Positions 1 through 64,000 of a stretch of 64,000 nucleotides of DNA are shown one piece after another. The DNA comes from Parvibaculaceae bacterium PLY_AMNH_Bact1 (lineage in GTDB: Bacteria > Pseudomonadota > Alphaproteobacteria > Parvibaculales > Parvibaculaceae). The notes below the pieces were generated by a model. It worked only from the letters and a program-made list of their open reading frames with translations. It was not told where the DNA came from and did not search any database. A program made the translations under genes and the position numbers. The stretch lies in assembly GCA_032881465.1 (NCBI GenBank), contig CP126168.1, positions 3,163,501 through 3,227,500 of the forward strand. The letters are read 5' to 3'. Every line of letters begins with the position of its first letter. The first letter of the stretch is position 1.

Positions 1-2
1 AC

Positions 3-683
3 AGTGAGAAGCTCGACAACCCCACTGCAGACAGCTACCGCTTCGTTGAACACCGGGAATATCTCGACGGTATCCTAGAAGCCCTTGGCGTCACAGAGAA
101 CGTCACCCTCATCATTCACGATTGGGGCTCTGCTCTCGGCTTTGATTGGGCCAACCGACACCAGTCGGCTGTCAAAGGCATCGCCTATATGGAAGGCATC
201 GTTCGCCCCATCGAATGGTCGGAGTGGAGCAAAGAAGCGACAGCTGTCTTCCAGGGCTTTCGCTCACCCGCGGGCGAAGAAATGGTGCTTGAAAAGAACA
301 TCTTCGTCGACACGGTGCTGCCGGGATCAGTTCTGCGTGGTCTGACGGCGCCCGAAATGGAGGTCTATCGCCGTCCCTTCACCAATGCAGGTGAAGACCG
401 CAGACCGACCCTCACCTGGCCTCGCCAAATTCCCCTCGGCGGTGAGCCGGAAGACGTAGTCGCCATCGTTCAGAATTATGCGGATTGGATGGACGAGAAC
501 GAGCTGCCGAAACTCTTTATCAATGCCGAGCCTGGCGCGATCTTGATCGGGGCACAACGTGAGTTCTGCCGCGGCTGGAAAAACCAGCAGGAAGTCACCG
601 TAAAAGGCTCCCACTTTATTCAGGAAGACAGCCCCCATGAGATTGGCACCGCCATCGCAGATTGGCGGAAAGGCATTACTTGA
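3..683 (+). CDS. dhaA: haloalkane dehalogenase, LinB/DhaA type (5' end outside window)
   Basis: Alpha/beta-hydrolase that would hydrolyse carbon-halogen bonds of haloalkanes to alcohol and halide in the cytoplasm. The visible part contains the nucleophile motif HDWGS (Asp codon at 120-122) with the halide-stabilising Trp next to it, the acid in YMEGIVRP (the Glu position used by the HLD-II subfamily), and the catalytic His in GSHFIQEDSP near the C-terminus. From memory, segments such as PTLTWPRQIP and PKLFINAEPGA resemble LinB closely, so HLD-II is well supported. The start codon, the first strand and the second halide-binding residue lie before position 1. The stop TGA is at 681-683. It is followed by an AT-rich palindrome and the oppositely purposed DUF2975 gene, so it is probably the last gene of its transcript. 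The natural substrate cannot be inferred. Confidence 0.93.
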   Translation, partial: SEKLDNPTADSYRFVEHREYLDGILEALGVTENVTLIIHDWGSALGFDWANRHQSAVKGIAYMEGIVRPIEWSEWSKEATAVFQGFRSPAGEEMVLEKNIFVDTVLPGSVLRGLTAPEMEVYRRPFTNAGEDRRPTLTWPRQIPLGGEPEDVVAIVQNYADWMDENELPKLFINAEPGAILIGAQREFCRGWKNQQEVTVKGSHFIQEDSPHEIGTAIADWRKGIT

Positions 684-703
684 TTTCGCTAAACAGAAAT
701 TTT

Positions 704-720
704 TTATTGTTTCACAATAA
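704..720. promoter_or_regulatory. 17-bp AT-rich palindrome before the DUF2975 gene
   Basis: TTATTGTTTCACAATAA is a perfect inverted repeat (7-bp arms, 3-bp centre) lying 46 bp before the preferred start of the DUF2975 gene and 20 bp after the dehalogenase stop. The arms contain almost no GC, so it is a poor terminator. An operator, for example for the XRE regulator two genes downstream, is the better reading, but that is inference. Confidence 0.45.
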
Positions 721-728
721 TTTTTGAG

Positions 729-770
729 GCATGGTTCCGGCTCGCGCAACAGAAAGGGCCGGAACCATGC
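729..770. promoter_or_regulatory. 13-bp inverted repeat spanning the DUF2975 start codon
   Basis: GCATGGTTCCGGC (729-741) and GCCGGAACCATGC (758-770) are perfect reverse complements separated by 16 nt. Each arm carries an ATG in the reading frame of the DUF2975 gene (731 and 767). As RNA the hairpin would bury the downstream start codon. As DNA it could be an operator. The ribosome-binding candidate AAAGGG (753-758) sits at the end of the loop and start of the right arm. Confidence 0.55.
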
Positions 771-1303
771 ACGCCTCGGAACGAACAGAACGGATCAAAC
801 GCACAAGCCGCCGGTTTCAAAGACTCACAATCGCACTCATGGGCCTATTGCCTCTTACAGCGGGGCTGGCATGGGCTTTCATAGATCTGAACGAACTGGA
901 TTTTGGATACACCGCTGAGGAAGTCGGGCCGCTGACTTCTTTCGAGCGATGGTCTGCCGCAGCGCTGAGTATTGTCCCACTCTCAGTCAGCCTTTTTGCT
1001 CTCTACAATCTGCAGAAACTTTTCGCGCTTTACGCTAAAGGCAAGTTCTTCGATTCAGAAAATGTCCGTTGCTTTCGCAACATGGGCTGGGCACTTGTTG
1101 CAGTTGTGCCTCTCGACATCTTGTTCAACTCTGCGCTTTCCGTCCTCTTATCCCTGGATCAACCCGCCGGAGAGCGAATGCTTGCTGTCAGCCTATCCAG
1201 CGATGATCTCGGGATCGCCATCGTCGGTGCCGTCATTATCATTGTTTCGTGGGTCATGGCTGAAGCTGCTGATCTATCACAAGAAAACGCTCAGATAATT
1301 TAG
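767..1303 (+). CDS. DUF2975 membrane protein
   Basis: A 178-residue protein with four hydrophobic segments (about residues 20-40, 62-84, 104-128 and 146-166) and the DUF2975 pattern LFALYAKGKFFDSENV between the second and third. Members of this family (Bacillus YoaS-like) are normally encoded beside a small XRE repressor of the YozG type, as here: the regulator begins 10 bp after this stop. The biochemical role is unknown. I prefer the ATG at 767, which has AAAGGG eight bases before it, over the in-frame ATG at 731, whose GAGG lies too close; both ATGs are inside a perfect inverted repeat. The pair plus the lipoprotein that follows looks like one transcript. Confidence 0.8.
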   Translation: MHASERTERIKRTSRRFQRLTIALMGLLPLTAGLAWAFIDLNELDFGYTAEEVGPLTSFERWSAAALSIVPLSVSLFALYNLQKLFALYAKGKFFDSENVRCFRNMGWALVAVVPLDILFNSALSVLLSLDQPAGERMLAVSLSSDDLGIAIVGAVIIIVSWVMAEAADLSQENAQII

Positions 1304-1313
1304 GCCAGCACTC

Positions 1314-1538
1314 ATGCCGATAGTGGTAACTCTTGATGTCATGCTCGCAAAGCGCAAGATGCGCTCGAAAGACCTCGCTGCCCGCATTGGCATTACGGAA
1401 GCAAATCTCTCACTGTTAAAATCAGGAAAGGTAAAAGGCGTGCGCTTCGAAACTCTCGCCGCGCTTTGCGACGCGCTCGAATGCCAACCCGCAGACCTGC
1501 TTACCTTTCACACCGAGCCCGAAGAGAAGGACAAATAA
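1314..1538 (+). CDS. small XRE-family transcriptional regulator (YozG type)
   Basis: A 74-residue protein that is essentially one Cro/C1 helix-turn-helix: KDLAARIGITEANLSLLKSGK gives the two helices and FETLAALCDALECQPADLL the following ones. Single-domain XRE proteins of this type accompany DUF2975 membrane proteins and are thought to act as regulators, possibly of their own operon. The palindromes at 704-720 and 729-770 are candidate binding sites. The stop TAA shares one base with the ATG of the next gene (TAATG), so the lipoprotein is translationally coupled to it. Confidence 0.88.
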   Translation: MPIVVTLDVMLAKRKMRSKDLAARIGITEANLSLLKSGKVKGVRFETLAALCDALECQPADLLTFHTEPEEKDK

Positions 1539-1714
1539 TGCGCTCCCTCTACCTGACCTGCCTCCTATTCAGCCTCCTGATGGGGTGCACGCAAGCTGCC
1601 AGAGAAAACGCTGTTAAGGGCTGGTGTAGCTCGACATCCAACTGCACCGTCTATGATGAAAACGGTCGGGAAACGAGCAACCGCGACCTCTGTCGTGGCA
1701 ATCCCAATTGCTGA
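1538..1714 (+). CDS. small cysteine-rich lipoprotein
   Basis: A 58-residue protein with a signal peptide ending in a lipobox (LLMGC, Cys17), so it should be lipidated and anchored in a membrane. The mature part is about 40 residues with four more cysteines, in the patterns CSSTSNC and CRGNPNC, which could form two disulfides in the periplasm. I recognise no family. The ATG at 1538 overlaps the XRE stop (TAATG), which decides the start. The link to the DUF2975/XRE pair is by position only. Confidence 0.65.
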   Translation: MRSLYLTCLLFSLLMGCTQAARENAVKGWCSSTSNCTVYDENGRETSNRDLCRGNPNC

Positions 1715-1801
1715 TCAAAGGCAGAAAACACCCCAACAATCCCTTGATTGACAAAAAGTATACGATCATCCTGTTCTCTACATCGGAAACGGGAGGATCA
1801 G

Positions 1802-2350
1802 ATGTCAGAAGAAACCACGAACGCAAAGGCCAAATATGACGGTGTTGCCAAAACACTTCATTGGATCGTCGCCCTACTGATGATCGTCATGCTGACAGCC
1901 GGTTGGACTTTGGGCGATCTGCCCCTTGATGAAAAAGTGCAAACTCTTGTCATTCATTCAAGCTTAGGCCTCTCAGTCTTTATCCTGATGTTCATTCGGC
2001 TCTACTGGCGCCGTAAGAATCCTCCCCCTGCACTGCCCGGCCACATGCCCGCATGGCAGGTGACCGCCTCGAAGTTCAGTCATCATGGCCTCTATTTCTT
2101 CGTGATCCTGCAACCATTGCTTGGGCTTGGCCAGTCCATGTACGCCGATTTCGACGTGCGCCCCTACGGCGCCTTCAGCGTCAACATGGGCGCAAATGAA
2201 AGCCTCTATGGCATCTTCCATGAGTTACATGAGATCAATGCCATGATCCTCATCGCGCTGGTTCTGCTTCACTTGGGCGCCGCGCTTTATCACCACTTCG
2301 TGCAAAAGGACACAGTCCTGAAACGCATGCTGCCCTATGGTCGCGTCTGA
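1802..2350 (+). CDS. cytochrome b561
   Basis: A 182-residue di-heme inner-membrane protein of the bacterial cytochrome b561 family, expected to pass electrons from quinol or to a periplasmic acceptor. Four transmembrane helices carry the expected histidines: KTLHWIVALL in helix 1, VIHSSLG in helix 2, SHHGLYFF in helix 3 and LLHLGAALYHH in helix 4. Length is typical. The start at 1802 is chosen because GGGAGG lies six bases before it (about 1791-1796); an ATG 54 bases upstream has no such site. It stands as a single gene between the lipoprotein and the corrinoid adenosyltransferase. Confidence 0.92.
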   Translation: MSEETTNAKAKYDGVAKTLHWIVALLMIVMLTAGWTLGDLPLDEKVQTLVIHSSLGLSVFILMFIRLYWRRKNPPPALPGHMPAWQVTASKFSHHGLYFFVILQPLLGLGQSMYADFDVRPYGAFSVNMGANESLYGIFHELHEINAMILIALVLLHLGAALYHHFVQKDTVLKRMLPYGRV

Positions 2351-2372
2351 CCAGATAGGCTAAAACAACCCC

Positions 2373-2951
2373 ATGGTTGTTCTGAACAAAATCTATACCC
2401 GCACTGGCGACAAGGGCACGACAGCCCTTGGTACCGGTGACCGCGTGGCAAAGCATGATGTCCGCGTCGAAACCTATGGCACCACGGATGAGGTGAACTC
2501 TGTCTTGGGATTGGCACGCCTGCACACTGGTGACCTACCCGCGATCGATACTGCGCTTAGCCGCATTCAAAACGATCTCTTCGACCTTGGTGCAGACCTT
2601 TGCTTTCCAGAGAGCGACGAGCCCCTCAATTATGAGCCGCTGCGTGTAACCGACGCACAGGTCGAATGGCTTGAAGCTGAGATTGATCACCTGAACGGTG
2701 ACCTCAAGCCTCTGAGTTCTTTTATTCTGCCAGGGGGCACATCCCTTGCCGCCCACCTGCATCACGCAAGAACAGTGTCGCGGCGGGCAGAGCGGCTGTG
2801 CGTTGCGCTTGGCGAGGCGGAGCCAGGCAAAGTAAGCGATGCTGTTCTGAAATATCTCAATCGACTGTCAGATTACCTCTTTGTTGCAGCACGCTGGTGC
2901 AACGACAAAGGGCGGGCAGATGTACTTTGGACCCCCGGCGCAAACCGATAG
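2373..2951 (+). CDS. corrinoid adenosyltransferase, PduO type
   Basis: Transfers the adenosyl group of ATP to cob(I)alamin to give adenosylcobalamin. The N-terminal ATP-binding motif NKIYTRTGDKGTTAL, the segment RVETYGTTDEVNSVLG and the late SRRAERLCVAL are signatures of the PduO family; 192 residues is a normal length. It lies upstream of etfB-etfA and 3-hydroxybutyryl-CoA dehydrogenase, an order common in Rhizobiales, though here a reverse-strand PAS gene sits in between. The product cofactor is needed by the class II ribonucleotide reductase at 18.3 kb and, in many relatives, by methylmalonyl-CoA mutase. Confidence 0.94.
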   Translation: MVVLNKIYTRTGDKGTTALGTGDRVAKHDVRVETYGTTDEVNSVLGLARLHTGDLPAIDTALSRIQNDLFDLGADLCFPESDEPLNYEPLRVTDAQVEWLEAEIDHLNGDLKPLSSFILPGGTSLAAHLHHARTVSRRAERLCVALGEAEPGKVSDAVLKYLNRLSDYLFVAARWCNDKGRADVLWTPGANR

Positions 2952-2984
2952 GAAGTGCAAACCGCTTTTCAGCCAGGTTGGTGG

Positions 2985-3470
2985 TTACTCTGCATCCCGG
3001 CGGTCATGTGCCCAGGCGTCTTCAATCTTCTGCCAAACTTCACTGAGATAGCTCGCCCGCGATTTCTCTGCATGGGAGAGATAGATCGCAAATCCTTCCG
3101 TCACACGATCTGACCGCTGGACCGGCTGGACCTGCAAATGTCCCCAAAAAGAGACGCCCGCCTTCGTATAGGCGAGCATATCGAGCTCTATCGCTTCTTC
3201 ACTATTGAGAGCTGCCTGGAAATCCGACAACGCAATCGGGTCCGTGTCTGGACCAGAAAGCCACCCAACCGGATGGCCCACAAGGTCCGGCCCCTCATAG
3301 CCTGTCATTTCGCAAAACTGTTTGGTGGCATAGGCAATCTGATGAGGTTCGCCACCGCCACCGACGATCAATAGAGCAGCAAGCCGAAAATCAACTGGCT
3401 GCAATCGCTGAAGCTCTTCCTCAAGGCGAGGCGACAAGCCCCCCTCCAAATTATGCGCTAGAGCACCCAT
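2985..3470 (-). CDS. LOV-like PAS domain protein lacking the photoactive cysteine
   Basis: A 161-residue single-PAS protein. The PAS core (about residues 28-132) follows the LOV pattern: FCEMTGYEGPDLVG, then GHPVGWLSGPDTDP (65-78) where LOV domains have GRNCRFLQGPxTD, then LDMLAYTKAGVSFWGHLQVQPV. The flavin-adduct Cys is Val68, and the usual flavin-contacting Asn, Arg and Gln positions are also changed, so FMN photochemistry is unlikely. A helix follows (140-160), as in LOV J-alpha helices, with no output domain. I place the start at 3470, where GGGAGG precedes ATG by five bases; a longer reading to 3554 lacks such a site. It converges with the adenosyltransferase gene (33 bp between stops). 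Confidence 0.8.
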   Translation of the reverse strand: MGALAHNLEGGLSPRLEEELQRLQPVDFRLAALLIVGGGGEPHQIAYATKQFCEMTGYEGPDLVGHPVGWLSGPDTDPIALSDFQAALNSEEAIELDMLAYTKAGVSFWGHLQVQPVQRSDRVTEGFAIYLSHAEKSRASYLSEVWQKIEDAWAHDRRDAE

Positions 3471-3893
3471 AGCATCCTCCCAGAAGCTGGCATGACGACA
3501 GCATGTGTCCATGTCTGAGTCGCGCCAAAAGGTGCATAAACCTACCACTGCCAAGTAATAATAAGAAGTTCTTTGTGTTTTTCTGAAATCACCAGTCTTG
3601 CAAAGTAAAAAGTAGTAACAGTTTCATGTAATTGCCTGATGCGGCGTTTGGCTCAACCTCCCCCAATTGACAGTCCCCAGACCTCGGATTAGTTTGCCGC
3701 ACCGCAAAGATGGCGACCTTAAAAATCGCCAGAAACAGCAGGTTTCCTTCGCCGGAGAGACAAGATAAGCAGTGTATCGCACTGAGCTTTCGCCGGTTGA
3801 GTGAGGCCATCAATTTTTTAGGCCAACGCCAAACCTTAGGACCAACGGTAAGTCTTGAGGCAAACGCCAGGCAACGCGCAGGAGTTCACCTCA
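3471..3893. other. 423-bp non-coding region before etfB
   Basis: Separates the reverse PAS gene from etfB, so it must hold promoters for both. I see TTTGCCGCACCGCAAA at about 3692-3707 (5-bp arms TTTGC/GCAAA), which could be an operator, and repeats of a short GCCA/GGCAA theme just before etfB, but nothing I can assign with confidence. No RNA gene is evident. Confidence 0.4.
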
Positions 3894-4643
3894 ATGAAAG
3901 TGCTCGTTCCCGTCAAGCGAGTGGTCGACTACAACGTCAAAGTCCGGGTCAAATCGGATCAGACGGGTGTCGAGCTCGCTAACGTGAAAATGTCCATGAA
4001 CCCATTCGATGAAATTTCCATCGAAGAAGCGGTTCGCCTCAAAGAAGCCGGCACAGCGACCGAAGTCGTCGTTGTCTCCATCGGCCCACAGCAGGCACAG
4101 GAAACCATCCGCACAGCGCTCGCTATGGGCGCGGACCGCGGAATTCTCGTCAAAACAGATGATGAAGTTGAGCCTCTTGGCGTTGCCAAAGTTCTCAAGT
4201 CCATCGTGGACGAAGAACAACCTGGTCTCGTTATCGTTGGCAAACAGGCCATCGACGACGACAGCAACCAGACGGGTCAGATGCTCGCCGCCCTTTTGGG
4301 TTGGCCACAGGGCACATTCGCTTCCAAAATCGAACTCGATGGGGACAAAATCAATGTCACCCGCGAAATCGATGGCGGCCTGCAAACAGTTCGCCTGAAT
4401 GCACCAGCGATTGTGACATGCGACCTCCGTCTCAACGAGCCGCGCTACGCATCGCTGCCAAACATCATGAAAGCAAAGAAAAAGCCGATTGATGAGAAAG
4501 CCATCGCAGACATCGGTGTTGATGTGAGCCCACGCCTTGAGGTTGTGAAAGTAACAGAACCTTCAGAGCGCCAGGCTGGCATCAAAGTGGAATCGGCCGC
4601 TGAACTGGTTGCCAAGCTCAAAGAAGCAGGAGTGATCGGATGA
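3894..4643 (+). CDS. etfB: electron transfer flavoprotein beta subunit
   Basis: Beta subunit of the soluble ETF, which collects electrons from acyl-CoA and other flavin dehydrogenases and hands them to ETF:ubiquinone oxidoreductase. The 249-residue protein starts [19 protein letters not shown] and contains the AMP-binding and signature region [41 protein letters not shown] and the recognition loop [20 protein letters not shown] that binds partner dehydrogenases. Start ATG at 3894 follows GGAG by about 12 bases. It overlaps etfA by four bases (ATGA), so the two subunits are translationally coupled. Confidence 0.97.
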
Positions 4644-5578
4644 CCAATCTTGTAATCGCAGAACACACAAATGACGCTCTGTCAGATGCAACAGCAAAGA
4701 CTGTAACGGCAGCTGTCGCCCTAGGTGGCGACGTGCATGTGCTGGTTGCAGGCGCCGGTTGTGGCGCTGCTGCAGATGCTGCCGCAAAAATTGACGGCGT
4801 TGCCAAGGTCATCAAAGCTGACGATGCTCAGTATGATCATGGCCTTGCAGAGCCAATCGCAGCCCTCGTGGTCAGCCTTGCAGGCGGCTATGACGCGATC
4901 CTGGCGCCCGCCACGACCCGCGGCAAAAACGTGGCACCGCGTATCGCAGCTCTTCTGGACGTGATGCAGATTTCCGAAATCACCGCGGTGATTGATGCAA
5001 ACACATTTGAGCGCCCGATCTATGCAGGCAACGCAATCCAGACCGTAAAATCTTCTGATGCGAAGAAGGTCTTCACAGTCCGGACAACAGCGTTCGCGGC
5101 GGCAGGTGATGGCGGATCAGCGTCTATTGAAGACGCCTCCTCCGAAAATCCTGGTCTGTCTGAATATGTGAGCGAAGAGCTCACAGTGTCGGATCGCCCA
5201 GAGCTGACCGCTGCCAAGATCATCATCTCCGGTGGTCGCGGGATGCAGTCCGGCGATAACTTCCCAATGCTGGAGAAGATCGCTGACAAGCTGGGCGCAG
5301 GCGTTGGCGCATCACGCGCAGCTGTGGATGCGGGCTTTGTGCCAAACGACTATCAGGTTGGTCAGACCGGCAAGGTTGTGGCCCCTGAGCTCTACATCGC
5401 CGTAGGCATCTCCGGCGCGATCCAGCATCTGGCAGGCATGAAAGACAGCAAGGTGATTGTGGCCATCAACAAAGATGAAGAAGCCCCAATCTTCCAGGTC
5501 GCCGATTATGGCCTGGTTGCTGACCTATTCACTGCTGTTCCTGAGCTTGAAGAAGAGCTGGGAAAAGCCGGCCTCTAA
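4640..5578 (+). CDS. etfA: electron transfer flavoprotein alpha subunit
   Basis: Alpha subunit of ETF, carrying most of the FAD site. The 312-residue length is normal. Seen in the sequence: N-terminal nucleotide-binding-like domain (about 1-185), then the conserved FAD segment [15 protein letters not shown], the [22 protein letters not shown] motif and [27 protein letters not shown] near the C-terminus. The start overlaps etfB. A strong terminator begins 23 bases after the stop, closing the two-gene operon. Confidence 0.97.
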
Positions 5579-5601
5579 CCCAGGTCACAATCTGCTTAAA
5601 G

Positions 5602-5634
5602 ACGGCGCCCTGGGAGACCAGCGGCGCCGTTTTT
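5602..5634 (+). terminator. rho-independent terminator after etfBA
   Basis: ACGGCGCC (5602-5609) pairs perfectly with GGCGCCGT (5623-5630) across a 13-nt loop and is followed directly by a T run (5630-5634). It ends the etfBA transcript before the 3-hydroxybutyryl-CoA dehydrogenase gene. Confidence 0.85.
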
Positions 5635-5736
5635 GTTTCAACTTGTAAGAAGCGCGTTCGGTTTTAATTCCGTACACCTCGAAAAGCCACTAGGCTAAAT
5701 GCCAAAGGAAATACCAGGCTTGAGAGTAAGGGCATC

Positions 5737-6612
5737 ATGAGCATTCAAAAAATCGCTGTTATCGGTGCGGGCCAGATGGGCAACGGAATTGCCCATGTCT
5801 GCGCACTCGCTGGCCACGACATCCTTCTGCACGATGTGTCCTCTGATCGGATCAATTCCGGTATCGCAACCATCACCGGCAACATGACCCGCCAGATTTC
5901 AAGTGGCCGCATCAGCGAAGAAGAACGCGAAACAGCCCTTGATCGCATCAGCCCGGCGGTCACGCTTGAAGAAGTCGGCACCGCTGATCTGGTGATTGAA
6001 TCCGCGACAGAAAAGGAAGAGATCAAGAGCAAGATTTTTGAAAGCGTAACGCCTCACCTGGCCGATCACACTTTTCTTGCGACCAACACTTCTTCTATCT
6101 CCATTACGCGCCTTGCAGCGGCAACGGACCGCCCTGAACGTTTCATGGGGGTTCACTTCATGAACCCCGTGCCCGTCATGGAACTGGTGGAACTTGTGCG
6201 TGGCATCGCAACCGATGACGAAACCTTTGAAGCAATGCACGGCCTGGTTGACCGCTTGGGCAAACAATCTTCCACAGCCGAAGACTTTCCCGCTTTCATC
6301 GTGAACCGCATCTTGGTGCCAATGATCAATGAGGCGGTCTATACCCTCTATGAGGGCGTCGGCACTGTTGAAGGCATCGACAAAGCCATGCATCTGGGCG
6401 CCAACCATCGTATGGGGCCGCTCCAGCTTGCTGATTTTATCGGCCTGGATACGTGCCTCTCGATTATGCAGGTCCTTTATGAAGGCCTCTCAGACACAAA
6501 GTACCGCCCCTGCCCGCTCCTGGTGAAATACGTGGAAGCAGGGTGGCTCGGCCGTAAAACCAAGCGCGGGTTTTACGATTATACAGGCGATGCTCCGGTT
6601 CCAACCCGCTAG
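5737..6612 (+). CDS. hbdA: 3-hydroxybutyryl-CoA dehydrogenase
   Basis: NAD(P)-dependent oxidation of 3-hydroxyacyl-CoA to 3-oxoacyl-CoA, in butyrate/PHB turnover or short-chain beta-oxidation. The 291-residue protein has the Rossmann motif GAGQMGNGIAHVCALAGHD (about 10-28), the catalytic-region segment NTSSISITRLA, the signature HFMNPVPVMELVELVRG (about 140-156) and the C-terminal dimerisation domain with GPLQLADFIGLD and RGFYDY. Domain order and length are those of the stand-alone enzyme rather than FadB. It has its own promoter region because a terminator separates it from etfBA. 18 bases separate it from the GFA-family gene, probably co-transcribed. Confidence 0.95.
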   Translation: MSIQKIAVIGAGQMGNGIAHVCALAGHDILLHDVSSDRINSGIATITGNMTRQISSGRISEEERETALDRISPAVTLEEVGTADLVIESATEKEEIKSKIFESVTPHLADHTFLATNTSSISITRLAAATDRPERFMGVHFMNPVPVMELVELVRGIATDDETFEAMHGLVDRLGKQSSTAEDFPAFIVNRILVPMINEAVYTLYEGVGTVEGIDKAMHLGANHRMGPLQLADFIGLDTCLSIMQVLYEGLSDTKYRPCPLLVKYVEAGWLGRKTKRGFYDYTGDAPVPTR

Positions 6613-6630
6613 GTTCAAAGGACAGTTCCA

Positions 6631-7041
6631 ATGATTGAAGGTGGCTGTCTTTGCGGCTCGGTTCGTTACAAATCAGACGCCAAGCCGATTGTCATGCGGG
6701 CCTGCTGGTGTCGACTATGCCGGTACATTGCAGCAGGCAACGCGACGATCAATCTGGCATTCCCCAGTGACTCCCTCACCATCAGCGGTAAACTGCGTGA
6801 CTATCCGAGCACTGCCGACAGCAGCCACAAAATGCACAGGCGGTTTTGTCCAACATGCGGAGTGCACTTGTTCTCAGAAGCCGAGGAGCGCCCGCATCTG
6901 ATCATTGTCAGAGCGGGCACACTGGACAAGCCTGAGATTGTAGAGCTGGATGCCCACATCTGGACGAAAGAAGCACCTACCTGGGCCCATCTCGACCCAG
7001 ACATCTGCCAGTTCGACGGACAACCACCCCCTGCCGCCTGA
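6631..7041 (+). CDS. GFA-family (CENP-V/glutathione-dependent formaldehyde-activating-like) zinc protein
   Basis: A 136-residue protein with the GFA fold's cysteine set: GGCLCGSVRY (Cys6, Cys8), CWCRLC (Cys25, Cys27, Cys30) and FCPTCG (Cys73, Cys76), expected to hold zinc. The founding member Gfa was linked to S-hydroxymethylglutathione formation, but most family members, including small ones like this, have no proven activity. It follows the dehydrogenase by 18 bases with AAAGGACAG before the ATG and may share its transcript. Function is therefore open. Confidence 0.85.
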   Translation: MIEGGCLCGSVRYKSDAKPIVMRACWCRLCRYIAAGNATINLAFPSDSLTISGKLRDYPSTADSSHKMHRRFCPTCGVHLFSEAEERPHLIIVRAGTLDKPEIVELDAHIWTKEAPTWAHLDPDICQFDGQPPPAA

Positions 7042-7201
7042 CAAAATCGGAAACACCCAACGGCGTTGTCGCTTTTCAGGTACTGGCAATTGACGACCAG
7101 AGGCAGAAAAAAGGTGGCGAAGAGAGAAAACCATCACCGTTCCGGCACCATCTGCTTTCCCAAAGCTACAGCGCTGAGTGCATCCAACCTCCGCCTCACC
7201 G

Positions 7202-7213
7202 TTCCTTAAGGAA
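7202..7213. promoter_or_regulatory. 12-bp perfect palindrome upstream of PAS_5 gene
   Basis: TTCCTTAAGGAA in the 248-bp gap between the GFA gene and the PAS_5 gene, 77 bp before the preferred start. It could be an operator or chance. The rest of the gap shows no RNA gene or clear promoter. Confidence 0.25.
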
Positions 7214-7289
7214 GGCCTGTCAGCCTACTGGATGAAGCCCGAGCCCTTTGATACTAAGCGGTGGGCGCAACCATTGTGGCAAAACGTAC

Positions 7290-7820
7290 ATGTCTGCGAA
7301 AGATCCACATATAGGAATGCGACGTCAGACCGCCAACGAATGGCAGGTTCTTGACTACCCAACTCATGACAAAACAAAAGCTCTTTTCGACTATTGGAAC
7401 TCGAAACGTGGTGACCATCTGGCCCCATTGCGTTCCTCGATTGACCCAATCGATGTACCCTCACTTCTCCCAACAATCCTTCTTCTGGAGGTAGAGGGCC
7501 CTGATCCGTTGCGCTTCAAAGTCCGCGTTTATGGAACAGCCATCGTCACAATGACTGGCGAAGAAAGAACCGGGCGCTACCTGGATGACTTCGGCGACGA
7601 CTTAACCCCCTCCGTACGCAATGTCATCATCGACCGGTGGCAAAGCGTATGCCTTACGGTTGTCCGGGAGAAACGTCCCGTATTCGTCCAAGGCATGCGG
7701 CGAAATCCCGAAAGGACTCATCAGACCGTCCACGTAGCCGCACTGCCGCTGACAACGGATGGGATGACTGTCTCTCATCTCCTTGGCGCCATGGTCACAG
7801 AGGCAGCCGCATCAGCTTGA
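7290..7820 (+). CDS. PAS_5-family PAS domain protein
   Basis: A 176-residue single-domain protein of the alphaproteobacterial PAS_5 group. The family pattern is visible as ALFDYWNSKRGDHLAPLRSS, then IDPIDVPSLLPTILLLEV, RFKVRVYGTAIV and TGRYLDDF. Such proteins have a PAS-like fold and no output domain, and their ligands and partners are unknown. Two starts compete: a TTG at 7248 and the ATG at 7290 chosen here. Neither has a convincing ribosome-binding site. It converges with the tlpA-like gene, 24 bases between stops. Confidence 0.8.
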   Translation: MSAKDPHIGMRRQTANEWQVLDYPTHDKTKALFDYWNSKRGDHLAPLRSSIDPIDVPSLLPTILLLEVEGPDPLRFKVRVYGTAIVTMTGEERTGRYLDDFGDDLTPSVRNVIIDRWQSVCLTVVREKRPVFVQGMRRNPERTHQTVHVAALPLTTDGMTVSHLLGAMVTEAAASA

Positions 7821-7844
7821 AATGTCGAGACGCGTCCTCATCGC

Positions 7845-8462
7845 CTAGCCGTCTGCACCAATCGCCGCCTTCATAAGCGCCACCGCATCTGGCGCATCCC
7901 ATTCCGCAGGGCCGACAAGACGCCCGAGCAACCGGCCTTCCCGATCCAACAGGACCGTCGTCGGCATGCCGAAGACCCCAAGCGCGACGCCGGTGCGTGC
8001 ACTGGCGTCATTATAGAGCCCCAGATGCTCAATACTGTTTTCCGCGTAAAACGCACGGGGAAGGTCTAGGCCTGACCTGTCGAGGCTGACGGCCAGCACC
8101 TCAAATTCATCGCCCCCAAGCTCTGCCTGCAAACGGTCCAAAGCCGGCATCTCATGGCGGCAAGGCCCGCACCAGGTCGCCCACAAATTGACCAAGACAA
8201 CCTTGCCTTTCCAATCGTCAAAAGACCGGCTCTGTCCCTCGCCATCCATGAACTGAACCGGGTCGGGGCGCTCTGGGACGTCAAAAACAGCGAAATTCGC
8301 CATCTCCCCTATGGTAAAGGCTTGAAGGTCACTATTTAGGCTTTCAGTCGAATTTGCCTGCCGGACATTGCTTTCACCCCGAAAAGTCACGTATATGCCC
8401 GCAATGACAAGCGCAGTCGCCAGGGCGGCGACAGCTAAAAAAACCGGACTTTGGTGACGCAT
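7845..8462 (-). CDS. tlpA: TlpA-family membrane-anchored thioredoxin
   Basis: A 205-residue thiol-disulfide oxidoreductase expected to reduce periplasmic cysteines, for example in cytochrome maturation. An N-terminal anchor (about residues 8-27) is followed by a linker and a thioredoxin fold containing [15 protein letters not shown] (the CxxC pair), the [20 protein letters not shown] region and [12 protein letters not shown] with the cis-Pro. The start is set at 8462 because AAGGAGAA lies about nine bases before it; reading further upstream would run into argH. It is divergent from argH with only 54 bp between starts, a TlpA-argH arrangement common in Rhizobiales. Confidence 0.92.
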
Positions 8463-8516
8463 GGAACTTTTCTCCTTGCCCACCACCACCCCGGACCAAG
8501 CGCCGGAGCGAGAACG

Positions 8517-9926
8517 ATGAGCAATAAAATGTGGGGCGGCCGGTTCGGCGATGGCCCAGATGAAATTATGGAGGAAATCAATGCCTCCATCGGGTTCGAC
8601 CAGCGCTTCGCGGCCCAGGACATCCGGGGCTCGAAGGCTCACTGTGCCATGTTGGCCGACAAGGGTATTATTTCAAAGGGCGACGCAGATCAAATCATCG
8701 CGGGTCTGGACACAATCGCGCGAGACATAGACGCCGGTCAGTTCACCTTCTCCCGGTCTCTAGAAGACATTCATATGAATGTGGAGAATCGTCTGTCAGA
8801 GATCGTCGGGCCCGCCGCAGGACGACTCCATACCGCACGTTCGCGGAACGACCAGGTCGCAACAGACTTCAAACTCTATGTGCGCGACACCATCGACCAT
8901 CTGGACACCCAGCTGGCGGCCCTTCAGGACGCTTTCGTGACCCAGGCAGAAGTCCATGCTGACACCGTTATGCCCGGTTTCACCCACCTGCAGACCGCCC
9001 AGCCAGTGACCTTTGGTCACCATTGCTTGGCTTATGTGGAAATGCTGGCGCGTGACCGGGGCCGGTTCGCTGACGCCCGGAAGCGGCTGAACCAAAGCCC
9101 CCTCGGCGCGGCTGCCCTGGCAGGCACCTCTTTCCCCATCGACCGGGAACAGACAGCAACGGCTTTGGGCTTTGACGGTGCCACCCGAAATTCTCTGGAC
9201 AGCGTCTCAGATCGGGATTTTGCGCTCGAAACATTGGCAGCAGCCGCAATTACCGCGACACACCTCTCGCGCTTCGCCGAAGAGATCGTTGTCTGGATGT
9301 CCGCGGGCTTTAAGTTCGTTGATCTGCCCGACAGTCTCACCACCGGCTCCTCCATCATGCCGCAAAAGCGGAACCCGGACGCTGCCGAACTCGTGCGGGC
9401 AAAATCAGGGCGCGTGATCGCCGCCTTCACATCGCTCAGCATTGTCATGAAGGGCTTGCCGCTGGCCTACTCAAAGGACATGCAGGAGGACAAAGAGGCG
9501 CTCTTTGATGCCCTTGATGCACTCTCACTGTGTCTTGCAGCAATGACGGCCATGGCGGGCTCACTTACCGCCAACAAAGAGGCGATGGCAAAAGCCGCAG
9601 GTGGTGGCTTCTCCACCGCGACAGATCTCGCCGATTGGCTGGTGCGGGTCGCCGACCTTCCCTTCCGGCAAGCCCATCATGTCACGGGCACGCTCGTGTC
9701 AAAGGCGGAAGACAAGGGCATCGACCTGCACGAATTGACCCTGGAAGAAATGCAGACAGTCGATCCGGCAATCACAAATGACATATACTCTGTCTTAAGT
9801 GTTGAGAGTTCTGTCGCAAGCCGCACAAGCCTTGGCGGAACAGCCCCCTCAAACGTGAGAGCCGAGGCAGACCGCTGGCGGAAAATCCTGGCGCCCAAAC
9901 CGGCAACAGAAGGAGAGAGAAAATGA
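8517..9926 (+). CDS. argH: argininosuccinate lyase
   Basis: Last step of arginine synthesis: cleaves argininosuccinate to arginine and fumarate. The 469-residue protein begins [19 protein letters not shown], the usual ArgH start. It has [16 protein letters not shown], the substrate-binding [10 protein letters not shown] and the fumarase/lyase superfamily signature [18 protein letters not shown] with the catalytic Ser loop. The start at 8517 fits the family; longer readings would overlap tlpA. The stop overlaps the ATG of lptM (ATGA), and lysA follows, so arg and lys genes share a transcript. Confidence 0.97.
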
Positions 9927-10036
9927 TCCGATCCATCCTGACACTAACGCTGGTCGCGAGCTTTGGTTTGGCGGCCTGTGGGGTTAAAGCCCCACCGGTA
10001 AAACCTCAGCCAACCGAACAGGAACAGACCAACTAG
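9923..10036 (+). CDS. lptM: LptM-like small lipoprotein
   Basis: A 37-residue ORF: a short signal peptide, a lipobox (GLAACG, Cys19), then [17 protein letters not shown], a short proline-rich tail. This matches the layout of LptM (formerly YifL), an outer-membrane lipoprotein shown in E. coli to help LptD oxidation. In alphaproteobacteria this tiny gene typically sits between argH and lysA, as here. The ATG overlaps the argH stop (ATGA), so it is translationally coupled, and AGGAGAGAG lies just before it. It is short enough to be missed by automatic calling. Confidence 0.8.
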
Positions 10037-10062
10037 GTCACCGCATCCAAGCGAGTAAGTCT

Positions 10063-11334
10063 TTGCACCATTTTCAATACAAAGACGGGACCCTCCACGC
10101 CGAGGATGTTTCCCTGACAGACATTGCGGCCGAAGTAGGCACGCCTTTTTACTGCTATTCAACGGCAACGCTCGAACGGCACTATCGTGTCTTTGCAGAA
10201 GCCTTTGAAGGCACGGACACGCTCGTCTGTTACTCAGTGAAAGCAAATTCAAACCTCGCCGTCATCAAAACACTGGGCGATCTGGGCTCTGGCGCGGACA
10301 TCGTCTCAGAAGGCGAACTGCGTCGGGCATTGGCTGCTGGCATTCCGCCAGAGCGGATCGTCTTCTCAGGCGTTGGAAAGCAAGCCCAAGAGCTCGCCTT
10401 TGCGCTCGAAACCGGCATCCATCAGTTCAATGTAGAATCAGAGCCGGAGCTGGAGCTCCTGTCCCAAATCGCCACCAGCATGGGAAAAGAGGCTGCAATT
10501 GCACTCCGCGTCAATCCCGATGTGGATGCCAAAACCCATGAAAAGATCACGACGGGCAAGGCAGAAAACAAGTTTGGCATTTCCTGGCTTCAAGCACCGC
10601 GCGTCTATGCCCGCGCGGCGGAATTGCCGGGCATCAAAGTCGCAGGCGTCGATGTGCATATCGGCAGCCAACTGACTGACCTTGCCCCATTTGAGGAAGC
10701 CTTCACCCGCGTCGCCTCCATGGTCGAAGAGTTGCGGGCCGCGGGCCACGACATCACAAGGCTCGACCTTGGCGGCGGTCTTGGCATTCCCTATCGCGGT
10801 ACCAATGATGTGCCCCCTCCACCGGCTGACTATGCGGCAATGGTGAAGCGAACCGTTGGACATCTCGACTGCCAGCTAATGTTTGAGCCTGGGCGCATGA
10901 TCGCTGGCAATGCCGGCATTCTTGTCGTGAACGTGATCTTTGAAAAGCACGGCGAAGACCGGTCATTCCTCATCATTGATGGCGCCATGAACGATCTCAT
11001 CCGCCCGACCCTCTATGACGCCTATCATGACATCCAGCCTGTCAAAGAAACGGACCCAGGTGAGGCGCGGATCACCTACGATATTGTGGGACCAATCTGC
11101 GAAACCGGAGACTTTTTCGCCAAGGGACGCCCGCTAAGCGCTCAAAAACCCGGCGATCTGCTAGCGGTCCTGTCTGCTGGTGCCTATGGCGCCGTTCAGG
11201 CCTCCACTTACAATACAAGGCCTTTAGTGCCGGAAGTAATGGTGAATGGATCACAATTCACTGTGATCCGGCCGCGTCCAAGTTATGACGCAATGCTGGA
11301 ACAGGATAGACTACCTGACTGGCTCACGAGGTAG
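10063..11334 (+). CDS. lysA: diaminopimelate decarboxylase
   Basis: PLP enzyme that decarboxylates meso-diaminopimelate to L-lysine. The 423-residue protein starts at a TTG (10063) reading MHHFQYKDGTLHAEDVSL, the usual N-terminus of the family, and no in-frame ATG is available nearby. Visible motifs: the PLP lysine in YSVKANSNLAVI, HIGSQLTD, the phosphate-binding LDLGGGLGIPY, EPGRMIAGNAG and the substrate-binding GPICETGDFFAKGR with SAGAYGAVQASTYNTRP. It lies 26 bases after lptM and 40 before the DUF4175 gene. Confidence 0.97.
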   Translation: MHHFQYKDGTLHAEDVSLTDIAAEVGTPFYCYSTATLERHYRVFAEAFEGTDTLVCYSVKANSNLAVIKTLGDLGSGADIVSEGELRRALAAGIPPERIVFSGVGKQAQELAFALETGIHQFNVESEPELELLSQIATSMGKEAAIALRVNPDVDAKTHEKITTGKAENKFGISWLQAPRVYARAAELPGIKVAGVDVHIGSQLTDLAPFEEAFTRVASMVEELRAAGHDITRLDLGGGLGIPYRGTNDVPPPPADYAAMVKRTVGHLDCQLMFEPGRMIAGNAGILVVNVIFEKHGEDRSFLIIDGAMNDLIRPTLYDAYHDIQPVKETDPGEARITYDIVGPICETGDFFAKGRPLSAQKPGDLLAVLSAGAYGAVQASTYNTRPLVPEVMVNGSQFTVIRPRPSYDAMLEQDRLPDWLTR

Positions 11335-11374
11335 CAGGGACAACTCCCGCACCTAAGAGGAAGACGGGAACCGC

Positions 11375-13909
11375 TTGGCGCAGACGGATACATCAAACGA
11401 TACGCCCGATGGAACACCAGCGACGTCGACGCTGCCGTCTGCGGTAGCGACACGCGTAGAGATCGCGCGCACCTCGCTTTGGTGGGAGCGAGCGTGGCCG
11501 GCACTCTGGCCAGCGGTTGGTGTGTTAGGCGCCTATACAACGCTCGCACTTGTCGGAACTTTCGAATCCTGGTCGCTGCTCCCAGCCTGGGCCGCTCTGC
11601 TTTCAACCCTTGGCACCGCCGGATACCCGCTTTCCCGGAACCTTGTCTGGGCCGCATTTCCAACACGGGCTGAAGGCCTTCGCCGCCTTGAAGAAACAAA
11701 CGACCTGCCACACAGGCCGCTGTCTACCTATGAGGATGAGGCAGCGCCGGGTTCTGGCAGCGATCAGCTGTGGGCCGCGCACAGGCAGTGGTTGAAGGCG
11801 CGCCTTGCGGCCTTGCGCTCAAGATGGCCCTCTCCCGGACTGGCCAAACACGATCCGTTTGCCCTTCGTGGCGCATTGGTTGTCTGCCTGGTGGCAGCTT
11901 TCGCAATCGCGGGTCCTCTGGCAGGCCCCAGGCTGGCTCAAGGCTTTTTCCCAGGATTTACCGGGACAGGCTCAATAGGCCAGGTCGATGCCTGGATCAC
12001 CCCGCCAGACTATACAGGCCGGGCACCCATCTTTCTCAGCCAGACGTCATCCGCCTCGTTAGAGGTTCCTGAGGGCAGTGAAATTACGGCCAACATCTTC
12101 GGAGGAAGTCGACCTCAGGTCATGCTGGGAGCACAGACGCTTGCCCTCTCAGAATCCGATCAACGCGGCGAGCAGGCCTACGAAACCAGTGCAACCGTTG
12201 AAGCAAACACCACCTTCGCCATAACCCAGGGCGGGCGTGACCAGGGAACCTGGCCAATCACAGTCACACTCGACGAGGCGCCCTTCGTGCGGTTGGTAGA
12301 AGCCAGCGCAACCACGAGACGCACACTAAAGCTGATTTACGAAGTGATCGACGATTACGGCGTCATTGATCTGAAAATGGACTTGAGCCTCGATCCTATT
12401 TTCGTTCTGGAAGACAAGAGAGTCTTTCAGCTCGGCGACGAACAGGTAACACGGGACGGATTCAGTCCGCTGATTGATGGATTTGTCGCGGAAAAAGTCG
12501 CCACCCAGATCGATCTGCCCCTCCCGGGCATTCGCCCGAAGGACGCAACCAACACAGCTTATAAGGATCTGCAATCGCATCCATGGGCAGGCCTGCCCGT
12601 GCTGCTCACACTACAGGTGCGCGATGATGCGGAACAAACGACCGCAAGCCGCACCATCAGTATGGCATTGCCTGCCAGGCAGTTCACAAAACCCCTCGCC
12701 GCTGCCCTGGTCGAGCAACGCCAACGATTGGCCATGTCCCCCCGAAACCGAGGAAGCGTCGCAGGCTTCCTCAACGCCTTTGCAATTGAGGGCGAAACAT
12801 ATATCGACGACAGCTCCGTTTATCTGGGTCTGCGCGCAGCCTATTGGCGTTTGGTAAAAGCAAGGCGCCCGGGAGATCTCGCAGGCGTATCCAAACTTCT
12901 ATGGGACCTCGCCCTCCATATTGAAGACGGCGACCTATCCATGGCAGAGCGCGACCTGCGGGCTGCCCGCGAAGCCCTGGCCCAAGCACTGGCTGAGGGC
13001 GCCTCATCCAATGAGATCGAAGAGCTGATGCAGGAGCTGAAATCAGCACTTTCTCGATATTTGGACGAACTTGCTGGCAAGGCCACGGCAGAAATCGATC
13101 CTCAACTACAACCTCCCGGCGATGGCCAGATGATGGAGCGCTCTGATCTCGAAGAGATGCTGGACGCAATTGGTGATCTCGCGAAGACCGGCGCCCGCGA
13201 TCAGGCCCAGGACCTCCTATCAAAGCTCGATGAGATTTTGGAAAACCTCAACACAGACGAGCAGCAACAGCCAACACCAGGGGAATCTGAACTTGCTGAC
13301 GCCATTGGGGAAATGGGTGACATCATCTCCGAGCAACGCAGTCTCATGGATGAGACATTCCAGCACGGACAAGGCGCAGCGGCGGGGTCGGACGGCACCG
13401 AAAGCGGCAATCAGGGACAAGACGGCGGACCACTGCTTGAAGGCTTACAAGGCCAACAGGATGGTCTCAGACAACGCCTCGAAGAACTCATGGGGCAGCT
13501 CGGCGAGAATGGCCAGCCCGTACCAGGTGAGCTGGAACAAGCAGCCCGCTCCATGCAACGCGCTGAAGATCGGCTTTCGCAAGGAAGACCAGACTCAGCC
13601 GCTGGGGCCCAAGGACAAGCCATTGATCAGCTGCGCTCAAGCGCCCAAGCACTCGCCGACGCCATGTTTGATTCAATGGGATCAGGTGGAGAACAGACCG
13701 GCGTGAACGCCGGAGGAGATCAGACCGACCCCCTAGGACGACCTTTGACATCGAATGGGACCAGCAACTCTGATTCGGTCAAACTACCAGACGAGCTTGA
13801 TCTCCAACGCGCCCGCCAAATTCTGGAAGAGTTGCGCAAACGCGCTGCGGAACTCGGGCGCCCTGAACAGGAATTAGAATATCTGGAACGTCTGCTGCGC
13901 CGATTCTAA
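11375..13909 (+). CDS. DUF4175 / TIGR02302 membrane protein
   Basis: An 844-residue protein of the TIGR02302 family, regularly found after lysA in Rhizobiales and of unknown role. The N-terminal part has hydrophobic segments at about residues 45-85 (LWPAVGVLGAYTTLALVG and WSLLPAWAALLSTLG) and another near 170-190 (GALVVCLVAAFAIAGPLAG). A beta-rich periplasmic region with PPDYTGR and a long Gln/Glu/Gly-rich alpha-helical C-terminal part follow, with coiled-coil stretches around 540-620 and 790-840. The TTG start at 11375 is chosen because it follows AGAGGAAGACGGG. Translation of the low-complexity region (about 640-790) is continuous with no frameshift. Confidence 0.85.
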   Translation: MAQTDTSNDTPDGTPATSTLPSAVATRVEIARTSLWWERAWPALWPAVGVLGAYTTLALVGTFESWSLLPAWAALLSTLGTAGYPLSRNLVWAAFPTRAEGLRRLEETNDLPHRPLSTYEDEAAPGSGSDQLWAAHRQWLKARLAALRSRWPSPGLAKHDPFALRGALVVCLVAAFAIAGPLAGPRLAQGFFPGFTGTGSIGQVDAWITPPDYTGRAPIFLSQTSSASLEVPEGSEITANIFGGSRPQVMLGAQTLALSESDQRGEQAYETSATVEANTTFAITQGGRDQGTWPITVTLDEAPFVRLVEASATTRRTLKLIYEVIDDYGVIDLKMDLSLDPIFVLEDKRVFQLGDEQVTRDGFSPLIDGFVAEKVATQIDLPLPGIRPKDATNTAYKDLQSHPWAGLPVLLTLQVRDDAEQTTASRTISMALPARQFTKPLAAALVEQRQRLAMSPRNRGSVAGFLNAFAIEGETYIDDSSVYLGLRAAYWRLVKARRPGDLAGVSKLLWDLALHIEDGDLSMAERDLRAAREALAQALAEGASSNEIEELMQELKSALSRYLDELAGKATAEIDPQLQPPGDGQMMERSDLEEMLDAIGDLAKTGARDQAQDLLSKLDEILENLNTDEQQQPTPGESELADAIGEMGDIISEQRSLMDETFQHGQGAAAGSDGTESGNQGQDGGPLLEGLQGQQDGLRQRLEELMGQLGENGQPVPGELEQAARSMQRAEDRLSQGRPDSAAGAQGQAIDQLRSSAQALADAMFDSMGSGGEQTGVNAGGDQTDPLGRPLTSNGTSNSDSVKLPDELDLQRARQILEELRKRAAELGRPEQELEYLERLLRRF

Positions 13910-13940
13910 GGCGCAGACCATCAAGGGCTTTTGGGCTTGA

Positions 13941-14690
13941 TCAGGGGTTCATTTCTTCGGTCTGCTCAAGAAACCGAATTTCGAGATCCCGTGCATCTAT
14001 GGGAGGGCTCGACAAGCGTGTCACGAACTCTGCTGTCTCACTTGGCTCAAGCGCGGGCTCCGGCAATGCAAAGGTCCAAGCATAGAGTTCATTCTGTCCT
14101 TCATCCCGCAAGCCCACACGAACGCGCGGAACTGAAAGCCGTGCATCACCCACATTGACCACTTCGCCAGTGATCGAGAGAACAGGCAGACCGTTCTCAT
14201 ATTGATGCTCATACGCGACGTTTTGAAATTCCATGCGCTGCGGGTTTACAGGCTCGTTGAGAACCGCATAGAGAGAAGCGGTCGCAGGCCATGCGGCGAC
14301 AAGCTCATCCTTAAAGCTATAGAGCGCAAGAAGCGTAAGCCCAACAAACAGACCAAGCCCAGCGAAACCGGCAACCTGCCCCATGCGCCACCGAGTTAAT
14401 GTCTTGCGAAAGGATGCCATTCGCCGTGCCGCAACAGCCTCTGACCCAGCGCTTGCTGGAGCGGCCTTCTGCGCAGGTGCATCACCGTCATTTGCCGGAG
14501 GAGGAGGCGCGGTTTCTTTCGCCTCAACCGGCACTTCGTCGGTTTCATCCAGCGTTTTCGGAACATCTTTGGGCGGATCCTGATGCCAGGTTTCCCCGCA
14601 TTTTGCACAACGGACTTTACGGCCCTTTGGCATGAAGCCAGCCGCCTCAACTTGGTACTTGGTTGTGCACGATGGGCAGGAAATAATCAT
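13941..14690 (-). CDS. MJ0042-type zinc-ribbon membrane protein
   Basis: A 249-residue protein. The first 36 residues form a zinc ribbon of the MJ0042/zinc_ribbon_5 type (MIISCPSCTTKYQVEAAG... then VRCAKCGETW: two CxxC pairs). A Pro/Ala-rich linker leads to one transmembrane helix (about residues 116-135, VAGFAGLGLFVGLTLLALYSF) and a periplasmic DUF3426-like domain with LSITGEVVNVGD. The ribbon would be cytoplasmic. It is divergent from ftsE, an association common in alphaproteobacteria. Function unknown. It converges with the DUF4175 gene. Confidence 0.85.
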   Translation of the reverse strand: MIISCPSCTTKYQVEAAGFMPKGRKVRCAKCGETWHQDPPKDVPKTLDETDEVPVEAKETAPPPPANDGDAPAQKAAPASAGSEAVAARRMASFRKTLTRWRMGQVAGFAGLGLFVGLTLLALYSFKDELVAAWPATASLYAVLNEPVNPQRMEFQNVAYEHQYENGLPVLSITGEVVNVGDARLSVPRVRVGLRDEGQNELYAWTFALPEPALEPSETAEFVTRLSSPPIDARDLEIRFLEQTEEMNP

Positions 14691-14871
14691 ACGAATCAGG
14701 TCTTTTCTGAATCAATTTTGATCGACATCACTTTGCACAGGCCATCCCGGCAACTCAAGCGAGCATTGGGAAACACCCCCGAAATCAGCTGAAGAAACCG
14801 TCAAGCAGGCAGCGTCCTGAGATTTTCCGTGCAAGGGTGGCTTGCGCCGACTATTAAACGCGTAAACGTGG

Positions 14872-14886
14872 TTAAGGCTGAGTTAA
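14872..14886 (+). promoter_or_regulatory. CtrA-type site before ftsE
   Basis: TTAAGGCTGAGTTAA is an exact TTAA-N7-TTAA, the full CtrA recognition motif, 66 bp before the ftsE start and in the shared region with the divergent zinc-ribbon gene. CtrA is the alphaproteobacterial cell-cycle regulator, so a division operon under it makes sense; binding itself is inferred. Confidence 0.65.
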
Positions 14887-14952
14887 TCACACAGCGAAAG
14901 ACCACATTTTGTAGCATTGAGTGTAACAGCGAAGCGAAGAAGAGCAGCGTAG

Positions 14953-15612
14953 ATGGTGCGGTTTGAAAATGTCGGGATGCGCTACGGAATGGGCCCAGAG
15001 ATCTTGCGGGATGTCTCCTTCCATTTGGAGCCGGGATCTCTCCATTTTCTCACGGGCCCATCAGGCGCGGGAAAAACCTCTCTGCTGAAACTCATGTTTC
15101 TTGCCCACAAGCCATCGCGCGGTCTGATCTCTATGTTCGGACACGATGTGGCAACCACCTCGCGTGCGGAACTGCCCGGTCTTCGTCGGCGCATCGGCGT
15201 TGTCTTTCAGGAGTTCCGCCTCTTAGAGCATCTGACAACCTATGAGAATGTCGCCCTGCCGCTAAAGGTCACGGGACGCAACGAAGCGGAATACCGCGAT
15301 GATGTCGAGGAGCTGCTCACCTGGGTTGGGCTCGGCGACCGTATGCAAGCGCGCCCCTCCACCCTGTCAGGGGGTGAACAACAGCGCGCTGCCATCGCGC
15401 GTGCAGTAGTGGGACGGCCAGCTTTGCTGCTTGCCGATGAACCTACAGGCAATGTTGATCCAGAAATGGGTCAGCGCTTGTTGCGCCTCTTTATAGAGCT
15501 GAACCGTCTGGGCACGTCCGTTCTCATTGCGACCCACGACCGCGCCCTTGTAGACGCGAGCGGTGCGCCGGAGCTCATCATTCAAAATGGGGAGCTCACC
15601 TATCGTGGCTGA
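14953..15612 (+). CDS. ftsE: cell division ATP-binding protein FtsE
   Basis: ATPase of the FtsEX complex, which acts at the division septum to control peptidoglycan hydrolases. The 219-residue protein has Walker A GPSGAGKTS, Q-loop FQEFRLL, the ABC signature LSGGEQQR, Walker B LLLADEPT and the switch His in ATHD. MVRFENVGMRYG is the standard FtsE start. The gene begins the ftsE-ftsX-ydcF-plsC run and has a CtrA-type box 66 bp upstream. Its last codons overlap the GTG start of ftsX. Confidence 0.96.
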   Translation: MVRFENVGMRYGMGPEILRDVSFHLEPGSLHFLTGPSGAGKTSLLKLMFLAHKPSRGLISMFGHDVATTSRAELPGLRRRIGVVFQEFRLLEHLTTYENVALPLKVTGRNEAEYRDDVEELLTWVGLGDRMQARPSTLSGGEQQRAAIARAVVGRPALLLADEPTGNVDPEMGQRLLRLFIELNRLGTSVLIATHDRALVDASGAPELIIQNGELTYRG

Positions 15613-16582
15613 TGCAGACATGAGCGACAAGAAACCCTCAAGTCCCAGATCAACCAGCCCCACGTCAACAGGGCCCACGTCGAACTGGATCGCGCTCATT
15701 GTTGGGCGGACGCCGCGCAGCGGTATCATGCCGCCCGCGGATGTGACGGGCGCAACCCTGGTGCTTGTCGTTGCCGCCATGTGCTACCTCGCCTGCCTCG
15801 CATTTGGCGCCATGGTAACGGTCACGCGGTCCGCCAATGACTGGACCGCACAGCTGGAAGGCGCACTCACCATTCAGGTAAAGCCACACGCAGAGATCGC
15901 GACAGAGGACCAGATCAGCGCTGCGCTCGCGGTGCTGGATGATGTCGACGGCATTGAGCGGGCAAGCGCGCTTTCGCAAGAGGACATTCGAGCCCTTCTT
16001 GATCCCTGGTTGGGCGAAACAACAGAGAGCGAAGACCTGCCTCTCCCCTCTCTCATCGACGTGGAACTCAGCCCAGACGCAAATGTTGATATGAGCGGCC
16101 TCGCCGAACGTCTCGCGGCAGCCGCCCCCGGCATTGAACTCGACACCCACAGACAATGGCTGGGCGAACTTTTGGGCGCAGCGCGCTCTGCCGTCTGGCT
16201 CTCAATCGGAATTCTCGCTCTGATCACTTTCACCACGGTGGCCATCGTCGTCTTTGCCACGCGAGCGAGCCTTGCCGCCAATCATGAAAGTGTCGAAGTC
16301 TTGCATCTTGTCGGCGCACCCGATGAATTTGTTGCAAACGAAGTGCAACGGCATTTTTTGCAACTGGGCCTGCGAGGCGGAGGAAGCGGCCTTGCCGCGG
16401 CCATCGTGACCTTCCTCGCAATCACCTGGCTGGGGTCGGAAGGCGGCGCTTTCCTGCTGCCCGTGCCGGGTCTGATGCTCAGCGATTATCCCTGGCTGCT
16501 GCTCGTCCCAGCGATCGTGGCGCTGACGACCACCCTTGCCGCCCGGATGACGGTCCTGCGCGTTCTAGGTCGAATGATCTAG
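15605..16582 (+). CDS. ftsX: cell division protein FtsX
   Basis: Membrane subunit of FtsEX. In the 325-residue protein, a cytoplasmic N-terminus of about 55 residues rich in Ser/Thr/Pro is followed by helix 1 (GATLVLVVAAMCYLACLAFG), a periplasmic domain of about 120 residues, and three C-terminal helices (IGILALITFTTVAIVVF, GLAAAIVTFLAITWLG, WLLLVPAIVALTTTLAA). I chose the GTG at 15605: GGGGAG lies ten bases before it and it overlaps the ftsE stop by eight bases. The ATG at 15620 has no such site. A short twin-hairpin repeat starts 13 bases after the stop. Confidence 0.93.
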   Translation: MADADMSDKKPSSPRSTSPTSTGPTSNWIALIVGRTPRSGIMPPADVTGATLVLVVAAMCYLACLAFGAMVTVTRSANDWTAQLEGALTIQVKPHAEIATEDQISAALAVLDDVDGIERASALSQEDIRALLDPWLGETTESEDLPLPSLIDVELSPDANVDMSGLAERLAAAAPGIELDTHRQWLGELLGAARSAVWLSIGILALITFTTVAIVVFATRASLAANHESVEVLHLVGAPDEFVANEVQRHFLQLGLRGGGSGLAAAIVTFLAITWLGSEGGAFLLPVPGLMLSDYPWLLLVPAIVALTTTLAARMTVLRVLGRMI

Positions 16583-16594
16583 CGCGGTTTCAAC

Positions 16595-16631
16595 AAAAGT
16601 TGCAGACTTTTCTGGTTCGAAAGCGCGACCA
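16595..16631 (+). repeat. 37-nt twin-hairpin repeat, copy 1 (after ftsX)
   Basis: Begins AAAAGTTGCAGACTTTT, which folds as AAAAGT-TGCAG-ACTTTT, and continues with a second potential stem, GGTTCG...CGACC. It matches copy 2 at 23574-23610 in 33 of 37 positions. It lies 12 bases past the ftsX stop. The poly-T inside the element could terminate transcription. Confidence 0.7.
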
Positions 16632-16730
16632 GCTGAAAAATCCTCATAGGCTAAAATTTGCCCCAAATTGGCAGTACTGCCCAAATCCTCATGCTAAACT
16701 GTCCTTTCCTGGGAACATGAGCGACCGGCG

Positions 16731-17360
16731 GTGATGTACGCGACACTCAAGTCCATCTGGGGAAATCTGCCCCGACGACTAAGGTTGGCCCTGACCGGTC
16801 TGACTGTCCTGGCGCTTGGCTACATGTTCGGTTTTCTTTGGTTCCTAAGCGAAATCCCAAAGTCCAACCTAGCAGGCCCACAGCCCACCGCAGACGCCAT
16901 TGTGGTCCTGACCGGTGGTCCTGAGCGCATTGACGCCGCCATGGACCTTCTGACAAGCGGCAGAGGCGCCCGTCTTCTCGTTTCAGGTGTTCACCCAGAG
17001 GTGACGAAAGAGGAGCTCAGCGACCTTCTGAGCCCCGATAAAGCCCTGTTTGACTGCTGTGTAGACATGGATTGGAGAGCCGAAGACACAATTGGCAATG
17101 CGGCAGAAACCGCCTCCTGGGTGGAGGCCAACGGGTTCCAAAGCCTGCTGGTGGTCACCAGCGCCTATCATCTGCCGCGCGCACTGCGAGAGCTCAGCCA
17201 TACGATGCCCACCGTTGAACTGCGCGGACATCCAGTTTTCCATGACGAGGTGCACCTCGACAAATGGTGGCGATATTCAGGCACAAGCCGCCTGCTCATT
17301 GCGGAATACTCCAAATTTCTGCTAACGCTGGTGCGATTGGGTGGCCTGGAGGAAGTGTGA
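16731..17360 (+). CDS. YdcF/ElyC-family (DUF218) membrane protein
   Basis: A 209-residue protein with one N-terminal membrane anchor (about residues 20-40) and a periplasmic DUF218 domain: ADAIVVLTGGPERIDAAMDLL, ARLLVSGV, then RAEDTIGNAAETASWVEANG and LLVVTSAYHLPRALREL, the conserved core. E. coli relatives SanA, ElyC and YdcF affect the cell envelope; the chemical activity is not established. It follows ftsX and precedes plsC, as in many alphaproteobacteria, which supports an envelope role. The start is a GTG at 16731 or the adjacent ATG at 16734; neither has a clear ribosome-binding site. Confidence 0.88.
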   Translation: MMYATLKSIWGNLPRRLRLALTGLTVLALGYMFGFLWFLSEIPKSNLAGPQPTADAIVVLTGGPERIDAAMDLLTSGRGARLLVSGVHPEVTKEELSDLLSPDKALFDCCVDMDWRAEDTIGNAAETASWVEANGFQSLLVVTSAYHLPRALRELSHTMPTVELRGHPVFHDEVHLDKWWRYSGTSRLLIAEYSKFLLTLVRLGGLEEV

Positions 17361-17412
17361 TCACGGGAAGGGCGCCTGATACCAGCCGTTCTGACCGCTA
17401 GGGGACCGTCAC

Positions 17413-18177
17413 TTGCTCTTATTTCGATCCATTCTGTTCAACGTCCTGTTTTACAGCACCTCTGTCATTGCTGGACTGGTCGGCCTGCCGCTCCTCTTGG
17501 GCCCATCAAAATACGCTGTTTGGTTGATGCAGGCTGTTGGCCACTGGAACCTTTGGCTCTTGAAGGTCATTGCAGGCACAACTTATGAGGTGCGGGGCCT
17601 GGAAAATATTCCAGACACCGCCTGCGTGGTGGCCTCAAAGCATCAATCCATGTGGGAAACGGTCAGCCTGATCGCCATTGTTGATCACCCCGCCCTCGTC
17701 CTAAAGCAAGAGCTTCTCTACATCCCCCTCTATGGCTGGTACGTGCAGAAAGCCCGCATGATTGCCATCCGCCGCTCCGATGGCCCAAAGGCACTACGCA
17801 AGATGCTCCGCCAGGCAGCAGACGCGGCGGAAGAAGACAGACATCTGATCATCTTTCCAGAAGGCACCAGAGCAGCCCCCGGTGCCAGCAACCCTTACAT
17901 GCCAGGCGTTGCCGGCCTCTACAGCCACCTTGATGTTCCCTGCGTGCCGGTCGCACTCAATTCTGGTCTGTTTTGGCCAAGGCGGAAGCTTGAGCGCAAG
18001 CCCGGCACCATCGTGATCGAATTTTTGCCCCCCATCGAGCCAGGCCTAAAACGTCCTGACTTCATGAAAGAACTCGAAACACGGATTGAGACCGCAACCG
18101 ACAAGCTGCTTTTGGAAGTTGGTTTTGACCCAGAAGCCGCTCGGGCAGCAACGACTGACGAAGTCAGCAAGGCTTAA
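17413..18177 (+). CDS. plsC: 1-acyl-sn-glycerol-3-phosphate acyltransferase
   Basis: Transfers an acyl chain to lysophosphatidic acid to make phosphatidic acid at the inner membrane. The 254-residue protein has an N-terminal membrane segment (about 5-30). The catalytic block reads SKHQSMWET, an HX4E variant of the usual NHX4D that I recall from many alphaproteobacterial members. It also has the substrate motif FPEGTRAAPG, and VPCVPVALNSG follows. The start is a TTG at 17413, after AGGGGACCG. It lies 52 bp after ydcF, ending the ftsE-plsC run. Confidence 0.92.
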   Translation: MLLFRSILFNVLFYSTSVIAGLVGLPLLLGPSKYAVWLMQAVGHWNLWLLKVIAGTTYEVRGLENIPDTACVVASKHQSMWETVSLIAIVDHPALVLKQELLYIPLYGWYVQKARMIAIRRSDGPKALRKMLRQAADAAEEDRHLIIFPEGTRAAPGASNPYMPGVAGLYSHLDVPCVPVALNSGLFWPRRKLERKPGTIVIEFLPPIEPGLKRPDFMKELETRIETATDKLLLEVGFDPEAARAATTDEVSKA

Positions 18178-18241
18178 CCTTCACCGTTCATTCTTCAGGG
18201 CAAGAATCGTTTGTTTCTGTGAGGCCTCGAAGCTGTCACAG

Positions 18242-18256
18242 GAACATAAATGGAAC
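18242..18256. promoter_or_regulatory. LexA-type (SOS) box before nrdJ
   Basis: GAACATAAATGGAAC is an exact GAAC-N7-GAAC, the direct-repeat LexA operator of alphaproteobacteria (GTTC-N7-GTTC on the other strand). It lies 76 bp before the nrdJ start, and TTGACG (18262-18267), a possible -35 element, follows six bases later, so a bound repressor would cover the promoter. Confidence 0.65.
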
Positions 18257-18332
18257 ATTTGTTGACGGGCCGGACGATCCGGATCAAGATCAGGGCCCCT
18301 CAATCCACAAGCCTGCATCCGGATATCCTTAG

Positions 18333-20660
18333 ATGACGCAGCCCGATACTCTGATCCCCATTGCCGACCAAATCTGGCAAATGAAATACCGCTTCAGCGG
18401 GTCAGACACGCTGCCCGCCGATGAGACGGTTGAGGCAACATGGTCCCGCATTGCAAAGGCGCTAGCAGAAGCAGAAGCGCCCAATGATCGGTCCCGGTGG
18501 GAAACAGACTTCACACAGGCTTTGCAGGGTTTTCAGTTCTTGCCCGCCGGGCGCATTGTGGCTGGCGCTGGCACCAAACGCTCGGTGACGCTCTTCAACT
18601 GTTTCGTCATGGGCGACATACCCGATGACATGGGCGGCATTTTCGAAGCCTTGAAAGAAGCTGCGCTCACCATGCAGCAGGGCGGTGGCATCGGATATGA
18701 CTTCTCTACCTTGCGTCCCAAAGGCGCCGAGGTAAAAGGCGTAGGGGCAGATGCATCCGGGCCTTTGAGCTTTATGGATGTCTGGAACGCCATGTGCCAG
18801 ACCATCATGTCTGCAGGGTCAAGACGCGGCGCCATGATGGCAACCATGGTGTGTAGCCATCCAGACATTGAAGACTTTATCAAAGCAAAACAGGAAGCTG
18901 GTCGACTGACCATGTTTAACCTGTCCGTACTCGTCACGGATCCGTTTATGGAGGCGGTTGAAGCAGACAGTGATTGGCCGCTTATCTTTGGCGGCAAAAC
19001 CTACAAGACAATCAAAGCCCGGGCACTCTGGGACATGATTATGGAAGCCACCTACGCCTATGCGGAGCCGGGTGTCATTTTCATTGATCGCATAAACAAA
19101 CAAAACAATCTCGCCTATTGCGAAACCATTCACGCCACCAATCCTTGCGGCGAGCAGCCTCTCCCGCCCTATGGCGCCTGTCTTCTCGGGTCGATCAACC
19201 TTGCACGATTGGTCAAAAACCCGTTCGGTGCTGACGCCAAAATTGATCTAGCAGAGCTCGATAGGTTGGTGCGCACTGCTGTACGTGCCATGGACAATGT
19301 CATCGACATTTCTCGCTTTCCCTTGCCTCAGCAGGAACATGAAGCCAAAGCCAAGCGCCGCATTGGCCTCGGTGTCACCGGCCTTGCAGATGCGCTGGTC
19401 ATGTGTGGCGCGCGATATGGCAGCGATGAAAGCCTCAACCTCATTGAGACCTGGATGCAGGCCCTCCAACGAGCTGCCTACCTTGCCTCAACAGACCTTG
19501 CCGCCGAGAAAGGGGCATTTCCTCTTTTCGACAAAGAGGCCTTCCTCGCCAGTGAAACCGTCAAGCGCCTCGACGCGGATGTCCGAGCTGCTATTGAAAA
19601 AAGGGGAATTCGAAACGCGCTTCTCACGTCCATCGCGCCGACAGGAACAATTTCTCTCTTTGCTGGAAATGTCTCAAGCGGTATCGAGCCCATCTTTGCA
19701 CTGAACTATACCCGCAAGGTTCTGATGCCAGACGGGTCGCGCTCAGAAGAGAAAGTCGTCGACTATGCCGTTACTCAATATCGAGCGAAGTTTGGCGAGA
19801 CAGCGGCACTGCCGGACACCTTCGTGACAACGGAGGGTCTTAGTCCGCAAGACCATGTCAGGGTTCAGGCCACCGTTCAGAAATACATCGACAGCTCGAT
19901 TTCAAAAACCATCAACTGCCCTGAAGACCTGAGCTTTGAAGATTTCAAATCAGTCTATCGGGACGCCTATCGGATGGGCCTGAAAGGCTGCACCACCTAT
20001 CGCCCAAGCAATATACGCGGCTCAGTCCTCTCAACGACCGCACCAGCCGAACACAAAGAAACACAAAGCCAGTCTGCCCTGCCTTTGGAAGCCCCGAAGC
20101 CAGCCCTTGACCCGATTGAGCACGATGGTGTGGTCTACATGTCATCGCCTTTGGAGCGTGATTCAGTACTCCCGGGCTTCACATACAAACTTCAATGGCC
20201 TGAAAGCGATCACGCCATGTACATCACGTTGAACGACATCTTACAGGACAATCGCAGACGGCCCTTTGAGATTTTCATCAACTCAAAAAACATGGAGCAC
20301 TACGCCTGGACCGTTGCCCTAACCCGCATGATATCAGCCGTCTTCCGTCGCGGGGGTGACGTTACCTTTGTGGTTGAGGAACTGAAAGCCGTGTTTGACC
20401 CGCGCGGCGGTGCCTGGGTTGACGGACGATATGTTCCCAGCCTGCTGGCCGCCATCGGCGAAGTGATCGAACAACATATGATCGACACAGGGTTCATCGC
20501 CAAGAATGAGGGGCGGCCGATTTCAGAAGCACTTCAGAAAGTCGCCGGCGATGCAGACGGTCCGAAGCGGGCGAGCTGCCCCCGCTGTGGCGATCGCTCA
20601 CTGATCCGCCAGGAAGGCTGCGACAACTGCACCGAGTGCGGATATTCAAGGTGCGGCTGA
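18333..20660 (+). CDS. nrdJ: adenosylcobalamin-dependent (class II) ribonucleotide reductase
   Basis: Reduces ribonucleotides to deoxyribonucleotides using adenosylcobalamin to generate the active-site thiyl radical. In the 775-residue protein, the barrel shows FNCFVMGDIPDD, TMQQGGGIGYDFS, the active-site NPCGEQPLPPYGACLLGSINL (Cys and Glu of NPCGE) and PTGTISLFAGNVSSGIEP. A TSCPD-type domain (about 605-730) includes RRPFEIFINSKN. The C-terminus carries CPRCGD and CDNCTECGYSRCG, cysteines of a zinc ribbon and probably the redox-active tail pair. It follows a LexA-type box. Seven bases separate it from the ycaQ-like gene, whose DNA-repair role fits SOS control of both. Confidence 0.96.
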   Translation: MTQPDTLIPIADQIWQMKYRFSGSDTLPADETVEATWSRIAKALAEAEAPNDRSRWETDFTQALQGFQFLPAGRIVAGAGTKRSVTLFNCFVMGDIPDDMGGIFEALKEAALTMQQGGGIGYDFSTLRPKGAEVKGVGADASGPLSFMDVWNAMCQTIMSAGSRRGAMMATMVCSHPDIEDFIKAKQEAGRLTMFNLSVLVTDPFMEAVEADSDWPLIFGGKTYKTIKARALWDMIMEATYAYAEPGVIFIDRINKQNNLAYCETIHATNPCGEQPLPPYGACLLGSINLARLVKNPFGADAKIDLAELDRLVRTAVRAMDNVIDISRFPLPQQEHEAKAKRRIGLGVTGLADALVMCGARYGSDESLNLIETWMQALQRAAYLASTDLAAEKGAFPLFDKEAFLASETVKRLDADVRAAIEKRGIRNALLTSIAPTGTISLFAGNVSSGIEPIFALNYTRKVLMPDGSRSEEKVVDYAVTQYRAKFGETAALPDTFVTTEGLSPQDHVRVQATVQKYIDSSISKTINCPEDLSFEDFKSVYRDAYRMGLKGCTTYRPSNIRGSVLSTTAPAEHKETQSQSALPLEAPKPALDPIEHDGVVYMSSPLERDSVLPGFTYKLQWPESDHAMYITLNDILQDNRRRPFEIFINSKNMEHYAWTVALTRMISAVFRRGGDVTFVVEELKAVFDPRGGAWVDGRYVPSLLAAIGEVIEQHMIDTGFIAKNEGRPISEALQKVAGDADGPKRASCPRCGDRSLIRQEGCDNCTECGYSRCG

Positions 20661-20667
20661 CAACAAC

Positions 20668-21882
20668 GTGACACTCAGGATTTCAAACAACCAGGCCAGA
20701 TCCCTGCTTCTGGACAAGCAAGGGCTCAGCCAAAAACCGTCCGGGCCTTTCAATGCAGACAGGCTGCAGGACCTTATAAATCAGCTCGGATACGTGCAGC
20801 TCGACAGCATCAACACCGTCGAGCGAGCCCATCACATGATCCTGCACTCCCGCGCAGACGGATATCGCCACAAACATCTGAAGGAACTTCACGAAGAGCG
20901 CGGCTCCTTGTTCGAACACTGGACCCATGACGCCTGCCTCATCCCAACAGAGTTTTATCCCTATTGGCGCCATCGCTTCTCCCGCGCCAAAGAGCGCCTG
21001 TCACACCCCAACTGGCAGAAACGAATGGGCCCTGATGGCGCTAAAGTCGTGAGATCTGTAAAAGCCCGCATCAAGAAAGAAGGCCCCCTCATGTCTCGCG
21101 ACTTTGAGGACAAAGGCCAGGGTGCCTGGTGGGGATGGGGCCCATCAAAAACAGCGCTGGAATATCTCTGGCGAACGGGAGAACTGGCCATCGTTCGACG
21201 CGAAGGCTTTCAGAAAGTCTACGATCTAACCGATCGCTGCATCGAAGAATGCCACCGCGAAGACAAACCGAGTCTCACACAGACCATTGACTGGAAGTGT
21301 CGTGAGGCGCTGAAGCGACTGGGCCTAGCAACCCATGGAGAGATCGCCGCCTATTGGGCAAGCGTCTCAAGCAAACAAGCTGCCGATTGGGTCAAAAAGC
21401 AGATGGGGCACGACCTGGTCCCCATTGAGGTCGAAGGTAATGACGGGACATGGCGAAAGGCTGTCGCCTTCGCCTCTATCGAAGAAGAGCTCAGCTCTCT
21501 CAAAACGCCCTCAAAGCGCCTTCGCCTGCTAAGCCCTTTTGATCCAGTGGTGCGCGACAGAAAGCGCGCCGAACGGCTCTTTGGCTTTGACTACCGTGTG
21601 GAAATCTTCGTTCCGGAAAAGAAACGTCAATATGGCTACTACGTATTGCCGATATTGGAAGGAGCAAAATTCACTGGACGAACAGATGTCAAAGTCCACC
21701 GTAAAGAAGGCCGGGTCGAAGTGAAGGGCCTGTGGCTGGAAGACGGTATGAAACTAAGCGCAGCCCGCGAAGAAGGCCTTAGAAAGGCTCTCCGTCGTCT
21801 CACAACATTTACAGGCGCGGAGACGATTGATCTAGACGCTGCTCTACAGCGCGCCAAAGCGTCTCCAGGCCCTGATCGCTGA
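20668..21882 (+). CDS. ycaQ: YcaQ-family winged-helix DNA glycosylase-like protein
   Basis: A 404-residue member of the HTH_42 family; E. coli YcaQ and Streptomyces AlkZ are glycosylases that unhook interstrand crosslinks or remove bulky alkyl adducts. Seen here: LINQLGYVQLDSINTVERAHHMILHSR near the N-terminus, SLFEHWTHDACLIP, SRDFEDKGQGAWWGWGPSKTALEYLW and LRLLSPFDPVVRDRKRAERLFGFDY in the C-terminal half. The catalytic QxQ/QxD position reads QLD, as in many homologues. The start is a GTG at 20668, seven bases after nrdJ, so the two are probably one transcript. Its last 74 bases overlap the convergent ChaC-like gene. Confidence 0.88.
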   Translation: MTLRISNNQARSLLLDKQGLSQKPSGPFNADRLQDLINQLGYVQLDSINTVERAHHMILHSRADGYRHKHLKELHEERGSLFEHWTHDACLIPTEFYPYWRHRFSRAKERLSHPNWQKRMGPDGAKVVRSVKARIKKEGPLMSRDFEDKGQGAWWGWGPSKTALEYLWRTGELAIVRREGFQKVYDLTDRCIEECHREDKPSLTQTIDWKCREALKRLGLATHGEIAAYWASVSSKQAADWVKKQMGHDLVPIEVEGNDGTWRKAVAFASIEEELSSLKTPSKRLRLLSPFDPVVRDRKRAERLFGFDYRVEIFVPEKKRQYGYYVLPILEGAKFTGRTDVKVHRKEGRVEVKGLWLEDGMKLSAAREEGLRKALRRLTTFTGAETIDLDAALQRAKASPGPDR

Positions 21883-22360
21883 TCTTCATCTCCTGGAGAT
21901 GCTCGACCGTGCTCTGAAGATATTCAGGGTTCTTTCCTGACCGCCCCTCCCCGTGCGCAATCAATTCTACCTGATGGTCAAAGTCGAGCTTGCGCGCATA
22001 TTGCTCATGACGCCGATCAACAATAAAGCAAAGTGCCTCGACCTTAGGCAATGGCCCATCCAGCAAAGTCAGGGGACGAGTGACATCAAGGTAGACGCTC
22101 GTCACTTGCTCGCGCTCTTGAAGGTAGGCGCGCGTGGCTTCCGCATGCTCCGGCGCAACCTGGTAAGCAAAACCGCGACATGACCCTCCCCGATCAAGAC
22201 CAAAAACCAACCCGGGGCGTTCCTTTGTTCCTCGATGGACATGACTAAACACGCAGAAAGATCGGTGGTATCCGTGAAGACGGGCGGCATAGCGCGCGAC
22301 AAAGGGGAAACCGGGACGCCACATCAACGATCCGTATCCAAATACCCATAAATCCTGCAT
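21809..22360 (-). CDS. ChaC-like glutathione-specific gamma-glutamylcyclotransferase
   Basis: Would cleave glutathione to 5-oxoproline and Cys-Gly in the cytoplasm. The 183-residue protein starts MQDLWVFGYGSLMWRPGFPF, containing the substrate-binding FGYGSL loop. It has FCVFSHVHRGTKERPGLVFGLDRGG, typical of ChaC, and a Glu-rich segment YLQEREQVT that carries the catalytic Glu. It overlaps the 3' end of the ycaQ-like gene by 74 bases on the opposite strand and its start overlaps the upstream reading of the DUF2125 gene, so it is tightly packed with no room for terminators. Confidence 0.9.
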   Translation of the reverse strand: MQDLWVFGYGSLMWRPGFPFVARYAARLHGYHRSFCVFSHVHRGTKERPGLVFGLDRGGSCRGFAYQVAPEHAEATRAYLQEREQVTSVYLDVTRPLTLLDGPLPKVEALCFIVDRRHEQYARKLDFDHQVELIAHGEGRSGKNPEYLQSTVEHLQEMKISDQGLETLWRAVEQRLDQSSPRL

Positions 22361-22475
22361 GATGTCGCTACGCTTGCTTAACTGTTTGCCTCAACACTGG
22401 GAAACCTATCAGGTCTTCTCCCGCTACCCAAAAGCAGCCGCGCCCGCGCGTCTGTGCCAGAGATTTGTGACATTT

Positions 22476-23561
22476 ATGAGCCGTTTGCCTGAACCTATGA
22501 AAAACATCCGCTGGTCGCTGATTCTCCCCTTCGTTCTCATTGCTGTAGGCGCAATCGCCTATTCGCTCTGGTGGGCTGGCATTGCCAACCGCGTCGAGGC
22601 AGCCATTGTGAAATGGCAGGCTGATCAGGCAGCCAATGGGATTGCTGTGAGTTGGAACAAGCTGGAGACCGGAGGCTACCCTTATCGGATACAGGTGGAT
22701 ATCGCGGGCGGTCGCGTTGAAGCACCTGACGCACCCCGGGCATGGGCCTGGGAAGCGGATGCGCTAAGCGCGCAAACACTCGCTTACAGACTCAATCATG
22801 TCATTGTCGATATTCCCGGCAACCAGCGTGTGCATTATTCAGAACCCCGCGATGGAGCCGAACAACAGTTCACCCTCAACCTTACATCAAACGTTTTCTG
22901 GGCAAGCTATGTTGACGAAAGCTCTGAAGAGCAACGCCTGTCTGCTGATATTCAAAACCTAAGCGCTTCAAGAGCACGCCAGACGGACAACGGCCCAGTT
23001 CTGGCGGGCGGGGCAGCAGCGGGAAGGTTACAACTGCACGGCCGTCCTGCACCAGAGGTCGCCGGTACCGCCTTTGACATCGCTCTGAAAGGCCAAGACA
23101 TTTCATGGGTAGACCTTGGCGACACGACCTGGGCGGGAAGCGACATTGCACACCTGGAAGCTCAGACCCGCATTACAGACCTTCCACCCGATTTTCCAGA
23201 TGCGCTTGCGACCTTACTTCCCGATGCCGCCGCAAAGGGCACAAAACTCGCCATATCGGAATTCGCCCTTGAGTGGGGCCCGATTGAGATGACCGGACGG
23301 GGTGAAGTCAAGTTGGACAGTCTGGGTCGGCCGGAAGGACGCTTCCAAACAAGCGTCGGAAATCTTGATGGTCTGATCGACGCCTTGGTGAGCGCCGGCA
23401 TCGTATCGCAACAAAGCGCCCGCCTCGCCTTTGCCGGCATGGTTGCGCTGTCCAGTCTCCAGGGCGAGGAAACAGGCCGTGTCCGCTTACCCGTCGCAAT
23501 GAAAGAAGGCGTTCTGTTTCTAGGGCCCATCGCCGCGGCACGGCTAGAGCCTCTGTACTAG
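22476..23561 (+). CDS. DUF2125 protein
   Basis: A 361-residue protein with an N-terminal membrane anchor (about residues 13-32, WSLILPFVLIAVGAIAYSLW) and a large beta-rich exported region. The DUF2125 pattern shows as VSWNKLETGGYPYRIQVDIAGGRVEAP and FALEWGPIEMTGRGEVKLDSLGRPEG. Function unknown; AsmA-like repeats come to mind but are not demonstrated. I place the start at 22476, with an alternative ATG at 22497; further upstream reading would overlap the divergent ChaC-like gene. A 37-nt twin-hairpin repeat lies 12 bases after its stop. Confidence 0.8.
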   Translation: MSRLPEPMKNIRWSLILPFVLIAVGAIAYSLWWAGIANRVEAAIVKWQADQAANGIAVSWNKLETGGYPYRIQVDIAGGRVEAPDAPRAWAWEADALSAQTLAYRLNHVIVDIPGNQRVHYSEPRDGAEQQFTLNLTSNVFWASYVDESSEEQRLSADIQNLSASRARQTDNGPVLAGGAAAGRLQLHGRPAPEVAGTAFDIALKGQDISWVDLGDTTWAGSDIAHLEAQTRITDLPPDFPDALATLLPDAAAKGTKLAISEFALEWGPIEMTGRGEVKLDSLGRPEGRFQTSVGNLDGLIDALVSAGIVSQQSARLAFAGMVALSSLQGEETGRVRLPVAMKEGVLFLGPIAAARLEPLY

Positions 23562-23573
23562 AGAAATTGCAAG

Positions 23574-23610
23574 AAAAGTTGCAGACTTTTGTGGGTCGAA
23601 AATGCGACCA
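23574..23610 (+). repeat. 37-nt twin-hairpin repeat, copy 2 (after DUF2125 gene)
   Basis: Begins with the identical AAAAGTTGCAGACTTTT found after ftsX, then GTGGGTCGAAAATGCGACCA, which folds as GGTCG-AAAATG-CGACC. Four differences from copy 1 in 37 positions; the second stem is better paired here (5 of 5). It lies between the convergent DUF2125 and tyrC genes, where it can serve as terminator on the forward strand. Confidence 0.7.
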
Positions 23611-23619
23611 AAAAGAACG

Positions 23620-24549
23620 CTAGTCTTCTTTGGCGGGGTCTCGTCCAAAGTTCGGTGCCGCCACTTCCTGGCCTGCGTCCACAATCGACCGGCGAATGTC
23701 CCGCGTGCGGGTAAACAGGTCAAACAGAGCATCGCCGTCGCCCCATCGGATGGCTCGCTGCATGGCAGCAAGGTCCTCTGAGAAACGGCCAAACATTTCC
23801 AGAATAGCGTCGCGATTGTTGAGACATACATCCCGCCACATGGTGGGGTCAGATGCTGCGAGCCGCGTGAAATCCCGAAAGCCGCCGGCAGAATATTTGA
23901 TTACTTCCGATTTCGTGACTGTTTCCAGGTCATCCGCCGTTCCCACAATATTGTAGGCAATGAGATGCGGCAGGTGACTTGTAATCGCGAGAACCAGATC
24001 ATGATGCTTCGCATCCATCACATCAATCTTAGAGCCGCACGCTTCCCAGAAGCCGGAGAGCTTGGCGACCATGTCGGGATCACTGTCTTCAAGCGGCGTC
24101 AGAATGCACCAGCGTCCATCGAAGAGTTCAGGGAATCCTGCGTCAGGGCCACTCTGTTCTGTCCCTGCGATGGGGTGCCCGGGAATAAAGTGAACACCGT
24201 CAGGTACGTGGGCGCCCACATCTTCAATGAGCGATGCCTTCACCGACCCCACATCTGTCAGAATGGCGCCTTCAGCAAGATGAGGCGCAATCTCCTGTGC
24301 CACCGCGCCGACAGCCCCCACAGGCGTACAGAGCACCACAAGGTCGGCACCCTTCACCGCGTCAGCAGCGCTCGCCTCAGCACGATCAATAAAACCGATC
24401 TCAATCGACCGGGCGCGTGTTGCTTCAGAACGAGCAGACCCGACAATCTCTCCCGCCAGTCCCGCCCGTTTCATGGCGTGGCCGAGAGAGGACCCGATGA
24501 GCCCAAGACCGATGAGTGCAACTCGATCAAAATGCGTATCTCCGCTCAT
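23620..24549 (-). CDS. tyrC: prephenate/arogenate dehydrogenase
   Basis: NAD(P)-dependent oxidative decarboxylation in tyrosine synthesis. The 309-residue protein has the Rossmann motif [18 protein letters not shown] (about 13-30), the conserved [14 protein letters not shown] loop with its catalytic-site His, and [12 protein letters not shown] followed by [19 protein letters not shown]. No chorismate mutase or ACT domain is fused, so it is the monofunctional TyrC/cyclohexadienyl type. The start overlaps the stop of hisC by four bases (ATGA), so it is the second gene of a hisC-tyrC operon. Confidence 0.95.
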
Positions 24550-25646
24550 GAGCGGTCTCCCATAAACTCAACCAGCGCCTCGACAACCAGCCGGTTCGCT
24601 TCTTCGCTACCGACGCTCAAACGCAAAAAATCGGGCATGCCATAAGCACCTACACCCCGCAGGATCAACCCGCGCTTCATGAGAAAACTATCTGCGTCCG
24701 CCGCCCGTTTTCCCTCAACATCAGGAAAGCGAATGCTCAGAAAATTCGCCGACGCAGGCAACACCTCAAGACCAAGGGCCGTGATCTCTCGCGTCAGCCA
24801 GTCAGACCATTTTTCATTATGGTCAGCGGCGCGCTCCACATGAGCCTGATCTTTCATGGCCGCAACGCCCGCCATGAGCGCGGGTGTATTCACATTGAAG
24901 GGTCCACGAACACGGTTCAAAACATCTGCAACCGCTTCCGGACAATAAGCCCAGCCCAGCCTGAGCGCGGCAAGGCCATAAATCTTCGAAAAGGTCCGCG
25001 TCATCACCACATTGTCATGGGTCGCAACCATCTCAATGCCGGCTTCATAGTCGTTCCTCCGGACATATTCCGCGTAAGCCGCATCCAGGACGAGCAATAC
25101 ATCATCACGTAGACCTGCACGAAGCCGCCGAACTTCATCAGTCGGGATGTAAGTGCCCGTTGGGTTGTTCGGATTTGCCAGAAACACAACCCGCGTCGCA
25201 TCGGTTTGCGCCGCCAGAAAGGCATCCACTGTCGCGGTAAAGTCAGTCTCGCCAACGGTCACCACCTTCGCGCCTGCGGCTTTGGTGATAATCGGATAGA
25301 CCAGAAATCCGTGTTCGCTGACGACTGCCTCGTCACCCGGCCCCAGATAGCACTGCGCCAACAAGTGCAACAGTTCGTCTGACCCCGCGCCACAGACGAT
25401 CCGATCAGCATTCAACCCAAACCGGTCTGCAATCGCATCTCTGAGCGCAAGACCTGACCCGTCCGGATAGATCTCCAAACTGTCACCAACAGCGCGAAAC
25501 GCCTCCACAGCTTTGGGGCTCGGTCCCAACGGTGTTTCATTGGCAGAGAGTTTAAACACACGGGCAGCACCCTCTGCGCTCTCTCGACCACCGACATAGG
25601 GCACAATGTCCATGATGCCTGGCTGTGGCTTTAGCGATGTCATCAT
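24546..25646 (-). CDS. hisC: histidinol-phosphate / aromatic aminotransferase
   Basis: PLP class I/II aminotransferase of 366 residues. Seen: [61 protein letters not shown], and the PLP lysine in [21 protein letters not shown]. HisC proteins beside tyrC often serve both histidinol phosphate and prephenate or phenylpyruvate, so a dual role in His and Tyr/Phe synthesis is likely here but not proven. Divergent from metX with a 206-bp shared promoter region, the arrangement seen in Rhizobiales. Confidence 0.94.
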
Positions 25647-25740
25647 TCCGTCCTTAAAAGCGTCGTCGCGGATTGTTTACCGCCTCCGAGCCATGCGCGG
25701 CTATTCATAGGGGGCAGAAAGGTTAAAATCAAAGAAAACG

Positions 25741-25770
25741 TTGACAATCAGGGGTTTGGCACCCTAGCTA
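25741..25770 (+). promoter_or_regulatory. metX promoter
   Basis: TTGACA (25741-25746) and TAGCTA (25765-25770) with an 18-base spacer, a good housekeeping-type promoter. Transcription starting about 25778 would give a leader of about 75 nt containing the hairpin at 25804-25845. Confidence 0.6.
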
Positions 25771-25803
25771 AGCACCCTTTTTGCAAGGCAATTGAAAGAC
25801 GGA

Positions 25804-25845
25804 CAGGCTACTCAGACGCCACCAGAAGGCAATGTCTGAGCCTGG
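25804..25845 (+). promoter_or_regulatory. structured 5' leader of metX (candidate riboregulator)
   Basis: The leader can fold as CAGG/CCTG (25804-25807 with 25841-25844), a perfect CTCAGAC/GTCTGAG stem (25811-25817 with 25834-25840), an AAT bulge (25831-25833) and a GCC/GGC top stem (25818-25820 with 25828-25830). The loop bases CCAG (25822-25825) could pair instead with CTGG (25842-25845) just before the start codon, giving a pseudoknot. There is no clear Shine-Dalgarno sequence. Alphaproteobacterial metX/metA genes often carry SAM-II riboswitches, but I do not see the SAM-II consensus as I recall it, so identity is open. Confidence 0.5.
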
Positions 25846-25852
25846 CTAGATC

Positions 25853-27031
25853 ATGGGTACAAGTGCAGACAAATCCGGCAATCAGTCCCGGAGCCAAGAG
25901 GAGCAGGCGTTGGCGTTTGAAATGGTCACATTTCAATCAGACGAGCCCTTGCGCCTCGACTCCGGCGTCGACCTCCGTCCAATTGTGCAGGCCTACAATA
26001 CCTATGGGACCCTGAACGCCGACAAAACCAACGCGGTTCTGGTATGTCACGCCTTAACCGGCGATCAGCATGCGGCGAACGTTCATCCGGCGACCGGCAA
26101 AGAGGGTTGGTGGCGGCTGATGATAGGGCCGGGCCGTCCCATCGATACCAACCGGTTTTTTGTCATTTGTCCAAATGCGTTAGGGGGCTGCCAAGGCACG
26201 ACGGGCCCAGCATCCATCAACCCTGCGACTGACAAGCCCTATGGTCTTGATTTCCCCGTCATCACCATCGCCGACATGGTGCGCGCGCAGGTACAGCTTG
26301 TCGATCATCTGGGCATCGACAAACTCTTCTGCGTGATCGGCGGCTCCATGGGTGGCATGCAGGCATTGCAATGGGCGAGCGCTTATCCTGATCGCGTGTT
26401 CTCCTGCGTCCCAATAGCGACAGCGGCACGGCACTCCGCACAGAATATCGCTTTTCATGAAGTCGGGCGCCAAGCGATCCAAGCAGATCCAGACTGGCGT
26501 GACGGCGCCTATTATGAGCATGGGACGAGACCTCGTAAGGGCCTCGCGGTCGCCCGCATGGCCGCCCACATTACTTATCTCTCCGAGGGATCGCTCTACC
26601 AAAAGTTTGACCGAAACCTTCAGGACCGTGATGAAGTTACCTATGGGTTTGGACCCGACTTTCAGATTGAGAGCTATTTACGACATCAAGGATCGTCCTT
26701 CGTCGACCGCTTTGACGCAAATTCCTATCTCTACATCACCCGCGCCACGGACTATTTCGACCTTGCAGCCAGCTACAATGATTCACTGGCGAAAGCCTTC
26801 CAAGACACCGAAACCCGTTTTTGCGTGGTCTCCTTCACCAGTGATTGGCATTACCCGACCATCTACAACAAGCAAATCGTACATGCGCTGAATGCAGCCG
26901 CTGCAAATGTGAGCTTTGTGGAAATCGAGTCTGACAAAGGACACGATGCCTTTTTCCTGGATGAACCGGAAATGTTCTCCACGCTCCAGGGTTTCATTGA
27001 TAGCGCGGCTGAACGGCGGGGCCTGAAATAA
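25853..27031 (+). CDS. metX: homoserine O-acyltransferase (MetX)
   Basis: Activates homoserine by acyl transfer (acetyl-CoA or, in some alphaproteobacteria, succinyl-CoA) for methionine synthesis. The 392-residue alpha/beta-hydrolase-fold protein has [27 protein letters not shown], the nucleophile [13 protein letters not shown] and the late Asp and His in SFTSDWHYP and KGHDAFF. The acyl donor cannot be told from sequence by eye. A good promoter and a structured leader precede it. The stop TAA shares a base with the ATG of metW (TAATG), so the two are coupled, as usual. Confidence 0.95.
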
Positions 27032-27648
27032 TGGCGCTGAAACCCCTCGACAATCGCCGCGACCTTTCCATCATCGCAGATCTCGTAGAACCCTCTTCCC
27101 GTGTGCTCGACGTCGGCTGCGGCGAAGGCGAGTTGTTAGAAATTCTGGCGACAAAACGCAATGTGGATGGCCGGGGTGTCGAGCTTTCTCAGGAAGGCGT
27201 GAACGCCTGCGTAACCCGCGGCCTGTCTGTGATTCAAGGCGATGCCGATCAGGACTTGGGCGACTACCCCAAGGATGCCTTTGACTACGTGATTTTGAGC
27301 AAAACCATTCAGGCAACACGAAATCCAGGCACCGTCCTGCGCCAAATGAGACGGATCGGCCGGCACGTGATTGTGTCCTTTCCAAATTTCGGACACTGGA
27401 AAATAAGAGTTCAGCTTGGTCTCTTGGGCCGCATGCCCGAAACAGATACTCTGTCGGACAAATGGTACGAAACACCCAACATCCATCTCTGCACAGTGAA
27501 AGACTTTGTTGATCTTTGTAACGACTTAGACTTGGAAGTCGTGCAAGGCCTCATGCTGTCAGGCGGTACCGTGCGCCAGGCAAGCAATCCCGGCTTTTTT
27601 GACAATCTGTTCGCTGAAGAAGCGGTCTTTTTGCTCAAACGCCGCTAA
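27031..27648 (+). CDS. metW: methionine biosynthesis protein MetW
   Basis: A 205-residue class I methyltransferase-fold protein, the regular partner of MetX in alpha-, beta- and gammaproteobacteria; in some species MetW is needed for MetX activity. Motif I is VLDVGCGEGELLEILA, followed by DYVILSKTIQATRNP and SFPNFGHWKIRVQLG, both typical of MetW. Its start overlaps the metX stop. It converges with the PII gene with only ten bases between stops. Confidence 0.96.
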   Translation: MALKPLDNRRDLSIIADLVEPSSRVLDVGCGEGELLEILATKRNVDGRGVELSQEGVNACVTRGLSVIQGDADQDLGDYPKDAFDYVILSKTIQATRNPGTVLRQMRRIGRHVIVSFPNFGHWKIRVQLGLLGRMPETDTLSDKWYETPNIHLCTVKDFVDLCNDLDLEVVQGLMLSGGTVRQASNPGFFDNLFAEEAVFLLKRR

Positions 27649-27658
27649 GCAGAGTTCC

Positions 27659-28003
27659 TCAAGCGCCGATCGCTTCCGAATCCCGTTCACCTGTCCGGAT
27701 CCGAACCGCTGACGCCATATCCATCACAAATACTTTGCCATCGCCGATCTTACCTGTCGAAGCGGTCTTGCAGATCGTGTCGACAACGTTGTCGACGACC
27801 GAATCTTCGACGGCGATCTCAAAACGAACCTTAGGCACCAGCGTGACCTGATATTCAGCTCCTCGGTAAACTTCCGTCTGTCCTTTTTGGCGACCGTGCC
27901 CCTTCACCTCGCTCACCGTCAGGCCGGAAATACCGATCTCCGCAAGCGCATCCATCACAGGCTCGGTTACCGCGGGTTTCACAATAGCGACGATCATTTT
28001 CAT
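27659..28003 (-). CDS. glnK: PII family nitrogen regulatory protein
   Basis: A 114-residue PII signal protein that senses 2-oxoglutarate, ATP/ADP and usually glutamine through uridylylation. The T-loop reads GHGRQKGQTEVYRGAEYQVTL, with the uridylylation Tyr (second Tyr, YQV) and the first Tyr both present. The nucleotide-binding B-loop TGKIGDGKVFV and the C-loop RIRTGERD are intact. No amtB or glnA lies beside it, so its target here is not given by context and glnB is equally possible as a name. It starts 14 bp after the methyltransferase stop on the same strand, so the two may be one transcript. Confidence 0.93.
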   Translation of the reverse strand: MKMIVAIVKPAVTEPVMDALAEIGISGLTVSEVKGHGRQKGQTEVYRGAEYQVTLVPKVRFEIAVEDSVVDNVVDTICKTASTGKIGDGKVFVMDMASAVRIRTGERDSEAIGA

Positions 28004-28017
28004 TTGGGGGCCTTTAA

Positions 28018-28815
28018 CTAGTCAGGTTTGTGGTCTGAGCGCGGCATGGTGGCCGATCCCGTCCGTCCTGTCACGTTTCCCGTGACATTGCCTGCTGCCA
28101 AACGACCAACAGGCGCTGACAACCTACGTCGAACACCATTCTCAGCGGCCAGCGGCGGCGTCACGTACATCTGCTTGGCCGCCTCAACCAAAATCACACC
28201 GGCAAATCGACCACCACTGATGCGCCCCAGCCGCTCCCACGCCAAAGCCGAGCGTATGAAGGGGCGGACGCCAAATGGGGGAACAAAGAGACAGGAGCGC
28301 CAGAGCGTCGGCGTGAACATGGCACCACGAAGCAATTCAGTGAGCTGCATTCGGGTGAAGGGCCGGCCATGGCCAAACGGTGTTTTATCTCGTCGTGCCC
28401 AGAAGCCATGTCTGTTGGGCGCGACGATGAGCAACCGACCGCCCGGCGCCAGCACCTGCCAGGCTTGGCGCAACAAGGCACGCAGCGCTTCACTATTTTC
28501 GACAGAATGCACAAGAACCAGTCTGTCCACACATTCATCGGGCAACGGAAGATGTGTCTCGTCTGCCAGCGTCACAAGGCCCGGCCCGTTCAAAGGCCAC
28601 CTCACCACGCCCTGTTCAGCAGGCATCAGGGCCAGCACCCGCGTCGCTTCGCCGAGAAAGGGGCGGAGATAAGGAGTGGCATATCCAAACCCGGCAACCG
28701 TCATGCCGGACACATTCGGCCAGACATTCCGCAATTGGTGCCCAATCACGCGCCGCGCAACCCGTCCCAACGGCTTGGTATAAAAGCTCCTGAGATCAAC
28801 AACATCTGGATACAT
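28018..28815 (-). CDS. class I SAM-dependent methyltransferase
   Basis: A 265-residue protein. The SAM-binding region is modified: VAGFGYATPYLRPFL stands where motif I (GxGxG) is expected, then LPLPDECVDRLVLVHSVENSEALRALLRQAWQVLAPGGRLLIVAPNR, which is the motif IV-VI part of Methyltransf_11 proteins. The N-terminus (FYTKPLGRVARRVIGHQLR) is characteristic of an alphaproteobacterial group typically divergent from gloB, as here. Substrate unknown. The start is the ATG at 28815; a GTG at 28821 is the alternative. The Pro/Gly/Thr-rich C-terminus (NVTGNVTGRTG) is likely disordered. Confidence 0.82.
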   Translation of the reverse strand: MYPDVVDLRSFYTKPLGRVARRVIGHQLRNVWPNVSGMTVAGFGYATPYLRPFLGEATRVLALMPAEQGVVRWPLNGPGLVTLADETHLPLPDECVDRLVLVHSVENSEALRALLRQAWQVLAPGGRLLIVAPNRHGFWARRDKTPFGHGRPFTRMQLTELLRGAMFTPTLWRSCLFVPPFGVRPFIRSALAWERLGRISGGRFAGVILVEAAKQMYVTPPLAAENGVRRRLSAPVGRLAAGNVTGNVTGRTGSATMPRSDHKPD

Positions 28816-28846
28816 GGCCACAAACTACCCGATTTTGGGATGAAAC

Positions 28847-28858
28847 GGCGTTAACGCC
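28847..28858. promoter_or_regulatory. 12-bp palindrome between divergent methyltransferase and gloB
   Basis: GGCGTTAACGCC is a perfect inverted repeat in the 137-bp region shared by two divergent genes, 31 bp from the methyltransferase start. It could be an operator. No regulator gene lies beside it. Confidence 0.3.
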
Positions 28859-28952
28859 CCGTCCGAAACTGCAAAACAACCACCCAGCCTGTTCATTTTG
28901 ACACAGATCAGCGTTACCCTACCTGAAACATTTTCCTGTGCCCGGAGCAATC

Positions 28953-29723
28953 ATGTCCAAGCTTGTGATCCATCAAATACCCTGCCTCAGCGATAATTAT
29001 GGATACCTCATCCACGACCCCGAAGCCGATACAACGGCAACAATTGACACACCTGAAGTAGGGCCAATTGAGGCATCGCTAAAATCCCACGGCTGGGAGC
29101 TAACGCATATTTTGAACACCCATCACCACTATGACCATGCAGGCGGCAATCTGGAGCTCCAGGAGAAGACCGGCTGCGCCATTATCGGTCCACGCGATGA
29201 GGCGGACAAAATCCCAGGCATCGAAAAGGAAGTCGGTGATGGCGACACATTTCTGTTCGGCACACATGAGGTGCGCGTCATTGGCGTTCCTGGTCACACA
29301 CTCGGGCACATCGCCTATTATTTCGAAGAGGAAGGAGTCGCCTTTGTTGGTGATGCGCTGTTTGCCCTTGGGTGTGGACGCGTGTTCGAAGGCACACCCG
29401 ATCAGATGTGGTCCTCGCTGGAAAAACTGATGGCACTGCCAGATGAGACCACGGTCTACTGCGCCCACGAATACACACAGGCCAACGCTAAGTTCGCCGC
29501 AACAATTGAGCCCGGCAACGCGGACCTGACCGCACGGATTGCCGAGATCGATAAACTGCGTGCCCGCGGCGAACCAACGGTCCCAACGACCATCGGTCTG
29601 GAACGCAAAACAAACCCGTTTGTCCGTCCCTCCAGCGACGAAATTCAGAAGACCATCGGCCTCGCCGGCGCATCAGCTGCGGCAATCTTCACCGAAGTAC
29701 GTCACCGCAAAGACAATTTCTAA
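28953..29723 (+). CDS. gloB: hydroxyacylglutathione hydrolase (glyoxalase II)
   Basis: Hydrolyses S-lactoylglutathione to lactate and glutathione, second step of methylglyoxal detoxification. The 256-residue metallo-beta-lactamase-fold protein has the metal motif THHHYDHAGGN, GHTLGHIAYYF, the bridging Asp in FVGDALFALGCGRVFEG, and CAHEYTQANAKFA, all signatures of GloB. The C-terminal substrate-binding part ends with NPFVRP. The start at 28953 is chosen for GGAG seven bases upstream. The cupin gene follows by 27 bases. Confidence 0.96.
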   Translation: MSKLVIHQIPCLSDNYGYLIHDPEADTTATIDTPEVGPIEASLKSHGWELTHILNTHHHYDHAGGNLELQEKTGCAIIGPRDEADKIPGIEKEVGDGDTFLFGTHEVRVIGVPGHTLGHIAYYFEEEGVAFVGDALFALGCGRVFEGTPDQMWSSLEKLMALPDETTVYCAHEYTQANAKFAATIEPGNADLTARIAEIDKLRARGEPTVPTTIGLERKTNPFVRPSSDEIQKTIGLAGASAAAIFTEVRHRKDNF

Positions 29724-29750
29724 AGGGCCATCTGATCTGTGGAGTGAAGT

Positions 29751-30212
29751 ATGAGTAAGGTAACAAGCACGCTGATGTCCCCTGATCAGCTGATCGATGA
29801 GCTCGGACTAGAGCCTCATCCCGAAGGGGGCCACTTTTGCGAGACCTTCCGCGATATCCCCTGCGAAGGCCAAGAGCGCGCTCCCTCCACAGCAATCTAC
29901 TACCTTTTAAAAGCGGGCGAACGTTCTCATTGGCACCGCGTGGATGCGACAGAAATCTGGCATTGGTACGCAGGTGACCCTTTGCGCCTGTCAATTGCTG
30001 CCAATGATGAGGATAAGCCTGCGCACATGACCCTGGGCCCGGACATCTCTGCTGGGGAGCGTCCCCAGGGCATTGTCAGAAAAGATGAATGGCAGGCGGC
30101 CGAACCGTTAGGTGACTGGACACTTGTTGGCTGCACTGTTGCACCAGGTTTTGATTTCGCAGGATTTGAACTGGCGCCAAAGGGTTGGCAGCCAGGGACC
30201 ACGACAAAGTAG
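29751..30212 (+). CDS. cupin_5 (DUF985) family protein
   Basis: A 153-residue single-domain cupin. The family pattern is present: LIDELGLEPHPEGGHFCETFRD, AIYYLLKAGERSHWHRVDATEIWHWYAGDPL (metal-type histidines) and late GCTVAPGFDFAGFELAP. Members bind small molecules or metals, and no reaction is assigned. It follows gloB by 27 bases and the deacetylase begins 32 bases after its stop, so gloB-cupin-deacetylase-YcbK-like may be one operon. Confidence 0.9.
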   Translation: MSKVTSTLMSPDQLIDELGLEPHPEGGHFCETFRDIPCEGQERAPSTAIYYLLKAGERSHWHRVDATEIWHWYAGDPLRLSIAANDEDKPAHMTLGPDISAGERPQGIVRKDEWQAAEPLGDWTLVGCTVAPGFDFAGFELAPKGWQPGTTTK

Positions 30213-30244
30213 CAGACATTGGCGTCTCTACGGGGGGTGGGGAA

Positions 30245-31126
30245 ATGAGAACAACACTATTCAGCCTATGCGTACTTTGCCTTGCATTTTCAGCCTCTGC
30301 GACAGCACAGGCCGAAGAGCAGTCAGCGGCCTGTATTGAGGCCGGTGGCCCAAGTCGCACCGTCGTGGTCCCAGACACGGTTCAGAGCTACGGCACCATG
30401 CAATATGCCCGCACAGTAGATCTTGAACCAAAGGAAGTGGTTCTGACGTTCGATGATGGACCTGATCCAGACGTCACCCCAAGCATCCTGGATACGCTCG
30501 ACAAATACTGCGTCAAAGCAACCTTCTTCTTCACAGGGCATCGGGCGGAACGCTACCCCCATCTGGTGCGCGAGGCAGCGCTCCGGGGGCACACAATTGC
30601 CTCACACTCCTATTCACACCCCAGCAACCTAAGGCGCCTAAGCTGGAACCGGGCAACAAGGCAGATCACCAGAGGCATATCAGAGATCCAAGCCGCGCTG
30701 GATGGCGCCCCCGAAACAGCAAAAATCGACGTAGCCCCCTTTTTCCGCTTCCCCGGCCTCAATCACTCAACTGCCCTGCGGGGTTGGTTGGCCGCACGGA
30801 ACATTTCGACCTTCTCCTGCGATGTCGGTACCGACGACTGGAGACGTATCTCATCTCGCGCCGTGGTCTACCGCGCTGTGCGAAACATCCGCTCCAAAAG
30901 CGGCGGGATCGTCATCTTTCACGACACCAAACAGAGGACTGCAGCCGCTCTGCCTTTCGTCCTGAACCAGATCCGAAATGAAGGCTACCGTGTCGCCCAT
31001 ATGGTGCCAGAACGCGACATGCCTACAGAACAGGCACATAACGCGGAACAACCATCAAGCGGCGGAAATATTGAAATACCGTCACTTGAGACTTCCACTG
31101 ATCTTTCGCTAAGGTCTGCCCTATGA
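30245..31126 (+). CDS. exported polysaccharide deacetylase (NodB domain)
   Basis: A 293-residue protein with a signal peptide (about 1-22, ending in ATAQA). Its NodB homology domain has motif 1 LTFDDGPDPDVTPS (catalytic base and metal Asp), motif 2 HTIASHSYSHPSN (metal His pair), motif 3 FFRFPGLN and late IVIFHDTK. It should remove acetyl groups from an extracellular or periplasmic polysaccharide; the substrate is not known. The start at 30245 is chosen for GGGGTGGGG just upstream and the proper signal peptide. Its stop overlaps the next start (ATGA), pairing it with a cell-wall peptidase-like protein. Confidence 0.9.
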   Translation: MRTTLFSLCVLCLAFSASATAQAEEQSAACIEAGGPSRTVVVPDTVQSYGTMQYARTVDLEPKEVVLTFDDGPDPDVTPSILDTLDKYCVKATFFFTGHRAERYPHLVREAALRGHTIASHSYSHPSNLRRLSWNRATRQITRGISEIQAALDGAPETAKIDVAPFFRFPGLNHSTALRGWLAARNISTFSCDVGTDDWRRISSRAVVYRAVRNIRSKSGGIVIFHDTKQRTAAALPFVLNQIRNEGYRVAHMVPERDMPTEQAHNAEQPSSGGNIEIPSLETSTDLSLRSAL

Positions 31127-31719
31127 AGAAGCTGCGCCACATAAGCACACCCAGCCGACGTAGGATCCTCTCAAGCGGACTTGCCGTCGCAAGCGCCCTT
31201 GTGACGCCTGCGATCGTGCAAGCTCAAGCGCCCTACAAACGAACATTGCGCATGCAGAGCCTAAATTCCGGCGAAAGACTGACCATCACTTATTGGGCGG
31301 ACGGTGAACATCTGGCTGAGACATTCAGCGCCATCAATTGGTTCATGAGAGACCTGAGAACCAACACCACCACACAGATGAGCACAGACCTGCTGGATCT
31401 TATGTGGGAAATAGATCAGTTAACCCCCTCCCGTGCCCCGCTCTACACAATGTCTGGCTATCGCTCGCCGACCACCAATGCCCGCCTGGCAGCACGGTCT
31501 GAAGGGGTCGCTGAAAACAGCTTCCACATGCAGGGGATGGCTATGGACCTGACCCAAGACTTCAACGATGTCGGCATGCTCTACCGCGTCGCAAAATCCT
31601 TAGGCAAAGGCGGAGCTGGCTACTATCCAACAAGCCGGCCATTCGTACATCTGGACGTGGGACCACCAGGAACCTGGGTCTATCCAGCGCCTGGGCGAGG
31701 CGACGACAGCGTCAGCTAG
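31123..31719 (+). CDS. DUF882 / YcbK-like peptidase M15 family protein
   Basis: A 198-residue exported protein of the YcbK (MepK) group, zinc enzymes related to D,D-carboxypeptidases that cut peptidoglycan crosslinks. The N-terminus has a twin-arginine-like motif (SRRRILSSG) before a hydrophobic stretch and a cleavage site near QAQA. Zinc-site motifs: GYRSPTTNARLAARS, SFHMQGMAMDLTQ and FVHLDVGPPGTW. Overlap with the deacetylase gene suggests joint envelope remodelling. Confidence 0.9.
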   Translation: MKKLRHISTPSRRRILSSGLAVASALVTPAIVQAQAPYKRTLRMQSLNSGERLTITYWADGEHLAETFSAINWFMRDLRTNTTTQMSTDLLDLMWEIDQLTPSRAPLYTMSGYRSPTTNARLAARSEGVAENSFHMQGMAMDLTQDFNDVGMLYRVAKSLGKGGAGYYPTSRPFVHLDVGPPGTWVYPAPGRGDDSVS

Positions 31720-31810
31720 CCCCAAGCTGCATACCCTCTCCTGGATAGGGAGAGCAGAAATTGGTCCTACGCCGGAATTTCCAGGCTTTTGGCCGGTCCT
31801 TCAGCAATGA

Positions 31811-31834
31811 GTAATTGTTGCGATGCACAATTAC
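31811..31834. promoter_or_regulatory. 24-bp palindrome before phaR (candidate PhaR operator)
   Basis: GTAATTGT (31811-31818) and ACAATTAC (31827-31834) are perfect 8-bp arms around TGCGATGC. Across the centre one reads TGC-GAT-GCA, the core of the CTGC-N3-GCAG type of site reported for PhaR in Rhodobacter and Paracoccus. It lies in the 316-bp region before phaR (31720-32035), which otherwise shows no gene, so autoregulation by PhaR is plausible. Confidence 0.45.
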
Positions 31835-32035
31835 CTCCTCAGAGATTGAGAGATATTCGACCTAACTCGTATCAGGAGAACAGGAAAAGCGCCGGAAACG
31901 GATAGAAGAACGGCAATGTGCCACCTTTTGGCCTACCGCGATGCACCAACAGACTTGCGCATTGCAACACTGCCGCGCAACAATGACAAGAAACAAGGCC
32001 GGTCCGGACCACCACACTATTGGACGGCCAGAATA

Positions 32036-32659
32036 ATGAGGCGATCTTTGGCAAAGAAGAAACCAGTTGCCGGCGAACCGATTACCATCAAGAAATATGC
32101 AAATCGGCGGCTCTACAATACAGCGACCAGCTCTTACGTAACGCTGGAAGACCTCGCGACCATGGTGCGCGAAGGTCAGGACTTTCTTGTGCATGACGCC
32201 AAAACTTCAGAAGACCTGACAAGATCAGTCCTTACCCAGATCATATTCGAGCAGGAACAAAAAGGTCATAACCTTTTGCCGGTCCCCTTCCTGCGCCAAC
32301 TGATCAGTTTTTATGGCGACAGTCTTCAGGGATTTGTGCCGTCATATTTGGAAATGAGCATGAATACGTTTTCCGAAGAACGCTCAAAGCTCGTTGACAA
32401 GATGACATCGGCCTTTGGGGGCAAAGAACGGTTCGACCAGTTTGAAGAACAGATCCGCCGGAACATTTCAATGTTTGAAGAAGCGATCCGGATGTTCTCG
32501 CCCTTCGCCCTGCGCTCCGACAATAATCGCGGAGAGAAATCAGCTGATGCAGAAAAGGCTGCCGCAGGCGAGGGAGACGATCTGGAAACGGTCAAGCAGC
32601 AACTCAAGGAAATTCAGAAAGAGCTTGCGGCTCTCTCCGGAAAAGAAAAAGAAAAGTGA
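32036..32659 (+). CDS. phaR: polyhydroxyalkanoate synthesis repressor PhaR
   Basis: DNA-binding repressor that senses polyhydroxyalkanoate and controls phasin and PHA genes. The 207-residue protein has the DNA-binding domain ITIKKYANRRLYNTATSSYVTLEDLATMVREGQDFLVHDAKTSEDLTRSVLTQIIFEQE (first about 75 residues, shown here broken by function: KKYANRRLYNT is the signature), a PHB-accumulation domain and a helical C-terminus that is charged and coiled (GDDLETVKQQLKEIQKELA). The start at 32036 fits the family; the longer frame upstream has no support. A palindrome with a PhaR-like core lies about 200 bp before it. No phaC or phaP lies in the window. Confidence 0.93.
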   Translation: MRRSLAKKKPVAGEPITIKKYANRRLYNTATSSYVTLEDLATMVREGQDFLVHDAKTSEDLTRSVLTQIIFEQEQKGHNLLPVPFLRQLISFYGDSLQGFVPSYLEMSMNTFSEERSKLVDKMTSAFGGKERFDQFEEQIRRNISMFEEAIRMFSPFALRSDNNRGEKSADAEKAAAGEGDDLETVKQQLKEIQKELAALSGKEKEK

Positions 32660-32669
32660 TAAACAGCCG

Positions 32670-34493
32670 CTAAGAAGCGGCGCGAGCATCGTCCTTCGAT
32701 GTAGTTTCAGTATTCTGCGCACCCTCACGCCAGGGAGGAAGAAGCACAGGTTCCCCAACATGGAAACCTTGCAGGTATTCCACGCCAATTTCACGCAAGT
32801 AATCAATCTCCCCCTGACAGGTGACAAACTCTGCCACCGTGGGCAGACCAAAGTTCCGCGCAAGATCTACAAAACTTCTTAAGAACATCTGGTTGTCCGG
32901 CTTGTCCACTAGCCCCTCGACAAACGAGCCATCGATTTTGACCATGTCAACATCAAGGCACTTCAGGTTCCTGAACGAAGTGTATCCAGCGCCAAAATCA
33001 TCAATAGCCACCTTTGAGCCCTGATTTCGAATGGTCTGAACAAACTGCTGACTCTCGCTAATTTCTTCAATAGCAACCGTCTCGGTAATCTCAACCACAA
33101 GCCGCTCCGCAGCGCCGGGATTGGACTTCGTCAGCGCAATGAACATATCGAGCCAGACCCTATCGGTAATTGTATAGCCTGATACGTTTATGGCGAGCTG
33201 AGGCTTACTTGTATGGACAAGTTCCTCAAAAGCCAATTCCAGAACGCGGTGATCAATCAAACGCACGAGGCCGAGTTTCTCTGCAATCGGGATAAACTGT
33301 CCGGCTGGCACAACCTCACCATCCCGCTGGCGCAAACGGATCAGCGTTTCATGAAGTACCGGGTCCAGAGTTTCTGAGGAAACAAGCGGTTGGAACGCCA
33401 ACGTCAACCGCCGTTCATTAAGTGCCGCAAGAAGCTCGTCGGCAATCTTCAGATTGCTCCGGCGGGCTTGATCGCGTTCCGGACAATGGTGAAACGCAGC
33501 ATAGGAAGCACGACGGGAATGTTTGGCTTCCGCAAGCGCTTCTTCCGCCCGCATCATTGCCTCCTGAGCCGTTTTGGCACTTGCAGGCAGTGAGACACAA
33601 CCGATGGACACAGTGGAGGCGACCGGGCCAGCATCGATCTCGATCACCAGATCGCGCACAACACTCAGCAGCCGCTCAGTCGTCGCATGCATTTGTTTTT
33701 CAGAGCAATTTGACAGGATGATACCAAACTTGTTGCCAGAACACCTGCCAATCACATCCGTGCCGCGTAGCTCTCCAAGCAAACGATTGCCAACTGCGAC
33801 AATCATCTGGTCAGCTACATCAAAGCCATAGGCTTCATTGATCAAAGCGAGGTTATCAATGGCCGCAACCAGATAGGCGCCCTGCCGCTCATTACGCCGC
33901 AGGTCGACCAGCGTCTCGCCAAGAAGTTCTTTCAGGCGCGCGCGATTAACATGCCCCGTAAGTTCGTCATAGGTGACCAGAAAGGTGAGTTCCTCATCGC
34001 GCTGGCGGCGGCCTGTAATTATGCGAACAACACCAACCGCGCGCACGGGGCGACCTTCAGAATCGCCAAACCAACGCCCGCGATCTTCCACCCAATGCTC
34101 TTCGCCTTGATCATTCTTGATCGCATATTCAATCTGATAGGCAACACCTGATCCATTATCGCGCAGTCCTTCGGTCACGATGGCCTCGTAACGCGTCGTT
34201 CCTTTGCCAGTCACGAGGCGCGATGCATACCCACGGCCCGAAGAGAGTGCGGATGGTTGATCAATTCCCAAAACGGCAGAAACATTGTCAGCCCAAACGA
34301 TATCGTCTTTGTCGAGAGCCCACTCATAGAACACATCGCCCACTTCAGCGATGGCTTCCAGGCCAAGCGAGTCAAGCTTGGCTCCACCAAGGGTAACTTC
34401 ATCTGGGCTCGATGGCAGGTCAGAGCTTTCGCCTGTCCCTGCATTTTGCCCGCGCCAATTCCGTCGATCACGCAACACTATCCAACACCCCAT
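32670..34493 (-). CDS. PAS-GGDEF-EAL protein with degenerate GGDEF
   Basis: A 607-residue signalling protein. A PAS domain (about 45-160, ending VRIITGRRQRDEE) leads to a GGDEF domain (about 165-325) whose active-site loop is SGNKF (252-256) instead of GGDEF, so diguanylate cyclase activity is unlikely. The EAL domain (about 345-590) has ETL (382-384) in place of EAL but keeps the metal Glu, VVEITET, DDFGAGYTSF, VKIDGSF and LQGFHVGEP, so c-di-GMP hydrolysis or binding remains possible. There is no transmembrane segment. The start at 34493 lacks a clear ribosome-binding site. It converges with phaR, ten bases between stops. Confidence 0.88.
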   Translation of the reverse strand: MGCWIVLRDRRNWRGQNAGTGESSDLPSSPDEVTLGGAKLDSLGLEAIAEVGDVFYEWALDKDDIVWADNVSAVLGIDQPSALSSGRGYASRLVTGKGTTRYEAIVTEGLRDNGSGVAYQIEYAIKNDQGEEHWVEDRGRWFGDSEGRPVRAVGVVRIITGRRQRDEELTFLVTYDELTGHVNRARLKELLGETLVDLRRNERQGAYLVAAIDNLALINEAYGFDVADQMIVAVGNRLLGELRGTDVIGRCSGNKFGIILSNCSEKQMHATTERLLSVVRDLVIEIDAGPVASTVSIGCVSLPASAKTAQEAMMRAEEALAEAKHSRRASYAAFHHCPERDQARRSNLKIADELLAALNERRLTLAFQPLVSSETLDPVLHETLIRLRQRDGEVVPAGQFIPIAEKLGLVRLIDHRVLELAFEELVHTSKPQLAINVSGYTITDRVWLDMFIALTKSNPGAAERLVVEITETVAIEEISESQQFVQTIRNQGSKVAIDDFGAGYTSFRNLKCLDVDMVKIDGSFVEGLVDKPDNQMFLRSFVDLARNFGLPTVAEFVTCQGEIDYLREIGVEYLQGFHVGEPVLLPPWREGAQNTETTSKDDARAAS

Positions 34494-34678
34494 TTACAAA
34501 CCGGTGGTCCCGGCCAGATCCGCAAACCTGCGGTACGCCTGTGTACAAGGATGATTTTGGACCAGCCCTGTTAAGAAAGGGCCAAGGAACATTGCGAAGA
34601 AAAGCCTAAAATTATTGGTTAAACCCGAGAAACTGTTCCAATCCGGGACAACATCACTGGCCGAGTTCTTGCTCCTCA

Positions 34679-35011
34679 ATGGCCATGACCCGCATCACGC
34701 GCATAACTGGAACAGGCTTCTACCACAAACCTGCCCGCCCAAAAGCGAAGGCGGAGGAAACGCGCGACAGCGGGTCAGAAAGACCAAAATTGGTGGATCC
34801 ACCTCAGCGACGGGCAACGGACCGCCGAATACACAATCGGCAGGGTCCCACAGCGCCATTTCTAGCTCAATATGTAGACCAGCACTGGCAGTGGCCACGC
34901 AACGAGACTGCACGCGTAAGAGCGAGGCAGAATGCTGCGAGTGCTTACGGTTCAGCCAATAAGCTCGACGCACCCACGTGCGTAGCCCTTGTCATCACTC
35001 GAAAAGCATAA
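34679..35011 (+). CDS. hypothetical basic protein
   Basis: A 110-residue ORF in an otherwise gene-free stretch of about 520 bp (34494-35017). It is rich in Arg and Gln, and the segment APFLAQYVDQHWQWPRNETARVRARQNAASAYGSA looks like a conserved motif seen in small alphaproteobacterial proteins (from memory, not certain). No ribosome-binding site is clear; ATGs at 34679 and 34685 both fit. It stops seven bases before the convergent gamma-glutamyltransferase stop. The 185 bases before it must hold the promoter of the GGDEF/EAL gene and show no RNA gene. Confidence 0.5.
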   Translation: MAMTRITRITGTGFYHKPARPKAKAEETRDSGSERPKLVDPPQRRATDRRIHNRQGPTAPFLAQYVDQHWQWPRNETARVRARQNAASAYGSANKLDAPTCVALVITRKA

Positions 35012-35017
35012 AACTTC

Positions 35018-36607
35018 TTAGTAGCCGATGGCTGCGCCATCCTTGCGGGGATCCGAGCCGCCAATCAATCCACCATAGGCGGGATCAAGATAGATCGCCT
35101 GCCCACCACCAAGCGGCAGAAGGGCATTAGAGACAGTGTGCCCCCGAGCTTCCAATCCTGCCCGAACAGCGCCATCAACGCCCTTTTCAACTTCAATACT
35201 TGTAGCACCTGGGAAGGCCCGCGGACTGTCGAGTGCTTCCTGCACATCCATGCCAAAATCGATGAAATTAGTCATGAGGTGCACATGACCAACCGGCTGA
35301 AACGCACCGCCCATGACACCAAAAGGCATGGTCGCGCGCCCTTCTTCCACAAGCATGCCTGGAATGATGGTGTGAAGGGGCCGCTTACCTCCCTCAAGAC
35401 AATTTGGATGACCCTCTGTCAGGACGAAGCCTGCGCCCCTGTTTTGCATCACCACTGCGCTTTTGGGGCCCGTAATGCCAGACCCAAAAGCCTGATAAAG
35501 GGAATTGATGAAAGAGATCGCATTCCGATCTTTATCCACGACCGTAAGGTAGATCGTATCCCGATTGAGCGGATCACGATTAGCCGCAACATCTTTCAGC
35601 GCCCGACTTGGATCAACCCGGTCCGCTAGCGCTGCAGATGTTTTGGCACTCAAAAGATCATCAACCGGAACAGGTCCAAAGTCCGGGTCGGCGACATACT
35701 TATCTCGCAAGTCATAAGCAAGCCGACAGGCCTCCATCTCCAGATGGAACCGCTCGGGTCCGTGGGGATCGAGTTTGTCCAACTCGAAATGCCCCAGGAC
35801 GTTGAGCGCAATCTGCGCAGTGATCCCCTGTCCATTGGGCGGAATTTCCAAGATCTGACGCCCCCGGTAGTCGGTGCGTGTGGGTGTAACATAGTCAGCA
35901 GAGGTAGAAGCAAAGTCGTCCAGCGTATGCTCGCCACCAAGGTTTGTCAGCTTAGTCACCAGATCTTCCGCCACCTCACCTTCATAAAAGCCAGCCCGGC
36001 CATTCTGCGCAATAAGCCGCAAGGTCGCGGCAAGACCCGGCATGCGCGCGACCTGACCGACTTCGGGGCCTGCCCCATTGGTCAAAAAATGGGTAGCTGC
36101 ATCCGTGTCTCTCTTCAAATGATCTGCAAGGTATCGCCACTCCAGCGAAACACGCGGTGAAACAGGAAACCCTTCTTCCGCAAATCGGATCGCGGGCGCT
36201 AGCACTTCCGCAAACCCCATTGTCCCATGATCTTTCAGCAAGCGGTCCCAGGCATCTACAGCGCCTGGGATGGTCGCAGAATGCACACTGGTCAGACCGA
36301 TTTCTTCGATACCCTGATCTCGAAGTTTTTCGGCACTCGCCCCCTTCGGAGCACGACCTGACCCGTTGAGACCGATCACCTCACCACTACCGCTTTTTGA
36401 TAGAAGCGCAAAACAGTCACCACCTATCCCCGTATTGTAAGGCTCTACAACACACAGCACGGCACTCGCGCAAACCGCAGCATCAATGGCATTCCCCCCC
36501 TGGCGCAGGAGGTTGACAGCCGCTTCCGCTGCGAGCGGCTGCGATGTCGCACACATGCCGTTCATCGCATGAACGGTGGAGCGGCCAGGATAGTGCATAT
36601 CACGCAT
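35018..36607 (-). CDS. ggt: gamma-glutamyltransferase family protein
   Basis: N-terminal-nucleophile hydrolase that removes or transfers gamma-glutamyl groups. In the 529-residue protein, NGMCATSQPLAAEAAVNLLRQGGNAIDAAVC and GIGGDCFALL mark the large subunit. The autocleavage Thr is in NRDTIYLTVVD (Thr of DTIYLTVVD), and FINSLYQAFGSGI and NRGAGFVL follow in the small subunit. No signal peptide is seen, unlike the periplasmic enzyme of E. coli, so this belongs to the cytoplasmic-looking branch (often annotated as GGT-like acylase). Its start codon overlaps the stop of the upstream 122-residue gene by one base (TGATG). Confidence 0.92.
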   Translation of the reverse strand: MRDMHYPGRSTVHAMNGMCATSQPLAAEAAVNLLRQGGNAIDAAVCASAVLCVVEPYNTGIGGDCFALLSKSGSGEVIGLNGSGRAPKGASAEKLRDQGIEEIGLTSVHSATIPGAVDAWDRLLKDHGTMGFAEVLAPAIRFAEEGFPVSPRVSLEWRYLADHLKRDTDAATHFLTNGAGPEVGQVARMPGLAATLRLIAQNGRAGFYEGEVAEDLVTKLTNLGGEHTLDDFASTSADYVTPTRTDYRGRQILEIPPNGQGITAQIALNVLGHFELDKLDPHGPERFHLEMEACRLAYDLRDKYVADPDFGPVPVDDLLSAKTSAALADRVDPSRALKDVAANRDPLNRDTIYLTVVDKDRNAISFINSLYQAFGSGITGPKSAVVMQNRGAGFVLTEGHPNCLEGGKRPLHTIIPGMLVEEGRATMPFGVMGGAFQPVGHVHLMTNFIDFGMDVQEALDSPRAFPGATSIEVEKGVDGAVRAGLEARGHTVSNALLPLGGGQAIYLDPAYGGLIGGSDPRKDGAAIGY

Positions 36608-36975
36608 CAGACTTCCTTTGATTGGGCGCTGCGCTGTTCCAGCACCAAAGACTTTAGATCGACAAGAGCCCTCTCCACCCGCGCGAGTCGCCCATTCATT
36701 TCCTCAAGGCGGTCGAGCAATACACCAAGATCGGGCGCATCCCCCTCTGATGGGACTGGCGTTGAAACGCCCGCATGGTCAGCTACTTCTGACGGTGTCG
36801 CGTTGAGGAACTTTGCGAGCGTGCTCACTTCATGAGGGAGCAATTCTCGTTGATCTTTCCAGATCTCAGCCACCTGCATCAATGACAGGCGCAGCAGAGT
36901 AGCGACGTCCTCATGGGTCCGTTCTATAGATTTTAGCTGCTGGTCAAACCAGTCTTGATCAAAAAAGAGAGCCAT
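36607..36975 (-). CDS. hypothetical protein with HTH-like and coiled-coil parts
   Basis: A 122-residue protein. Residues 20-75 resemble a helix-turn-helix of the Cro/C1 kind (VATLLRLSLMQVAEIWKDQ then LPHEVSTLAKFLNATPSEVADHAGV). Residues 80-115 form a heptad-like coil (DLGVLLDRLEEMNGRLARVERALVDLKSLVLEQ) that should dimerise. I recognise no named family. It overlaps ggt by one base and enoyl-CoA hydratase lies 11 bases after... in transcription order this gene follows enoyl-CoA hydratase and precedes ggt, so it may regulate or simply be carried in that operon. Confidence 0.7.
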   Translation of the reverse strand: MALFFDQDWFDQQLKSIERTHEDVATLLRLSLMQVAEIWKDQRELLPHEVSTLAKFLNATPSEVADHAGVSTPVPSEGDAPDLGVLLDRLEEMNGRLARVERALVDLKSLVLEQRSAQSKEV

Positions 36976-36986
36976 TGCGTGACGGT

Positions 36987-37802
36987 CTACTGTCCTTTGA
37001 ATTCGGGCGCCCGTTTCTCAAGAAAACTCTGCACCCCTTCGCGGTGATCTTCTGTTTGAAACAATGTACCAAGCGTCGAACTCACCCAACTGCCAATTTC
37101 GCGCAGATCCCCATAGCTTGTCCGCCGCAGGCCCTCTTTCATATGCCGCAGCGCAAGCGGCGCATTGCACGCGATACGGGCTGCAAGAGCATTCGCCTCT
37201 GCCATCAGTGCATCATGAGGAACGACGCGCGAGACAAGACCAATCTCACGCGCGGTCCCGGCATCAATAATATCGCCGGTAAACAGAAGCTCAGCAGCTT
37301 GCGCTTGCCCAACAATAGAGGGCAGCCGCCACAACCCGCCAACATCTGTGATCAACCCGCGCTTGACGAAGATCTCGCCAAACTTTGCTTTCTCCGATGC
37401 AACCCGGATATCTGCGAACAAGGAAAGCTCCATGCCCCAGCCGACCGCAGCCCCATTCACCGCCGCAATCACCGGTCGGTCACATTCAAGAGCAGCAACT
37501 GCCGCAGGTGTCGGTTCAGGCCGTACCTGGGTCAGCCGTTGGATGCTGCCCTCACGCGCCTCACCTGTCATCATCTCCTTCACGTCTTCGCCGGAACAGA
37601 ATGCAGGATCAGTCCCAGTGACCATCACACACCTGACCTCCGGATCTCGGGAAACCGCGCGGAAGGCAGCTTCCACTTCATCATACGCACGGCGGTTGAG
37701 CGCATTCCGGCGCTCCGGCCGGTTGAGCGTGATTGTCGCAATATGATCAGCCACGTCATAGAGAACGCATTCAAACGCGCTCGGCTCGATTTTCGGGACC
37801 AT
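36987..37802 (-). CDS. enoyl-CoA hydratase/isomerase family protein
   Basis: Crotonase-fold enzyme of 271 residues. The CoA-binding and oxyanion segments are RPERRNALN, FCSGEDVKEM and AAVNGAAVGWGMELSLFADIRVAS. In the second catalytic region, RGLITDVGGLWRLPSIVG has Asp where hydratases of the canonical type have the second Glu, so hydration of 2-enoyl-CoA is likely but isomerase or another crotonase reaction is possible. The start at 37802 is preferred: GGGGGAGG lies a few bases before it, whereas the ATG at 37817 would contain that site. It starts the ech-hypothetical-ggt run. Confidence 0.88.
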   Translation of the reverse strand: MVPKIEPSAFECVLYDVADHIATITLNRPERRNALNRRAYDEVEAAFRAVSRDPEVRCVMVTGTDPAFCSGEDVKEMMTGEAREGSIQRLTQVRPEPTPAAVAALECDRPVIAAVNGAAVGWGMELSLFADIRVASEKAKFGEIFVKRGLITDVGGLWRLPSIVGQAQAAELLFTGDIIDAGTAREIGLVSRVVPHDALMAEANALAARIACNAPLALRHMKEGLRRTSYGDLREIGSWVSSTLGTLFQTEDHREGVQSFLEKRAPEFKGQ

Positions 37803-37875
37803 GCTGCCCTCCCCCAATATTTGTCGGGAAAGACTAAAGCCATTCGCCCATGAACGGCACCCGGTTTTCGAGCCT

Positions 37876-39021
37876 TCAAATCACAAAGAAAAGAGAACCG
37901 AGAACCAACAGGGCAATCCATCCGGTTTCCGCTACGACAAGCGCCACAGGCCGCCACCCAACGACCGCAAGTTCTTTGAAGGACGTTTTCATCCCCAAAG
38001 CCGCGATGGCTGTAACCAGGCACCACCTGGAAACGTCAGCGAGCTGTTCCGTCGCCATGGCTGGGAGATATCCTGTGCTGTTCACAATCACAAGCGCTGC
38101 AAAACCGAACAGAAAGATGGGCAGGGGCACCTTACTGCCGGACCCGCTCCCATTGGCGCGGGTTACAATGAACGCGATGAGGAAGACGACCGGGAGCAAC
38201 ATCGCCACGCGCAGAAGCTTGATATAGGTCGAAACATCCCCCGTCTCCGGGGAGACCATATAGCCAGCCCCCACAACCTGCGCGACATCATGGATGGTCC
38301 CACCCAGGAAAATACCGGCGTCCGTGTGATTAAGCCCCAACGCCCCAACAAAAAGGGGATAGAGCACCATGGCCACCGTTGACAGAGTTGTCACCGCTAC
38401 AACGGTCAGAATTGTGTCGCGCTCCAAAGCAGAATTGCGCGGTAGGACAGATGATATCGCAAGCGCTGCCGACGCGCCGCATATAGCAACAGAGCCGCCG
38501 GATAGCACACCAAACGCCGATCGAAGCCCCAATACCTTTGCCAGCAACCAACCAAAGAGAATAGTCGTGGCAACACCGGTCACCACTGTAAGCACAGGAC
38601 CAAGCCCCAGTCCGGCGATTTGATCAAACGTAATACGCACGCCTAAGAGCGCCACACCGACGCGCAAAAGACTGCGTGCGGCAAACTCAATGCCTGCGAC
38701 ACACCGACCTTCTTCATGCAAAAAATGAAACGCCATACCGAGCAACAGTGCAAACAGCATAACCGGCGCACCATAGCGGGCCGCCAGCCAGGTTGATGCG
38801 AGGCCGATTGTGAGCGCCACCAGGACACCCGGATAAACCGCATGAATGAGCGCAGCCTTCGGGACATATCGCAGAAAGGGCGGAACCGGTGTGGGCTCGG
38901 CCTGCGCAATCCCTTCCATACTGTCGAGAGAGGCAAGCTGTTCAAGAGACGAGAGGCGTCCACCACTTTTTGGGTCAGACATCAGGTTACGCCGGGCAAT
39001 GTCGAGATCTTTTTCCTCCAT
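37876..39021 (-). CDS. YeiH-family (UPF0324) putative sulfate exporter
   Basis: A 381-residue inner-membrane protein with about ten hydrophobic helices and a hydrophilic N-terminus of about 50 residues. Family signatures: LLGMAFHFL, RVGVALLGVRITFDQIAGLG, GGSVAICGASAALAISSVLP, LGGTIHDVAQVVGAGYMVSPE and GMKTSFKEL. YeiH-type proteins have been linked to sulfonate-derived sulfite/sulfate export in some bacteria, but transport has rarely been tested. The ATG at 39021 is three bases after the SDR stop, so the two are coupled. An alternative start lies at 38982 (MSDPKSGG). Confidence 0.87.
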   Translation of the reverse strand: MEEKDLDIARRNLMSDPKSGGRLSSLEQLASLDSMEGIAQAEPTPVPPFLRYVPKAALIHAVYPGVLVALTIGLASTWLAARYGAPVMLFALLLGMAFHFLHEEGRCVAGIEFAARSLLRVGVALLGVRITFDQIAGLGLGPVLTVVTGVATTILFGWLLAKVLGLRSAFGVLSGGSVAICGASAALAISSVLPRNSALERDTILTVVAVTTLSTVAMVLYPLFVGALGLNHTDAGIFLGGTIHDVAQVVGAGYMVSPETGDVSTYIKLLRVAMLLPVVFLIAFIVTRANGSGSGSKVPLPIFLFGFAALVIVNSTGYLPAMATEQLADVSRWCLVTAIAALGMKTSFKELAVVGWRPVALVVAETGWIALLVLGSLFFVI

Positions 39022-39024
39022 TGC

Positions 39025-39816
39025 TCAGGCAAACTCACCAAGAGCGTCCCCGCTCGCATTCCCAAGCTTGGTCCCTCCGTCACAGTCAATGATCGTCCCA
39101 GTTATGTACCGCGCATTATCCGTCGCCAGATACATGGCGACATCTGCGATATCACGCTTCTCACCATAGTCCCGCATGGCAACGCTGCTCTTTACAGCTG
39201 CTTCCATCTCAGGTGTCGGTGCAAGCCGAGCCATGCCTTCCGTATCTGCTATGGGACCAGGCGATATGGCGTTGACACGCACACCTGCTGGCCCCCACTC
39301 CATCGCTAAGCATTGGGTCAGCATGTTAATCCCAGCTTTAGCAGCGCAGACATGTGCTTGAAACATCGATGGATTGTGTGCTTGTGGCGCAGTAATACTC
39401 ATAAGCGACGCACCTGGACGGTTCAGATATTGAAATGACGCCCGCAACACATTGAATGTGCCAATCAGGTCAATATCAACCACTGTCTTAAAACCATTGG
39501 ACGACATGCCCAATGCAGGCGCGACAAAGTTTCCTGCTGCACCCGAAACAACAATGTCGATCTTGCCAAACTGCTCAACACTTGTCGCAATTGCCTTGTC
39601 GACGCTCTCGAAATCGCGCACATCGGCTGCCATCCCGATACCACCCTCGACCGTCTCAGCCGCCGCAATAATCTTCTCATGACTGCGACTGATAATAGCC
39701 ACTTTCGCGCCATTGGCCGCGAAATGCTGGGCGATTCCCAGATTAATCCCGCTAGACGCACCAGCGATAAAGGCGACCTTGCCTTTGAGAGGTTGATCCT
39801 TAAAGGCATTATCCAT
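39025..39816 (-). CDS. 2,4-dienoyl-CoA reductase-like SDR
   Basis: A 263-residue short-chain dehydrogenase/reductase. The nucleotide motif GASSGINLGIAQHFAANGAKV starts near residue 19, and SGAAGNFVAPALGMSSNGFKTVVDIDLIGTFNV is the pattern of 2,4-dienoyl-CoA reductases. The SDR YxxxK motif is altered: VCAAK, with Val at the Tyr position, His just before and Lys kept, which matches the peroxisomal-type dienoyl-CoA reductases rather than a broken enzyme. NAISPGPIADTEGMARL follows. Role would be beta-oxidation of unsaturated fatty acids with NADPH. It precedes the YeiH gene by three bases and is divergent from the alpha/beta hydrolase. Confidence 0.88.
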   Translation of the reverse strand: MDNAFKDQPLKGKVAFIAGASSGINLGIAQHFAANGAKVAIISRSHEKIIAAAETVEGGIGMAADVRDFESVDKAIATSVEQFGKIDIVVSGAAGNFVAPALGMSSNGFKTVVDIDLIGTFNVLRASFQYLNRPGASLMSITAPQAHNPSMFQAHVCAAKAGINMLTQCLAMEWGPAGVRVNAISPGPIADTEGMARLAPTPEMEAAVKSSVAMRDYGEKRDIADVAMYLATDNARYITGTIIDCDGGTKLGNASGDALGEFA

Positions 39817-39968
39817 CGCGATCTCTCCGTAAATTCGGTCAATTCCACAGCAGTAAGCCGATAAACTCCCCTAAAGGCAAGGGTACAAATTGAGCATCAT
39901 CGCCCACTTATTTTGTCCGATAGACCCTGACCGACTAGACTGAGGCGAGCAAGGCAGGAGCCCCACGC

Positions 39969-41012
39969 ATGAAAAATACGCTTCTTATCCTTTCGCTGTT
40001 CATGGCCCTGGTGGCCACCAGCTTCTGGTTCATCGGCGCAGACAAACCAGAATTGACAGCGCAAGCACGAGACCAACTCCTGGCTGGCGGTCAGGCAGAG
40101 AATTTCGCCGTGCTGAGCGAAGGAACAGTGCACTACCGCGTGAACGGGCCTGAAAACGGCCCGGTTGTGGTTCTCATCCACGGTTTTCGGACGCCATCAT
40201 ATATATGGAAGGATCACCTCGAACCGCTAGCAGGGTCGGGATATCGTGTGGTGGCCTTCGACAATTACGGACGCGGATTCTCTGATCGACCAGAAGGTGA
40301 CTATACAGCTGAGAGAACCGACCGGCTGATCGTCGAGCTTCTAGATCATCTGAAAGTTTCGAGGCCGGTTCACATGGTCGGATATTCCATGGGAGGCGCC
40401 ACCGCCGCCATCTTCACCGCCAACCACCCGACCAAGATCCGCTCCTTGAGCCTTATCGCACCTGCGGGCACTGGGGATCCCAGCTTCTTACCAGGTCTTG
40501 TTGCCATACCAGGTCTGGGCGAAATCATCTTCCACTATGCCGGTGATATGCTCGGGCGGGGAAGTGCGAAAAGGGCCGCTAAAGCAAGTGCAAATCCGGA
40601 ACGCCATCTAGCAGATCATGAAGCACAGGCTGGCTTTGACGGCTATAGCCGGGCACTTCTGTCGTCCATAAGGCACTACCCGCTCTGGGACGCCCAGGAT
40701 GCCTACAGGACCATCGGTGCTACTGATCTGCCGGTACAAATCATCTGGGGGACCGACGACGATGTCGTGCCCTATGCCAACGCTGAAGAAATCACGACCC
40801 TTGTTCCAGAGGCAACGCTCCACACATTCGACGAGACGAACCACCTCGTTCCCTTGGCCGAAGCGGAAAAACTCAACACTCTGCTAGTCGCGTTTGTTGA
40901 GGCGAACCGAATACGTACAACAACGGGGGGCGTGGGCGGCAAAGCCCGCGGCCCTGACGCTCGCCTCGAACCCGCGGATTGCCAATGCCACACGGATAAG
41001 GCACCGCTTTAA
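39969..41012 (+). CDS. membrane-anchored alpha/beta hydrolase
   Basis: A 347-residue alpha/beta hydrolase with an N-terminal hydrophobic segment (residues 4-22), probably a signal anchor or export signal. The oxyanion HGFRTPSYIW, nucleophile GYSMGG, Asp in WGTDDDVVP and His in ETNHLVP complete the triad. The last 30 or so residues (from about TTTGGVGGKARGPD) lie beyond the fold, are Gly/Arg/Cys rich and unlike the rest, so a late frameshift or a natural tail is possible. Substrate unknown; esterase or lipase-like. It precedes pabB by 35 bases on the same strand. Confidence 0.85.
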   Translation: MKNTLLILSLFMALVATSFWFIGADKPELTAQARDQLLAGGQAENFAVLSEGTVHYRVNGPENGPVVVLIHGFRTPSYIWKDHLEPLAGSGYRVVAFDNYGRGFSDRPEGDYTAERTDRLIVELLDHLKVSRPVHMVGYSMGGATAAIFTANHPTKIRSLSLIAPAGTGDPSFLPGLVAIPGLGEIIFHYAGDMLGRGSAKRAAKASANPERHLADHEAQAGFDGYSRALLSSIRHYPLWDAQDAYRTIGATDLPVQIIWGTDDDVVPYANAEEITTLVPEATLHTFDETNHLVPLAEAEKLNTLLVAFVEANRIRTTTGGVGGKARGPDARLEPADCQCHTDKAPL

Positions 41013-41047
41013 GCTTGCCGCAGGCCCGTCAGTACGCCTAGAACACA

Positions 41048-42556
41048 ATGACCATGGACAGATCTTTGTTTCATCGCGTTTACGACGCCGGACATCTGAT
41101 TGAAGAGGTCCCGTTCCGCGACCCTCTCTCTGTTTTTGCGACCATCGCCAGAGACCCTTTTGCGCTCCTTCTTGACTCGGCAACAGCAGCTCCCCACCAA
41201 GACCCATCGCTCCAGGGCCGCTGGACCTACATAGCCGCAGACCCGTTCACTGTCCTGACGAAGCGAGAGGGGCAGGTCTGCCTGAACGGCATCCCCCAGA
41301 ATGTCAGCGCCCTGGAACTCCTGAAACAGCAGGCCACTTCCCTCGCCCTCACCCCGAATTGGCCCGAAGAAAGCGGACTGCCTCCCTTCGCAGGCGGGCT
41401 TGCTGGCATGTTCGGATATGAGCTTGCCCAGGAGCTGGAAAAACTCCCCGCCCCACGTCGGCAGGGAGGTGAAGGGGCACAAGCGCCAGACCTCGCCGTC
41501 GGCGCTTATGATTGCATTTTGGCTTTTGATTGTGTCGAGCGGCGCGCTTTCATCGTCTCCACTGGCCTGCCTGAGATGAGCCCGGCAGCGCGTGCCGTTC
41601 GCGCTGAAGCACGGGCATCCAAATGGCGCGCGCGCCTAGCACTCAACCCCGCATTGCCAGGTCTGGAGTGGCCCTCATCAAGTGCGTCCGAGAGTGCTGT
41701 CCGCGCAGAACATACGCGCAAGACATATGAAGCAAAAATACAGCAGGTCATCGACTATATTTTTGCCGGCGACATCTTTCAGGCGAACCTCTCCCAGAGA
41801 TTTGACGCAACACTGCAAAATGGCGATGACGCCTTCACACTCTATCGCAAATTGCGGGCGATCAGCCCGGCGCCATTCGCAGGCTTTTTCAACTTCGAAA
41901 ACGGGTGCCTTCTCTCATCATCGCCCGAGCGGTTTCTCAAAACAGATGGTAGGGCCGTCGAGACAAAACCAATCAAAGGGACACGTCCGCGAGGCGCAAG
42001 GCCCGAAGAAGACCGAGCCCTCGCACAAGATCTGTTAGACAGCGAAAAAGACAATGCTGAAAACGTCATGATTGTCGATCTGCTTCGAAATGACGTTTCG
42101 CGTGTCAGCCAAGATGGGTCCGTCAGAGTGACACGCCTCTGCGATCTGGAGAGCTTCGCGACGGTTCATCATTTAGTGTCGACCATTCGATCGAAACTCC
42201 GGCCAGACAGAACACATGTCGACCTCCTAAAAGCCTGCTTCCCAGGTGGATCCATTACAGGCGCCCCGAAGGTTCGCGCAATGGAGATTATCGCAGAACT
42301 CGAAGGCACCTCACGAGGTGCTTATTGCGGGTCGCTAGGGTTTCTCAGCTTCTCAGGCGCCATGGACACAAACATTCTGATCCGCTCCATGACCTGCATA
42401 GGTGACAACATAACCTTCCGTGCCGGCGGCGGTATTGTTGCAGACTCAACGCCTGCGCATGAATACGAGGAAACCTTGGATAAAGCAGCAGCATTGTCCG
42501 CTGCTATACGCGGCGTAGCGCCGAAAGCCGCCAACAAAAGGCAGGCCAGCGCATGA
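41048..42556 (+). CDS. pabB: aminodeoxychorismate synthase component I
   Basis: Converts chorismate and ammonia to 4-amino-4-deoxychorismate for folate. The 502-residue protein belongs to the anthranilate/ADC synthase family. The motif PIKGTRPRG has Lys where TrpE has Ala, which identifies PabB. Other blocks: FAGDIFQANLSQRF, LSSSPERFL, ENVMIVDLLRNDVSRVS and FPGGSITGAPKVRAMEII. Start ATG at 41048 or 41054. The stop overlaps pabA (ATGA), and pabC follows with a GTGA overlap, so the full pABA branch is one operon. Confidence 0.95.
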   Translation: MTMDRSLFHRVYDAGHLIEEVPFRDPLSVFATIARDPFALLLDSATAAPHQDPSLQGRWTYIAADPFTVLTKREGQVCLNGIPQNVSALELLKQQATSLALTPNWPEESGLPPFAGGLAGMFGYELAQELEKLPAPRRQGGEGAQAPDLAVGAYDCILAFDCVERRAFIVSTGLPEMSPAARAVRAEARASKWRARLALNPALPGLEWPSSSASESAVRAEHTRKTYEAKIQQVIDYIFAGDIFQANLSQRFDATLQNGDDAFTLYRKLRAISPAPFAGFFNFENGCLLSSSPERFLKTDGRAVETKPIKGTRPRGARPEEDRALAQDLLDSEKDNAENVMIVDLLRNDVSRVSQDGSVRVTRLCDLESFATVHHLVSTIRSKLRPDRTHVDLLKACFPGGSITGAPKVRAMEIIAELEGTSRGAYCGSLGFLSFSGAMDTNILIRSMTCIGDNITFRAGGGIVADSTPAHEYEETLDKAAALSAAIRGVAPKAANKRQASA

Positions 42557-43167
42557 TCCTGCTCATCGACAATTATGACAGCTTTGTCCACAACCTCGCT
42601 CGTTACATTGGCGAGTTGGGGTGTGAGCGCCAAGTGGTCCGCAACGACGAAACAGACATCAGCGAACTTGTCGAAAGCCAGCCGGAAGCGATCATCCTAT
42701 CGCCTGGCCCCTCTACGCCCGCTGAGGCAGGGATCAGCAAAGGCCTGGTTCACGCTGCCGCAGAACAAAAAATCCCTCTGCTCGGGGTCTGCCTCGGCCA
42801 TCAATGCATCGCGGAAGTCTTTGGCGGCAAAACCGTTCGATCAACAGAACCAAGGCACGGTAAGACCTCACTGATCAGCCACGAAAACCACCCCCTCTTC
42901 CGACATCTACCGAACCCTTTCGCGGCGGCCCGCTACCATTCTTTGGTATCAGAACTGTGTACCACCGACCCCTTACGTCCCATCGCTACCGCGAAAGACG
43001 ACGGACACCTAATGGGCCTCGCTCACGAGACTTTGCCCGTTTTTGGTGTCCAGTTTCATCCCGAATCTGTCCTTACCGATCACGGACACCAGCTTCTGGC
43101 GAACTTTCTCGACCTTGCGGATGTTCCTCACAGCGCCATCCCACAACAGACGGATATGAGTGCGTGA
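42553..43167 (+). CDS. pabA: aminodeoxychorismate synthase component II (glutamine amidotransferase)
   Basis: Class I glutamine amidotransferase of 204 residues that supplies ammonia to PabB. It has ILLIDNYDSFVHNLARYI at the start, the catalytic Cys in GVCLGHQ, RYHSLV, and the catalytic His-Glu pair in GVQFHPESVLT. Its position between pabB and pabC identifies it as PabA, but in many bacteria one such subunit also serves TrpE, and I see no trpG in the window. Coupled to both neighbours by overlapping start and stop codons. Confidence 0.94.
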   Translation: MILLIDNYDSFVHNLARYIGELGCERQVVRNDETDISELVESQPEAIILSPGPSTPAEAGISKGLVHAAAEQKIPLLGVCLGHQCIAEVFGGKTVRSTEPRHGKTSLISHENHPLFRHLPNPFAAARYHSLVSELCTTDPLRPIATAKDDGHLMGLAHETLPVFGVQFHPESVLTDHGHQLLANFLDLADVPHSAIPQQTDMSA

Positions 43168-44009
43168 CCATCTGGCTCAATGGAACTTTGCTTGCCGCAG
43201 AAACAGCGCGGATCAACCCAAGCGACCGCGGTTTCCTGCTCGGTGATGGGGTCTTTGAGACCATGGCAGCGCACAAAGGAAAGCTGGTCTTCGCTGATCT
43301 TCACTTTGACAGACTGATGCGTGGCGCTGACACGCTCGGGATCAACTTGCCCTACTCAATCGCCGAGCTGACATCAGCAGCCACGGCCCTGTTGACCGAA
43401 ACCGGCAACAGCAACCAAGACCGAACGGCTGTCCGCCTCACCTTAACGAGGGGAACCGGTCCACGCGGTCTCGTGCCATCACCCGACGCCAAACCAACCG
43501 TCTTGATCACCTGTTCACAATCACCAGCTCTCAAAAAATCCGTAAGTGCGATCATCGCAACGGGTAGGCGGAATGAGTTCTCTCAAACAGCAAATTTGAA
43601 GACGCTTGCCTATCTTGATCAGGTCTTGGCGCGGCAGGAAGCCGACACAGCTGGAACAGACGATGCCATACTTCTCAACACCCAAGGCAAAGTCACCTGT
43701 GCGACCGCAGCCAACCTTTTCCTATGGGACAGCAATACACTCATCACACCACCGCTGAGCGATGGCTGCTTGAACGGGACTGTGCGCCGCAAGGTGCTCG
43801 ACATCGCATTGCAAACAGGCCTCGCAGCGTTTGAAGAAAGCATCACACCATCGACACTTGCAAATGTCGAAAGTGCTTTTCTGACCAACTCCCTTGTCGG
43901 CCTACAGCCAGTGCGGGAGATCTCCGGACGGCCACTCAAAATCCATACGTTACAGAACAAACTCCGCACCGCTTTCGATCAGGCGGAACGTCAGTCAATC
44001 CAGGCCTGA
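43164..44009 (+). CDS. pabC: 4-amino-4-deoxychorismate lyase
   Basis: PLP class IV enzyme of 281 residues that releases pyruvate from aminodeoxychorismate to give p-aminobenzoate. I place the start at a GTG (43164) that overlaps the pabA stop (GTGA) and reads VTIWLNG, the usual fold-type IV beginning; longer readings run through pabA. Seen: SDRGFLLGDGVFETM, the PLP lysine in LKTLAYLDQVLARQEA, AATANLFLW and EESITPSTLANVESAFLTNSLVGLQPV. A D-amino-acid or branched-chain aminotransferase role is possible on sequence alone, but the operon argues for PabC. Confidence 0.92.
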   Translation: MTIWLNGTLLAAETARINPSDRGFLLGDGVFETMAAHKGKLVFADLHFDRLMRGADTLGINLPYSIAELTSAATALLTETGNSNQDRTAVRLTLTRGTGPRGLVPSPDAKPTVLITCSQSPALKKSVSAIIATGRRNEFSQTANLKTLAYLDQVLARQEADTAGTDDAILLNTQGKVTCATAANLFLWDSNTLITPPLSDGCLNGTVRRKVLDIALQTGLAAFEESITPSTLANVESAFLTNSLVGLQPVREISGRPLKIHTLQNKLRTAFDQAERQSIQA

Positions 44010-44030
44010 GGCCACCAGCAACCAATTGCC

Positions 44031-44360
44031 CTAGTTGAGGTTTTGAACGGTCCGCGACCGCAGGATCAGGTAGAGCGCGAACGCTGTTGCGACACCTGGT
44101 GCAGCACACAGAACAATGCAGGCCCAGCCATAGCGCACCCCTAATGACTGGCGCTCATAGAGGATCCAGACAATCAGGATCAGTCCGGTGATGATGACAT
44201 CAAGGGAGTAGCCCGATGAGTATGGGTTCACGAACCCGGCAGCAAAACCTCCAATAATGTCTCCGTCAACCAGCAAGGCAGGGACAACAATAACAAAAAA
44301 GGCCACCGTAAAAGCCAGCCCAAGAAGGATCGTGAGTGTTTCGAACAGAGATTTGCTCAT
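44031..44360 (-). CDS. DUF2834 small membrane protein
   Basis: A 109-residue protein with three hydrophobic segments (about residues 6-30, 53-68 and 76-100). The middle part reads FVNPYSSGYSLDVIITGLILIVWILYERQSLGVRYGW, which is the DUF2834 signature. Function unknown. The gene ends 21 bases from pabC (convergent) and lies downstream of another small four-helix membrane protein on the same strand, 96 bases apart. Confidence 0.8.
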   Translation of the reverse strand: MSKSLFETLTILLGLAFTVAFFVIVVPALLVDGDIIGGFAAGFVNPYSSGYSLDVIITGLILIVWILYERQSLGVRYGWACIVLCAAPGVATAFALYLILRSRTVQNLN

Positions 44361-44456
44361 TGCATTCCAGTCCTTTGTTGGTTGAGAAACAATGCGATCA
44401 GATGCAAAAACGGCGGGGTCGTGCCCCGCCGCTCTGAAATCATATGTGATGGCTGC

Positions 44457-44852
44457 TCACTCGCCGACAGAGAAGTCCCGGCGCGCCGTTGCAATCGTGA
44501 CCGTAAATCCTGCAACCACGTCCAACAGAGTGAACAAGGTGATCAGGAAGAAAGTCGACGTGCCGAATTCTGGCAGCACGATGAACTCTATCAGCGCAAT
44601 GATAAAGACAACCAGCGAAAGCCCGTGATTGAGCACACTTGAACCTGTCGTACGTGTCGAGCCAATTAACTCGAAAAACAACAGGACCAACGCAGACGAC
44701 AGAAGGATATCTGAGACAGTAACTGACCAGGTTGCTCCAGACAGAAGCTGAACCTCAGCCAGAACATTACCCATCGCAGCGCCGCCGCCCAAAAAGACAA
44801 GAACGTTATAAGCGATGACCGCGAGGGCCATGAGAGGCAGAGTAGTAAACAT
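44457..44852 (-). CDS. small four-helix membrane protein
   Basis: A 131-residue protein with four predicted transmembrane helices (about 4-26, 43-66, 76-98 and 101-122) and few charged residues, of no family I can name. It resembles the uncharacterised small inner-membrane proteins often encoded beside DUF2834 genes. The start at 44852 is chosen for AAAGGGG six bases before the ATG; a longer frame to 44924 has no such site. It is followed by the DUF2834 gene, so the two may be co-transcribed. Confidence 0.7.
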   Translation of the reverse strand: MFTTLPLMALAVIAYNVLVFLGGGAAMGNVLAEVQLLSGATWSVTVSDILLSSALVLLFFELIGSTRTTGSSVLNHGLSLVVFIIALIEFIVLPEFGTSTFFLITLFTLLDVVAGFTVTIATARRDFSVGE

Positions 44853-45001
44853 AAATTCCCCTTTAAACGATAGAACCGGCCTCAATCTTGAGAGGGTAGC
44901 ACGACAGCCGCGCTGGCCCAGCATGATGTTCAGGTGACTGATTTTTTACGGCCAAAATGCGGCACCTAACCAAAAGTCCTAGAATTTCAGATGTCAGGCA
45001 C

Positions 45002-45030
45002 AAAAAAAGCGCCGTAAACGGCGCTTTTTG
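45002..45030 (-). terminator. terminator after rpmF
   Basis: GCGCCG (45009-45014) pairs with CGGCGC (45019-45024) across a 4-nt loop, flanked by seven A on one side and five T on the other, so it can end transcription on both strands. It lies 23 bases after the rpmF stop. Confidence 0.88.
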
Positions 45031-45053
45031 CTATTCCCGCGTAACCGCAGAAA

Positions 45054-45239
45054 TCAAATATCGTCTTTTGGCTCAAGAACCTGACGACCGCGATACATAC
45101 CGCTTTTCAGGTCAATATGGTGCGGACGGTGCAGTTCACCCGAATCTGGGTTTTCGACATATGTCGGACGCTTCAACGCATCCGCAGACCGCCGCATACC
45201 ACGCTTGGAGCCGCTGATTTTACTTTTTGGAACAGCCAT
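45054..45239 (-). CDS. rpmF: 50S ribosomal protein L32
   Basis: A 61-residue ribosomal protein: [22 protein letters not shown] is the canonical L32 beginning, followed by [15 protein letters not shown] and GMYRGRQVL. The four-cysteine zinc site of some L32 proteins is absent, which is normal in alphaproteobacteria. The start at 45239 follows the family; a longer reading to 45275 is not supported. It stands as a single gene with a strong terminator; the usual neighbour plsX is not beside it. Confidence 0.97.
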
Positions 45240-45416
45240 CTCGGTCTCGCTTGCTGTGCGCCCTGAAAAACACAAAGAAAATCAGGGGGTTAAACGAATG
45301 GAGGGGCCCAGATCGAGCCCCTGCCTCAAATTCAGAGCGCGTTATACAGCCAACAACCCTCCCCGTCTATAGGGGCCAGCGAAGAAGCACCAGAATCGAC
45401 CTGAAAAGCACCAGCC

Positions 45417-46715
45417 TTAAACAAACAAAAAACCTGTAAAGGCGGCAATAAAGGCAGGCAAAAAGATAGTCGCGAGCCGTAACGCAAAGCCGCGCCCGGC
45501 AAAATAAGCGCCGATAACCACTTTAACGCCCGTATTCACGACAACAGCAATCAGAATAGCCATTGCCACAATGGGCATGAGAGGCCCGCCCGACGTCTCA
45601 GCAAGACGCGCCATAGACAATGTCACAGCGTCCACATCAACCAGGCCGGAGAGTGCGGCAACCGTATAAAGACCGTCCTGCCCAAGCCATTCATTTGCGT
45701 AAAAGGAAAGCGTCGTCACCAGCACGAGAAGCAAACCAAACTGGAGCGCTGTCCCGAAATCATCCGGCGACCCCATCTCTGTCAGCAAGTCTTCACTTTC
45801 CTCAGCTGCACCCGCTGAGCGCTGACCGATGAGGACGGCAACGACAGAAACAAGGCCAGCGATTGCCAGAGGAACCCCAAGTTTAAAAACGACCGGCGGA
45901 TAAAGAGCGGATGCCAAAAGGAGCGTGCGCCCAAAGCTCATCGCCGCGCTCAGCGCAATAGCCCCTGCAAAGGCGGACGCGGCCCCTGGCGCTTTGGAGA
46001 CAAGCCGCGAAGCCGAGACCGTCAGTGCCGTCGAGGACGCCAGCCCCCCCAGAGCCCCCATCACCAAAGGCCCTTTTTTTGGTCCCGCGATCCGAATAGC
46101 AAAATAGCCGCCGAAGGAAAGTGCTGAAATCAACACAACCATCCACCAGAATTCAAACGGATTCCAGATCCCGCCTGGCCCATATCCTTCGTTTGGAAGG
46201 AACGGCAAGACGACAACGGAGATCAGCAAGAGCTTGATCGCCGCTTCCAACTCGAAAGCCTTCAGGCGATTGAGCGCATTGTGAAGCGGTTCTTTGAGAT
46301 TGAGAAGCGCAACCAGAACAACCGCGCATACTGCCGTCAATGTCATATCACCACGAACGGCGAGAAGACCTAAGAGATAGGTGATGAGCGCTGCCACTTC
46401 TGTGGTCATGCCCTTGTCTGGGACCCGAGCGCCAACAGGGCGAAGGCCAACAACATAAGCTGCAATCACGAAAGCGAAAAAGCCGATAGAGATCGCAAGG
46501 GTGAGGAGGTCACCGACAATCAGTCCAGCAAGGCCCGCAAGACCACCGAGCAGTCCCATGAGGCTAAAGGTGCGCACACCGGCAGCATTGGACCCGGCTT
46601 CCGTGTCGCGCGTGTGCCATCCGCGTTCCAGGCCGACAATCAGGCCCACACCCAGCGCCAGCGCAAGGCGCTGATAAATGATGGAGGGATCTTCTCCAGG
46701 AAAAAGCTCGCTCAT
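45417..46715 (-). CDS. MgtC/SapB-DUF4010 membrane protein
   Basis: A 432-residue inner-membrane protein with about 12 hydrophobic helices. The N-terminal part is MgtC/SapB-like (ALGVGLIVGLERGWHTRD, GVRTFSLMGLLGG, TTEVAALITYLLG). The C-terminal part is DUF4010 (GPKKGPLVMGALGGLASSTALTVSASRLV and ALSGLVDVDAVTLSMARL). Members have no proven transport substrate; magnesium-related roles apply to true MgtC. It is followed in the same direction by nothing close (rpmF lies 177 bp on). The small exported protein upstream on the same strand ends eight bases before its start. Confidence 0.87.
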   Translation of the reverse strand: MSELFPGEDPSIIYQRLALALGVGLIVGLERGWHTRDTEAGSNAAGVRTFSLMGLLGGLAGLAGLIVGDLLTLAISIGFFAFVIAAYVVGLRPVGARVPDKGMTTEVAALITYLLGLLAVRGDMTLTAVCAVVLVALLNLKEPLHNALNRLKAFELEAAIKLLLISVVVLPFLPNEGYGPGGIWNPFEFWWMVVLISALSFGGYFAIRIAGPKKGPLVMGALGGLASSTALTVSASRLVSKAPGAASAFAGAIALSAAMSFGRTLLLASALYPPVVFKLGVPLAIAGLVSVVAVLIGQRSAGAAEESEDLLTEMGSPDDFGTALQFGLLLVLVTTLSFYANEWLGQDGLYTVAALSGLVDVDAVTLSMARLAETSGGPLMPIVAMAILIAVVVNTGVKVVIGAYFAGRGFALRLATIFLPAFIAAFTGFLFV

Positions 46716-46723
46716 CTAACATC

Positions 46724-47026
46724 CTACTCCAGGCGACAGCCAATGCCTTCGCTGTATCGCGCGCTTCCCCTGATAACCCAATAGATGGAACTTGAAACAC
46801 CTGGGGTTTCCTCATCGATCCAGGGCGTCGCCAGATCAAACCCTGGCGGTGCTTCTTTGACGCAATCCGCCAGGTCCCGCCCGGCCACGAATACGCAGGA
46901 ACAATTGGTTTTGGCCACCGCGTTCGCCACGACCGTGAGCGCATCCAGCTTTTTCTCGCCTTGGATCATGCCAACACCCATGCCCACGGCGATTACCATG
47001 CCTATAAGTAAAAATCTAAGGTTCAC
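46724..47026 (-). CDS. small exported protein resembling the N-terminal domain of a serine hydrolase family
   Basis: A 100-residue protein with a hydrophobic N-terminus (about 4-22) and a Cys-containing exported part: CSCVFVAGRDLADCVKEAPPG and YWVIRGSARYSEGIGCRLE. From memory, class C-type serine hydrolases of the group at 47145 often start with a domain of just this kind (VFVSGR..., ending in ..REGLGCTL) fused directly to the catalytic domain. Here it is a separate gene, divergent from the hydrolase with 118 bp between starts. It lies eight bases before the MgtC-like gene on the same strand. No ribosome-binding site is clear. Confidence 0.65.
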   Translation of the reverse strand: MNLRFLLIGMVIAVGMGVGMIQGEKKLDALTVVANAVAKTNCSCVFVAGRDLADCVKEAPPGFDLATPWIDEETPGVSSSIYWVIRGSARYSEGIGCRLE

Positions 47027-47144
47027 GAGAGCATCATCCAGGGTTCAGAAATATCGAAGATCGCACAAGCAAGGATGACCTGACCGGCCAGCTTGCTCTA
47101 GAGTACCAACAAGAAAAATAAGTCCATTGTGATTTTGAACCCTT

Positions 47145-48293
47145 ATGCGCCCTTTTGCATCCATACTTTTGCCAGTTACCCTGTTTTTGACAGCCACCCT
47201 GCTTTTGAAAGTCGCCTTGGCAGCACCTGCACATGCCGATCAGCCGCTGGTCGCGCTTCCAGGCCAGCCTCCTGAAGTTGCCTGGCCTACCCAAAGCTGG
47301 CCCATAGCGCCAACACCTGCTCTTCTAGAACAAGTGCTCGATCGCATAATGGCCGGGACGGAGCCGGGAACACCGCAAAACACCCGCGCAGTCCTCGTCG
47401 TCAAAGGCGGCCAGATGATCGGCGAACGCTATGGTGAAGGGTTTGATCCCGACACTCGCCTGCAATCCTGGTCAATGGCAAAAAGCGTTGTTCATGCGCT
47501 TGTTGGCATCCTCATTAAAGATGGGCAGATCGACATTTACAAACCCGCCCGCGTCGCCCGCTGGAATCGAAAGGTCAACGACCCACGGAAGGCGATCACA
47601 GTCGAGAACCTGTTGAGGATGGAAACAGGGCTCACCTTCTCTGAAGATTATACAGACCCTGAAACATCCAACGTTTTGCAGATGCTGTTTGGCAAAGGTC
47701 GGCTGGACACGGCTGAATATGCTGCTGGAGGTCTACTGCAATCCGACCCGGGAACCCTCTGGCAATACTCAAGTGGCACATCAAATGTGCTCTCTGGCGT
47801 TGTTCGAGACACTATTGGTGCCGAGAGCGCTGAAGAATATCGCGCCTTTATGGAAGAAAGCCTCTTCAGTCGCATTGGCATCAGGTCAGCGGTCCCGGAG
47901 TTTGATGAAGCCAACACCTTTATCGGATCATCCTACCTGCATATGACCGCCCGCGATTGGGCTCGTTTTGGCCTTCTCTACCTTCGCGATGGGATGTGGG
48001 ACGGCAAACGCATTCTCCCTGAACACTGGGCAGATCACGCCAGACTCCCAACACCCTACTCAAAGGGACAATACGGCGCGCACTTTTGGCTGAATGGAAT
48101 AGATCCGGAAACGGGGCATGCGGTCATCACAGATGAAATCCCAACGGACGCATTCATGGCTCGTGGCTTCGGGGCGCAAGTCGTGGTTATCATTCCATCA
48201 CTGGACATGGTGGTTGTCTATTTGGGACTTACCTATGACGATGCTGCGCCCGTGGTTCAGGCCATAACGGACATCATCAACGCCGCAAAGTAA
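47145..48293 (+). CDS. serine hydrolase (beta-lactamase/NylB-like)
   Basis: A 382-residue exported serine hydrolase of the class C beta-lactamase fold (PF00144). A signal peptide occupies about residues 1-31. The nucleophile motif SMAKS (SxxK) follows DTRLQSW; then ENLLRMETGLTFSEDY, the YSSG of YSSGTSNVLSG (YxN-like position) and FGAQVVVIIPSLDMVVVYLG. Family members include 6-aminohexanoate-dimer hydrolase and many esterases and D,D-peptidases, so the substrate is open. The N-terminal domain that often precedes this catalytic unit is absent from the protein and seems to be encoded by the divergent gene. Confidence 0.9.
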   Translation: MRPFASILLPVTLFLTATLLLKVALAAPAHADQPLVALPGQPPEVAWPTQSWPIAPTPALLEQVLDRIMAGTEPGTPQNTRAVLVVKGGQMIGERYGEGFDPDTRLQSWSMAKSVVHALVGILIKDGQIDIYKPARVARWNRKVNDPRKAITVENLLRMETGLTFSEDYTDPETSNVLQMLFGKGRLDTAEYAAGGLLQSDPGTLWQYSSGTSNVLSGVVRDTIGAESAEEYRAFMEESLFSRIGIRSAVPEFDEANTFIGSSYLHMTARDWARFGLLYLRDGMWDGKRILPEHWADHARLPTPYSKGQYGAHFWLNGIDPETGHAVITDEIPTDAFMARGFGAQVVVIIPSLDMVVVYLGLTYDDAAPVVQAITDIINAAK

Positions 48294-48305
48294 CTAGAAA
48301 GAAGT

Positions 48306-48566
48306 TTAGCGGGCCGGGCGGGCTTGTGGAACGCGCTCACCGGTTCCCTGAGGTCGGCTTTCTTTCTTGTCTGAATTGCCGATAGAGCCGGTGATCAGCA
48401 TGTCATCTTCGGACATGCCGGACAAAGGCCCGGAGCTCTGCGCTTGTTCGAACAAGAAGTTGAGGCTTTCACGATCATAGTCACGCAGCATGCCATCTTC
48501 AGCAGCCATGGCGACTTGCGTACCGAAACCCAAGAACAGACCAACAATCAATGCGCGTGAAAACAT
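48306..48566 (-). CDS. small periplasmic protein, unknown
   Basis: An 86-residue protein with a signal peptide (about 1-21, ending in VAMAA) and a short acidic, Ser-rich mature part (DYDRESLNFLFEQAQSSGPL), with an Arg/Pro-rich tail. I recognise no family. It converges with the serine hydrolase (12 bases between stops). The 176 bases upstream separate it from the DUF1329 terminator. Confidence 0.6.
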   Translation of the reverse strand: MFSRALIVGLFLGFGTQVAMAAEDGMLRDYDRESLNFLFEQAQSSGPLSGMSEDDMLITGSIGNSDKKESRPQGTGERVPQARPAR

Positions 48567-48675
48567 GGCAGCATTCCAATCTCAAAGCCCCAGAAAAGGC
48601 GAAAACCTTCAAACTAAATATAAAGTTAGTGTCAAATTCCCACCAAATCCTTAACGCCTGAGACCATTGCGACAC

Positions 48676-48710
48676 AAAAAAGGGCCGCACACCTATCAAA
48701 TGTGCGGCCC
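48676..48710 (-). terminator. terminator after DUF1329 gene
   Basis: GGGCCGCACA (48682-48691) and TGTGCGGCCC (48701-48710) are perfect 10-bp arms with a 9-nt loop; six A at 48676-48681 give the U run in the minus-strand transcript. The stop of the DUF1329 gene is 32 bases away. Confidence 0.88.
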
Positions 48711-48742
48711 AAGGAGAATGTTCGATACTTGAGAGAGGGAAC

Positions 48743-50128
48743 CTACCGAACACCCAATTGACGAATGGTCGCGGGCGTGTATCGCTCAAGGCTGAGCTCA
48801 GACGCATCATAATTGATGGGGCCTTCTTCACTTCGCAGACCACCAGCAAGGTACCGCCCTGCATTCAGGTCGTAGACGATGTCACCGGCGCCGTTGCAGA
48901 GAGGATGGTCATAGGCGACTGATGCCCAGCGTTCCTGCACACGCCACAACTCGCCACGGCCGTCATAGAGGGTTGTTGCTGCAATCGCCCATCCATCTTC
49001 ATCCAGCGCCATCTGGCGGCGGGAATACACATGACGCGTCTGTGCCTTCAGGTCTGCCTGGATTTCCCAGACACGGCGACGCTCATAGCGCACCAGATCC
49101 TGATCGGGATGTCCTGGCTGCACGATGTCAGTGTATTTAACGCCGGTCTGCTGAACCTTGTAATTGTTCGCGGAGATAAAAACTTCCCGCTTACCAAGCA
49201 CCGTCCAGTCATATCGGTCAGGTGCCCCATTATACATATCAAAGCTGTCTGACGTAGACAGGCCGTCAGAGTTTGTTCCCGGATTGTCATAGGCGATATT
49301 GGGAGCACGACGCACCCGCCGTGTTCCCGGGCTGTATTGCCATGCGCGACGCGCGCCGATGGCTTGGTTTAGTGTTTCATGCACCAGCAAAACGCTGCCG
49401 GCACTGCGCGCTGGCGCGATCGTGTTGAAGATGATGTAGACCGACACATTGTCGAGCTCTTCAGTCTTCGTCACAACCGGGTTGGAATAATTGATGATCG
49501 TATCGGTCTGAACAACCAACGGCGTAAACGAACCATCTCGCGTTGGTGCCGCATTCACCGTTTGAGCGGCAATCTTGAAGGCGCGATAAGTGAGCGTATG
49601 GTTCCAGATAATTTCCAGCGCATTGTTGGGAATCGGGAAGGGTGTTGTGCGCACAGCATCCACCACTCCATTTCCATCATCAGCGAGACGACCCGTAACA
49701 GCGTTCTGCCTTGCTTGCGCATAGGCACTGTCCGGGTTCGCACAGGTCCGACGGGTCGGATGGACGTTCATCTTGTAGCTCGGATAGGTCTGAAGCATTG
49801 CGACCTGGCCAGGCGTCAGATGAGCTTCATATTCCCCGTAATTTGTTCCATCGATGGTGAACTGAACCTGATCGTTCGCGAATGGGTCCAGATATTGCTC
49901 TCCAGCCTGGTAGCCAAGCCCGGCAGGCGGAGCAGTCAGCCCTCCGGTCCAAGCCGGGATCGATCCGTCACCATTACCAGCCTTCTCTGCTCCGGTCGGT
50001 GTCAGGTCCTGACCAAGCCGATTAGCGACAGCTTCTGGAACCGCCGCCAGCGCAGACACACTCACCAGTGCGGCGAGAGCACCACCGGCCATCACCGCCT
50101 GCGTTCCTCTTAATAGTCCTGTTCTCAT
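48743..50128 (-). CDS. DUF1329 exported protein
   Basis: A 461-residue protein with a signal peptide (about 1-29, VSVSALAAVPE) and the DUF1329 domain, a beta-rich LolA-like fold found in outer-membrane-associated proteins of proteobacteria. Family signatures include LGQDLTPTGAEKAGNGDGSIPAW, RRVRRAPNIAYDNPG, YDWTVLGKREVFISANNYKV and SRRQMALDEDGWAIAATTLYDGRGELWRVQE. DUF1329 genes often accompany RND exporters or catabolism of hydrophobic compounds; no partner lies here. The start at 50128 has AGGAG nine bases upstream. An HxlR regulator is divergent, with tandem repeats between them. Confidence 0.88.
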   Translation of the reverse strand: MRTGLLRGTQAVMAGGALAALVSVSALAAVPEAVANRLGQDLTPTGAEKAGNGDGSIPAWTGGLTAPPAGLGYQAGEQYLDPFANDQVQFTIDGTNYGEYEAHLTPGQVAMLQTYPSYKMNVHPTRRTCANPDSAYAQARQNAVTGRLADDGNGVVDAVRTTPFPIPNNALEIIWNHTLTYRAFKIAAQTVNAAPTRDGSFTPLVVQTDTIINYSNPVVTKTEELDNVSVYIIFNTIAPARSAGSVLLVHETLNQAIGARRAWQYSPGTRRVRRAPNIAYDNPGTNSDGLSTSDSFDMYNGAPDRYDWTVLGKREVFISANNYKVQQTGVKYTDIVQPGHPDQDLVRYERRRVWEIQADLKAQTRHVYSRRQMALDEDGWAIAATTLYDGRGELWRVQERWASVAYDHPLCNGAGDIVYDLNAGRYLAGGLRSEEGPINYDASELSLERYTPATIRQLGVR

Positions 50129-50180
50129 TTCAAACTCCTGGGCTCCGCCCGGTTTTCTCATAGCTGCGCGATATTCTTTT

Positions 50181-50215
50181 AGTTACTTTTATTTTGCAAG
50201 TTACTATTTGGCAAG
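50181..50215. promoter_or_regulatory. tandem direct repeat between DUF1329 and hxlR-type gene
   Basis: AGTTACTTTTATTTTGCAAG (50181-50200) and AGTTACTATTTGGCAAG (50199-50215) are two near-copies in tandem, sharing AGTTACT and GCAAG ends and differing by a 3-base insertion and one substitution. Lying 53 bp from the DUF1329 start and 64 bp from the HxlR start, they are a good candidate operator for the regulator. Confidence 0.5.
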
Positions 50216-50278
50216 GTTCCCGACAAGAGGTCCGCCTGCGCTATCCACTTGCTGAACGAAAGTTGCTAAACTTCCCCT

Positions 50279-50869
50279 ATGAGGGAACCTGATGGGGAGC
50301 CGGGGCGCCAAAGTACCGGCAAAAAAGCGGGCGCTGCGAAAGCACGCGCCAAATCGAAATGTGATGAGAGCGCCACCTGCCCAATTGCGGCGACGGTGTC
50401 CGTACTCGGAGATCGCTGGAGCATTCTGATCCTGCGCGACCTGTTGTTGGGCTTGCGGCGTTTCGACGAGCTGGTGAAGTCCCTGGGGATCGCGACCAAC
50501 ATCTTGACGGACCGGCTGAACAAGCTCTCGGCGGAAGGGCTGCTGACCCGCAGCGAGTACCAGTCCAATCCGCCACGTCATGAATACGAGCCAACTGAGG
50601 CGGGAGAGGCCTACCGTCAGGTAATTTTCGCGATGGCGGAATGGGGAAAAGCCTGGCGGATGAAGCCAAGTGGTCGCACGCCAGTGCAATATGTCAGTGA
50701 CCGCACCGGCAATCCGGTCATGATGCGCCTCATTGATGAAAAAACCGGTGAGGAGACGCCTTTCTGCGAAACCACTGGCATATTGACGGAGTGGGCCAAT
50801 GAAATGGCTGAGTGGCGTGTTGCCACCGCCAAAGCGCATGCAGGCGCAAACACGCCTAAAAAAGCCTGA
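50279..50869 (+). CDS. HxlR-family transcriptional regulator
   Basis: A 196-residue regulator with a winged-helix HxlR domain at about residues 29-120: CPIAATVSVLGDRWSILILRDLLLGLRRFDELVKSLGIATNILTDRLNKLSAEGLL (the CxxxxxxxxLGxKW-type start is CPIAATVSVLGDRW). A 30-residue Lys/Ala-rich start and a C-terminal extension of about 75 residues flank it. The Cys of the HxlR motif could be redox-sensitive. Divergent from the DUF1329 gene, which it likely controls. Confidence 0.9.
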   Translation: MREPDGEPGRQSTGKKAGAAKARAKSKCDESATCPIAATVSVLGDRWSILILRDLLLGLRRFDELVKSLGIATNILTDRLNKLSAEGLLTRSEYQSNPPRHEYEPTEAGEAYRQVIFAMAEWGKAWRMKPSGRTPVQYVSDRTGNPVMMRLIDEKTGEETPFCETTGILTEWANEMAEWRVATAKAHAGANTPKKA

Positions 50870-50913
50870 CGAGCATTCCACACCACCATCCTGATCTCGC
50901 AAGAGATTGCTCA

Positions 50914-51621
50914 TCAGGCGCCAGCCTTCTGTGTAAAAACCCGCTCAGCAACCACCGGTCCAGAGACCACCCGCTGCACAAGACCAAGGTCCACAGCCTG
51001 CCGACTAGAGAGAAGCCAATCACCAAACCCTGGCATCTGATCGTAAATGGATACATCCGCACCCAAATCAATCATGGCTTCGATCAACGTCACAGTGCCC
51101 CAGACACTGCCAACACGCGCGTGATTGGGATCATCTGAAACCTGCACAGCGTAATGAAGAAGAAACAACGCGTCTTCGCCCGCTGTCCGTTCGACACCAC
51201 CCTGATAGATCACCGTGCAAGCGCTGAAACACTTGCCCCCCGACGCAACATGCGTATGTGATCCCGCGGACCGGAGCCTGCGCGCAATATCAATGGACGA
51301 TTGGACATCACCGCCAACGCTATCTAACTCAACAAAGGCGAGCTCAGCATCAGTCATAGCAAGAACGCGTCCAGCAACCACCGGTGTAATCATCTCGTCG
51401 ATGATAAAGGTCGCTTCTGAAGACCGTCCTGCCTGCACTCTGCTTTCCATCAATGCAGAGAAAAGCCGGCCACCTTCAGCGACCGGCGCCGCGAAAAAAG
51501 ACACCGGGCGGACAATCGAAGAGTTGATGGGGTCCCTACTGACAACCAACCAAACACCCACACTAAGAACAGCAAGCGCAAGACCAAGAAGGCCAAGCAA
51601 ACGCGCATTCAATGCCATCAT
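50914..51621 (-). CDS. membrane-anchored ClpP-like protease-fold protein (COG3904 type)
   Basis: A 235-residue protein with an N-terminal anchor (about residues 8-30, LLGLLGLALAVLSVGVWLVV) and a periplasmic ClpP/crotonase-fold domain: FVELDSVGGDVQSSIDIARRLR, then the active-site-like VASGGKCFSACTVIYQGG with the Ser in SAC, and the candidate His in LFLLHYA. Members of this group are predicted periplasmic proteases with no known substrate. GGAGG lies ten bases before the chosen ATG at 51621. ATGs at 51630 and upstream frames are less suited. It follows ald but beyond that gene's terminator. Confidence 0.78.
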   Translation of the reverse strand: MMALNARLLGLLGLALAVLSVGVWLVVSRDPINSSIVRPVSFFAAPVAEGGRLFSALMESRVQAGRSSEATFIIDEMITPVVAGRVLAMTDAELAFVELDSVGGDVQSSIDIARRLRSAGSHTHVASGGKCFSACTVIYQGGVERTAGEDALFLLHYAVQVSDDPNHARVGSVWGTVTLIEAMIDLGADVSIYDQMPGFGDWLLSSRQAVDLGLVQRVVSGPVVAERVFTQKAGA

Positions 51622-51699
51622 CGCTTCCATACCTCCGGGACCCAATTCACTTTCGACAACAATCCAGTCAGAGATGGGGAAAAGAAGCGACGCTTCAAC

Positions 51700-51730
51700 A
51701 GCAAAGCCCGGCGCATTACTGCACCGGGCT
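51700..51730 (-). terminator. terminator after ald
   Basis: AGCCCGG (51705-51711) and CCGGGCT (51724-51730) pair, extended by a G-U and two more pairs around a 6-nt loop. The U run is short (TTTGCTGTT in the minus strand). It lies 34 bases past the ald stop and ends its transcript before the ClpP-like gene. Confidence 0.6.
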
Positions 51731-51763
51731 GTTCCACTTTCTGCAACGCGAGGGGAAGGAGAC

Positions 51764-52882
51764 CTAGGCGGCAATCACGCTGGCAGCATCATGAAAGGGT
51801 TCTCCCAACGCAGAAGCAACTGCGGCGTAAGTCACTGCACCATGATGCACGTTGAGCCCTGCCAAGAGATGAGGGTCCTCAGTCAAGGCTTGACGGTACC
51901 CTTTGTTGGCCAAGGCGAGCATGAAAGGAAGCGTCGCATTGTTCAGCGCAAAGGTAGACGTGCGGGCGACAGCGCCTGGCATATTCGCAACACAATAATG
52001 AACCACATTGTCAACTACATAGGTTGGCTCGGCATGGGTTGTCGGTCGCGAAGTCGCAAAGCACCCGCCCTGGTCAATTGAGATATCAACCAAAACAGCA
52101 CCCCGTTTCATATTCGATATCATGTCTTGTGAAACGAGTTTCGGGGCGGCTGCGCCAGGAACCAGCACTGCCCCAACAACGAGATCTGCTCCCAACACAT
52201 GTTCCTCGATAGCATCGACAGTTGAAAAGATCGTGTTGAGCTTAGGTCCAAACTGCATATCCAGCTCGTAAAGGCGGTCGAGGTTGATATCGATAATGGT
52301 CACATGTGCCTCGAGCCCCATGGCCATGCGCGCCGCATTGGTCCCAGCAACGCCGCCGCCAATGACGACCACTTTCGCAGCGGGAACACCCGGCACACCA
52401 CCCAGCAGCTGGCCACGACCACCCTGCTCCATTTCAAGGCAATGCGCGCCCGCCTGAATGGACATACGACCGGCGACTTCGCTCATCGGCGCGAGCAGCG
52501 GCAAGCCTCCGTTGCGGTCCGTCACAGTCTCGTAGGCGATCGCAACACATCCGGACTTCATCAGCGCTTTTGCCTGTTCGGGATCAGGCGCAAGATGGAG
52601 GTAGGTGAAAAGAATTTGACCTTCCTGCAGCATCGCACACTCAGCCAGCTGCGGCTCTTTCACCTTCACGATCATGTCGGCAGACGCGAACACCTCTGGT
52701 GCGCCGGCCGCAATTTCAGCGCCGGCGGCAACATAGGATTCATCGGGCAGCCCAATCGCCGCTCCAGCGTTTGTTTCAACAGTGACCTGATGCCCATTAT
52801 GGACCGCCTCACGGACACTGGCGGGCGTCATCCCGACACGGTACTCATGTACCTTGATTTCCTTTGGAACCCCGATCCGCAT
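51764..52882 (-). CDS. ald: alanine dehydrogenase
   Basis: NAD-dependent interconversion of alanine and pyruvate plus ammonia. The 372-residue protein starts MRIGVPKEIKVHEYRVGMTP. It has the catalytic Lys and His in DMIVKVKEPQ and GAHCLEMEQGGRGQLLGGVPGV, the Rossmann motif VVVIGGGVAGTNAARMA, and VLVDISIDQGGCFATSRPTTH, all signatures of Ald. The start at 52882 is set by GGAGAG upstream and by the family. It would let the cell use alanine as carbon and nitrogen source. No Lrp-type regulator lies beside it; an imperfect palindrome stands in the divergent region. Confidence 0.96.
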   Translation of the reverse strand: MRIGVPKEIKVHEYRVGMTPASVREAVHNGHQVTVETNAGAAIGLPDESYVAAGAEIAAGAPEVFASADMIVKVKEPQLAECAMLQEGQILFTYLHLAPDPEQAKALMKSGCVAIAYETVTDRNGGLPLLAPMSEVAGRMSIQAGAHCLEMEQGGRGQLLGGVPGVPAAKVVVIGGGVAGTNAARMAMGLEAHVTIIDINLDRLYELDMQFGPKLNTIFSTVDAIEEHVLGADLVVGAVLVPGAAAPKLVSQDMISNMKRGAVLVDISIDQGGCFATSRPTTHAEPTYVVDNVVHYCVANMPGAVARTSTFALNNATLPFMLALANKGYRQALTEDPHLLAGLNVHHGAVTYAAVASALGEPFHDAASVIAA

Positions 52883-53001
52883 ATCTTGCTCTCCACTAGC
52901 TCGGACGTTTTCCTCTACGCCCACCTCTCTCCTTGTTCTCAGGAAAGTGTAGAGTGACATCAACAAGACGCAATCGACCTGAACCGTAACCAAGATTTTT
53001 T

Positions 53002-53017
53002 GTTTGATATATTAAAC
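53002..53017. promoter_or_regulatory. imperfect palindrome between ald and NUDIX gene
   Basis: GTTTGATATATTAAAC is a near-perfect AT-rich inverted repeat (14 of 16 positions) in the 178-bp divergent region. It could be an operator for either gene, for example for an Lrp-type regulator of ald, but none is encoded nearby. Confidence 0.3.
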
Positions 53018-53060
53018 GATTTTTCATGAGAAGCAGCGCAGATGAAATGACCAAAAACCC

Positions 53061-53675
53061 ATGAAATACAACCAAGACCTAAAAGATCGACTGATTCGGC
53101 ACCTAAAGGAATTTAGCCGATTGGAAGACGCAGCAGAAAATCTTAAACGCGCAGCGGTCGCCATCGTCGTAGCCTCCGACAGCCACAAAGCATCATTTTT
53201 GCTGACCCGACGCGCTTCAAAACTAAACAGTCACGCCGGTCAATGGGCACTGCCTGGGGGACGTCTGGATGCCGGAGAGACGGTTGAAGACGCAGCCCTT
53301 CGTGAACTCCACGAAGAAGTCGGCGTGCCGGCGCGAGACATTACTTTGCTCGGCCGCCTCGATGACTATGCAACACGTTCCGGATACCTCATTTCGCCGG
53401 TCGTGATGTGGGCATCACCAGAAATTTGCCCCATACTAAACCCAGACGAAGTCGCCTCTCTGCACTACATCCCCCTGAGTGACCTGCAGGAAGAAGACGC
53501 GGCCGAGTTCATAACGATCCCGGAGAGCGACCGCCCCGTAATCAGACTTCATTTTCAGAACAGTCAAATCCACGCCCCGACAGCAGCAGTCATCCATCAG
53601 TTCAACGAGGTCGCCATCAATGGCCGGCCGACCCGTGTCGCCCACCTCGAACAACCTGTCTTTGCCTGGAAATAG
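53061..53675 (+). CDS. NUDIX hydrolase, CoA pyrophosphatase-like
   Basis: A 204-residue protein. The NUDIX box GGRLDAGETVEDAALRELHEEVG is complete (GX5EX7REUXEEXG) at about residues 69-91, with the segment LNSHAGQWALPGG before it, which is the pattern of CoA pyrophosphatases of the NudL/NUDT7 type. Substrate is therefore likely a CoA or other nucleotide diphosphate derivative, though other NUDIX substrates remain possible. Divergent from ald and convergent with DUF2061. Confidence 0.85.
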   Translation: MKYNQDLKDRLIRHLKEFSRLEDAAENLKRAAVAIVVASDSHKASFLLTRRASKLNSHAGQWALPGGRLDAGETVEDAALRELHEEVGVPARDITLLGRLDDYATRSGYLISPVVMWASPEICPILNPDEVASLHYIPLSDLQEEDAAEFITIPESDRPVIRLHFQNSQIHAPTAAVIHQFNEVAINGRPTRVAHLEQPVFAWK

Positions 53676-53684
53676 CGACGTCAG

Positions 53685-53888
53685 TCATGCAGCAACTGGC
53701 ATCCGTGACCAGACCCGCTCATGAAAGAAAAAGACCACGGTATTCACCGCAGGCTCAATGAGAGCCACACCCGTCGCGATGGCAACAGAGCCTGTTAAGG
53801 CATAGGTCACGCCAAACCCCACACCAAAATGGAGGGTCGCAAAAGTCCCGGTTTTGGCCAAATCGCGCAAATTCGCTGGATCACGCAT
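53685..53888 (-). CDS. DUF2061 small membrane protein
   Basis: A 67-residue protein with two hydrophobic helices (FATLHFGVGFGVTYALTG and VALIEPAVNTVVFFF), the second ending in FHERVWSR, which is the DUF2061 signature. Function unknown; DUF2061 domains also occur fused to sulfate-assimilation proteins. The ATG at 53888 is chosen because GAGGAG lies seven bases before it. It converges with the NUDIX gene (nine bases between stops). Confidence 0.8.
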   Translation of the reverse strand: MRDPANLRDLAKTGTFATLHFGVGFGVTYALTGSVAIATGVALIEPAVNTVVFFFHERVWSRMPVAA

Positions 53889-54280
53889 CTGAAATCTCCT
53901 CAAATTCCTTTCTTTATAATAATACTAAGAATTATTATTAATTCAAGTTCTTTCTCACGAGCAGCGATAGGCTCGATAAAACCAGAAGGCCAATCGGCGC
54001 AAAACCAGACCGAATGAGCGCCATCAGAGTGAATAGCTGCCGCCCACAAATGCAGGCAGTTGAAAAACTGCCTCATCCAAAAGCAACTTTGGCCCCACCA
54101 GCGCCAGCAGAACCTCACCCGTCCATAATGCTAAACACTTTCACCCCCTAACTTCTTGCACTCTGTGTCAAAGGGATGAACACTTCTTGCCGCAGATCAT
54201 TGGTGGCAGATGGTTTGCACGTAAGGCATGCTTGGCATGTTTTAGGGGGTAGTTTTTTATCTCGATCGGAGGATCAATCG
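53889..54280. other. 392-bp non-coding region before potD
   Basis: It holds the promoter side of DUF2061 and of the polyamine operon. A weak promoter for potD may be TTGGCA (54232-54237) with TTTTAT (54255-54260), 17 bases apart. GGCATG is repeated nine bases apart (54225-54230 and 54234-54239). No RNA gene or coding ORF is convincing. Confidence 0.4.
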
Positions 54281-55378
54281 ATGAAACGCAATAGAGGGAT
54301 GGCCGGGCTGCTTCAGGCTTTGTCGCGCCGTCAAATGATGCAGGGGGCAGCGGCCGTAGGCTTTACCGTTTCTTCCTTGCCGACTTTTGCCAACGCAGCA
54401 GAAGAAAAGAAACTCAGCTTATACAACTGGGACACCTATATCGGCGAAACAACACTTGATGACTTCAAAGCCGCGACGGGTATTGAGGTCACGATGGACC
54501 TGTTCGCTGACAATGATGAATTGTTCGCGAAATTGCGCGAAGGCAATCCAGGTTATGACGTGATTGTGCCGTCAAATGACTATGTCGCGCGCATGGCCGC
54601 AGCCGGTATGCTCGAAGAACTAGATCATTCGAAAATACCAAACCTTTCCCACCTCTATCCGCGGTTCCTTGGGGATGATGTCGCATTTGACCCAGGTCGG
54701 AAATATTCCGTTCCCTACATGTGGGGCACAATCGGCATTGGCTACAGAAAATCACGCGTGACAACACCCCCTGACAGCTGGGCGGTGCTTTACGATTCGG
54801 ATGAATATGCCGGCAAGATCTCAATCATGTCCGATTGCGGAACCATGATTCAGATGGCTCTGCGCTACCTTGGACATTCTATCAACTCACAAGATGATGC
54901 AGAACTTGCTGCAGCCGAAGCTCTGATCACCAAGCAGAAGAGCCACATCAAAGCGTTCCATGAAGACAATGGACAGGATCTTCTGGCCTCAGGTGAAGTT
55001 GACATCGTCATGGAGTGGAATGGCGACATCGCTCAGCTGATGAGTGAAGATGATGACATCGGCTATGTCGTTCCAAAGGAAGGCGGCCTTGTGTGGGAAG
55101 ACACTCTCGCAATTCCGAAAGGCGCACCACATCCTGAAAATGCGCATGCCTTCATCAACTATGTATATGAGCCGGAAGTGAACACGCTCATTGCCGAATA
55201 CATTGAATACGCAACGCCCAACAAAACGGCGGCGGAATCAATGGATGATAGCTACAGCAAAAACCCAGCGATCTTCCCGCCCGAAGATGTTCTGGCAAAA
55301 TCAGAAAGCTCTCTCTATCTCGGCGAAGAACACAACGCCAAGCTAGACGAAATGTGCACCCGCATTTTTGCGGCGTAA
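54281..55378 (+). CDS. potD: spermidine/putrescine ABC transporter substrate-binding protein
   Basis: Periplasmic binding protein of 365 residues. The N-terminus carries a twin-arginine-like signal (LSRRQMMQGAAAVGF, cleavage near FANAA), so it may be exported folded. The PotD/PotF fold shows in LSLYNWDTYIGETTLDDFKAATGIEV, NPGYDVIVPSNDYVARM, YSVPYMWGTIGIGYRKS and VMEWNGDIAQLM. It starts a complete transporter (binding protein, two permeases, ATPase); a hairpin lies between it and the first permease. Start 54281 has GGAGG eight bases upstream. Spermidine versus putrescine cannot be decided here. Confidence 0.94.
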   Translation: MKRNRGMAGLLQALSRRQMMQGAAAVGFTVSSLPTFANAAEEKKLSLYNWDTYIGETTLDDFKAATGIEVTMDLFADNDELFAKLREGNPGYDVIVPSNDYVARMAAAGMLEELDHSKIPNLSHLYPRFLGDDVAFDPGRKYSVPYMWGTIGIGYRKSRVTTPPDSWAVLYDSDEYAGKISIMSDCGTMIQMALRYLGHSINSQDDAELAAAEALITKQKSHIKAFHEDNGQDLLASGEVDIVMEWNGDIAQLMSEDDDIGYVVPKEGGLVWEDTLAIPKGAPHPENAHAFINYVYEPEVNTLIAEYIEYATPNKTAAESMDDSYSKNPAIFPPEDVLAKSESSLYLGEEHNAKLDEMCTRIFAA

Positions 55379-55389
55379 CATACAAAACC

Positions 55390-55416
55390 GGGCGGGAAGC
55401 CAAAAACTTCCCGCCC
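55390..55416 (+). terminator. hairpin between potD and potB (3' stabiliser/attenuator)
   Basis: GGGCGGGAAG (55390-55399) and CTTCCCGCCC (55407-55416) form a perfect 10-bp stem with a 7-nt loop, 12 bases after the potD stop and 42 before potB. Only a weak T run (CATTTCTTT) follows, so partial termination or protection of the potD mRNA 3' end is likely, giving more binding protein than permease. Confidence 0.7.
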
Positions 55417-55457
55417 CATTTCTTTCTGCCGTGTAGCTTTTGGGGACGCTCTTCACG

Positions 55458-56378
55458 ATGGATAATTGGCGCAAATCACCTGAGGCATTTTGGGCCTCCT
55501 TCATTCCGCCAACCTTGTGGCTGCTTGCATTTTTCTTAGCGCCACTCTCCCTCATCTGGGCTTTCAGTTTTGGTGTCAAAACAGGCATCACAGACATTGA
55601 TATCAGCTGGACCTTCCAGCAATACGCTCGTGCACTGGAACCTCTTTATCTAGGCATTTTCGCTAAGTCACTTTGGATGGCAGGTGTTACGACCTTCATC
55701 TGCCTCATTGTTGCTTTCCCTGTCGCCATTGCCATCGTTTTCGCGCCACCAAAGGCCCGTATGTGGCTGCTGCTTCTGGTTATCCTCCCGTTTTGGACAA
55801 ACCTGCTGATCCGCACCTATGCGTTAATCGCTGTCTTGCGGACCCGCGGCCATGTGAACTTCACTCTGGAATGGGTCTGGGAGAATGCGAACGGCTTTCT
55901 CATCTTCATCGGTCTCGGCAATTTCAACCTGATTGGGGAACGGTTCGAACCACTGGCCCTGCTCTACAACAACACAGCTGTAGTGGTGGGTCTCGTGTAT
56001 GTGGCGCTTCCCTTTATGGTTCTGCCGCTTTATGCAGCGCTCGACCGTCTGGACAGATCCTTTATTGAAGCGAGCCTGGATTTAGGCGCAGGCCACATTC
56101 GAACCTTCTGGTCCGTGGTCGTGCCGTTGGCACTTCCTGGCATTGCGTCGGGCATCGTCATCACCTTCATCCCAACCCTTGGCTCATTTCTGACGCCGGA
56201 CCTGCTCGGCGGGACGGACAGTCAAATGATCGCCAACGTCATCGAACGCCAATTCAAGTCAGCCAATGATTGGCCGTTCGGGGCGGCACTCAGCTTCCTT
56301 CTCATGTATGCAACCTTCTTCGGCCTGGCGCTAAGGGCTCTGCTAACGAAGCGGGAAGGCATGGGGGACCGCACATGA
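55458..56378 (+). CDS. potB: polyamine ABC transporter permease 1
   Basis: A 306-residue inner-membrane permease with six hydrophobic helices. The EAA loop that contacts the ATPase reads EASLDLGAGHIRTFWSVVVPLALPGI (G present at its conserved place), and FIPTLGSFLTPDLLGG is typical of the PotB/PotH group. The ATG at 55458 is preferred over a TTG at 55440. It overlaps potC by four bases (ATGA). Pairs with potC to form the channel. Confidence 0.94.
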   Translation: MDNWRKSPEAFWASFIPPTLWLLAFFLAPLSLIWAFSFGVKTGITDIDISWTFQQYARALEPLYLGIFAKSLWMAGVTTFICLIVAFPVAIAIVFAPPKARMWLLLLVILPFWTNLLIRTYALIAVLRTRGHVNFTLEWVWENANGFLIFIGLGNFNLIGERFEPLALLYNNTAVVVGLVYVALPFMVLPLYAALDRLDRSFIEASLDLGAGHIRTFWSVVVPLALPGIASGIVITFIPTLGSFLTPDLLGGTDSQMIANVIERQFKSANDWPFGAALSFLLMYATFFGLALRALLTKREGMGDRT

Positions 56379-57241
56379 GCACCCTCGGAAATCTCTTGAA
56401 CCGCAGTGGAAAAACCGAGATCGGCCCGCTTGAATACCATCGCCGAATGTGGCTGCGGATTACCGTCGCTCTGACACTGATCTTCCTCTACATGCCGATC
56501 GCCACGCTCATGGCATTCAGCTTCAATGACAGCAAGCGCAACGTCGTCTGGCGCGGCTTCACGTTCAAATATTACGAAAAGGCGATGAACAACTCGGAAC
56601 TCATAGAAGCCTTCGTGAACTCTCTAACCATCGCCTTTGTAAGTACCATTGTCAGCGTAATCCTAGGAGCCCTCACCGCTTATGTTCTCTGGCGTTTCCG
56701 TTTTCCATTCCGTGCCGCCTATGAGGGCGCCATGGCGCTCCCTGTCGTCATCCCGGAAATCTGTATGGGCGTAGCGCTGATGGTGTTCTTCCTGCGCACC
56801 GGCTTCAACACCGGGGGGTGGGTCTGGCCGTTCAATCTGTCCGCCATCACAATCGCCCATATCGCCTTCAGCTTTCCCTTTGCGGCGATCGTCATCCGCG
56901 CGAGGCTTGAGAGCTTCAACACCGAGCTATCTGAAAGCGCAAAAGACCTAGGGGCGAGTGAGTTCCAGGTCTTCAAGGATATTATCGTGCCGCACATGAA
57001 ACCCGGGCTGATTGCGGGCGCTCTGCTTGCCTTCACTCTGTCCCTGGACGATTTTGTCATTACCTTCTTTACCTCTGGCCCGAACACCCTCACTTTCCCA
57101 GTGAAGATCTACTCCATGGTCCGTTTCTCAGTGACGCCTGAGGTAAATGCCGCCTCGACCATTCTCATCGTGATCACAGTGATCATTACCGCCCTGGCGC
57201 TCCGGCTCCAGAACCGAAACAACATGTTGCAAGCAGGTTGA
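56375..57241 (+). CDS. potC: polyamine ABC transporter permease 2
   Basis: A 288-residue permease with six hydrophobic helices, PotC/PotI type: MPIATLMAFSFNDSK after the first helix, and EAA loop ESAKDLGASEFQVFKDIIVPHMKPG followed by FTLSLDDFVITFFTSGPNTLTFPVKI, the group's signature. The ATG at 56375 overlaps the potB stop. One base separates its stop from potA, so all three are coupled. Confidence 0.94.
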   Translation: MSTLGNLLNRSGKTEIGPLEYHRRMWLRITVALTLIFLYMPIATLMAFSFNDSKRNVVWRGFTFKYYEKAMNNSELIEAFVNSLTIAFVSTIVSVILGALTAYVLWRFRFPFRAAYEGAMALPVVIPEICMGVALMVFFLRTGFNTGGWVWPFNLSAITIAHIAFSFPFAAIVIRARLESFNTELSESAKDLGASEFQVFKDIIVPHMKPGLIAGALLAFTLSLDDFVITFFTSGPNTLTFPVKIYSMVRFSVTPEVNAASTILIVITVIITALALRLQNRNNMLQAG

Positions 57242-57242
57242 T

Positions 57243-58343
57243 ATGCAGAGCGACGCTTCGTCAAACGAACCGATTATTGAGATTAATGACGTCACCAAAA
57301 TCTATGGCTCGGATGTGCGTGCCGTAGACAATGTGTCGCTCACCGTAAACCGGGGTGAATTCTTCGCCCTACTGGGACCTTCTGGCTGCGGCAAGACGAC
57401 CTTGCTTCGAATGCTGGCAGGGTTTGAGACGCCAACAGAAGGCAAAGTCATCATCGACGGGGATGATATGGCAGACGTGCAGGCCAACAAACGGCCTGTC
57501 AACATGGTGTTCCAGTCCTACGCCGTGTTTCCTCACATGACCGTCGCGCAGAATGTCGGTTATGGCCTGAAGATTGACGGTGTCGCCAAAAAGGAAATCA
57601 TAAGCCGCGTTGAGGAAGCACTAGAGCTCGTCAAACTGGGGGGCCTTGGAGCTCGCATGCCAGATGAGCTGTCCGGGGGCCAGCGGCAACGGGTCGCCCT
57701 GGCCCGCGCCTTGATCAAACGCCCAAGCGTGCTCCTTCTTGATGAACCGCTTTCAGCACTCGACGCCAAACTACGCGAAGCCATGCAGTTGGAACTCGTT
57801 CGCTTGCAAAAAACAGTGGGGATCACCTTCGTCATCGTGACGCACGATCAGGCAGAAGCGCTCTCCATGGCAGACCGCATCGCTGTGATGGAAGCTGGTG
57901 TCGTGCGACAGGTTGCCAGTCCTGCCGAACTCTATGAACACCCGGCGAGCCGGTTTGTCGGTGACTTTATTGGACAGATCAACCTGTTCACCGGCAATGC
58001 CTCACCTGCGGGCGAGGGCAAAGTGAATGTGAGCGCCGCGCCCCTCTCCGACCAAGTTCTAGACGGAACAGCGACTGGGGCCGTCTGCGTCGCCGTGCGC
58101 CCTGAAAAGGTAAGCGTGGGCCGCGAGAAACCCACCGACACCAACCTCTTGTCCGCTCAAGGCTCCGTCGCTGACATTGCCTATTATGGCGGCTATTCCA
58201 ATCTCTATGTAGATGTCGGTGCGGAGGACCCAGTGCTTGCAGAGATCACAAATTCAGAACGGGGCATCGGGCCGGAATATGCTCAAGGCGAAACGGTCTG
58301 GGTAAGCTGGCGTCCAGAAGACACGCTCCTCTTTGCGGAGTAG
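57243..58343 (+). CDS. potA: polyamine ABC transporter ATP-binding protein
   Basis: A 366-residue ATPase. Walker [11 protein letters not shown]-loop [13 protein letters not shown] signature LSGGQRQR, Walker [12 protein letters not shown] and switch [17 protein letters not shown] are all present. A C-terminal TOBE-type domain (about 235-366) with [11 protein letters not shown] follows, as in PotA/PotG. It ends the operon and converges with the MerR regulator, five bases between stops, with no terminator visible. Confidence 0.95.
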
Positions 58344-58348
58344 AAGAT

Positions 58349-59131
58349 CTAACCCTCGTCAGACATCTCGTCGTCCTCGCGCGCGCGAGGCAATTCACCA
58401 CTCTGACTGATTTCTTCCACCGCCCGGATGATCCGATCCGTCCGCATGAGCGGCAGGATCTCATTCAAAATACGGATGCCTTCTGCCGCCATTGTTGCAG
58501 CCTCGCCCTGGCCGACCCGGTCTGACAGGATGCTGTAGAACGAGTTGACTTCCTCCTGCACCAACCAGCTGAGGAACGTGCCATAGATCGCCCACGTTTC
58601 CGCGCCATACCCTTTCTCCTCAGTGAAACCCGCATCGCGGATACCTCTCCACAAGGAGACAATGCGTGCATTGCGCGTATCAAGCCAGCGCTCGCCGCCA
58701 CGCTCATCCACATTGATGAACCCTAGCGACGCCAACTCTTCCAGCTCGGTAACGGGGAAGCCGACATCAGCCGCCACATCTTCCAGGCGGCGAGGCTCAA
58801 GTTTCTCAGGATCCCCGAGCAAAGGGTACAGTGCGTTCTCAAGCCCCACAAACCCTTCAATGCCAGTCGCGGACGCTGTGTCTTGCGCTTTAACGATGGT
58901 TTTGATCACATTGAGCGGCAGAAAACGCTCTTGTTGGAGCTTCTTGATCTCTTTGAGGCGGTCGACATGAACATCGCTGTAGCGAGCCACATTGCGTTTT
59001 GGACGCTCTGGTTCAGGCAGTAAACCTTCACGGATGTAAAAACGGATTGTCTCACGTCCGACACCCGTCGCCTGTTCCAGCTCACGCATCTTGAGGCCTG
59101 GTCCGGCTCTGGTTTCTGCATCACCACCCAC
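58349..59131 (-). CDS. MerR-family transcriptional regulator
   Basis: A 260-residue regulator with an N-terminal MerR DNA-binding domain (about residues 15-85: MRELEQATGVGRETIRFYIREGLLPEPERPKRNVARYSDVHVDRLKEIKKLQQERFLPL is the HTH and wing). A long C-terminal part of about 170 residues with helical segments lacks metal-binding cysteines, so an organic ligand is expected, for example fatty-acyl or aromatic. The GTG at 59131 is the start, with ATG at 59089 as alternative. It may control the acyl-CoA synthetase upstream on the same strand. Confidence 0.87.
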   Translation of the reverse strand: MGGDAETRAGPGLKMRELEQATGVGRETIRFYIREGLLPEPERPKRNVARYSDVHVDRLKEIKKLQQERFLPLNVIKTIVKAQDTASATGIEGFVGLENALYPLLGDPEKLEPRRLEDVAADVGFPVTELEELASLGFINVDERGGERWLDTRNARIVSLWRGIRDAGFTEEKGYGAETWAIYGTFLSWLVQEEVNSFYSILSDRVGQGEAATMAAEGIRILNEILPLMRTDRIIRAVEEISQSGELPRAREDDEMSDEG

Positions 59132-59209
59132 GTCTAATCACCGCCTGCTATTCTCGACCAGCTGATAATACCACGCGAGCAGGGCAGGAAGAAATTGCCC
59201 CTTATCACC

Positions 59210-60964
59210 TCACCCCATGGCCGCGAGAAACTCTTCCCGCAGCTGGGTTTTTAGGATTTTGCCGTTCGCATTGCGTGGAAGAGGTTCGTTTCGGATTTCG
59301 ATTTTGATCGGCACTTTAAACGCCGCCAATTGCACCCGCACGTGGCCCTGCAAAGCTTCTTCGGTAACAGACGACCCATCCGTCACCTGAACAACGGCGC
59401 CTACTTCTTCACCAAGAACCTTGTGAGGAATACCGATAACCGCTGCATCCATGACGTCGGGATGGGCATAAAGCACGTCTTCGATTTCAACGCAGTAAAT
59501 GTTTTCCCCGCCGCGGATCAACATGTCTTTCGCGCGGTCAAGAATATGGACGAAACCCTCATCATCCATGCGCACCAGGTCGCCGGAGCGGAACCACCCA
59601 TCAGCATCAATCGCCTCAGCCGTGGCTTCGGGCTTGTTCCAATAGCCTTTCACCACATTAGGGCCCCGGATCAAAAGCTCTCCAACCTCACCGACGGGGA
59701 CTTCCTTATTGTCAGTGTCGACCACTTTGAGATCACAAACAGGCACCGCCGGACCAGCACTCGACGGACGATTTTGATAGTCCTCTGCCGAATTCTGTGT
59801 CGTGACAGACGAGGTTTCTGTCAATCCATATCCGTTGCCGGGCGAAACCTTTGGAAATGCCTGTTTAATCCGCGTGACAAGCTCCGGAGCGCTTGGCGCA
59901 CCGCCATAGGAGACAGACTCAACGCTTGATAGGTCATACTTGTCAAAGTTGGGCGACTCTAGCACCTGCCACACCATCGCAGGAACGCCTCCAAAAGCAG
60001 CAATCTTCTCCTTCTCAATAAGCCGCAACGCTTCTTCCGGATCCCACTTATACATCATGACAATCTTGCCACCGGCCGCCAGGTTTGGCACCAGAATGGA
60101 GTGGCACCCGGTCGCATGGAAGAAGGGCACAGACAGAAGGAAGGCACGCTTTGGCGCGTCCGGGTCGGGCGCAGGCGGTGTTTCTCCACGCCGCAAAAAA
60201 GCCCTCGTTGGCGCAATACCCAGACTGATCAGATTGGTCAGAATGTTCCGATGGGTTCCAAGCGCACCTTTGGGCTTACCTGTCGTACCCGATGTATAGA
60301 AGATCGTCGCATCATCTTCAGGCTCAATGGCAACTTGCGGCAGCGGTACATCTGGAAGCACATTCAGCTTCCCAGGTGCGGCAACAATGTCATCCCAGAG
60401 CAAAGCACCATCTGGCAATGGTCCGCCAGGTCGAACAACAATCAAGGCCTCCAGCTGTGTCAGGGCGTCCAGGTGATCGCGAACACGTTCCGCCCGCTCC
60501 CCATCAACAATCGCCACCTTGGAACCAGAATCGGCAAGCCCATACTCAAGCTCAGGTCCCGTCAGCCAAGCATTGAGCGGAACACTTACCGCCCCGACAA
60601 CAACGGTGGCCCAGAATGCAATCGACCATTCCGGATAGTTCCGCATCACAATCGCAACCCGGTCTCCCTTGCCAACACCGCGCGCGACAAGATCCTGCGC
60701 GAGCTTAGCGACGGCGCGGTAGTGCGTTTCATAGGTGACACGCTCATCTTCAAAAACAAGATAGTCGAGATCACCATGGGCACGGCCCAGCTCAAAAAGG
60801 TCGCGCAGAGACGATGGCGCATTTTTCCAGACACGCAGTTTCACACCCCGCACCACCTCTTCCGCCATTTCAAAGGGTGAGTCAGGAGCGGTCGTCAGCA
60901 GTGTGTGGGCGTCGGCAATAGACATAGCAGGCCAATCAGCCGCCATTGCATGTGTCTCTGTCAT
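59210..60964 (-). CDS. acyl-CoA synthetase (AMP-forming)
   Basis: Activates a carboxylic acid as adenylate and thioester with CoA. The 584-residue protein has the P-loop-like YTSGTTGKPKGALGTHRN, SVPFFHATG, GYGLTETSS, WFRSGDLVRMDDEGFVHILDRAKDMLIRGGENIYCVEIED (adenylation-domain hinge) and the catalytic Lys in RNANGKILKTQLREEF. Length and motifs fit medium- or long-chain fatty-acyl-CoA ligases (class I adenylate-forming). The gene starts at 60964, with AGGACC nearby. It lies 78 bases upstream of the MerR regulator, and beyond it the glutathione transferase gene is on the same strand. Confidence 0.93.
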   Translation of the reverse strand: MTETHAMAADWPAMSIADAHTLLTTAPDSPFEMAEEVVRGVKLRVWKNAPSSLRDLFELGRAHGDLDYLVFEDERVTYETHYRAVAKLAQDLVARGVGKGDRVAIVMRNYPEWSIAFWATVVVGAVSVPLNAWLTGPELEYGLADSGSKVAIVDGERAERVRDHLDALTQLEALIVVRPGGPLPDGALLWDDIVAAPGKLNVLPDVPLPQVAIEPEDDATIFYTSGTTGKPKGALGTHRNILTNLISLGIAPTRAFLRRGETPPAPDPDAPKRAFLLSVPFFHATGCHSILVPNLAAGGKIVMMYKWDPEEALRLIEKEKIAAFGGVPAMVWQVLESPNFDKYDLSSVESVSYGGAPSAPELVTRIKQAFPKVSPGNGYGLTETSSVTTQNSAEDYQNRPSSAGPAVPVCDLKVVDTDNKEVPVGEVGELLIRGPNVVKGYWNKPEATAEAIDADGWFRSGDLVRMDDEGFVHILDRAKDMLIRGGENIYCVEIEDVLYAHPDVMDAAVIGIPHKVLGEEVGAVVQVTDGSSVTEEALQGHVRVQLAAFKVPIKIEIRNEPLPRNANGKILKTQLREEFLAAMG

Positions 60965-61035
60965 CAGGTCCTCCCGAAAGGCTTTGTTCTTTTCAGTGAT
61001 TTAAGCCCCGGACAACCAGAAAGCCAAGAGATTGC

Positions 61036-61704
61036 TTAGCTGGCGCGTTTAAGCACCTTGTCCAACATAGCTGTTTCCTCAGCAATACAGGCCGCAAAGC
61101 TTGGCCGCGCATGCATGCGCGCCAGATAGTCGGTGAGATTTGGATATGCGTCTGCACCTGGCTTAAAACCGGCATGGGCGAAATTCACAAACTGAGTGGC
61201 AATCGCGATATCGGCAATCGAAAAGGCGTCACCTACAAGGAATTCACGCGAACCAACCTGCGCCTCCAGATATTGGAAATAGGGGGGCAGCTTTTCTTCG
61301 ATGGTCTTGGCCGCCGTCGCCGTGTCAGGCTCCTTACCCATGAGTGGCCCAACAACCATAGGCCGAAAGGTCCCCATACCGATATGCCCGGCAAGCTCAG
61401 AATCCCCATATTCTTCAAACCAAAGCGCCCGACCATAGTCAGTAGGATCCGAAGGGTAGAGCGCCGGTGCGGGAACTTTCTTTTCCAGATACCCGCAAAT
61501 GGCAGATGAGTCTGCCAGAAACAGGTCCGCTTCTTCATCTTTCAGCACAGGAATTCGCTTCAGCGGAGAAATTTCTGCAAACCAGTCTGGTGGCGGAAAA
61601 ATGTTCACATTCTCCAGCGTGTACTCAAGCCCCTTCTCAGTGAGAAACACGCGCGCCTTGCGAACGAACGGCGACAGTGCCGCTCCGTAGATGATCAATC
61701 CCAT
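61036..61704 (-). CDS. glutathione S-transferase family protein
   Basis: A 222-residue cytosolic GST-fold protein. The N-terminal thioredoxin-like domain starts LIIYGAALSPFVRKARVFLTEKGLEYTLENV, with the putative catalytic Ser in SPFVRK, and has PVLKDEEADLFLADSSAICGYLE (the cis-Pro and the glutathione gamma-glutamyl contact). The C-terminal helical domain holds FLVGDAFSIADIAIATQF, the N-capping motif. Substrate unknown. Upstream of the acyl-CoA synthetase, 71 bases apart, same strand. Confidence 0.92.
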   Translation of the reverse strand: MGLIIYGAALSPFVRKARVFLTEKGLEYTLENVNIFPPPDWFAEISPLKRIPVLKDEEADLFLADSSAICGYLEKKVPAPALYPSDPTDYGRALWFEEYGDSELAGHIGMGTFRPMVVGPLMGKEPDTATAAKTIEEKLPPYFQYLEAQVGSREFLVGDAFSIADIAIATQFVNFAHAGFKPGADAYPNLTDYLARMHARPSFAACIAEETAMLDKVLKRAS

Positions 61705-61732
61705 GGCTCATCTCCCTGTCTCATTTGCCGGA

Positions 61733-62530
61733 TCAGTCGATCTCAGCAAAGATCTTTTCCATTCTTTTGACTTCTTTTTTGTAGGCCTTGTCAGAAACGA
61801 AGGGCCCGAACTTAGAAAATTCTTTGACGTCCGCGATCTCAACCTTGCCACCGGATTTCGGCAGAACTTTTAGATAGCCGCCTTCTCGGTCAATAATCGG
61901 AATGATCTCATTGCGACGGGAGAAAATACGACGCATCTGCGCCGACTGCTCCATAAAGGCTTCGAACTCACCTTCATCCACATCGATGAGCATCTGGTAG
62001 GCGTCCACGAACTCTTTGACGAACGCGTGCTCCACAATCTGCAGATTGGAAATCACCCAGCACCGGTCTTCGAATATCCAGTAGTAGCCCAGGCCAATAA
62101 ACTCGCCCTCTTTGGTGAGATATGGAAAGAAGGGAAAGGACCGACACGCCATCAGGCGGTTATCGCGCTCACATTTCGCAGCACCCTTGCAGACACAGGC
62201 CACGCAGGTCTCGTTAATGTCCTTAACCTCTGCGACCGCATGTTTGTCATCCGGATCAGGCTTGTACTTCTTCCAAAGCTTGGTCCGCTTCTTGATTACC
62301 TTCCACTCAGGAGGGGATGCCGCTGGGATGGCGTTTTCAACATCACAGCAGACCGGGTCGCCATTGTTCAGTGGCGCGCAGAACTGTCCGCAATCATATT
62401 TCTCCGAAATGGAGGCGTTGAAGTTTCGGTAGATGGTCTCGAAATGCTTCTTACGTGCGGTCATTGAAGGCGCAGGCTCCCGCTCAAAATTGTTCCTAAC
62501 CGGGGTACCAAGCTTTGACGGAAACATCAA
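61733..62530 (-). CDS. cysteine-cluster protein, YkgJ-like
   Basis: A 265-residue soluble protein with clustered cysteines: CGQFC and VCCDV near residues 47-62, then CVACVCKGAAKC and MACRSFPFFPYL around 108-128. This arrangement recalls YkgJ-type iron/zinc cluster proteins (Cys-rich zinc/iron-binding), but I do not recognise the exact family. Charged, no membrane segment. Start is uncertain: ATG at 62530, 62527 or 62464 (MTARKKHF) all fit; the first is listed. It lies 28 bases before the GST gene in the same direction. Confidence 0.7.
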   Translation of the reverse strand: MMFPSKLGTPVRNNFEREPAPSMTARKKHFETIYRNFNASISEKYDCGQFCAPLNNGDPVCCDVENAIPAASPPEWKVIKKRTKLWKKYKPDPDDKHAVAEVKDINETCVACVCKGAAKCERDNRLMACRSFPFFPYLTKEGEFIGLGYYWIFEDRCWVISNLQIVEHAFVKEFVDAYQMLIDVDEGEFEAFMEQSAQMRRIFSRRNEIIPIIDREGGYLKVLPKSGGKVEIADVKEFSKFGPFVSDKAYKKEVKRMEKIFAEID

Positions 62531-62656
62531 TCATCCCACGCCGGTAAACCACCCCAAGGCCCTATCCATCGCGCGGATATTATGTTCCCCGAAGCCTCGC
62601 CTTTACATAAATCGTCGGATCGCTAGGATCGCGCACCCCTAACCAATAGGTATTCA

Positions 62657-63613
62657 ATGCGTATCACCCTAGCTGCTCTCGCCTTAGTTCTCTCCGGTAT
62701 TACACCCGTCCTGGCAAACACGCCAAAGGTTGTGGCGAGTTTAAAGCCCATTCATAGCCTGGTTGCAGCAGTCATGGGGGAGACCGGCAGTCCTGAGCTT
62801 TTGGTCACTGGTGCAGCCTCCCCTCACACTTTTTCTCTAAAACCCTCGCAGGCAGCATCACTGACGGAGGCTGACCTGATTTTTTGGGTTGATCCGGCGT
62901 TAGAGGGTTTCCTCGTCAGTCCGATGGCAAACCTTGCAAAAGAAAATGCGTCTGTACCTCTCCTGAACACAGAGGGTGTCACCTTGCTCGAAGCTCGCGA
63001 GGGAGGCATTTGGGAATCCCACGATGAAGATGACCACCACGGCCATGAGCATGGACATGCTGACGAGCATCAAGATGTGCACGAAGAAGAAACTGATCAC
63101 CAGATGATCGACCCCCATTTTTGGCTCGACATTGGCAATGGGGTCGCCCTTGTCACCACCATTGAACATCAATTGAGCAAAGTCTATCCGGACCTCGCAC
63201 CTGTTTTTGCAGAGAACGCGTCTGCGTTTCGCGACCAACTATTGTTGCTGGACACTGAGTTGAAAGAGCAACTAGCCCCAGTCAGCACGCAGCCTTACAT
63301 CGTGTTTCATGATGCCTATCAATATTTTGAGGAACGCTATGACCTGTCACCCGCAGGGTCGGTGACTGCCAACCCCGAGGTCAGACCCGGCGCTAGACGC
63401 ATTGCAGATCTAAGACAAGCAAGCAGCACGGCAATCTGCGTTTTTGCAGAGCCTCAGTTTGAAGCACGCATCCTGCAGCGCCTGACAGAAGACGAAGACG
63501 TTCATCTGGGCTATCTGGACCCATTGGGAAGTGCCCTTCCTGCCGGACCAGATCACTACGCAGCAACCCTTAGAGCACTTGCAAACAGCATTACAGACTG
63601 CTTGTCACAATAA
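62657..63613 (+). CDS. znuA: zinc ABC transporter substrate-binding protein
   Basis: Periplasmic zinc-binding protein of 318 residues, with signal peptide (about 1-21, ending in PVLA). Metal ligands: the first His in LKPIHSLVAAVM, second in ASPHTFSLKPSQA, third in DPHFWLD and the late HDAYQYFEERYDL. A His/Asp/Glu-rich loop at about residues 123-152 (DEDDHHGHEHGHADEHQD) is typical of ZnuA and may buffer zinc. No znuB or znuC lies beside it; the next gene, convergent, is a thiolase. Zinc control by Zur is likely, but no convincing Zur box is seen. Confidence 0.95.
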   Translation: MRITLAALALVLSGITPVLANTPKVVASLKPIHSLVAAVMGETGSPELLVTGAASPHTFSLKPSQAASLTEADLIFWVDPALEGFLVSPMANLAKENASVPLLNTEGVTLLEAREGGIWESHDEDDHHGHEHGHADEHQDVHEEETDHQMIDPHFWLDIGNGVALVTTIEHQLSKVYPDLAPVFAENASAFRDQLLLLDTELKEQLAPVSTQPYIVFHDAYQYFEERYDLSPAGSVTANPEVRPGARRIADLRQASSTAICVFAEPQFEARILQRLTEDEDVHLGYLDPLGSALPAGPDHYAATLRALANSITDCLSQ

Positions 63614-63641
63614 AAAAGGCGGCACCGAAGCACCGCCTTTT
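63614..63641. terminator. bidirectional terminator between znuA and thiolase
   Basis: AAAAGGCGG (63614-63622) and CCGCCTTTT (63633-63641) form a perfect 9-bp stem with a 10-nt loop, starting immediately after the znuA stop. The A and T ends let it act on both strands, serving both convergent genes. Confidence 0.88.
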
Positions 63642-63661
63642 GAAACTCTATCGGTGAGATC

Positions 63662-64000
63662 TCAGAGACGCTCAACGATCGATACATTGGCAAGTCCACC
63701 ACCTTCACACATGGTCTGAAGGCCATAGCGCTTATTCTTCTTCTGCAGCGCATGGATCAATGTGGTCATGAGCTTCGTACCGGAACCACCAAGCGGGTGA
63801 CCCAGCGCAATCGCGCCGCCATTCACATTGAGACGCTCAGGATCAGCACCTGTTTCTTTCAGCCATGCCGCAGGAACAGAAGCAAAAGCTTCGTTCACTT
63901 CGAAAAGATCAATGTCATCAATCTTCATGCCGGTCTTTTCAAGTGCGACCTGAGTTGCCGGAATTGGGGCTTCTAGCATGATGACCGGATCGCCACCTGT
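63662..64000 (-). CDS. acetyl-CoA acetyltransferase / thiolase (5' end outside window)
   Basis: C-terminal part (113 residues visible) of a thiolase of the degradative/biosynthetic type. Visible are EVNEAFASVPAAWLKETGAD, the catalytic His in NGGAIALGHPLGGSG and the catalytic Cys in MCEGGGLANVSIVERL. The active-site Cys that takes the acyl group lies outside the window. It would cleave 3-oxoacyl-CoA or condense acetyl-CoA units. Ends 20 bases from the terminator shared with znuA. Confidence 0.93.
   Translation of the reverse strand, partial: TGGDPVIMLEAPIPATQVALEKTGMKIDDIDLFEVNEAFASVPAAWLKETGADPERLNVNGGAIALGHPLGGSGTKLMTTLIHALQKKNKRYGLQTMCEGGGLANVSIVERL

Follow-up and report, generated by a model that had tools for sequence, protein, structure and literature searches.

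A stand-alone LOV-like PAS protein with a degenerate flavin site and a conserved C-terminal segment in one genus of the Parvibaculaceae

The window analysed here, a stretch of 64,000 nucleotides from Parvibaculaceae bacterium PLY_AMNH_Bact1, encodes a LOV-like PAS protein of 161 residues in which, as far as aligned sequence tells, nearly all the residues that hold flavin in LOV domains are lost, and flavin binding is probably lost with them. In the genomes searched the family is restricted to one genus. The protein is best explained as a LOV-like PAS protein that has a single domain, carries no chromophore and may act as a protein-interaction module or adaptor, a reading to which we assign a probability of about 0.5, since the flavin site appears to be gone, the conservation pattern is inverted, the tail is conserved, dN/dS is low, the best VIA-align matches are flavin-free, and MopJ and the short LOV proteins offer precedents. 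A flavin-free LOV-like PAS domain is as such a known kind; new here is a conserved stand-alone protein of one genus. The features are collected in Table 1.

Table 1. Positions in the window, strand and basis of the LOV-like gene, the parts of its product and the adjoining genes.
Feature	Position	Strand	Basis
LOV-like single-domain PAS protein, 161 aa	2985..3470	(-)	ORF with ribosome-binding site, PAS_9 match, orthologs in 7/7 genus genomes
N-terminal cap, residues 12-32, including predicted helix 14-23	3375..3437	(-)	AF2 model mf3fba6deba27; 9/21 positions invariant in 7 orthologs
PAS/LOV-like core, residues 33-131	3078..3374	(-)	sequence and structure matches; 27/99 positions invariant
Degenerate photoactive loop GHPVGWLS, residues 65-72 (LOVs: GRNCRFLQ)	3255..3278	(-)	V68 at adduct-Cys site; W70 invariant
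Conserved C-terminal segment AEKSRASYLSEVWQKIEDAW, residues 134-153, mostly predicted helix	3012..3071	(-)	13/20 positions invariant in 7 orthologs; modelled helix 138-160
pduO-type cobalamin adenosyltransferase, convergent neighbour	2373..2951	(+)	PF01923 218 bits, TIGR00636, synteny
etfB, electron transfer flavoprotein subunit, divergent neighbour	3894..4643	(+)	PF01012 150 bits, synteny

Gene, neighbourhood and distribution

The reading frame opens with an ATG at 3470 and closes with a stop codon that ends at 2985, giving 161 residues plus stop, and GGGAGG, the ribosome-binding site, ends five bases upstream of the ATG. In-frame starts exist further upstream in the ORF; the Met at 3470 is an invariant column in all seven orthologs. 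The frame stands alone, with no output or effector domain, as the initial annotation had said of this single-domain product, and with no kinase, nor is it part of a voltage-gated channel. A foreign composition of the gene was considered and rejected, its G+C content being 55.1% against 55.2% for the window.

The gene order pduO, LOV-like gene (on the opposite strand), etfB, etfA is kept in six of the seven genus genomes, and in the seventh the LOV-like gene is linked to pduO and the contig ends beside the gene. Sixteen other genomes of the family were examined and an etfB locus was found in 15, none of which has a LOV-like gene in between; pduO adjoins etfB at about 200-366 bases in 14 of them. 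Since these 14 of 15 relatives keep the pair without the gene, the LOV-like gene was gained in the genus ancestor within an older pduO-etfBA pair, and because the neighbours predate it their functions say little about its own. The significance that had been attached to the cobalamin and ETF neighbours is not supported. A promoter-like block, TTGACA-N17-TAGKTT, at 3667-3695 (+) reads toward etfB, whose ATG follows 181-198 bases further on, and recurs in 6/6 intergenic regions of the genus; part of the leader immediately downstream of the block is conserved too. No Rfam match at gathering thresholds was found in the whole window. Elsewhere in the window, a second small stand-alone PAS protein is encoded at 7248-7820 (+), matching PAS_5 with 56.7 bits and having MopJ as its best NCBIfam model with 65.8 bits, which is under the cut-off of 200. 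An adenosylcobalamin-dependent ribonucleotide reductase at 18333-20660 (+) (TIGR02504, 596.8 bits) is a plausible user of the pduO product.

Among 40 genomes of the order, full-length orthologs were found in 7/7 of the genus and in 0/33 of the others, the six further genus orthologs being 42-93% identical to the window protein. Three of these 33 genomes gave partial matches within frames of 904-1238 aa, and 54 other relatives searched gave partial matches in eight cases and no ortholog. With at most nine candidates scored per genome, no full-length ortholog outside the genus was found in a class sample (385 genomes, three of them genus members) or in a phylum sample (398 genomes, one genus member). 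All 169 matches in plasmid records were below 60% identity, the best among the 15 matches listed being 37%, and in viral contigs ten stretches fit Rhizobium LOV patterns and none is a relative. No report of the family was found in titles and abstract starts of open-licence papers. One genus member, Alpha proteobacterium Mf 1.05b.01, is assigned in passages of PMC10915500 to the Parvibaculaceae, and its possible host is given there as the dinoflagellate Breviolum minutum.

A search for the canonical LOV motif, run as an exact DNA motif for NCR-x-L-x-G-x-x-T that variant loops would escape, found none in 7/7 genus and 30/30 other family genomes; the positive control matched 5/5 known carrier genomes, and a reversed motif matched once in each of two family genomes and nowhere in the genus. 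Outside the family the photoactive Cys is present in 39 of 63 distinct domain rows, and in 11 of the 13 stand-alone frames shorter than 230 aa that were read outside the genus. The motif KxRASYLS of the tail was absent, on residue-by-residue reading, from the six outside matches that run on into the tail region (positions 154-160 of the 164 in the profile), and a search of the genome for the C-terminal motif returned the gene itself and no second protein.

Three other domains were recorded. The sole other protein match, L002 (G000:C1:2809384-2812629), is a 749-aa frame with the PAS loop GRKPGHFLRAP for GRNCRFLQ and no Cys; relatives with this loop occur in five other genus genomes, so that a Cys-less LOV-like domain is found in a genome lacking the canonical motif. 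A 383-aa frame, L122 (G548), holds a Cys-less LOV-like domain (GRSTHFLLGPDTD, LAYTRAGAAFWA) in which the same two Asn positions are lost; it sits on a very long branch (2.26) and may be a parallel case. In the LOV-like domain GRNPCFLDGPETD of a 198-aa frame, L035 (G359), Pro stands at the photoactive position with a Cys one residue later, and the Asn preceding that position and FWN are retained.

Likeness to LOV domains and state of the flavin site

By sequence, the likeness of the 161-aa protein to LOV domains is far above chance. Brucella LOV-HK is its best PDB sequence match (phmmer E 1.3e-13), a PDB profile search reached E 2.1e-17, and the best 60 of 135 PDB phmmer matches are LOV constructs, an identity taken from titles and, for some matches named only 'histidine kinase', presumed by us. 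Two NCBIfam models named as LOV photoreceptors gave 54.7 and 54.9 bits, and PRK13559 and PRK13557, which we take to be LOV kinases, gave 62.7 and 55.5 bits, all four far under their whole-protein cut-offs because the core alone is matched; the generic PAS S-box model gave 24.1 bits. Pfam PAS_9 (PF13426) was matched with 40.5 bits against a cut-off of 27, and no match to PAS_5 or MopJ models was found at E up to 0.1 in Pfam and 1 in NCBIfam. The profile comparison of LOV with general PAS families that had been proposed for this protein thus came out on the LOV side, and the LOV pattern first reported for it holds, the quoted strings being present and LOV proteins ranking first in PDB, NCBIfam and Foldseek.

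The predicted fold is LOV-like as well. A first model built on six alignment rows had a mean pLDDT of 62.8, and a second on 14 rows, for which 12 viral-contig stretches selected by LOV motif were added solely to deepen the alignment, had 76.1, with blocks of 75-88 in the core and 61-68 in the tail. The second model is a PAS fold with a predicted helix 14-23 and a long predicted helix 138-160; of the model's helices the latter has the lowest confidence (blocks 61-63). VIA-align of this model placed the hERG PAS domain 4hp9 first (Z 18.5, rmsd 1.5 A over 117 residues), followed by ELK 4hp4 (17.6), EAG1 4llo (17.5), aureochrome as the first LOV (17.3), then DsLOV (17.0), and RsLOV at 16.7; as Z differences below 1 are ties, hERG alone leads the LOVs, by 1.2, and ELK, EAG1 and the LOVs are tied. 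With the first model hERG was again first but tied with LOV (15.6, 15.1), and Foldseek placed Brucella LOV-HK first with both models. On whether a non-LOV PAS family would match better, a point raised by the initial annotation, sequence and Foldseek thus favour LOV, and only VIA-align has hERG PAS narrowly ahead.

In the alignment Val68 occupies the position of the photoactive Cys, as first annotated, and the seven orthologs have V, V, V, V, F, T and T there, none of them Cys. Of 20 positions taken to line the flavin in oat LOV2 ten are polar contacts, and the window protein retains 0/10 of these. The position of phosphate-binding Arg451 (oat LOV2 numbering) is Asp or Glu in five of the seven orthologs, that of Gly511 is Ile or Val in all seven, and that of Gln513 is Leu or Phe; Tyr130 neighbours the latter and would replace Gln513 in the window protein given a one-residue strand shift. 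The T418 and Q513 positions are hydrophobic in 7/7 and C450 in 5/7, the other polar-flavin positions being small, polar or acidic, and in the window protein both phosphate-binding Arg positions and all Asn and Gln contacts are changed. Each of the seven orthologs keeps two of nine LOV-conserved residues, the nine being those that Yee et al. list in their methods (PMC4682037). The claimed loss of the Asn, Arg and Gln contacts is therefore borne out. All seven orthologs have Trp70 in the place of a Phe of LOVs. The orthologs do not all show the same decay, since the most divergent one, G006, retains the equivalents of Gln454 and Arg467.

The only cysteine of the window protein is Cys53 in the C-alpha helix. 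Its position holds Cys in five of the seven orthologs and Gly and Ser in the other two, and canonical LOV rows (L061, L022, L106, L110) also have Cys there besides the photoactive one, so Cys53 is judged by sequence not to be a relocated adduct Cys and was rejected as a substitute; the initial annotation had considered another Cys near the flavin, and Cys53 is the sole one seen. The F-alpha Trp of FAD-PAS domains of the Aer/NifL type, a conserved residue that is the rule for that group in a passage of PMC10468136, is likewise missing, no Trp occurring at residues 78-88 in 7/7 orthologs. With the adduct Cys and the flavin contacts gone from the sequence, the suggested loss of photochemistry and probable loss of flavin are supported.

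Conservation, ancestry and function

The LOV-like gene is constrained, yet evolves faster than etfB and pduO at depth. The dN/dS ratios are rough, with many dS values close to 1 or higher. Of 21 pairs, the six formed by the four closest orthologs gave 0.021-0.044; pairing these four with G004 gave 0.076-0.104; and of the 11 pairs that involve G005 or G006, six gave 0.16-0.35 and five were saturated. For etfB, compared in 6/7 genomes, the ratios were 0.016-0.040 in the same four-closest pairs and 0.048-0.064 out to G005/G006, and for pduO, compared in 4/7 genomes, 0.022-0.034 in the five computable of its six pairs. The low ratios among the four closest orthologs indicate that this is not a decaying gene.

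Judged by alignment, the best-conserved part of the protein genus-wide is the predicted C-terminal helix KxRASYLSxxWxxIExAW and the worst is the polar pocket, which is the reverse of true LOVs. Residues 134-153 have 13/20 invariant positions versus 27/99 in the core (Fisher p 0.0018). At the ten polar pocket positions 39 Cys-LOVs have an identity of 0.78 versus 0.44 in the rest of the core, whereas the seven orthologs have 0.47 versus 0.66 and the three most divergent of them 0.25 versus 0.46. A Cys-less group of eight is inverted likewise (0.29 versus 0.45) and a Cys-less group of ten is not (0.62 versus 0.45). The contrast of pocket and core rests on this comparison with LOVs, the count of invariant positions being 3/20 for the 20-position pocket and 24/79 for the rest of the core, without statistical significance (p 0.26), and the pocket hardly varies among the four closest orthologs, 19-20 of its 20 positions being identical to the window protein. 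An amphipathic tail was tried as a feature and rejected, as 1719 of 10000 shuffles had a hydrophobic moment as high. The conserved C-terminal helix, the restriction to one genus and the likeness to flavin-free KCNH PAS domains had all been overlooked in the initial annotation.

Descent from a photoreceptor, as was suggested there, is possible and unproven, because the tree, the AU test and the profiles are split between the LOV and the Cys-less sides; of that suggestion the LOV-like fold stands, and the descent does not, since Cys-less LOV-like PAS domains fit about equally. The other origin, that the family goes back to a PAS domain, LOV-like and already Cys-less, that was cut out of a larger signalling protein and never to a photoreceptor, is given a chance just short of even, and as it concerns ancestry it is compatible with the adaptor explanation. 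A tree of 70 domains unites the genus in a single clade (100/100), with a stem 2.49 changes per column long, and leaves the placement of that clade unfixed; the best tree puts it on the LOV side, weakly (78/59), whereas two Cys-less placements were not rejected by the AU test (p-AU 0.357 and 0.358) and constraining the genus to join one or the other Cys-less group lowers the log-likelihood by just 0.17 units. The window protein scored 70.9 bits with a pooled Cys-less profile (18 rows) and 69.2 bits with a Cys-LOV profile (39 rows), and the profile-profile scores were 130.03 and 129.98, although each Cys-less group alone gave lower scores of 60.7 and 59.9 bits and the Cys-less rows were gathered by likeness to the genus family, which biases toward them. 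The absence of the canonical motif from genus and family genomes favours the Cys-less ancestor; the Cys kept by 11/13 short stand-alone relatives and the solved-structure matches listed, which are LOV, speak against it, though non-LOV relatives are scarce among solved structures. Many members of the LOV cluster lack the Cys, which is present in 57% of the cluster according to a passage of Xing et al. (PMC10468136).

For the function we prefer the adaptor explanation. The PAS core and N-terminal cap would form a stable and probably dimerising scaffold whose former flavin pocket may be closed or shrunk by hydrophobic residues, and the predicted C-terminal helix would be a surface engaging a putative partner, probably a signalling protein, by analogy with MopJ or the KCNH PAS domains; given the lack of cofactor contacts and effector domain, the conserved outward parts would be the N-cap and this helix. 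The helix could however serve dimerisation or stability alone, and it is the least confident one of the model with an ordinary hydrophobic moment. The low pocket invariance is not significant by count, is shared by one Cys-less group and not another, and gives way to near fixation among the four closest orthologs; the hERG lead is 1.2 Z only, is a tie in the first model, and Foldseek ranks LOVs first. The two contacts kept by G006 and the higher dN/dS of the computable G005/G006 pairs also count against the adaptor explanation. The larger proposal, that the genus-specific family is a LOV-type fold turned into a constitutively blind adaptor, in which selection moved from flavin pocket to signalling helix, the module relays a protein-borne signal to a partner, and a prokaryotic counterpart of the KCNH-channel PAS domain has arisen, is put forward tentatively and may well prove wrong.

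The main functional rival, unlikely but to be taken seriously, is a ligand sensor, in which the flavin pocket has been remodelled to a smaller, mostly hydrophobic cavity and the binding of another small molecule would move the terminal helices. The near fixation of the pocket among the four closest orthologs suits it, and its feasibility is shown by KCNH PAS domains, the best structural matches, among which, according to a passage of PMC3598652, hERG and mEAG retain cavities of some 110-136 cubic angstroms and dELK has none, as compared with 730 for FMN in a LOV domain. Genus-wide, on the other hand, the pocket is among the least conserved parts (3/20 invariant), unlike a shared ligand site, and the FAD-PAS-type F-alpha Trp is lacking in all orthologs. 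That the protein is a local regulator of cobalamin or ETF metabolism tied to pduO and etfBA is improbable: linkage to both genes in 6/7 genus genomes, and to pduO at the contig end in the seventh, would fit, but the neighbours are older than the gene and do without it in 14/15 other family loci, the gene lies on the opposite strand, and the promoter-like block reads toward etfB. It is very improbable that the protein senses redox state through a flavin, or weakly senses light, and signals via flavin reduction as Cys-less LOV* proteins such as BAT-LOV* do; photoreduction or chemical reduction can serve Cys-less LOV-like proteins for signalling (a passage of PMC4682037) and an electron transfer flavoprotein gene is the neighbour, yet the LOV* proteins in that source were selected for at least nine other conserved residues, whereas 2/9 of those listed remain here and both phosphate-binding Arg positions and all Asn and Gln contacts are changed. 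Hardly any credence is given to a decaying photoreceptor pseudogene, which would account for the lost cofactor contacts and for evolution faster than that of etfB and pduO, above all toward G005/G006, since the frame is open in 7/7 genomes, dN/dS is low among close orthologs and the tail is conserved.

If the adaptor explanation is true, this small protein from bacteria, standing alone and with its tail helix conserved, would lend itself well to studying what a LOV-type fold does after losing its cofactor. LOV-like matches should not be annotated as photoreceptors outright; a dinoflagellate culture is the source of one genus member, and for such a source a light sensor would have been tempting to assume.

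Comparison with known systems

Brucella LOV-HK (3t50, 6ph2) and other LOV photoreceptors, the top sequence and Foldseek matches, have the PAS fold and the GxxxxxLxGPDTDP loop in common with the window protein, which differs from them in having no adduct Cys, 2/9 conserved residues and no kinase. The short LOVs DsLOV, RsLOV and PpSB1-LOV are single domains with terminal helical extensions, as is predicted for the window protein, but RsLOV and PpSB1-LOV carry the Cys and bind flavin, whereas the window protein is without Cys and contacts. For DsLOV the Cys and the binding of flavin are stated in a passage of PMC4335406, where short LOVs are described as having an N-cap and/or C-terminal helices and as probably signalling via a partner protein, with the terminal helices thought to be involved. 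In the LOV* proteins, with BAT-LOV* as example (Yee et al. 2015, passages of PMC4682037), the adduct Cys is naturally replaced as in the window protein, but nearly all other conserved residues are kept, against 2/9 here, and this natural Cys-less example still binds flavin.

The best-known flavin-free members of the LOV cluster sit in eukaryotic channels, and the KCNH (hERG/EAG/ELK) PAS domains with their PAS cap are the top structural matches of the window protein by VIA-align. Xing et al., in passages of PMC10468136, place them in the LOV cluster, note that in EAG1 hydrophobic residues stand in place of the polar ones that bind flavin, and consider that the KCNH PAS domain may originate from an alphaproteobacterial FMN-PAS. 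The EAG domain acts by contacts with another channel domain (a passage of PMC5016179). These domains are however parts of eukaryotic ion channels, and shared descent with the window protein is not supported beyond the LOV cluster. In the Alphaproteobacteria a lone PAS domain can act via a kinase, as MopJ of Caulobacter, a stand-alone PAS regulator, interacts with the kinase DivJ (a passage of PMC4432633); the window protein differs from it in matching neither the PAS_5 nor the MopJ model, and what the two would share is the mode of action of a single PAS domain.
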